From: a virus
DNA: 23,608 nt
Strand: one strand, 5' to 3'
Virus record (IMG/VR): IMGVR_UViG_3300023179_000518
Span: 1-23,608 of that record
In this document: piece after piece, positions 1 to 23,608 of the stretch
How the letters are laid out: each line of letters begins with the position of its first letter
How positions within the stretch are numbered: position 1 is the stretch's first letter
The notes under the pieces: model-generated
Seen by the model: only the letters and a program-made list of their open reading frames with translations
The model's database searches: none
What the model was told of the DNA's origin: nothing
Program-made: the position numbers and the translations under genes

Positions 1-1
1 A

Positions 2-640
2 CCCAGTGGTTTAAGAGGCCCTACGGGCGCCACAGGCCCTGTTGGCGAACAAGGCTGCCCCGGCACCACCGGACCAACAGGCCCTAGGGGGCCCAGTGGC
101 GCGTCTGGAGGACGCGGAGAACGCGGAAGCACAGGACCACAGGGTCAAAGCGGTATAGCAGGCCAATCAGGCGCCAAGGGGGCTACAGGCGCGGCTGGCG
201 TAACAGGCCCGACAGGCCCGTCAGGGGCGGCAGGAATAACAGGACCTACCGGCGCTTCTGGTCCCGCCGGGCCGTCTGGACCTATCGGTCCGCAAGGTGT
301 AACAGGTCTTGCCGGCCAGCGCGGCGAACGCGGCCTCAGAGGCGAAAAGGGCGACCAAGGCGCGACAGGACCGTTTGGCCCCGTGGGCGCGTCTGGCCCG
401 ACAGGAATATCCGGACCGACGGGCGCAACTGGCGCTTCTGGACCTACAGGCCCCACCGGACCTTACGGCCCCTGCGGACCGCCGGGCGAACCCGGACCGC
501 AAGGTGCCACCGGCCCGCTTGGCGCTACAGGTGCAACTGGCCCAGCGTTCCTCACCAGCGCGCTGCTAACGCAGATTATTAACGCCGTGCAAACCAATAC
601 AGAACTGCGCGCAGCTATTCGCGCCGTATTGACACCTTGA
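2..640 (+). CDS. Collagen-like repeat protein, C-terminal part (probable phage fibre)
   Basis: The reading frame is already open at the left edge, so the start of the gene lies outside the window. About 180 residues of uninterrupted Gly-X-Y triplets ([16 protein letters not shown] and similar) are followed by a non-collagenous tail of about 33 residues starting at AFLTSALL and ending RAVLTP. Gly-X-Y repeats of this kind form trimeric triple helices and in phages occur in tail fibres and other exposed appendages; the short helical tail could be a trimer-forming cap. Threonine and proline dominate the X and Y positions, and lysine is rare. Two cysteines sit in the repeat region, near its start (QGCPG) and end (YGPCGP). 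A spore or cell-surface collagen-like protein would look the same, but the phage context favours a fibre. Confidence 0.85.
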
Positions 641-683
641 CAGCATATTTAAAGCCGCAGAAAATCAACGCGCGAGGTTACAC

Positions 684-1064
684 ATGACAAACCACAGCGT
701 TACATTTAGCCGCGATAATTTGGTGCAACTTGTTTTGCGCCCGGATTTCTACGAAAAGCTGCCAGAATTAGAATCACATCGCGAGGCACTAACAGACTGC
801 ATCAACAAGTTTCGTGACTCTGGGCGCAAAGCCGGGTGTGGTTGCCGGGCCGACGCGTCTTTGTTGTTTGAGTGCATGGAAAACATGCTAGTCGCCATAG
901 AAGGCTGGAAAGAAACCACGCCCGAAAGAATCTGCGATTTTGTAAAATATGCTACGAACATTACGCCAACAGCAAACGAAGTTGTTTCGCTGGGCGTGTT
1001 CTTCAGACGCTCAGGAGCAGAAGGCGACGTAATTCGCTACTCATACAAATGCCCGCAGCCGTAA
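684..1064 (+). CDS. Hypothetical protein, 126 aa
   Basis: I do not recognise a family. The ATG follows a GAGG site at 674-677 with suitable spacing, and the frame is open to a TAA. The protein is mixed alpha/beta in character with five cysteines, three of them in a cluster around residues 52-69 (GCGCR and LLFEC), and a C-terminal strand-like region ending YSYKCPQP. The cysteines do not form an obvious CxxC pair set, so metal binding is only possible. The gene lies 43 bases after the collagen-like gene and overlaps the next gene by 16 bases, so the three are probably co-transcribed. Position next to a fibre gene hints at a structural or tail-associated role, which is inference only. Confidence 0.7.
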   Translation: MTNHSVTFSRDNLVQLVLRPDFYEKLPELESHREALTDCINKFRDSGRKAGCGCRADASLLFECMENMLVAIEGWKETTPERICDFVKYATNITPTANEVVSLGVFFRRSGAEGDVIRYSYKCPQP

Positions 1065-1843
1065 GCCCCACAAACTCGAAAATCAGTTTCGCAACCAAGC
1101 CGCACGTACGCGCCAATAACGTCGATGTGGTGGCTATCAAAGTTCGCGTTAAAGATACCAATAATGCGGCAATGGCTAGCCGTGTAGTCGAGATTTTTAC
1201 AGAATCTCAGGACGTGACGATTACCCAACCACAGCCCACCGATAATACAGGTGTAGCGATTGGGTACGCAAAATGCGGCGGCGTTGGTCCGGTTATATTC
1301 CGCGCGCGAGTCCTGCCCGAAATCGATCCGCAGCTTCCCGAAAACTCGGAAGGCGCGGTAACTATTGAAAACACCGCCACCGCGAATTTTTACGACGAGA
1401 CACTAGAGCCGGAAGTACCGCCGTCACCTTCGCAGCGCAACGTTCACCTCACATGGAGCGTGAGCCGTTATTTGGCATACCAGACAGACGGTATCCGCGT
1501 ACGCATCGAGGCAGAAGACGCCAATCTGATGCCCACCAAAATTTTTGCCTACCAAATGCTGCCGGTAAGACCCGGCGAAGAAGACCGCGTCGGCACATTC
1601 GACCACGTGTGCTCGCCAGTCGATCTTGAAGAGTATCCGGAAGACCAGCCGTTACCTAACAGCCGGCCAGCGTGGTTTCGACTTGAATATGTTGACGTCC
1701 TGCTGCGTTCCCGCGCAGAAGTAAAAGCGTTCATTAACAGTGTCGTCGAAGATGTGCGCGCCCTGAAAACGACGTTGGATATCACAGAAGATTTAATACC
1801 GGACGGCGACTTATGGATTGGAACACCGCCAGAAGAAGGTTAA
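1049..1843 (+). CDS. Protein with N-terminal Ig-like (Big_1-type) domain, 264 aa
   Basis: The frame is open further upstream, but the ATG at 1049 gives the shortest overlap (16 bases) with the preceding gene and a natural N-terminus. Residues about 15-110 look like a bacterial Ig-like fold of the invasin/intimin Big_1 type: a strand VDVVAIKVRVKDTNN, a turn, VVEIFTES, then a 'T-D-N-T-G-V-A' turn and a strand leading to VIFRARV. Such domains decorate phage tails, capsids and fibres and bind surface sugars weakly. The C-terminal half (from about residue 130) is acidic and not recognised; it ends with a probable helix (EVKAFINSVVEDVRALKTTL). It follows the collagen-like gene and probably belongs to the same appendage. 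The Ig-like call rests on pattern, not on a search. Confidence 0.75.
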   Translation: MPAAVSPTNSKISFATKPHVRANNVDVVAIKVRVKDTNNAAMASRVVEIFTESQDVTITQPQPTDNTGVAIGYAKCGGVGPVIFRARVLPEIDPQLPENSEGAVTIENTATANFYDETLEPEVPPSPSQRNVHLTWSVSRYLAYQTDGIRVRIEAEDANLMPTKIFAYQMLPVRPGEEDRVGTFDHVCSPVDLEEYPEDQPLPNSRPAWFRLEYVDVLLRSRAEVKAFINSVVEDVRALKTTLDITEDLIPDGDLWIGTPPEEG

Positions 1844-1846
1844 ATT

Positions 1847-2152
1847 ATGTCCAACGTTGCTGTAATCGAAGATGCGACTATTTTTCGCATGATCAACGAC
1901 GATAAGCTTTCGGCGTCTATTCCGTGTCTGTACGGCAAGAAAGCTATTTTTAGAAATCTGAATAGCGGCGGCTGCGGTTCGTGCGCCAGAAAACGGGCCG
2001 CCAACAAACGCGGCGACATGAATCAGATCAAAACATGCCTGTCTGGGCTCAGCGTTGAAAAGCGCGCAGAATTAAAAAACTGGCTGGGCGTAGAAAATGC
2101 GCGCGTGGTATACATCAACACCGCCGGCCAAGTGGTTCAAGTTAACTTCTGA
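1847..2152 (+). CDS. Small Cys-containing hypothetical protein, 101 aa
   Basis: Starts 4 bases after the preceding stop, with an AAGG site inside the end of that gene. The middle carries a GGCGSCARKR motif (residues 42-51) followed by a basic stretch and CLSG, giving a CxxC pair plus other cysteines that could hold a metal. The C-terminal part (ARVVYINTAGQVVQVNF) looks like two beta strands. No family recognised. It closes the group that begins with the collagen-like gene; the next 88 bases carry no gene. Confidence 0.65.
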   Translation: MSNVAVIEDATIFRMINDDKLSASIPCLYGKKAIFRNLNSGGCGSCARKRAANKRGDMNQIKTCLSGLSVEKRAELKNWLGVENARVVYINTAGQVVQVNF

Positions 2153-2181
2153 ACCGCTAAATTATCGGCAAAATCGTGGCA

Positions 2182-2187
2182 TATAAG
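2182..2187 (+). promoter_or_regulatory. Possible -10 element (TATAAG) before the 2241 gene
   Basis: The 88-base space 2153-2240 holds TATAAG within GGCATATAAGATG. No convincing -35 hexamer is visible about 17 bases upstream. It is suggested only because the following gene looks like a separate unit with different codon use and a hairpin after it. Confidence 0.2.
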
Positions 2188-2240
2188 ATGTGACCCCAGC
2201 ACGTTGTTGGCGGCACGTTCTTTAAACCCACGAGGTTGTC

Positions 2241-2612
2241 ATGTCCGTGAACGAAACGAAGCAGGCGGTTCTTCTCCGAGTCAACCGCAACCCGAGCTTC
2301 ACCGTCGTGCCCGAACACGCGATCAGAATGTTTGATCACGTGATCGAGCGCGAGGAGGCCGACGCCTTCAAAGCGTACCCCGACGACCAGTGGGGGCGGA
2401 TCGCGTTCTGGAAGGCGCGCATCCTGAAGGACACGCTGCCGCACCTGCGCGGCATCATCTCGGTGTACTACCACGAGTACATCGCGTCGCTCATGCGTGG
2501 CGACGGCGACGTCGAGGTCGACCCGTACGGGTTCGACAACCCGCCGTCGTACGGCGGCGAAGCCCGCGCGCAGCGGGACGCGTATCTTGCCTGCACGGCA
2601 AGCCTCGCGTAG
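2241..2612 (+). CDS. Hypothetical protein with very GC-rich codon use, 123 aa
   Basis: The ATG follows GAGG (in CGAGGTTGTCATG) with good spacing. The frame is preferred over a 163-residue minus-strand frame because of its ribosome site, because its codons end almost always in G or C (about 109 of 123 by hand count) and because its protein composition is ordinary. The sequence reads as helical with aromatic patches: HAIRMFDHVIEREEADAF, DDQWGRIAFWKARILKD, ISVYYHEYIASLMRGDG. No domain recognised. Neighbouring genes such as the one at 2730 have roughly half their codons ending in G/C, so this gene stands out: it may be more recently acquired or highly expressed. A perfect 14-bp inverted repeat follows 17 bases after the stop. 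Confidence 0.65.
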   Translation: MSVNETKQAVLLRVNRNPSFTVVPEHAIRMFDHVIEREEADAFKAYPDDQWGRIAFWKARILKDTLPHLRGIISVYYHEYIASLMRGDGDVEVDPYGFDNPPSYGGEARAQRDAYLACTASLA

Positions 2613-2629
2613 TTTGACGTTCAGCGGCT

Positions 2630-2678
2630 GCTCAGCCGGAACACTCACCCTTAAAAAGGTGTTTTGTTCCGGCTGAGC
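2630..2678. repeat. 14-bp perfect inverted repeat, terminator-like hairpin
   Basis: GCTCAGCCGGAACA at 2630-2643 is the exact reverse complement of 2665-2678, with a 21-base loop that can pair further through CACC (2646-2649) and GGTG (2658-2661). It lies just after the stop of the 2241 gene. There is no T run after either arm, so it is not a standard intrinsic terminator; it could stop transcription in another way, protect a 3' end, or be a recombination or binding site. Confidence 0.6.
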
Positions 2679-2729
2679 GCCGCGTGGACGGTTTCTTATC
2701 TATCACAATTTTCCTTAGCTATTGGCGAT

Positions 2730-3203
2730 ATGGCCAAAATAAAAAGACAACTCGACAAACCAAAAGCTGGTCCCAAACCGCCGTTTAACATGGCCGCGCC
2801 AAATGACGACTTGCACGCATTTGGTTGGTCTATGGACAGAATGCGATACCCGTCCAAAGATTCGACTCCCAAAGACGTCTGGCCGGGCGCGTCTGTGTTT
2901 GGTGTCCCGGAAGCCGACGCGTATCGAGACACGTACGGCTTCAACGTATCTTTTCTAGACGCACCGTATCTGCAGTTTATGCTCGATCAAGTGCCAGAGA
3001 TTCGGGCCGCGGCTGAAAAGTGCTCCGAAGATAAATACTCGCCGGAGTCTATTGCCGCATTACGAAAAGCTGTCGCAAAAGCGTTTCGAGACGTCATCAT
3101 GCCCGACATCGAGGCGCGGTTCAAAAAGATATCTGGACTGGTGGCAGAATTTTATGCCGCCAGACTAGCGCACATCGAAACATTTGGATTTGAGGAAGAT
3201 TGA
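2730..3203 (+). CDS. Hypothetical protein, 157 aa
   Basis: The frame is open from a TTG at 2664, but that start lies inside the hairpin arm; the ATG at 2730 gives a natural lysine-rich N-terminus (MAKIKRQLDKPK). The ribosome site is weak. Residues 1-70 are proline- and glycine-rich and probably unstructured; from about residue 80 the protein is helical (APYLQFMLDQVPEIRAAAEK, then SIAALRKAVAKAFRDVI and FKKISGLVAEFYAARLAHI). No family recognised. Its stop codon overlaps the ATG of the next gene (TGATG), which indicates translational coupling. Confidence 0.65.
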   Translation: MAKIKRQLDKPKAGPKPPFNMAAPNDDLHAFGWSMDRMRYPSKDSTPKDVWPGASVFGVPEADAYRDTYGFNVSFLDAPYLQFMLDQVPEIRAAAEKCSEDKYSPESIAALRKAVAKAFRDVIMPDIEARFKKISGLVAEFYAARLAHIETFGFEED

Positions 3204-3379
3204 TGTTAAAAAGTCAACGAGTGACGTTACACATCGTGTACGACGACCAAAACAACGGCCGGCCAAGCGACTGGGCGTGGCAAGTACTACTCGACCTAGA
3301 CGCGAGAGAAAGCGTCGACTTAATCGACTATACAGCGCCGATCGAAGAGCCGGACACAGATGAAGATGACGACGACTAG
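3203..3379 (+). CDS. Small acidic-tailed protein, 58 aa
   Basis: The ATG shares bases with the upstream stop (TGATG at 3201-3205), so it is likely translated by coupling. It begins MLKSQRVTLHIVYDD, a probable beta strand, contains DWAWQVLLDLD and ends in an acidic tail DTDEDDDD. The strand-strand-helix look, with a basic start and acidic end, suggests a small soluble protein; function unknown. Its TAG stop shares the CTAG at 3376-3379 with the stop of the convergent minus-strand gene. Confidence 0.5.
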   Translation: MLKSQRVTLHIVYDDQNNGRPSDWAWQVLLDLDARESVDLIDYTAPIEEPDTDEDDDD

Positions 3380-3651
3380 ATCGACGACAGCACGATGAAG
3401 TCGCGCCGGTAGCCAGCCACAGGGCCGCGCTTCCCCATCAGCAGTTCGTCGTCTGTTTCGCCCTTCTCGTCGACAGGATACGGCCCGCCGGCATTGGAAA
3501 CACCGGGACGATGAAAGCCTAAAGAAGCGGCCTTCTGCACAACCAGATTCGCAGTTGCAGAATCCATCAGTTCGTCGATATTCTTACCCTCGACGACGAA
3601 CTCTGCGCGGCCGGTAGAAACACGAGAAAGGTCATCAATAATGGAAACCAT
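3376..3651 (-). CDS. Hypothetical protein on the opposite strand, 91 aa
   Basis: The start at 3651 is supported by a strong GGAGG site (complement of 3657-3661) five bases before the ATG; a longer frame to 3717 has no such support. The protein begins MVSIIDDLSRVSTGRAEFVV, followed by a helix NIDELMDSATANLVVQKAAS, and its second half is glycine- and proline-rich (FHRPGVSNAGGPYPVDEKGE). No family recognised. It sits alone between two plus-strand units: its stop overlaps the plus-strand stop at CTAG, and its start overlaps the start region of the divergent gene at 3641. Confidence 0.6.
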   Translation of the reverse strand: MVSIIDDLSRVSTGRAEFVVEGKNIDELMDSATANLVVQKAASLGFHRPGVSNAGGPYPVDEKGETDDELLMGKRGPVAGYRRDFIVLSSI

Positions 3652-4231
3652 GGATACCTCCAGTAACGGTATGGAACTTACATTCGGTATGGTAGCACGG
3701 GTGTTAAAGCTCAGCAAGTTACAAATTCGCGCTGTTTTTGCGCTGCTTCAAAAGCCCCACCCGGCCGACGAAGATATCATCAGCCGCCGCGATCTTCGGC
3801 ATCTGTTACTGGCAGACCTGCTGGAGAACATTAAGTTTTTACGGCCGGAACAGCGCACGGCTATTTTGGCTGGCGTTTGGGCGACCACCTTAACAGACCC
3901 CGATATTCCCGTGTGCTGCGTCGGCGATCAAATAGTCTTCGCCGACAGCCGGTACTGTACGTGGTCTGGAAACACAGGCTGGCTCGACTTGTTAGAGGGC
4001 GAAAACACTGCAAACCTGCCGTGCCCGCCGCTGGAGACAATCGCGTATAATTTGATCGAATTAGAACGACAGGCCAAGAACGCGATTGAAAACAGGAGCG
4101 GCGCAAATGCCAAACGTCACGCAGGAAGCATGGAAGAGTCGGGATACGTTCGCGTCGGTCCTACTGACGCTATTTATGGACAAGTTCGGCACCGAAGCGC
4201 TGACATGGGAGCCGAACACGATCCTGCTTGA
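3641..4231 (+). CDS. Hypothetical protein, 196 aa
   Basis: AAAGG at 3627-3631 stands nine bases before the ATG at 3641; the ATG at 3650 is an alternative that would make the two divergent start codons share CATG (3649-3652). The first part is a likely helical domain (LTFGMVARVLKLSKLQIRAVFALL, then LRHLLLADLLENI), followed by a region with CVGDQIVFADSRYCTWSGNTGW and a helix of basic character (NLIELERQAKNAIENRSG). No family recognised. The frame continues 125 bases into the following gene, in a different frame, so the last 40 or so residues (from about AKRHAGS) may be a run-through past an ancestral stop. Confidence 0.6.
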   Translation: METMDTSSNGMELTFGMVARVLKLSKLQIRAVFALLQKPHPADEDIISRRDLRHLLLADLLENIKFLRPEQRTAILAGVWATTLTDPDIPVCCVGDQIVFADSRYCTWSGNTGWLDLLEGENTANLPCPPLETIAYNLIELERQAKNAIENRSGANAKRHAGSMEESGYVRVGPTDAIYGQVRHRSADMGAEHDPA

Positions 4232-4775
4232 AATCGAAGAAGAGTTTAACGTCGACCTGCCGCAATTGGCGCTCGATAAGCTGCTCGTCGGTATTCAGAT
4301 ACTTACGACAGATAGGTTTTACAAAAGCCTCCCCGATTTCATTTCGTTCTGTAACGTCCTTTCCGGCGACACATACCGCCCGGACATGTGGGACCCTGCC
4401 GACGCCGAAGAGGTGGCGTGGGGCGTCACAGAGGCGCTGCTGATCTACCCGCCGGAAGACAACGAAGAGGAGCCGTTCACGGACGAGATACGGGCGTACA
4501 TCGGCGCCGTGCTCGACCGCGAAGGGCTGATCAACCCACCTGACATCCTCAGAATTGCCCTCAGACAAGCCAGAGTTTCGCCTTCGATTGACGACTTCTC
4601 CGACGACCCTACGATGTTCAATGCGGTCTACGATCTTGAAGAAGGCAAACGCGCCGACATCGAGAACACGATCCGCATGCGTACGAAAATGCTGGCGGCG
4701 CAATTCAAAGCTCTCAAGCTGGAAAACGGGCAGGTAGACAAGATAGTCAAGATGTTGGAGTCTGCCGCAGAATAA
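4107..4775 (+). CDS. Hypothetical protein, 222 aa
   Basis: AGGAG at 4094-4098, eight bases before the ATG, decides the start; a TTG at 4086 is less likely. The protein is helical and acidic: ASVLLTLFMDKFGTEALTWE, LLEIEEEFNVDLPQLALDKL, a middle with LPDFISFCNVLSG, then a segment rich in Asp/Glu and Pro, and a C-terminal helix (ENTIRMRTKMLAAQFKALKL). No family recognised; comparison with phage assembly or tail proteins is worth trying. It overlaps the preceding gene by 125 bases and is followed 12 bases later by csrA, so it is probably in one transcript with csrA. Third codon positions are richer in G/C than in the preceding gene. Confidence 0.75.
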   Translation: MPNVTQEAWKSRDTFASVLLTLFMDKFGTEALTWEPNTILLEIEEEFNVDLPQLALDKLLVGIQILTTDRFYKSLPDFISFCNVLSGDTYRPDMWDPADAEEVAWGVTEALLIYPPEDNEEEPFTDEIRAYIGAVLDREGLINPPDILRIALRQARVSPSIDDFSDDPTMFNAVYDLEEGKRADIENTIRMRTKMLAAQFKALKLENGQVDKIVKMLESAAE

Positions 4776-4787
4776 ACAGGAAAACCC

Positions 4788-5009
4788 ATGTTGGTTTTAT
4801 CGAGAAAAAAGAACGAAGACATCATCATCGGCGAGGGTCCAAACAAAGTTACAGTTCGAGTGGTGGAGATAGTTGGCGACAAGGTACGGTTAGGATTTAT
4901 TGCCCCCGACGGCGTAACCATCATGCGCACAGAAATCATCGCCAAGAAACCGGAGACAAAGAATGGGCTGGAACGATCGGCTTCCGGAGGACCCTTTTAT
5001 CCCTTCTGA
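4788..5009 (+). CDS. csrA: CsrA/RsmA-type RNA-binding regulator, 73 aa
   Basis: The N-terminal 50 residues align by eye with CsrA: MLVLSRKKNEDIIIG matches the usual MLxLxRKxGExIxIG, followed by VTVRVVEIVGDKVRLGFIAP and VTIMRTEI. Arg47 falls at the position of the conserved RNA-contacting Arg of the VHREEI motif, and the N-terminal L4/R6 are present. CsrA dimers bind GGA motifs in the leaders of mRNAs and usually block ribosome access. The residue-9 position has Asn where Gly is usual, and the protein carries a tail of about 20 residues beyond the fold (ending SGGPFYPF). An AGGA site precedes the ATG. The tail overlaps the next gene by 47 bases. In a phage this could act on host mRNAs or on the phage's own leaders. 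Confidence 0.93.
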   Translation: MLVLSRKKNEDIIIGEGPNKVTVRVVEIVGDKVRLGFIAPDGVTIMRTEIIAKKPETKNGLERSASGGPFYPF

Positions 5010-5262
5010 TACCTATTATCAGGAGCGCGAAGAATACGAAGCGTGGCTCGACTATGTAGAGGCCAAATTGCGCGAGGAGGACGCGGGTCTTTCATCGCAA
5101 AACATCGACCCGGCGATTCTCGCGGGCCGACAAGACACACAACAAGAGGCGCCAACACGAGCAGGTTTTCTGTCTCGGTTCGTGGCGAAGTTCTTTGGCA
5201 AAAAAGTTCCCCAAGAAAAACAGCAAGAAAACACACGCACTGACGCGGAAATACCTTTTTGA
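4963..5262 (+). CDS. Hypothetical protein, 99 aa
   Basis: GGAGA at 4952-4956 stands six bases before the ATG, within the end of csrA, so the two are translated from one message. Residues 1-45 are acidic and aromatic (DTYYQEREEYEAWLDYVEAK, a probable helix); the end is basic (FLSRFVAKFFGKKVPQEK). No family recognised. The end overlaps the next frame by 68 bases, across an A6 run at 5200-5205. Confidence 0.65.
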   Translation: MGWNDRLPEDPFIPSDTYYQEREEYEAWLDYVEAKLREEDAGLSSQNIDPAILAGRQDTQQEAPTRAGFLSRFVAKFFGKKVPQEKQQENTRTDAEIPF

Positions 5263-5464
5263 AATTATCTGGTCGGCGGTGGAATCGCTCGACAAAAATC
5301 TAACGAGCGACCGCGCCGATAAGTTCACCAATACGCAGTTAGTAGCGCTGGGTCAGATATTGTGCGGAATCAGCGACTACGTAAGCGGACGTCTTGGTTC
5401 GCCGGCAAATATTAAAAAAAAGGCACGAAAAAAGCCGCGCCTTCGGGCGCGGCTCAAGGGATGA
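5195..5464 (+). CDS. Hypothetical protein, 89 aa, TTG start
   Basis: No ATG exists in this frame, and the best start is the TTG at 5195 with a weak upstream purine site (GGCGAAG). The first 17 residues are lysine-rich (AKKFPKKNSKK), the middle is a credible helical domain (LFEIIWSAVESLDKNL, then NTQLVALGQILCGISDYVSG), and the end is very basic (KKKARKKPRLRARLKG). The basic ends suggest nucleic-acid contact. The last codons cover the hairpin that serves as the terminator of the minus-strand gene. Alternatively this frame could be the second half of a product frameshifted from the gene at 4963. Confidence 0.5.
   Translation: MAKKFPKKNSKKTHALTRKYLFEIIWSAVESLDKNLTSDRADKFTNTQLVALGQILCGISDYVSGRLGSPANIKKKARKKPRLRARLKG
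5428..5454 (-). terminator. Intrinsic terminator of the minus-strand gene 5485-6666
   Basis: AGCCGCGCC (5433-5441) and GGCGCGGCT (5446-5454) form a perfect 9-bp GC-rich stem with a four-base loop. Read on the minus strand the hairpin is followed by a run of T (complement of A 5428-5433), the classical Rho-independent layout, about 30 bases after the stop of the 393-aa gene. On the plus strand the stem lies inside the coding end of the gene at 5195. Confidence 0.88.
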
Positions 5465-5484
5465 CCCCATCGGGACATCAAAGA

Positions 5485-6666
5485 TCACGAAGCAGCTTGC
5501 GCAAGCTCAAATAACTTTTCCAGCGGCAGAAGGCTGTCGGCTTGCTTCGTCTGGGCAACAGCCGCAATCTTATTCTCTTGCATAAGCCGGTCCAGCATGG
5601 CCGCCATGCCGCGGTCCAGCGTCGGCACGATCGCGGCCAACTTGTCGCGGTCCAAGTACACGCCGCCGGCCGTGACAGCATCGGCAAAGTCGTCGCCGAG
5701 CCATTCGCGGACCTGATCCACCGCGAGCTTTTCGAGGTCTTCCAGCGCGTAAACATTGCCCGTCGTAGTTTCGACGTTGTTGGTCAGGAAATCGCGTGCG
5801 GCTTTCTCTGTCACCGCAAACAAGACTTCTTCCGGGCGCGGGAGGCCGCCGGCGTCGTACAGCTTGTTTAAACGAGTAGTGCGGTCAAACGCGTCCACGG
5901 CAGCCGCAATCTTAATGCGCGTGTCGTGTTCGCGGGCTTTCTCGGGATTGCTTTCAACGATTTCGGCAAGCTTGCGCATCTCGCCAGCAGCGGCAGAGTC
6001 AAGGCGCGCAGCAAGCACAGCGCGATCGCGCAGCATCGCGCCGGCCACGGACGCCGCGCAGGCACCGGCGCCCGCCGTAAGCGACAATGTGTGTACATGC
6101 TCGTTAATATCGGCGGCGTAAGCGGCCGACTTTTCAAGAATCTTTTCAGCGATTTTGCGGCGGTCTTCAAATACGAACTCGTCGCGATACTTACTAAAAT
6201 GCTCCGCCGCAAACTTGACTTCCGTCGCGTTGCGCAACGGCCAGTGGCGCTCTTTGACGCCATTCTCGCCGACCCACACGATGGCGAAATCTTCGTCCCC
6301 GCGAGTGTTTAAATCGTCTGTAGCCGCAGCGGCAACTTTCTCTTCCAGTTCCGTTACGAGGCCCAAAATGCCAAAATACTTGGCAGACGAGTGAATCCGC
6401 TCGCTAATCTCGGCCGCTTGCTTGGGCTTAAAGTTAGCCCGCTTGTCGGCAAAGAACAGCGCCGAAAGCCATGTTGCGGGCGCGGTGTGGCACGGATACA
6501 GTTTATTTACTTGATCGGCGTATACGTGCCGGGGCAAATTGTCCGTGGCGTGTGTTCGTTCGTGGGTAGCGTTTTTGACAAAATCCGGGCACGGAAATAA
6601 TGTCGTCAACCGATGGGTTTCTTGCTGCGTAACATCTTGATTCTGGTCTAACGGAAGTTGTGTCAT
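5485..6666 (-). CDS. Hypothetical 393-aa protein, possibly structural
   Basis: The ATG on the minus strand at 6666 follows AGGA (complement of 6673-6676). A motif at about residues 45-75 (LPRHVYADQVNKLYPCHT followed by ATWLSALFF) recalls the 'YPIHT...V..A' motif seen in proteins encoded near phage head proteases and capsid genes; this is memory-based and uncertain. The middle is rich in alanine and charged residues and should be helical; around residues 195-220 there is a small hydrophobic Ala/Gly/Cys-rich segment (AGAGACAASVAGAMLRDRA). The C-terminus is a set of amphipathic helices ending LFELAQAAS. It is a single-gene transcript with its own terminator, and its start shares CATG (6664-6667) with that of the divergent primase-like gene, so promoters for either must lie inside the other's coding region. 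Confidence 0.8.
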   Translation of the reverse strand: MTQLPLDQNQDVTQQETHRLTTLFPCPDFVKNATHERTHATDNLPRHVYADQVNKLYPCHTAPATWLSALFFADKRANFKPKQAAEISERIHSSAKYFGILGLVTELEEKVAAAATDDLNTRGDEDFAIVWVGENGVKERHWPLRNATEVKFAAEHFSKYRDEFVFEDRRKIAEKILEKSAAYAADINEHVHTLSLTAGAGACAASVAGAMLRDRAVLAARLDSAAAGEMRKLAEIVESNPEKAREHDTRIKIAAAVDAFDRTTRLNKLYDAGGLPRPEEVLFAVTEKAARDFLTNNVETTTGNVYALEDLEKLAVDQVREWLGDDFADAVTAGGVYLDRDKLAAIVPTLDRGMAAMLDRLMQENKIAAVAQTKQADSLLPLEKLFELAQAAS

Positions 6667-9274
6667 GGGTTTTCCTGCCTCGCTAGTTGGCCGACATAAC
6701 TATTTAAACGCCCTGTCGGTGTTGGGGACTGAATTAGAAAAACCAAACTTTCCGGCGACAACTACGTGCCCGGCCTGTAAAGAACCCGCCTTGTATGTTT
6801 TCGACGACGTTCTCACAAGCGGTCTGTGGCTTTTCTGTACAGCCTGCAAAACGCATGGGGATATCATAACCTTTGGTTCTCAAATCTGGAATACAAGTTT
6901 ACCAGATACACTGGCAAAATTCAGCGATTTAAGCTTGATTGCCGCAAAAGAAGCTGGTAATGAAGAACCTGAATACGCAAGGTTTTTACGTAAATTTCGC
7001 GCGGCCGAGTCTTTCTGGGAAACGGCCGCAGCCCAAGTGTGGAATCACGCCGACGACCTTATAGCGTGTCGGCTGCGCGAACTGGGTTTGCGCTACGAAA
7101 TAAACGAGTGTTACGGGCTGGTAGGCGTAGCGCACTATGACCAGATAGCCGGGCTGTGCCGGACGCTGGGACGGCCTAAGCCAGTTATGTCGCGAGCGGA
7201 CGGCGCGGCGATTGTGTATCCGTTCTACGACCTACCGCAACGGCTTACTGGCCTGCTGATCACACAATACAACGAAACGTACGAAATACGACAAAACTTT
7301 ATACCCGTCTTGGGTTACAAAAAAATAAAACCGGAAGCCGGCTACTTCCTGCTCGACAAGTTGCTCGAAACGCCCGACCCAAGATATCGCGGCAACCAGT
7401 TTGTGTCTGAAGATATCTATTGGGTATTGCGCGCGCAGTTGAAACGAATCAGCCGCGGCGAAAAAGCGCTTCCCATTGTTGCCAGCTACAGCGGCGCAGA
7501 AGCCGAGAGTTACGGCATAAGCTGGGCGGCGTACCATTCCACTCCTCGTATTTTCCACGCCGCCGCTGTTTCTCCGGGGTTGATTAGCAGGGCTTGTAAC
7601 GCCCGCGGCTACGTTTCCGTGTTCCCGCCTCGCCGGCCGGCAGATGACGCCAATCTGCTAACTATCCGCGCCCAGACGAAAACATGGAACGAAATGCTTA
7701 AAGATACGCTCGTCAGCCTCAACGAGATCAACGCGCTTTCGTTTGCAACAAGACTCAACATCCTCCCCGATAAACTGGGCACATTTCTCAATAAACTCGA
7801 CCACCCATTTTCAGCCGGTTTTGCCGATCGAGTGCTGGCGGAGATTAAACAAACGCCGCATGGACCTCAGAAACGCTGGCTTATCATTGAACGAGACTCA
7901 GGTTGGTGGAGCTACACAGGTCGGCACCTGTGCAACGTCTGCCCCGTTATAACAAAAGTTATACAGACAGATTCCGGTGAAAAACTGTATGAAGGCACAA
8001 TAACCACATCGGCCGGCGAGACATACACGTTTAACGACCGCGCTAAACGCATAGAGCAGCTTGGCCTATTCGAATACTGTTCGGCTGTTTTGACGCCGCA
8101 CAAGAAACTCGTCTTGTATGACAAGCCGTTGAATCATCGCAGCCACATACTGGCGATGGAACTGCACCCACCAGAAATCGTATATCTGCCGACCAGTTAC
8201 GGTTGGGACGCACACAACCAAGTATTCAGATTCGATACCTACGAGATCACCAACACCGGCGACGTTCAAACGATACCGGCATGGCCGCGCAAAAATATCA
8301 AAGTAACGTTTAGCGCGCCTATGCCTGTCGCCCCGCTCCCCGTACGCGAATTCATCACGCCGTCGCATGAAAACGCTTACGTGTGGAGCGTGATCGCCGC
8401 CGTTGTTGGTAATCTCGTCGCCCCTATTCTGAACCGCGATCCCGCGCCCACTGCCGTTCCGCGCAACAATTTTGTAACAGTTGAGCAAATCGCCGCCGCG
8501 CTGTGCTGCCCGCTAGAACGCGCCACGGCAGAAAATAAATACGTAGCCCGCGGCTTCTTTAACAGGTTTCGCAAACCGTTGGCGTGGCCCACGCTCGTCT
8601 ACAACACCTTCAGCGATGACATGCTGAGCAACATTGTGCCGCGCTACTCTACGCAGCCAATGCTCGTCCGGTTGTCCGCCACCGCCGGCGCCGTAGCCCC
8701 CGGATATGGCTGGCAAACGCTGGTTAACACCACAGCGCCCGCAAGCGGAGACTTTTCGGCCCTGCGGCACATATTGCCGGCGTACATACAGTACTTGCTA
8801 GCAAACAACTTAAAAACGTTTAACAGCCAAAATAACGTGTATCTGCAAGTGTTAAAAAGCATGCACGACTGGCTGTTAAAGGTTTACGGCGCATCGTTTA
8901 ATCTCGCGTACGCCGAGGCTAATTGTTACACGCCAGAAACAACCCACGTCTCACTGTTCCGCGAACTTAATAGCGCGTTTTTATCGGGAAAACTGGTGCT
9001 TTTGCCGCAACCCAGACGCCGCGACCAACCCAAAAACTATTGTGTGCAGCAGAAAGAACATCTATGGTTAAACAGACACGCCGTTGATAGATATTGTTAT
9101 TCTGTCCGCAGCGTACCGCCAAACTGGGACGTCATAACCACTCTACTGCAGCAAATAGGTGTTTACACAGGCGAACAGAATATACACAATATGAACGGCT
9201 TGCTTTTAAACAAAGACTGGTGCCAACAGTTTTGGGCAGAAAATAACGAGGCTACAAACAAAGAAACGGGTTGA
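6665..9274 (+). CDS. Primase-type zinc-finger replication protein, 869 aa
   Basis: GGAAG at 6653-6657 precedes the ATG. Residues 35-64 form a zinc ribbon like that of DnaG-type primases: C35-x2-C38, then C58-x2-C61 and H64 in LFCTACKTHGD, leading to IITF. Residues about 135-215 resemble the part after the zinc finger in primases (LGLRYEINECYGLVG, then VYPFYDLPQRLTGLLITQYN), where a fold of the TOPRIM region begins. From about residue 410 the sequence resembles DUF927-type helicase regions (RHLCNVCPVITKV... and YGWDAHNQVFRF), but I find no GxxxxGKT/S Walker A loop where that ATPase would have one (region AAVVGNLVAPILNRDP). It may prime or load at the phage origin; helicase activity is doubtful. 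It is followed at once by an acidic protein gene. Confidence 0.75.
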   Translation: MGFPASLVGRHNYLNALSVLGTELEKPNFPATTTCPACKEPALYVFDDVLTSGLWLFCTACKTHGDIITFGSQIWNTSLPDTLAKFSDLSLIAAKEAGNEEPEYARFLRKFRAAESFWETAAAQVWNHADDLIACRLRELGLRYEINECYGLVGVAHYDQIAGLCRTLGRPKPVMSRADGAAIVYPFYDLPQRLTGLLITQYNETYEIRQNFIPVLGYKKIKPEAGYFLLDKLLETPDPRYRGNQFVSEDIYWVLRAQLKRISRGEKALPIVASYSGAEAESYGISWAAYHSTPRIFHAAAVSPGLISRACNARGYVSVFPPRRPADDANLLTIRAQTKTWNEMLKDTLVSLNEINALSFATRLNILPDKLGTFLNKLDHPFSAGFADRVLAEIKQTPHGPQKRWLIIERDSGWWSYTGRHLCNVCPVITKVIQTDSGEKLYEGTITTSAGETYTFNDRAKRIEQLGLFEYCSAVLTPHKKLVLYDKPLNHRSHILAMELHPPEIVYLPTSYGWDAHNQVFRFDTYEITNTGDVQTIPAWPRKNIKVTFSAPMPVAPLPVREFITPSHENAYVWSVIAAVVGNLVAPILNRDPAPTAVPRNNFVTVEQIAAALCCPLERATAENKYVARGFFNRFRKPLAWPTLVYNTFSDDMLSNIVPRYSTQPMLVRLSATAGAVAPGYGWQTLVNTTAPASGDFSALRHILPAYIQYLLANNLKTFNSQNNVYLQVLKSMHDWLLKVYGASFNLAYAEANCYTPETTHVSLFRELNSAFLSGKLVLLPQPRRRDQPKNYCVQQKEHLWLNRHAVDRYCYSVRSVPPNWDVITTLLQQIGVYTGEQNIHNMNGLLLNKDWCQQFWAENNEATNKETG

Positions 9275-9275
9275 T

Positions 9276-9602
9276 ATGCGTTACACCGAAGCGTTGTCTT
9301 TTCGCGCAGAAATATCGAATCGATCCGATGACAGCGATTTCGGTAGCGAGTTCGTCGAAGAGGAGTGGCAGTTTGTCGAAGATGACGACGACGAAGACGA
9401 CGACGAAAGTGACGACGATTTTAAACCAACCCAATGGTTTGTTGACGACGACGACGAAGATGACGACGACGAAGATGACGACGAAGATTATGACGATGAA
9501 GATGAAGAGTGGGACGACGACGAAGACGACGACCCAGAATACGAAGAAGAATTTGACGACGGAACCCGCTACGAAGAAGACGAGTGGGACGACGACGAAT
9601 AA
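9276..9602 (+). CDS. Extremely acidic Asp/Glu-repeat protein, 108 aa
   Basis: The ATG lies one base after the stop of the primase-like gene (TGATATG), suggesting coupling. After about 30 ordinary residues the protein is almost only Asp and Glu broken by aromatics (WQFVEDD, TQWFVDDD, DYDDEDEEW, DPEYEEEF, DEWDDDE). It has very high negative charge and regular Trp/Tyr/Phe spacing. Such proteins can mimic DNA phosphates, chaperone basic proteins or act as disordered linkers; which applies here is unknown. A competing Lys/Thr-rich frame on the same strand has no ATG near its start and is a shadow of the GAC/GAA/GAT repeats. The repeats (GACGACGAA-type) could also vary in copy number by slippage. 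Confidence 0.72.
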   Translation: MRYTEALSFRAEISNRSDDSDFGSEFVEEEWQFVEDDDDEDDDESDDDFKPTQWFVDDDDEDDDDEDDDEDYDDEDEEWDDDEDDDPEYEEEFDDGTRYEEDEWDDDE

Positions 9603-9608
9603 AACAAC

Positions 9609-10094
9609 ATGCAAACATTTTTGCCACTCCCGAGTTTTCGCGGGTCGGCAAAATGCCTTGACAACAAACGCCTAGGCAAACAACGCGTCGAATGCAAACA
9701 GATTTTGTTGTGCCTTGACGTGCCCGTCGGCGAACACAAGCCCGGAAAACGCGGATGGCGACAACATCCGGCCGTTTTGATGTGGGCTAGACACGAAGTG
9801 GCGCTTCTGGTATACGGAATCGTCATGTGCCGCGAATGGACGTCGCGGGGGTTTCAGGATCGGCTACAAGACGAGTTCGTAACGGCGTACTCTCGTCTCC
9901 GCCCCACAATCGACGTCAACGTGTATCCCCCGTGGTTTGGCAACCCCGCGCTGCACGCTTCTCACCGCAGCAGTCTGCTGCGAAAAGATTTAAGGCATTA
10001 CTCTCAGTTCGGCTGGGACGACCCGATTTATTTACCGTATTTTTGGCCTGTTCAGGTTTCTCAATCAGCGGGAACAAGTCCCGCCAATCTATAG
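9609..10094 (+). CDS. MSMEG_6728-like conserved protein, 161 aa
   Basis: Begins MQTFLPLPSF, continues with LDNKRLGKQRVE, RGWRQHPAVLMWARHEVALL, YGIVMCREWTSRGF and ends with the motifs NPALHASHRSSLLRKD and LPYFWP. This order of motifs is what I remember for the family named after MSMEG_6728, found in actinobacteria and other bacteria; in some annotations such proteins are linked to pyrimidine-dimer glycosylases, but I cannot confirm that activity. The conserved His and Arg residues (HPAVxMW, HASHRS) look catalytic or ligand-binding. Full length for the family as far as I recall. It starts 7 bases after the acidic gene and lacks a clear ribosome site. Confidence 0.75.
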   Translation: MQTFLPLPSFRGSAKCLDNKRLGKQRVECKQILLCLDVPVGEHKPGKRGWRQHPAVLMWARHEVALLVYGIVMCREWTSRGFQDRLQDEFVTAYSRLRPTIDVNVYPPWFGNPALHASHRSSLLRKDLRHYSQFGWDDPIYLPYFWPVQVSQSAGTSPANL

Positions 10095-10111
10095 AAGAAA
10101 AGGAATGAAGA

Positions 10112-11584
10112 ATGTCACGTAAAGAGCACCCGCAAAGCCGCGGCATGAAACGCAACAAGCAAAAACCACGATCCGCCAACAAGGTTCGTTTCTATCGCGA
10201 CACCGGCAGCGGCGGAGGAAACAAAAACTTCAAAGACGTTTCATCTGAGTTTGAAGACGACGACGAAAACGAAGAAGAAACAGACGACGACACACCACGT
10301 CGGTTAACTTGGCACAACACAAAAAAGGGCACCAGCGGCACGTTCATCGCGCTATATGAAGAAATGATTGATGACGTTCCGGAAGAATTAAGCGCCGCGC
10401 CAAAAGAACGTGTCGCCATGTACGAGCGAATCAAGGCCGTGATCAATTCTCGTCGCGCCGGCAATGTTGCAGATTCAGGCTCGGTCGTGTTTGATATTCC
10501 GTGGACTATGTTAGATTTTCCGCGAGACGGCGTAGGCCGCGAAAAGCGAGTTGACCGCGGCCACGTCGGTCACATCGTCCAGAATTATCACCCCAGTAGC
10601 TGGGCGACACCGGTTGTAACAATGAGGCCGTTATACGGTTCAAACGGCGCTATTGAAACGGTTCTGTACGAAATCACAGACGGTAACCATCGTCGGTGTA
10701 TTGCGCTTGAGCGCGCGTACGCAGACAGGCCAGAAGATTTGCGCACTGGAAAGAATCCGGTAAAAATCACCGTGTCTGTCAGCGAAGTTTCTTCAACGCA
10801 AGAAACAGCCGAATCGTTTACCGACAACAACGCCGGCGGCGTCAGACCCATGGCGGGCACTGATAACTGGCGCAACATGTTTGTCGCTGGTTTGCCAGAG
10901 GTTGTTGCAACAGTAAAGCTTGCCGCCGAATACGGGCTCGATGCGTCGGCGCCTGTGAACAAGCGCGGATGGCCGCGGTGTCACGGTAAGATCATCATGC
11001 ACATGTGTAACGTCACATTCGGCGGCGGGCCGTACGCGTTTCCGTGGCTTAAGGAAAAAGACGTACGCACAGCCTTGCGCATTATCACTGATTCTGATTG
11101 CGTTGGCGTGTACAAGAACACAGATGCTGTAAACAAGCAAAACTTCTTTGCCGGTCTGTGTCACTTTATTGCGTACTATTATCGCCCGGGTTTCGTTCAT
11201 GACATCGGGTTAAAGCACCTGCTTTCGCGACCGGATATCGTTGAACGAGCTATTGAAATGGGCAAGGACATTACGCCGGCAATCATTCAGGTTGAGATGC
11301 CGCACGTGACGTCCGCTATGCTTTCCCGCGATGAGTCGTTGCGGTATCACCGCGTCGCGCTCGCGTTGAAGCGGATGTACGTCACGAAAGTCCCGCCGCC
11401 GAAGATGCGCAGCAAAATCGACGGTTGGCCCGATTGCCCCGCAGAGTTGCGGCAATTATTTCACATAGCGCCGGAAATCACGGACGACAATAAGCGCGTA
11501 AAGCTTATCGCCGAGTTGCACACAAAACTCGACGCGTTGATGAAGAAAAAGCGCGCCAAAACCTCAAAAACTATTACAAGGTGA
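10112..11584 (+). CDS. ParB/Srx-fold domain protein with acidic N-terminal tract, 490 aa
   Basis: AAGGAATGAAG before the ATG gives a fair ribosome site. Residues 1-45 are basic (KRNKQKPRSANKVRFYRD), residues 46-60 acidic (FEDDDENEEETDDD), and residues about 125-235 have the layout of the ParB/sulfiredoxin-like domain: a first strand DIPWTMLDFPRD, a helix VDRGHVGHIVQNY, a PVV strand and the signature YEITDGNHRRCIAL (DGNHRR at 190-195). In this superfamily the DGxHR motif binds nucleotide (CTP in ParB) or phosphate and in some members cuts DNA. The remaining 250 residues, helical with HMCNVTFGGG and FAGLCHFIAYYYRPG, are unrecognised. It is not a plasmid ParB: the usual helix-turn-helix order is not apparent. 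Likely in one transcript with the primase-like group. Confidence 0.75.
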   Translation: MSRKEHPQSRGMKRNKQKPRSANKVRFYRDTGSGGGNKNFKDVSSEFEDDDENEEETDDDTPRRLTWHNTKKGTSGTFIALYEEMIDDVPEELSAAPKERVAMYERIKAVINSRRAGNVADSGSVVFDIPWTMLDFPRDGVGREKRVDRGHVGHIVQNYHPSSWATPVVTMRPLYGSNGAIETVLYEITDGNHRRCIALERAYADRPEDLRTGKNPVKITVSVSEVSSTQETAESFTDNNAGGVRPMAGTDNWRNMFVAGLPEVVATVKLAAEYGLDASAPVNKRGWPRCHGKIIMHMCNVTFGGGPYAFPWLKEKDVRTALRIITDSDCVGVYKNTDAVNKQNFFAGLCHFIAYYYRPGFVHDIGLKHLLSRPDIVERAIEMGKDITPAIIQVEMPHVTSAMLSRDESLRYHRVALALKRMYVTKVPPPKMRSKIDGWPDCPAELRQLFHIAPEITDDNKRVKLIAELHTKLDALMKKKRAKTSKTITR

Positions 11585-11595
11585 CAAATCACGCT

Positions 11596-11617
11596 TGTTT
11601 GTCTACGCAGACAAACA
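11596..11617. repeat. 9-bp perfect inverted repeat before the 11634 gene
   Basis: TGTTTGTCT (11596-11604) and AGACAAACA (11609-11617) flank a four-base loop, ACGC; outer ACGC/GCGT bases can extend the stem with a small bulge. There is no T run, so it is not a clear terminator. It sits 16 bases before an ATG that has no ribosome site, so it could be a translational control hairpin or operator. Confidence 0.55.
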
Positions 11618-11633
11618 TGGCGTGTAAATAACT

Positions 11634-12023
11634 ATGCAACCAGATCAACCAGATTCAGATGAAACAGTGTGTTGGATACGGATTGCTGTTGAAGATTTAG
11701 ATAGCATCAAACCTAAATCATTACTGGCAAAAAAGATTTTGGAAACGGCTGTGCTTCAGCAGTCGATGTGGCGCGAAGCATACGTCAACGCTGTTGAGCG
11801 GCTTATCATCAATCCAAATTTAATGGTATTTGAAGATGCGCCGATTACCGAAACAGTCACAACCCACCGCAACGACGAAGACGGTATCGAAGACAAGGGT
11901 GCGTATGTCATGTGCTGGCAATTCGTCCCGGAAAAAGCAGTAATCCCACCAGAACCCGACACACCAGCAGAAATGCAACGCAGTCTCGCAGTGCTTAAAC
12001 AAGTTAGTAAACTGCTGGAGTAA
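11634..12023 (+). CDS. Hypothetical protein, 129 aa
   Basis: The ATG at 11634 has no visible Shine-Dalgarno site. The protein starts with an acidic segment (MQPDQPDSDETVCWIRIAVED), has a helix with MWREAYVNAVERLI, a strand-rich middle (LMVFEDAPITETVTTHR, then GAYVMCWQFVPEKAV) and a C-terminal helix SLAVLKQVSKLLE. Not recognised. It lies between a hairpin and the tRNA gene, and its stop is six bases before the tRNA. Confidence 0.6.
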   Translation: MQPDQPDSDETVCWIRIAVEDLDSIKPKSLLAKKILETAVLQQSMWREAYVNAVERLIINPNLMVFEDAPITETVTTHRNDEDGIEDKGAYVMCWQFVPEKAVIPPEPDTPAEMQRSLAVLKQVSKLLE

Positions 12024-12029
12024 CGCGTC

Positions 12030-12102
12030 GCCGGCGTGGCACAATTGGCAGCGCAACTGATTTGTAATCAGTAGGTTGTGGGTTCGACTCCCACCGTCGG
12101 CT
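12030..12102 (+). tRNA. tRNA-Thr(UGU)
   Basis: A full cloverleaf can be drawn. The acceptor stem GCCGGCG pairs with CGTCGGC (one G-U). The D arm GCAC/GCGC has one A.C mismatch and the loop AATTGGCA. The anticodon arm ACTGA/TCAGT has loop TTTGTAA with anticodon TGT at 12063-12065. The variable loop is AGGTT, and the T arm GTGGG/CCCAC has loop TTCGACT. The discriminator base is T, and CCA is not encoded. It reads ACA (and by wobble other ACN) codons, which are frequent in this window. Confidence 0.93.
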
Positions 12103-12112
12103 TACAGTTTTG

Positions 12113-12118
12113 TATACT
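12113..12118 (+). promoter_or_regulatory. Possible -10 element (TATACT) after the tRNA
   Basis: GTATACT at 12112-12118 lies 27 bases before the ATG of the 12145 gene. The same heptamer occurs at 16088-16094 before another gene with a strong ribosome site. No -35 hexamer is recognisable in the tRNA sequence upstream. Confidence 0.25.
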
Positions 12119-12144
12119 CCATGTGTGGTCAAGGAGGACCGCGC

Positions 12145-12573
12145 ATGGATTTCAAAATCGTTATTAAACCGATTGCTAATTTAAGTCGCGCAGAAGTGCT
12201 GGAAATGTATCACCGGCTTTCTGTACCCGGACGAAATATGCGCAAAGAATTGAGCAAACGTCACGTACACCCAGAACCCGGCCCGCACGAGACAATTACA
12301 TTAGCGCTTGTGTGGCAAAACGAGTTTTTTGTGGCGTGGGTAGGTACGCGCGCATACACAGAAAAATTTAAAGGCAATTCTATTGCTGTACAGACAATCG
12401 AGTGTTTCACAGACCCCGAACTGCGCCGGCGAGGACTTGCGCAGCTTGGGCTGCAGGCTTTAATTTCTGCCGGTTTTATTGACCGCACTAAACCAGTGTC
12501 AGTGTACAGAAAGCCAGCAATTAAATTGGCAGAACGCTGCGGTTGCCAAACAGTCATTTTGTGCGAACCATAA
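12145..12573 (+). CDS. GNAT-like acetyltransferase, 142 aa
   Basis: A strong AAGGAGG at 12131-12137 decides the ATG at 12145 rather than an upstream start inside the tRNA. The second half fits the GNAT fold: a strand IAVQTIECFTDPE, the acetyl-CoA-binding loop RRRGLAQ at the start of a long helix (AQLGLQALISAGF), then a strand PVSVYRK and a helix ending ERCGC with a final strand QTVILCEP. Residues 1-50 form the N-terminal part (EVLEMYHRLSVPGRNMRKEL). GNAT enzymes acetylate amines of proteins, antibiotics or small molecules; the substrate here is unknown. It is the first gene after the tRNA. Confidence 0.7.
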   Translation: MDFKIVIKPIANLSRAEVLEMYHRLSVPGRNMRKELSKRHVHPEPGPHETITLALVWQNEFFVAWVGTRAYTEKFKGNSIAVQTIECFTDPELRRRGLAQLGLQALISAGFIDRTKPVSVYRKPAIKLAERCGCQTVILCEP

Positions 12574-12631
12574 GGTACGCTATTTCGCGATAATTGCGCC
12601 ACAGCTAATAACCCCAAAATAGAATGCCTGT

Positions 12632-12880
12632 ATGCGCCGCTACCACGCTGAAAAACACATCATCAAACGGCGAATTAAAATAGCCCAAGAAATGATCGGG
12701 CACGTATTCGGCGAATGGTCAGACCCCGTTTTCAAACCGGGGCGTTATCGCAAGACGCACACCGGTTGCAATAAAGCTGCGTGTCAGCTTTGCCATCCAG
12801 AAAAAAATCCGAAACGTATTCCGACCCGACAAGAACTTCAATCACAGAAAGACTTTCAAAACAATGTCGAAGACTCCTGA
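12632..12880 (+). CDS. Small basic zinc-motif protein, 82 aa
   Basis: The N-terminal half is basic and helical (RRYHAEKHIIKRRIKIAQEMI). The middle holds GRYRKTHTGCNKAACQLCHPEK, in two pieces a GRYRKTH motif and C-x4-C-x2-CH, which I recall from small bacterial and phage proteins of the 'RKxHPxxCGxxxCxxC' kind. A single zinc-binding site is likely; function unknown, possibly nucleic-acid binding. No clear ribosome site. It follows the GNAT gene by 58 bases and overlaps the next gene by 17. Confidence 0.65.
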   Translation: MRRYHAEKHIIKRRIKIAQEMIGHVFGEWSDPVFKPGRYRKTHTGCNKAACQLCHPEKNPKRIPTRQELQSQKDFQNNVEDS

Positions 12881-13190
12881 TTCACTCGTAGACCACATCA
12901 TGGACACCACCCACCGACTCGCAGAGGCTGTGGCTGCCGAACAGGCGCTCGAAGATAACCGAATCAACGTCAAGCTTGCCGCGATCGATCGTATCATGGC
13001 TGCTGGCGATAATCAGTTCACAGGAAAGCCGCACTCGTTCTCGTCTGCCGAAAACGTCGTCAACACTGACGCCGACTATCAGCTTTATCTCGAACGGCAA
13101 CGCGAAGCTGTTCGCGCAAGAATCTTGGCCCGCGGCGCGTACGAGGCCGCGCTCGCCGCTGCTAACCTTCACGCCGCCACAAAGGTGTAA
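12864..13190 (+). CDS. Alanine-rich helical protein, 108 aa
   Basis: The ATG at 12864 overlaps the preceding gene by 17 bases; only a weak GAAAG lies upstream. The protein is almost all helix: LVDHIMDTTHRLAEAVAAEQ, NVKLAAIDRIMAAG, then DYQLYLERQREAVRARILA and YEAALAAANLHAATKV, with one short linker around residues 50-65. No family recognised. Such helical bundles occur among phage structural and scaffold-like proteins, but nothing specific points there. Confidence 0.6.
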   Translation: MSKTPDSLVDHIMDTTHRLAEAVAAEQALEDNRINVKLAAIDRIMAAGDNQFTGKPHSFSSAENVVNTDADYQLYLERQREAVRARILARGAYEAALAAANLHAATKV

Positions 13191-13191
13191 A

Positions 13192-13650
13192 GTGTTCGAC
13201 TCTGACAACGAAGAAGAAAACAACGAACATATCTCTATGGGCCAAACAACATTTGAAAGCATTCGCAACTATGCTCTTTGTTTGTTTGGTCGGTACCTGA
13301 AAGAGGCGCACAACAACACGAATCTTCCAGATATCCCGCCCGAATCAGCAACGCGTTTTTTAAGCGTAAGCGAGGTAGAAGCGATTGTTCGCGAACACGG
13401 TTTCGCCGCCTCAGAAGGCTATTACGTCGGCGGCGAATCACCCGAAGAAGCGTACGCTATCATGGGAAAAATGATGTGCGCGCTTGTTCAACGTATTTTG
13501 TCAAACGTGCTGGCCGAAGGAACGAGCCAAGGATTGTTAGACTGCGTATTTAACGAAAAAAAGAACGACTTTGAGTTCGACATTACTGCGAAAGGCAAAC
13601 GGGTTATTTATGGCGGGAACGCCGACAGCGAAACAACTGCCGATAATTGA
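13192..13650 (+). CDS. Hypothetical protein, 152 aa, GTG start
   Basis: The frame is open far upstream, but AAAGGTG at 13181-13187 followed by GTG at 13192, one base after the previous stop, is the best start. An ATG at 13237 is the alternative (137 aa) without a ribosome site. It starts with an acidic stretch (FDSDNEEENN), then helical segments ESIRNYALCLFGRYLKEA, RFLSVSEVEAIVREHGF, EAYAIMGKMMCALVQRIL and LLDCVFNEKK. No family recognised. The stop lies inside the next gene (41-base overlap). Confidence 0.6.
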   Translation: MFDSDNEEENNEHISMGQTTFESIRNYALCLFGRYLKEAHNNTNLPDIPPESATRFLSVSEVEAIVREHGFAASEGYYVGGESPEEAYAIMGKMMCALVQRILSNVLAEGTSQGLLDCVFNEKKNDFEFDITAKGKRVIYGGNADSETTADN

Positions 13651-13960
13651 AAAAGTCAAAGCGGCAATTAAAGCGTTTGAAGAAACCCAAATAAAGTACA
13701 AAAGCTTCGGCGCTTACGACACCGAGCCTGACGGCGTGTGGCAGCGTTTATTGCTCAAAACAATAGAAGGCAGCGGTCCAACACCGCCGCGCGACGCAGA
13801 CCGGTGGGAGCTATACTCGACCAGCATGGATTGCACAGAAGCCGCGCAGGCATTGTTCGACGCGGCGCTACACGCAATTCAAACAATCGAGAGTTGCCCT
13901 ATTAGAGATTTGGGCGCGTTGAAGCATTATCTCGAAGAGTATTGCTGGCGCTGTAGTTAA
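13610..13960 (+). CDS. Hypothetical protein, 116 aa
   Basis: The ATG at 13610 gives MAGTPTAKQLPIIEKVKAAI; the frame continues upstream only to a TTG with no ATG. The protein is helical: IEKVKAAIKAFEETQIKY, a middle EPDGVWQRLLLKTIEG, then TEAAQALFDAALHAIQTI and DLGALKHYLEEYCWR. No family recognised. It overlaps the upstream gene by 41 bases, and its stop shares the palindrome TTAA (13957-13960) with the stop of terL on the other strand. Confidence 0.6.
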   Translation: MAGTPTAKQLPIIEKVKAAIKAFEETQIKYKSFGAYDTEPDGVWQRLLLKTIEGSGPTPPRDADRWELYSTSMDCTEAAQALFDAALHAIQTIESCPIRDLGALKHYLEEYCWRCS

Positions 13961-15876
13961 TAACCAAAATACCGGTTGCCGATATCGTTGTCATCCCAAT
14001 CAGCGCCTTGTTGCGGCATAGCAGCCTCAGCAGCGCGATTGATACCTGCAAGCTGCGCAAAATTAGGCCACGACTGCGTAATGTGCCAGCACGCAGCGGC
14101 GCCTAAATTAACTGCCTGCGCAAAATCGTCTGTCAGCAGCGTATTGCGCGTAATGGTATAAATGTCTCCACCAAGCCGCGATTCAGTCTTGTTTTCAACC
14201 AGCGCCAAAAAGTCGGCGATCAAACCCGGCGAATCTTGCGACGACCAATCGTACTGAAAAAACCGAATCTGTTTCAGCTTAATAGCTTGGCAGGTGTACA
14301 GCAGCGATCGCGTTTTATCGAGGCTGTAGTGCGCGCGGTGATTAATCGGCGTCGACGGTTTGAACACCATCAAATCTTGCGTAGCAGCGCGCACAAGGCG
14401 GATTGCTAACACGCGCTCTAGATTGAATCCGGCCTGCACCATCACGGTTTCGCGGACCGTGCCGGCACCGGTGTAGTCGTGCGCAACAAACTCGCACTGA
14501 AACTTCTGCGACCACTTCATGCATTCCACGGCTTCCTGCAAATGATCGCCGCCAATAAGAAGCCTTTTCGCCCACAGCACGTCGATCGTGCCGTCGTGAC
14601 GAAATCCGAGAACAGCAAGCACAGTAAAGCTAATACCCTCTTCGCCGCCGCCTCCCCAGTCGATGGCAAGAACGCGGTGGCGATAGTTGCCGAGATTTTC
14701 ACAACACGCGGGTTCTGGTTCTTTCTTGTTCTCCCACGGCAGCAAACACGCGGCTTTTAAATCCGTCTCGCTAACAAGTTTCTGCCCGGTGTCTGTGCTT
14801 TCGCCCATGACTTCGTTGTAGAACTGCGCCGGCGTCATGTTGCCAAAGCCCTCGCGCTTTAGCAGCAGCGTTGACCATTTTTCCGGGTCTGAGAAGTGCA
14901 ACGGCAAAATAATCTGGGGCACATGATACCCAGCGAACTGCCATCGCCGTTCCGGATATCTATGCACCCACCTGCCGTGGCGCGGACTCACCGGCTTCTG
15001 ACATTTCGCGCACACGGTGCCGGGATACTTCTCGCTGATGTGATCGTTATACGGTCCGATCATCTTGTCGAGATCGTGATCGAGTGATGGTATGCTCCAG
15101 TGACCACACGAGTGACACGGAATAAACCACTCCGCTTGCGATGAACGTTTATACAAGCCGTAAATAATATTTTCGAGACTTTTTGGCGTCCCGGTGTAAT
15201 AGCTGGTCGCATAACGAGAGTACGACATCGTTTCTTGGATGATAGGAATATGATCCGGGTCCATGTCTTGAACCTCGTCGATGCACACGCGATCTGCGGA
15301 CACACCGCGAACGCGATCAGCATCAAGCAAAGCAAAACTGAACAACATCATCGAGTTGTTCTTAAACGATCGCTGGAGCACTGAGTTTTCCGTGGATGTA
15401 CCGCTCCACAAAACCTTTACCGGCGATTGATCGATGAACGGGCGGACGTAGTTGTTACTAAAACGACGAATCTGCTCGTACAGTGGTGTGATGAACAGCG
15501 TTTTGAAAAACGGTACCGCATTCGCCACGACCACACCGTGCGCGGCCAACGACGTCGATTTGGATACCTGCCGACCCGTACACCACACCTGATTCTTCGG
15601 TGTCAGGCAACGCATCAGCGGAAAAAAAGGCTGATGGTTTTTTAACGTGTACGGCTTACCATTAAGATTCAACAAGAGCGGCAACAAAGGTTCCAAGGAC
15701 GGGAAATGAAACTGTTTGGCCAACTCACCCATAACGCTCATACGCGTCTGCACGGATTTAAAATCACTGATGTCGATTGACATCAACTCCCCAAGCAGCG
15801 ATTGAATACCCTTATTAGGTATTTCAAGCGCCGCCGATTCTGACGGACTTTGTGTCCTAGTATTTGAAGGTGTCAT
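13957..15876 (-). CDS. terL: Terminase large subunit (ATPase plus nuclease), 639 aa
   Basis: This is the packaging motor that drives phage DNA into the procapsid and cuts it. Walker A is G101-RQVSK106-S107-T108, Walker B is CID200-E201 and the coupling motif is TGT at 228-230. A zinc ribbon insert follows, with C254, C257, C289 and C292. The RNase H-like nuclease has Asp406 (VLAIDWGGG), Asp467 (FVAHDYTG) and Asp583/584 (TDDFAQAVN). The length of 639 aa is normal for TerL. The ATG at 15876 has no ribosome site and abuts the ATG of the divergent gene (CATATG). A later ATG at residue 32, after GGGGAG, is an alternative start, and the frame further upstream to 16065 is unlikely. It is the only minus-strand gene in its neighbourhood, and no small terminase subunit is recognisable nearby. 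Confidence 0.93.
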   Translation of the reverse strand: MTPSNTRTQSPSESAALEIPNKGIQSLLGELMSIDISDFKSVQTRMSVMGELAKQFHFPSLEPLLPLLLNLNGKPYTLKNHQPFFPLMRCLTPKNQVWCTGRQVSKSTSLAAHGVVVANAVPFFKTLFITPLYEQIRRFSNNYVRPFIDQSPVKVLWSGTSTENSVLQRSFKNNSMMLFSFALLDADRVRGVSADRVCIDEVQDMDPDHIPIIQETMSYSRYATSYYTGTPKSLENIIYGLYKRSSQAEWFIPCHSCGHWSIPSLDHDLDKMIGPYNDHISEKYPGTVCAKCQKPVSPRHGRWVHRYPERRWQFAGYHVPQIILPLHFSDPEKWSTLLLKREGFGNMTPAQFYNEVMGESTDTGQKLVSETDLKAACLLPWENKKEPEPACCENLGNYRHRVLAIDWGGGGEEGISFTVLAVLGFRHDGTIDVLWAKRLLIGGDHLQEAVECMKWSQKFQCEFVAHDYTGAGTVRETVMVQAGFNLERVLAIRLVRAATQDLMVFKPSTPINHRAHYSLDKTRSLLYTCQAIKLKQIRFFQYDWSSQDSPGLIADFLALVENKTESRLGGDIYTITRNTLLTDDFAQAVNLGAAACWHITQSWPNFAQLAGINRAAEAAMPQQGADWDDNDIGNRYFGY

Positions 15877-16068
15877 ATGCGCAATTATGAGTATAGGCCG
15901 GATTTGCGCCGCGAACGTGGCGACGAAGACGAACCGGAACTGCAGTGGCTCGAAGATAGCGTAGACTATCTCGTCGCCTTGACTTTTACGGTGGTTTGCA
16001 ATCTTTGCAAACTTGTTTTTCTGTCGATACGTGGTATTTTCCAGTTGTTTGTGCAAACAAAACAATAA
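15877..16068 (+). CDS. Small single-pass membrane protein, 63 aa
   Basis: GAAGGTG at 15866-15872 precedes the ATG, which directly abuts the divergent terL start. The first 30 residues are charged (MRNYEYRPDLRRERGDEDEP), then a hydrophobic stretch of about 20 residues from YLVALTFTVVCNLCK to FLSIRG forms a membrane helix. It contains two inverted repeats at the DNA level near its end. No family recognised; a holin- or spanin-like role is possible only by size and position. Confidence 0.6.
   Translation: MRNYEYRPDLRRERGDEDEPELQWLEDSVDYLVALTFTVVCNLCKLVFLSIRGIFQLFVQTKQ
15994..16012. repeat. 8-bp perfect inverted repeat followed by T-rich stretch
   Basis: GTTTGCAA (15994-16001) and TTGCAAAC (16005-16012) are separated by TCT, then TTGTTTTT follows on the plus strand. 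The shape is like an intrinsic terminator, but the stem is AT-rich and lies inside the coding end of the small membrane protein. It may instead be an operator. Confidence 0.4.
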
Positions 16069-16072
16069 CTGG
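16041..16072. repeat. Nested inverted repeat TTGTTTG/CAAACAA with outer CCAGTT/AACTGG
   Basis: TTGTTTG (16045-16051) and CAAACAA (16054-16060) are a perfect palindrome with TG between. The outer CCAGTT (16041-16046) pairs with AACTGG (16067-16072). It covers the stop codon of the small membrane protein. The half-site TGTTTG also occurs in the repeat at 11596. Confidence 0.4.
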
Positions 16073-16087
16073 CCGCAAGGTAGCGTA

Positions 16088-16106
16088 GTATACTGATGCA
16101 GTATAC
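16088..16106. promoter_or_regulatory. Palindrome GTATACTG-ATG-CAGTATAC, likely operator or promoter region
   Basis: Two perfect 8-bp arms (16088-16095 and 16099-16106) are separated by ATG; an outer TAGCG (16081-16085) pairs with CGCTA (16107-16111) with a two-base bulge. The element lies 21 bases before the ATG at 16128 and just before its ribosome site, where an operator over a promoter -10 (TATACT) would be expected. No -35 is visible. Confidence 0.5.
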
Positions 16107-16127
16107 CGCTACTTTAAGGAGAACAAC

Positions 16128-16355
16128 ATGCCACAAATCGGCCGCAGCGCAAAACTTTATCAAGAGCGCAGAACACCTGAATACACGCCCACATTGCGAG
16201 GGCCCGGGCCGCAGATATACTTGCCGGACAATCCGGTCAACCATCTGCCACTTGAAACCCCGCTGCCTAACCCGCAATTTCTGTACAACAAAAAATACGT
16301 AGACGGAGGTAAAACACTACCATGGCCTAGTGGCAATTGTGGTGAATGCAAATAA
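16128..16355 (+). CDS. Proline-rich small protein, 75 aa
   Basis: AAGGAG at 16116-16121, six bases before the ATG, is one of the clearest ribosome sites in the window, so this is likely well expressed. The protein is rich in proline, with few hydrophobic segments (TPTLRGPGPQIYLPDNP, LETPLPNPQFLYNKKY) and ends with a CGEC pair. Probably mostly unstructured; not recognised. Its stop overlaps the ATG of the next gene (TAATG). It heads the transcript that carries the membrane protein genes. Confidence 0.7.
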   Translation: MPQIGRSAKLYQERRTPEYTPTLRGPGPQIYLPDNPVNHLPLETPLPNPQFLYNKKYVDGGKTLPWPSGNCGECK

Positions 16356-16531
16356 TGGCTAATGACGTTAACAAGACTTTCGTGTCGTTAGCAGGTTTTC
16401 TTTTGTTAGGCGGCATTGTGGCCGCAATACAGTCTGGCATCGTACCGCTACTGGCGGCGCTGTTCGGCTGCTACATTATGCTTGTGGCTACCAACGCAAT
16501 CAGCCGCGGCGAAAAAAGAGGAAAAAGATGA
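16355..16531 (+). CDS. Small two-helix membrane protein, 58 aa
   Basis: The start at 16355 (TAATG overlap) is preferred over an ATG nine bases earlier because GGTGA at 16341-16345 stands at a good distance. Two hydrophobic segments follow a short N-terminus: FVSLAGFLLLGGIVAAI and IVPLLAALFGCYIMLVAT, then a basic end (SRGEKRGKR). The hairpin-like topology and basic tail resemble small class II holins, but there is no other lysis gene nearby. It overlaps the next gene as ATGA. Confidence 0.62.
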   Translation: MANDVNKTFVSLAGFLLLGGIVAAIQSGIVPLLAALFGCYIMLVATNAISRGEKRGKR

Positions 16532-16884
16532 CTGCGTTAGATTTTGTCGCCGTCATATTCGCGTCTGGCGCGATTATTGACGTGTGGCACAAAGGGTCAA
16601 TCTTTGCGAACACACGCGCTTATGCCCAAGCTCTGCAAGACGCCACGCCGGCGGAAACGCTCAAAGGTCGGCTTTTAGAGCTTCTTATGTGCCCGTTCTG
16701 CAAAAGCTATCACATACCAATTTATTTGGGCTTGACGCTCTTGGCAGGCGACTATATTACTGGTATTGTGCCCGCTCTTGTTCGGGTTGTTGTGTATGGT
16801 CTCGCGGCCACACGAATCGGCAACCTAATCGACGGGTTGGTTCCAAACAAGCTGAAATACAGCCCAGACATTTTTGGAGATTAA
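16528..16884 (+). CDS. DUF1360-like membrane protein, 118 aa
   Basis: AGAGGAAAAAG precedes an ATG that overlaps the previous stop (ATGA). An N-terminal hydrophobic segment (LDFVAVIFASGAIIDVW) is followed by LLELLMCPFCKSYHIPIYLGL, which matches the 'Leu-rich, C-P-F/W-C, then membrane helix' pattern I remember for DUF1360, a family of small phage and bacterial membrane proteins. A last hydrophobic region ALVRVVVYGLAATRI follows. The function of the family is not established to my knowledge. Confidence 0.65.
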   Translation: MTALDFVAVIFASGAIIDVWHKGSIFANTRAYAQALQDATPAETLKGRLLELLMCPFCKSYHIPIYLGLTLLAGDYITGIVPALVRVVVYGLAATRIGNLIDGLVPNKLKYSPDIFGD

Positions 16885-16888
16885 TTGC

Positions 16889-17269
16889 ATGGATCAGCAG
16901 CAAACGCCCGGGGCCCCACACGCGATTGAATCGAAACGTCTGCCGTACGACGCCGAATTGTTTAAGAACTCAGAGGAGTTTTGCAAAAAAGTTTTGGAAG
17001 AAATTCCGGAACTCGGCGCCTTGGCGATCGTTCCGGTTTGGATCACTCCGCCAGAAGGAATGCCGCCTGCGCTGCTTCGCTTCCGGAATCCAATGGAGCC
17101 GCCGATGGCCGGCGTTTTGCAACTTCTGGAAAACCTCTTGAAATTTTCCCAGAAACTGCACAGAGAACTTATTGGGCAGTATCAAATGTTCGATCAGCAC
17201 GCCAAAGAACTCGCTGACAAAATCAACGAGTACTCAACCAAACTGAAAGAACTTGAAAACCCCGCTTGA
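16889..17269 (+). CDS. Hypothetical protein with C-terminal coiled coil, 126 aa
   Basis: GGAGA at 16876-16880 precedes the ATG by eight bases; an in-frame TTG upstream is not needed. The N-terminal half (EEFCKKVLEEIPELGALAIV, then PVWITPPEGMPPALLRFR) may form a small alpha/beta unit; the C-terminal half from about residue 75 is a long helix with heptad-like spacing (LLENLLKFSQKLHRELIGQ and ELADKINEYSTKLKELE). Not recognised. The next gene begins one base after its stop. Confidence 0.62.
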   Translation: MDQQQTPGAPHAIESKRLPYDAELFKNSEEFCKKVLEEIPELGALAIVPVWITPPEGMPPALLRFRNPMEPPMAGVLQLLENLLKFSQKLHRELIGQYQMFDQHAKELADKINEYSTKLKELENPA

Positions 17270-17270
17270 A

Positions 17271-17573
17271 ATGACAAAAAACGAACAGCCGGCTATTACT
17301 AACATCTCGGTCGACGCAAGTAACGCCGACGTAGCGGCCGTTCTAAAAGCACAATACGGTCACTTAGAAAACGGCGAAGTGCGCGCGATGCTTGAAGTTT
17401 CATGCGGGCCAGTCTGGACAAACGACGAATTGCTTGAAGTGTTTGAGGTGTCACATTTTGAGCCGCCGTACGTTCACGTCATCCGAAAGGAAGACGGAAA
17501 ACGCGGCACCGTAATGTTTGTCGACACTCCTCGTTTTTATTTCTCGTTTACGGCAGAAGAAAACCATGAGTGA
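17271..17573 (+). CDS. Hypothetical protein, 100 aa
   Basis: Starts one base after the previous stop (TGAAATG), with coupling likely and no strong ribosome site. Residues 10-35 contain SVDASNADVAAVLKAQYG and a strand-rich second half follows (LLEVFEVSHFEPPYVHVIR, then GKRGTVMFVDTPRFYFSF). The alternation of strands suggests a small beta domain. No family recognised. It overlaps the following gene by eight bases. Confidence 0.6.
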   Translation: MTKNEQPAITNISVDASNADVAAVLKAQYGHLENGEVRAMLEVSCGPVWTNDELLEVFEVSHFEPPYVHVIRKEDGKRGTVMFVDTPRFYFSFTAEENHE

Positions 17574-18000
17574 AGAAAGACGCGAATACGACACCGGCGC
17601 CGTGCGCAGCGCAGACTGCGAAAAAACCCGCTACGATTTGATCTCTCCAATTGGTTTGCGTCGTTTAGCGGAAACATACGCAGAAGGCGCCGAAAAATTT
17701 GGCGCGTTCAACTGGGAAAACGGAATGCCAGTCACTGACCTGTTGAATCACGCCGTCGCGCACATCTACAAGTTCTTGTCTGGATCGCGCGATGAAGATG
17801 ATCTCGGTCACGCTGCGTGGAACATTATTGGCGCGATTCATTCGCTCGAAAAATGGCCGCACCTCAACGAGCAATGGCTTCGCGGTCCGAATTGCGAAAT
17901 ACCAGCGGCAGCCAAAACCGCGACGACTTCGCCGCCCGCAACAACTGAACAAACAAACAGTCAGTTTGAAAATTTGCGGCAAGCAATCTTCTCAAAATAA
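17566..18000 (+). CDS. dATP/dGTP diphosphohydrolase-family protein (DUF5664/PF18909 type), 144 aa
   Basis: Residues about 20-95 follow the family pattern as I remember it: R-Y-D-L-I-S-P-I-G-L-R-R-L, then AETYAEGAEKFGAFNWENG, the helix LLNHAVAHIYKFLSG, and a metal-binding-type DEDDLGHAAWNIIGAIH. Members form all-alpha MazG-like enzymes that remove diphosphate from purine dNTPs; MazZ of 2-aminoadenine phages is a member. The last 35 residues are Ala/Thr/Gln-rich (AAAKTATTSPPATTEQ) and look like a disordered tail. The ATG at 17566 overlaps the previous gene. No PurZ or DatZ partner is seen in the window, so a modified genome cannot be inferred from this gene alone. Confidence 0.85.
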   Translation: MSEERREYDTGAVRSADCEKTRYDLISPIGLRRLAETYAEGAEKFGAFNWENGMPVTDLLNHAVAHIYKFLSGSRDEDDLGHAAWNIIGAIHSLEKWPHLNEQWLRGPNCEIPAAAKTATTSPPATTEQTNSQFENLRQAIFSK

Positions 18001-18068
18001 CAGCTTTTGCTGCTGAAACAGCGCCTACAGTAAAAATTATTTGCTGAGGGCTTGCTTTTTGTTTTAAC

Positions 18069-18078
18069 CGATATATCG
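18069..18078. promoter_or_regulatory. 10-bp palindrome CGATATATCG in the 18001-18119 spacer
   Basis: The 119-base spacer before the 18120 gene contains this perfect palindrome and, upstream of it, TTGCTG/TTGCTT runs that could serve as -35 elements, but the spacing to a TATATC -10 is poor. A GCGGC...GCCGC stem can form between the palindrome and the ribosome site. This is the most likely promoter region for the acidic/basic protein and the genes after it. Confidence 0.3.
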
Positions 18079-18119
18079 TGAATTTAGGCGGCACATGACG
18101 CCGCTTATCTGGAGGATTT

Positions 18120-19022
18120 ATGGCAAAGAAAATTGGGGCTGGCAGATTTGACAGCCCCGGAAACTTGTGGGGAAAGCCGCTGGGGCGGCCGACCGGCAAG
18201 CCAGTCGAAGAAGAGGTCACAGGGATGCGATCCGACGATAGTGATTCCATGGAAGAGGAAGAATTAGACGTTGACGCTGAACTCGCCGACGCCGATGAGC
18301 AAGAAGACAACATCGACGACGACGACGTAAACGAAGACGATTCGGATGCCGTCGCTGAAGACGACGTCGAGGACGACGAAGTAGACGACGACGGCTTAAC
18401 GTATGCTCCCGAAGCCGGAGATGCGCCGGCAGAGGAGAAAGTTGTCGTATCCGCGGTGGATACCGACGAGGTTGATGAAGAAGAAACCGCGGACGACGAA
18501 GAACTCTCCGCGGAACCCACAGAAAGTAGGATTCGTAATATGGCCGATAAGAAAAAGGTTAGTCTTTCCGATCACATCCGCAACGAAATCGACAAGCGCA
18601 AAGCCGCCGGTACGTCGCTCCGCGGCGTCGACATCGTAGCAGCGCTTGAAAAACGTGGCATTAACGTCAGCGCGGCTCAGGTGAGCCAGTTGCTGAAGAA
18701 GGCCGGGCTGGGCGGCAAGCCGCGTAAGCGCGCAGCCGCTGCGGCAGAACCCGCCGCGGCAGGTTCGGAAAAGACTCGCGCCGCTGAAAAGGCAAAGAAG
18801 CGGGACGTCGCACCGCCGAACAAGCCGCGTGCTGGCCGCCCGGCCGCGACGCCTGAGCCCCGTGCGGCGGCCAAGCTGCCGGCTAAAGCGAACGGCTTCA
18901 AGGTGCCGATGGCGCAACTGCAGGCTGCTGAGGCGTTCGTCGACGCATGTGGCGGCTCGTTCAAGGACGCTGAACGTATTCTGGTTGCTGCGTCGCAGCT
19001 TTCGCAGACGTTCGGTGGCTAA
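18120..19022 (+). CDS. Two-part protein: acidic N-terminal half and basic DNA-binding (HTH-like) half, 300 aa
   Basis: GGAGG at 18111-18115 precedes the ATG. Residues 1-35 are glycine-rich and basic, residues 36-135 mostly Asp/Glu (EEEELDVDAELADADEQ and later), and from residue 141 the protein is basic. MADKKKVSLSDHIRNEIDK starts a helix-turn-helix-like unit (VDIVAALEKRGINVSAAQ, then VSQLLKKAG), followed by an Ala/Lys/Arg/Pro tail (KPRKRAAAAAEP, KPRAGRPAATPEPRA) like histone H1 or HU-type tails, and a final helix LQAAEAFVDACGGSFKDAER. The overall order resembles bacterial chromatin-associated proteins. An ATG at 18540 with AGGA at 18528 could start the basic half alone. The acidic half may shield the basic half until it reaches DNA. 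Confidence 0.75.
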   Translation: MAKKIGAGRFDSPGNLWGKPLGRPTGKPVEEEVTGMRSDDSDSMEEEELDVDAELADADEQEDNIDDDDVNEDDSDAVAEDDVEDDEVDDDGLTYAPEAGDAPAEEKVVVSAVDTDEVDEEETADDEELSAEPTESRIRNMADKKKVSLSDHIRNEIDKRKAAGTSLRGVDIVAALEKRGINVSAAQVSQLLKKAGLGGKPRKRAAAAAEPAAAGSEKTRAAEKAKKRDVAPPNKPRAGRPAATPEPRAAAKLPAKANGFKVPMAQLQAAEAFVDACGGSFKDAERILVAASQLSQTFGG

Positions 19023-19047
19023 TTTGAAAATCTAACTCCGCTACAAA

Positions 19048-19086
19048 GGGGCCGGTCGTCATCTACCAAGATTGACGGCCGGCCCC
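19048..19086. repeat. 14-bp GC-rich inverted repeat between 18120 and 19141 genes
   Basis: Left arm 19048-19061 (GGGGCCGGTCGTCA) and right arm 19073-19086 pair over 14 bp with one G-T wobble and an 11-base loop. No T run follows on the plus strand, so termination without it or a folding role is possible. It resembles in form, not sequence, the repeat at 2630. Confidence 0.55.
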
Positions 19087-19107
19087 GGCGGTTTAGATAT
19101 CTTATGC

Positions 19108-19127
19108 CGCCGACCATTCTGTCGGCG
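19108..19127. repeat. 7-bp inverted repeat before the 19141 gene
   Basis: CGCCGAC (19108-19114) and GTCGGCG (19121-19127) flank CATTCT. It lies a few bases before the GAGG ribosome site (19132-19135) of the 19141 gene, where a hairpin could affect translation initiation. Confidence 0.35.
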
Positions 19128-19140
19128 CAGCGAGGTTGCC

Positions 19141-19428
19141 ATGCCAACTGCATGTGCTTTAGCAGAAAATCTAACTGCCGGCGCGGGCATAACAATGCCA
19201 CCGGGCACAATAAAACGTATTCATGTAAATCAACACGTTATCCGCGAAAATAAAAAGACAGGCGCCAAAGAAAACGTCGTCACCATTCAGTGGCGCAACA
19301 AATCGTATCGCGTCAGAACGGTCAACATCGCGGGCACATCGGAAGTTATTTACTCGCCGGATAAACCGCTTTCGTGCGGCGCGCGTGTGTGGGTAGAAAC
19401 ACGAGCCGAGGTTACAGCCACGGTATGA
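19141..19428 (+). CDS. Conserved IHVNQHVIR-motif hypothetical protein, 95 aa
   Basis: GAGG at 19132-19135 is five bases before the ATG (CGAGGTTGCCATG, nearly the leader of the 2241 gene). The segments RIHVNQHVIRENKKTG and YSPDKPLSCGARVWVETRAE bracket a strand-rich middle (VVTIQWRNKSYRVRTVNI). I remember this motif pair from small, unannotated bacterial and phage proteins; no function is assigned to my knowledge. The start and end motifs suggest a compact beta-barrel. The stop overlaps the ATG of the next gene as ATGA. Being first in the operon that leads to the DUF1257/DUF2997/AAA+ genes, it may belong to that module. Confidence 0.75.
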   Translation: MPTACALAENLTAGAGITMPPGTIKRIHVNQHVIRENKKTGAKENVVTIQWRNKSYRVRTVNIAGTSEVIYSPDKPLSCGARVWVETRAEVTATV

Positions 19429-19727
19429 CGCCTTACACCGCCGAAGAAGAAGCGAAAGACGACCGCCGAATATTCGAGGCGTACGACGCGCTTACAACGC
19501 TCCAAGAACAATACAAAGACATTATTGCTATTCCAGAAGTCATTTCTATTCGCGATGTCGCTGAATACCGGCTTAACACCGAACACGGCATCAAACAGTT
19601 CAAAGAAGTCTATAGCCGCGACATAGCGGAACGCGTATTGCGCGTCATATTGGAAAAAAACTTTGTGACGCCCGCGATTATCGAAAACGCTATTGTGACT
19701 GCGCTACTTACCAACAAGGAACAATAA
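19425..19727 (+). CDS. Hypothetical helical protein, 100 aa
   Basis: Start shares ATGA with the previous stop, so translational coupling is likely. The protein is helical and acidic at the start (YTAEEEAKDDRRIFEAYDAL), with later helices DVAEYRLNTEHGIKQFKEVY, AERVLRVILEKNF and TPAIIENAIVTALLTNK. No family recognised. The next ATG follows immediately after its stop, and the small AAGGAACA before it serves the DUF1257 gene. Confidence 0.62.
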   Translation: MTPYTAEEEAKDDRRIFEAYDALTTLQEQYKDIIAIPEVISIRDVAEYRLNTEHGIKQFKEVYSRDIAERVLRVILEKNFVTPAIIENAIVTALLTNKEQ

Positions 19728-20090
19728 ATGTCTCACATCGTACAGATCAAGACAGAAGTAAAGGACGAAAACGCAATTTTCGCCGCCGCTCGCCGGTTGG
19801 GGCTTGAAACGCCCACCAAGGGCAAGTTCAACGTATACGCCGTTACTCGCGAGGGTATCGGCGTGAAGCTTCCCAACTGGAATTATCCGGTTGTGTGCAA
19901 CGTTGAAACCGGCGCCGTCGATTTCGACAACTACAACGGCTCGTGGGGCAAGCAGGAAGAACTCGACAAGTTCTTGCAGGCTTACGCGGTCGAGAAAGCT
20001 ATCTACGAGGCCCAGAAGGGCGGGTACTCGGTGTATGAAGAAACACTGCCCGATGGTTCGATCAAGCTTAACATCACGGTGGAGGGTTGA
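19728..20090 (+). CDS. DUF1257 (Ycf35-type) protein, 120 aa
   Basis: Begins MSHIVQIKTEVKDENAIFAA, as DUF1257/Ycf35 members begin (MSHF-T-IKT-I-D), continues with PVVCNVETGAVDFDNYNGSWG, then the typical FLQAYAVEKAIYEAQKGGYS and a C-terminal strand DGSIKLNITVEG. The family occurs in plastid and cyanobacterial genomes as ycf35 and in many bacteria; its function is unknown. Full length. It is translated with DUF2997 (three bases later) and the AAA+ gene (nine bases after that), the set it also keeps elsewhere. The call is by pattern recognition. Confidence 0.8.
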   Translation: MSHIVQIKTEVKDENAIFAAARRLGLETPTKGKFNVYAVTREGIGVKLPNWNYPVVCNVETGAVDFDNYNGSWGKQEELDKFLQAYAVEKAIYEAQKGGYSVYEETLPDGSIKLNITVEG

Positions 20091-20093
20091 TAC

Positions 20094-20285
20094 ATGAGTA
20101 AGACGATTCAAGTGGTTGTTTCCCCCAAGGGCGAAACGAAGATCGAAACTTTCGGCTTTACCGGCAGTTCGTGTCAGGACGCCTCGCGCGCTCTTGAGCA
20201 GGCGCTTGGCGCCAAGACTGACGAGCAGTTGACCGGCGAATATTACGCCGCCGCGAATGAGCAGCAGATCGAAACGCAAAACTAA
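20094..20285 (+). CDS. DUF2997 protein, 63 aa
   Basis: A strong GGAGGG at 20081-20086 precedes the ATG. The sequence MSKTIQVVVSPKGETKIETF followed by GFTGSSCQDASRALEQALGA and a final GEYYAAANEQQ fits the DUF2997 pattern I remember: an initial I-x-V-x-P-x-G strand, a G-x-x-G-x-x-C motif, and a helix ending E-Y-Y. The single Cys in GSSC is conserved in the family as I recall it. Function unknown; often next to DUF1257 and a Ycf46-like ATPase, as here. Confidence 0.8.
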   Translation: MSKTIQVVVSPKGETKIETFGFTGSSCQDASRALEQALGAKTDEQLTGEYYAAANEQQIETQN

Positions 20286-20294
20286 GGGTGAATA

Positions 20295-21788
20295 GTGTCG
20301 CTCGAAAAAGAAATTAAAGAACTGGTGTGTGCGGGTTTTTCTGGTATTTGGGTAGAGACCGCCGAATGCGACGACGCCGTACAGGCCATCAAGAAGCTGG
20401 CCGAAGAGCGCAAGTGGGGTTTTGATATCTGGGACATCGACCGGCAGCTTTATTCCGGCGCCAAGCCGGCGCCCGGTCCGCTGCAGGCGCTCCGTATTCT
20501 GGACGAACCCAAGACAACCGAGACGCAGATTCTTGTGCTCAAGAATTTCCACCGGTTCCTCCCCAACCCCGAGGTTGTACAGACGCTGGCAAACCGCGTC
20601 GTGCAGGGCAAGGGCACGGGCCAGTACGTAATCATCGTCTCGCCGACCGTGGCGCTGCAGCCCGAGGTTGAGAAGTTGTTTACGGTTGTGCATCACGAGC
20701 TTCCCGACGAGGAACAGCTTCGGACGATTTGCAACGACTTGTTCACCGACGATACGACCGGCTTTGAAAAGCCGACCGACGAACAAGTTAATAGCGTCGT
20801 CGAAGCCGCTCGCGGTTTGACACGGCAGGAGTCCGAGAACGCCTATGCGCTGTCGCTCGTCCGGCACAACAAGCTGGAGCCCGACACCATCTGGGGTATC
20901 AAGGCGCAGACGCTCGAAAAGAGCGGCACCATGACGTTGTATCGCGGCGATGCGAACTTCGAGAATCTGGGCGGTCTCGAAAACCTCAAGCAGTTCTGCC
21001 TGCGCGCCATGCGCAAGCAGGGCGAAAAGCACGTCGACCGCCGGCCCAAGGGCGTTTTGCTGCTTTCTCCTCCGGGCTGCGGCAAGTCGCAGTTCGCCAA
21101 GGCGCTGGGCAACGAAGTCGGCCGCCCAACCGTCATGCTCGACTTCGGCAGCTTGATGGGCAAGTTCGTGGGCGAATCCGAGGGCAACATGCGCCGCGCT
21201 CTTAAGCAGGTCGACGCCATGGCCCCGTGCGTCCTGTTCGTCGACGAGATCGAAAAGGGTCTTGCCGGCGTCGGTAGCTCAGGCCAGACCGACAGCGGCG
21301 TGTCCGCTCGTTTGTTTGGCACGCTCCTGACGTGGCTCAACGACCACACGTCGGACGTGTTCTTCATCGGCACCTGCAACGACGCCAGCCAGCTTCCGGC
21401 GCCGTTCGCACGCGCCGAGCGCTTCGACGGCGTGTTCTTCGTGGACCTGCCGGGCGAAGAACAGCGCAAGCAAATCTGGGATATCTATTTGAATCACTTC
21501 AATATCGACAAGGCGCAGGCCAAGCCCGACGACACCAACTGGACCGGCGCCGAGATCAAGTCTTGCTGCCGGCTGGCGTCACTTCTGGACATCCCACTTG
21601 TGGATGCCGCCCAGAACGTCGTGCCGGTGTCGGTCACCAGCGCCGAGCAGATCGAATCGCTGCGCAAATGGGCCGAGGGCCGTTGCCTGTCAGCCGACAA
21701 TGCCGGCCTGTATGCCCGTGTAGGGCGTCGGACGCCGGTAGCCGCCTCGCGGCCGCGCAAGGTATCTGCAGCCCCCAGCGAAAACTAA
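20295..21788 (+). CDS. Ycf46-like AAA+ ATPase, 497 aa, GTG start
   Basis: AAGGGTG precedes a GTG start at 20295. Residues 1-200 match the N-terminal layout of Ycf46: LEKEIKELVCAGFSGIWVET, a strand ILVLKNFHRFL, then YVIIVSPTVALQPEVEKLF. The AAA+ core follows GIKAQTLEKSGTMTLYRGD and NLGGLENLKQF, the linker typical of Ycf46. Walker A is G261-C-G-K264-S265, Walker B VLFVD317-E318, sensor 1 Asn362 in FFIGTCND, and the arginine-finger region ARAERFDG. AAA+ proteins usually form hexameric rings that remodel a protein partner, here perhaps DUF1257/DUF2997. The last 60 residues are Ala/Arg/Pro-rich and tail-like. Codons in the AAA+ core end in G or C about 88% of the time by hand count. A 442-aa minus-strand frame over this gene is a shadow. 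Confidence 0.88.
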   Translation: MSLEKEIKELVCAGFSGIWVETAECDDAVQAIKKLAEERKWGFDIWDIDRQLYSGAKPAPGPLQALRILDEPKTTETQILVLKNFHRFLPNPEVVQTLANRVVQGKGTGQYVIIVSPTVALQPEVEKLFTVVHHELPDEEQLRTICNDLFTDDTTGFEKPTDEQVNSVVEAARGLTRQESENAYALSLVRHNKLEPDTIWGIKAQTLEKSGTMTLYRGDANFENLGGLENLKQFCLRAMRKQGEKHVDRRPKGVLLLSPPGCGKSQFAKALGNEVGRPTVMLDFGSLMGKFVGESEGNMRRALKQVDAMAPCVLFVDEIEKGLAGVGSSGQTDSGVSARLFGTLLTWLNDHTSDVFFIGTCNDASQLPAPFARAERFDGVFFVDLPGEEQRKQIWDIYLNHFNIDKAQAKPDDTNWTGAEIKSCCRLASLLDIPLVDAAQNVVPVSVTSAEQIESLRKWAEGRCLSADNAGLYARVGRRTPVAASRPRKVSAAPSEN

Positions 21789-21820
21789 TCTACGCCCGCG
21801 GCGCTCACTGTGTAGTGAAA

Positions 21821-21902
21821 AGCGGGTGAAGAGCGGGTGAAGAGCGGGTGAAGAGCGGGCGAAGAGCGAGTGAAGAGCGGGTGAAGAGCGAGTGAAGAGC
21901 GA
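21821..21902. repeat. 11-bp tandem repeat array (AGCGGGTGAAG), seven copies plus a partial
   Basis: Starting at 21821 the unit AGCGGGTGAAG repeats every 11 bases at 21821, 21832, 21843, 21854, 21865, 21876 and 21887. Variants are AGCGGGCGAAG at 21854 and AGCGAGTGAAG at 21865 and 21887. An eighth, degenerate copy at 21898 (AGCGAATG) contains the start codon at 21903. The period is close to one DNA turn, so a protein could bind one face of the helix. Each unit also carries a purine run GAAGAG and a GTG. Confidence 0.92.
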
Positions 21903-22193
21903 ATGACAAATACCGAAAAACTACTGAAAGAAGACGGCGAAGCGCTGATTATTTATCCGAACGGCTTGGGCACCGTCACCATGGTACGAATCAAGAAAGA
22001 CCAGTGGGAGCCGTTTCAAGACTTTATCGAAGTCATACCGGACGATCAGGTAATCGACATCATTCATCCGGCGACGCCAGACGCGATTGACGCCGGCGTT
22101 GCCAGATTAGGCCGCAAAGAACGGCGCGAAGGCGAATACGTTGGATGGGACGAAAAGATGCAAAATTACGGTTTATCGCCCAAACAGGAGTAG
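21903..22193 (+). CDS. Hypothetical protein, 96 aa
   Basis: The ATG is built into the last, degenerate copy of the 11-bp repeats; GAAGAG just before it can act as a ribosome site, although only three bases away. The protein has alternating strands and helices (EALIIYPNGLGTVTMVRIKK, then FQDFIEVIPDDQVIDIIH) and a basic end (RLGRKERREGEY). No family recognised. It is followed by a zinc-ribbon gene 7 bases later. Whether it is read through the repeats from the AAA+ transcript is unknown. Confidence 0.6.
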   Translation: MTNTEKLLKEDGEALIIYPNGLGTVTMVRIKKDQWEPFQDFIEVIPDDQVIDIIHPATPDAIDAGVARLGRKERREGEYVGWDEKMQNYGLSPKQE

Positions 22194-22200
22194 GGCAATA

Positions 22201-22416
22201 ATGCCACTTCCAAAAACAATCTGCACCTCGTGCGGCGAGATTATTGACGAAAGCGACGACCAATGCCGCCCCGATCCGGCTTGGACAATCAACGGACAGC
22301 CAAAGTGTAAAGACTGTTATTTGGAGTTGGCGTGCGGTCGAATAGTGGCGCCGCAACCGTCGCACAAACCGCCACACGAAAATTTAACGCCACGACAACG
22401 GACAAAACTCAACTAA
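22201..22416 (+). CDS. Small zinc-ribbon protein, 71 aa
   Basis: AGGG at 22192-22195 precedes the ATG by five bases. It begins MPLPKTICTSCGEIIDE and later has CKDCYLELACG, giving two CxxC pairs (residues about 8-11 and 41-44) that should bind one zinc ion; the middle is DDQCRPDPAWTINGQPK. The end is proline- and basic-residue-rich (PQPSHKPPHENLTPRQRTK). A zinc-ribbon of this size is typical of small nucleic-acid- or protein-contacting phage proteins. Function unknown. Confidence 0.68.
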   Translation: MPLPKTICTSCGEIIDESDDQCRPDPAWTINGQPKCKDCYLELACGRIVAPQPSHKPPHENLTPRQRTKLN

Positions 22417-22423
22417 GGGACAT

Positions 22424-23374
22424 ATGTCAACAGAAACAGAAAACAGCGTAGAAACAGATAACAGCGTCGCTACGTCCGCCGCTGAACTGCGCCAAACAAT
22501 GGGCGCGGTTAAATTATCTTTCTCGTGGCTTGGCACACAGCGCAAGTTATCCGACACACAGACCAAGCAAGCAGCCGATACGTTTCACGCGGCGACCGAT
22601 CTTGTTACTGCGTCTAAGCGCCTGATCGACACCAAGAACGCAACGTACCGCACGCTGACAGCGCTCAAAAGTCAGGCGTCGGGTTACTGGCGCAGCATGA
22701 CGCTGCCCTATCCGCAAGACGGTATTCGGCTTATTAAACAGTCTGACATTGCGGCATTTGAAGAAAAGATGCGGGAGTTCAAGGAGCAACTTGCCGCAGC
22801 GGCTGCCAACTTGCAGTTGGAGTACGAGTCCATCAAGGAAGCGGCGCGGGAAAAACTGGGAGACCTGTTTAATTCCGCCGATTACCCGCCCACCCTTGAA
22901 GGCGTCTTTGATATCAAATGGGAGTACCCGCCGGTCGAGCCGCCGAACTATCTAATGACGTTCAACCCCGAGTTGTACCAGCAAGAGCAGTCTCGCATCC
23001 AGCAGCGCTTTGAAGCGGCGGTTATCATGGCCGAAGACGCTTTTGCTGAACAGCTTCAAGAGATGATTTCACATCTCATTGAGCGACTGACCGACGAACC
23101 AGACGGTACGAAAAAGACGTTCAAGGCGTCAGCCATCGAAAACTTTAAAGAGTTCTACGAGAATTTCCAGAACATGAACGTGCGTTCAAACGCGCAACTG
23201 GAAGGTTTGATTCGGCAGGCCAACGAGCTTGTGTCTGGTATCGACGTCAAGGATTTGCGCAAAAACAACAATTTGCGGCAAAGTTTGACGCAGCAGATGT
23301 CAGGCGTAAAAAGCGCTCTCGACAGTTTAATCACGAACGCGCCGCGGCGGCGTGTGATGCCCATGGGCGAGTAA
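22424..23374 (+). CDS. Coiled-coil protein, 316 aa (DUF3150-like?)
   Basis: AAGGGA at 22415-22420 lies before the ATG. After an acidic N-terminus (MSTETENSVETDNSVATSAA) comes VKLSFSWLGTQRKLSDTQTK, a motif I recall from bacterial proteins, several planctomycete, near the DUF3150 group; the name is uncertain. Then follow LTLPYPQDGIRLIKQSDI-like residues (MTLPYPQDGIRLI), a long helix (FEEKMREFKEQLAAAAANLQ), the segment DLFNSADYPPTLEGVFDIKW and further helices ending in a basic tail RRRVMPMGE. The family often stands next to AAA+ ATPase genes, as it nearly does here. Its stop shares TAATG with the next gene. Confidence 0.7.
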   Translation: MSTETENSVETDNSVATSAAELRQTMGAVKLSFSWLGTQRKLSDTQTKQAADTFHAATDLVTASKRLIDTKNATYRTLTALKSQASGYWRSMTLPYPQDGIRLIKQSDIAAFEEKMREFKEQLAAAAANLQLEYESIKEAAREKLGDLFNSADYPPTLEGVFDIKWEYPPVEPPNYLMTFNPELYQQEQSRIQQRFEAAVIMAEDAFAEQLQEMISHLIERLTDEPDGTKKTFKASAIENFKEFYENFQNMNVRSNAQLEGLIRQANELVSGIDVKDLRKNNNLRQSLTQQMSGVKSALDSLITNAPRRRVMPMGE

Positions 23375-23608
23375 TGACAGCGGTTGCTGAAACATCTGAA
23401 ATCATCGCTCCAGTTACGCAACTGGACCCTATCACGCCTATCGCAGTTAAGAAACAACGAGCCCCCAAACACGATTTTAAAGACGGTCAAGGCCGGGTTT
23501 TTGCGCATAAGCACGACAACGGGAAAGGCTGGGTGGCCGACACCGCCAAAGTTGACGACAGCGTGTACGTCGGCCCGCGTTGCTCAGTATTTAATTTTGC
23601 GCGACGCG
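23374..23608 (+). CDS. Hexapeptide-repeat (left-handed beta-helix) protein, N-terminal part
   Basis: Starts in TAATG with the previous stop and runs off the window after 78 codons. The first 45 residues are variable (MTAVAETSEIIAPVTQL, then KKQRAPKHDFKD), then GWVADTAKVDDSVYVGPRCS begins a repeat in which a V or I recurs every six residues, as in left-handed beta-helix proteins (bacterial transferases and similar phage proteins). What follows lies outside the window. It could be an acyltransferase-type enzyme or a structural beta-helix; the visible part does not decide. Confidence 0.6.
   Translation, partial: MTAVAETSEIIAPVTQLDPITPIAVKKQRAPKHDFKDGQGRVFAHKHDNGKGWVADTAKVDDSVYVGPRCSVFNFARR

Follow-up and report, generated by a model that had tools for sequence, protein, structure and literature searches.

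Why does a tailed phage carry, in one tight row, the genes of a Ycf46-type AAA+ ATPase and of two small proteins of the DUF1257 (Ycf35) and DUF2997 families, and what could these proteins do together? Although plastid ycf46 and ycf35 have long been known, no function has, to our knowledge, been assigned to either gene. The 23,608-base virus-record sequence analysed here (the window) is a fragment of a tailed-phage genome, with a large terminase matching PHROG 675 (E 4e-55), and several close relatives of this phage were retrieved in a viral contig scan as records of 198–205 kb. In the preliminary description, a terminase gene and a primase gene had been placed next to the module. The terminase gene (nt 13957–16065, minus strand) is real, but some 3 kb separate it from the module and it is encoded on the opposite strand, and the supposed primase (nt 6665–9274) showed neither a Pfam match nor a significant PHROG match.

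Core Genes of the Module

The tight row of five genes was confirmed, with the ORFs separated by junctions of −4, 0, +3 and +9 bases, and the proposed identities of the DUF1257, DUF2997 and AAA proteins were borne out by a Pfam profile search, in which all three were matched. The DUF1257 (Ycf35-type) gene (nt 19728–20090, plus strand) codes for a 120 aa protein, a putative paired subunit, that matched PF06868 with 23.6 bits (E 6e-5; cut-off 22.2) and whose alignment showed conservation of the MSHxxxI start and of the C-terminal region. The adjacent DUF2997 gene (nt 20094–20285, plus strand) codes for 63 aa, likewise exceeding the Pfam cut-off (PF11211, E 4.2e-15), and G13 is invariant in its alignment, with G24 and C27 nearly so.

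The third gene (nt 20295–21788, plus strand, GTG start) codes for a classic AAA+ ATPase, Ycf46-like, matching PF00004 (E 1.6e-27) and phrog_8638 (E 8e-85). An N-domain of about 230 aa without Walker A is followed by an intact AAA domain, the same architecture found in the cellular Ycf46 AAA proteins. The catalytic motifs are intact, as initially described (Walker A GCGKS, Walker B VDE, sensor-1 N362 and arginines R373 and R376), and G263, K264, D317, E318, N362, R373 and R376 were invariant in an alignment of 16 divergent relatives. The nearest solved structures to the AAA family profile were those of CDC48/p97. A PDB sequence search with the N-domain gave no match, therefore we do not claim that this domain is a degenerate AAA domain. 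An 11-bp tandem repeat of the GAAGAGCGGGT type (nt 21807–21901, no strand assigned) lies in the gap downstream of the AAA gene.

The row is opened by two further genes, the first (nt 19141–19428, plus strand) coding for a 95 aa protein with an IHVNQHVIR motif and a match to phrog_8676 (E 2.5e-17), the second (nt 19425–19727, plus strand) for a helical 100 aa protein without family match in Pfam and PHROG. Both had been suggested as additional parts of the module. They are indeed frequent in close phage loci (47/48 and 33/48, respectively), but the suggestion is weak, as the 19425-type gene is variable and the 19141-type gene was found in 0/16 distant phage loci and in none of the planctomycete or other cellular loci. 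The trio is thus not always accompanied by these genes, which are better regarded as a lineage-specific (19141) and a variable (19425) companion, outside the core.

Conservation of the Trio in Phages

The viral contig scan for relatives of the AAA protein returned 63 loci. Both small genes adjoin the AAA gene in 47 of the 48 close phage loci, DUF1257 being separated from DUF2997 by a median of 2 bases. Linkage of the trio far beyond chance was confirmed, so that its description as a module holds, and a random association of neighbours, named beforehand as the contrary outcome, was not borne out. By means of iterated profiles, all three families were also detected in the distant phages L047, L048, L050, L052–L054 and L062. 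In L055, L058, L060 and L064, for which no initial DUF1257 match was obtained, a small MPCxxVR-type protein is encoded near the AAA gene; in profile comparison this protein aligns to DUF1257 (78% probability, E 2e-5), therefore the AAA–DUF1257 pairing may extend beyond what Pfam detects.

Natural fusion is a usual sign of two proteins acting together, and in two Clostridia loci (L089 and L092) DUF1257 and DUF2997 are encoded as a single protein, thus suggesting their joint action. A model of the fused DUF1257–DUF2997 protein (pLDDT 84, pTM 0.78) predicts for DUF1257 a beta-alpha-beta4-alpha order and then two strands; because DUF2997 contributes two further strands and a helix to this fold, it is plausible that the two form one continuous unit. 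The best match of the model in a PDB fold search was RnlA (E 0.005), followed by TBP, KA1 and the spermine-synthase N-domain, and the beta-alpha-beta4-alpha order fits two-layer folds such as these. As TM-scores were low, no fold family is claimed among these candidates.

A DUF3150-Like Protein as Fourth Partner

A helical protein of 316 aa, assigned to the DUF3150 family through an iterated HMM family and by profile and model comparison, is encoded downstream of the trio (nt 22424–23374, plus strand) and would be its fourth core partner. Distant members of this iterated HMM family exceed the PF11348 cut-off (L062, 3e-17; L060, 1.7e-9), and a close homologue in L013 matched PF11348 directly, below the cut-off (E 0.004). 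Profile comparison to a plasmid DUF3150 by hhalign gave 95.7%, and an AlphaFold model (pLDDT 84) had as top match a viral DUF3150 protein (E 7e-16, TM 0.73–0.78). When the DUF3150 model was compared with PDB folds, no match fell below E 0.001. Via its relatives, and from these profile and model comparisons, the product of nt 22424–23374 is identified as a putative divergent DUF3150 protein. This ORF lies beyond the region of the preliminary description (nt 19141–21788) and had been missed there.

A DUF3150-like gene was found near the AAA gene in 43/48 of the close phages, in 11/16 of the distant ones and in 9/11 loci of Planctomycetota type, and it stays with the AAA gene even where AAA identity is only 28–33%; by this comparison of loci, it is the best-conserved candidate partner outside the trio. 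Its presence is not obligatory, since no DUF3150 was found in the fetched neighbourhoods of the trio phages L047, L048, L052, L066, L068 and L069. We know of no tested function for DUF3150, and no paper naming it was found in a literature search.

Cellular Copies and Phylogeny of the AAA Protein

Cellular genomes were scanned with one genome per species, and the counts given hold among the matches listed. Among these matches Planctomycetota ranked top, the best at 57% identity and the next group, which includes Blastopirellula marina (4.3-Mb scaffold), at about 50%. DUF1257 and DUF2997 were both near the AAA gene in 29 of the 69 other cellular loci among the matches listed, where the cellular loci span Bacillota, Myxococcota, Verrucomicrobiota, Bacteroidota, archaea and others. 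An even draw of 119 Planctomycetota genomes contained 18 with DUF2997 and 10 with DUF1257; each of these 10 belongs to the 18 and has the two genes at most 1 kb apart (hypergeometric p = 4e-10). The same 119 genomes held six strong DUF3150 copies, in four genomes and at 2–5 kb from DUF2997. Phage and planctomycete loci have in common an 85 aa protein encoded near DUF3150 and DUF6915, and this sharing suggests that the phage hosts are Planctomycetota.

A tree of 88 AAA proteins was built by a quick IQ-TREE run, the root not being inferred. The window and its phages clustered with nine Planctomycetota sequences in a supported set, and the branch enclosing this set is almost entirely DUF3150-linked and mostly viral or mobile-element. 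The window did not group with cyanobacterial Ycf46, which falls elsewhere in the tree. Judged by its placement in this protein tree, the window set represents a branch of the Ycf46 module associated with mobile elements, with the Planctomycetota copies as its sister group. As for the likeness initially drawn with the trio of Cyanobacteria and plastids, it stands for the families, which are the same three and often adjacent in the cellular set as well, but not for the AAA protein, which belongs to a separate branch beside the Planctomycetota copies; in the window, moreover, DUF3150 is added.

DUF3150 in Conjugative Plasmids and a Bridging Locus

DUF3150 was present in >1,100 plasmid records, 969 of which typed as conjugative, and seven DUF3150 neighbourhoods were viewed. 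In four of the seven (Pseudomonas, IncC Klebsiella, Citrobacter and Marinobacter), SSB, RecT/Bet and a lambda-type exonuclease are encoded together with AAA, DUF3150 and VWA; Photobacterium pAQU1 has the same genes with no annotated SSB, so that RecT/Bet and lambda-type exonuclease stand beside the DUF3150 cluster in 5/7 plasmids viewed. In the remaining two, DUF3150 and VWA are accompanied by a primase-type gene in one case and by AAA and topoisomerase 3 in the other. Bet and Exo of SXT are proven recombination proteins (PMC3118119; PMC10838148). In the plasmid cluster (IncC-like and other MOBH-type) and in the window alike, a mobile element carries DUF3150 together with an AAA+ motor, but the two differ in the motor itself, which in plasmids is CobS/AAA_5 with CobT/VWA as partner and in the window a PF00004 AAA with DUF1257/DUF2997.

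The SSB–RecT–exonuclease neighbours are found in plasmids and partly in the Bacteroidetes contig L083, which carries a Ycf46-type AAA, DUF1257, RadC, DUF2997, DUF3150, SSB, a SWIM protein and a PDDEXK nuclease. On the contrary, visual inspection of the module surroundings revealed no SSB, RecT or exonuclease gene, either in the window or in its ~200-kb relatives L013, L022 and L035. Likewise, no VWA match was obtained among the window proteins scanned, which were part of its ORFs, and the window stops 0.2 kb past DUF3150. Distant phage loci with AAA and DUF3150 have a helicase, a primase, a RuvC-like resolvase or ThyX nearby, although replication genes are common in phages.

Proposed Function and Alternatives

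The composition of the module is well supported; as for its function, we infer a remodelling-type system, in agreement with the initial reading, which the components and the ATPase residues, intact in the sequence, continue to favour. Specifically, the module would be a four-component AAA+ remodelling machine acting on a protein–DNA assembly in phage replication or recombination, a proposal on which our judgement is evenly divided. In such a machine the Ycf46-type AAA+ ATPase, presumed to form a hexameric ring, would be the motor, the DUF1257–DUF2997 pair would act as a single small adaptor unit, and the DUF3150-family helical protein would be the element-specific partner linking the motor to its target. 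The ATP-driven ring would then pull on, or dismantle, a protein–DNA assembly while the phage genome is replicated, recombined or repaired, and in conjugative plasmids the same place would be taken by a MoxR/CobS AAA and VWA with DUF3150, beside SSB, RecT/Bet and exonuclease. An AAA+ ring with a dedicated partner, as proposed here, is found in the MoxR-VWA chaperones NorQ/NorD and RavA/ViaA (PMC13036017, PMC9976466); these, however, belong to another AAA subfamily and have unrelated partners, the window module showing no VWA, and the likeness is one of analogy only.

Since the DUF3150 genes of conjugative plasmids have DNA-recombination genes as neighbours, the DUF3150 partner and the plasmid parallel provide a first concrete lead on the function of the long-unexplained Ycf46 gene set, and the link of ycf46/ycf35 to plasmid DUF3150 through phages gives a testable hypothesis on function. 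More tentatively, and with some doubt of our own, DUF3150 could be the core of a mobile-element recombination/replication remodelling machine with an exchangeable motor, namely MoxR-VWA in plasmids and Ycf46–DUF1257–DUF2997 in phages and planctomycete elements. If this were true, plastid and cyanobacterial ycf46 and ycf35 would belong to a general AAA+ motor–adaptor cassette with swapped target modules, these modules being DUF3150 on mobile elements and ferredoxin or radical-SAM proteins in cells.

Alternatively, the motor could fold or process tail, head or packaging proteins, in line with the virion-assembly role proposed for the MoxR-vWA chaperone pairs of jumbo phages (PMC7824862). A terminase gene at about 3 kb would suit such a chaperone, but its opposite strand, the lack of any structural gene tracking the module in the loci read and the occurrence of the same gene set in bacterial and archaeal genomes, planctomycete chromosomes included, make this role unlikely. 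An assembly role of MoxR-vWA has reportedly been described for a two-tailed Acidianus virus.

The motor with DUF1257 and DUF2997 could also serve cofactor or redox-enzyme maturation and, perhaps as it does in cells, load, repair or activate an iron-sulfur or radical enzyme, the phage applying it to an enzyme of nucleotide metabolism. This would be consistent with the DUF2997–ycf35–fed7 ferredoxin cluster of cyanobacteria (PMC4284462), with the AAA-driven metal insertion of NorQ/NorD (PMC13036017), with the nearly invariant Cys of DUF2997 and with a 4Fe-4S/radical-SAM (Fer4_12) gene adjoining the AAA gene in 13/80 cellular loci among the matches listed. We nevertheless consider it improbable, given that these radical-SAM-type neighbours were not found in large phages (Fer4_12, PF13353: 0/9 large phage records), that the phage branch carries DUF3150 instead, and that the DUF2997-like protein of the distant phage L060 is without Cys. 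The Fer4_12 partner is not universal in the cellular loci either.

A counter-defence or defence role, in which the AAA+ unfoldase would dismantle a defence complex of the host or keep out competing phages, is very unlikely: the AAA protein matches IetA defence-ATPase models (E 4e-18) and the distribution in Planctomycetota is patchy, but scores were better with general AAA models (CDC48, 1e-26), no IetS subtilase-like or other effector match was obtained among the scanned proteins, so that an IetAS identity was rejected, and nearly the whole phage lineage retains the module.

Module Relatives in Cultured Phages

For the proposed remodelling machine acting on a protein–DNA assembly, gene-removal tests in laboratory strains are made possible by module relatives in cultured phages. 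By iterated profiles the trio was found in Rhizobium phage L338C (gp50/52/53), Rhodobacter phage RcTiptonus (gp60/62/63) and Agrobacterium phage JP1, and mycobacterial Corndogviruses have the AAA gene only. No match to DUF2997 was obtained among named phages by tblastn, iterated profiles later detecting the family in L066, L068 and L069, and the same type of search with one phage DUF3150 protein was likewise negative. In mycobacteriophage Dylan, the gene of the 275 aa protein gp94 adjoins that of the AAA protein; a Dylan protein of 275 aa had weak DUF3150 fold similarity (E 0.004), but profile comparison of gp94 gave no support. The records of the cultured phages give the trio proteins only generic names.

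Group I intron in the AAA+ ATPase gene of related loci

The Ycf46-like AAA+ ATPase gene was found to be split by a group I intron (Rfam RF00028, 69–73 bits) in five of the related loci, namely L040 (8939–9721), L042 (6384–7171), L043 (8508–9295), L049 (8954–9741) and L051 (8934–9716). In all five, the intron carries an HNH-type ORF of ≈190 aa and is inserted in the region coding for Walker B of the ATPase, at about residues 315–320. The homologue in locus L041 is split in the same way, as indicated by tblastn, and the window gene (nt 20295–21788) is intron-less.

Module homologues in other genomes

A Ycf46-like AAA+ protein (29% identity) is also encoded by the Streptococcus satellite phage Javan368 (L065), in which the DUF1257, DUF2997 and DUF3150 profiles had no match within the stretch read. 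Close to the planctomycete module copy of locus L073 (entries 5146–8117 and 14995–15687), a ThiF-family gene was identified, together with genes that, by eye, appear TnsC/TniQ-like. Near another planctomycete copy, a small protein (L154, nt 118–420), presumably ubiquitin-like from its appearance, had no family match.

The Ycf46-type AAA+ gene adjoins a Fer4_12/radical-SAM gene in loci L095, L097, L099, L106, L109, L111, L121, L125, L127, L134, L135, L143 and L148, which come from Clostridia and Gastranaerophilales, among other groups; this adjacency offers a lead on the cellular function of these ATPases.

Other features of the window

A tRNA-Thr (anticodon TGT; nt 12030–12102) was detected by both ARAGORN and Rfam, and the product of nt 17566–18000 resembles dATP/dGTP pyrophosphohydrolase families (phrog_801, E 5e-9). 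A short ORF (nt 4788–5009), starting with MLVLSRKKNEDIIIGEG, was judged by eye to be presumably CsrA-like, CsrA being a post-transcriptional regulator. The 490 aa product of nt 10112–11584 has a ParB-like DGNHR motif, with no match in Pfam or PHROG; in the Corndogviruses, which are mycobacterial phages, a ParB-like gene is likewise present, separated from the AAA+ gene by only a few others. Lastly, an 11-bp tandem repeat (nt 21807–21901) lies immediately 3′ of the AAA+ gene, and a collagen-like protein with Gly-X-Y repeats is encoded at the window edge (nt 2–640).
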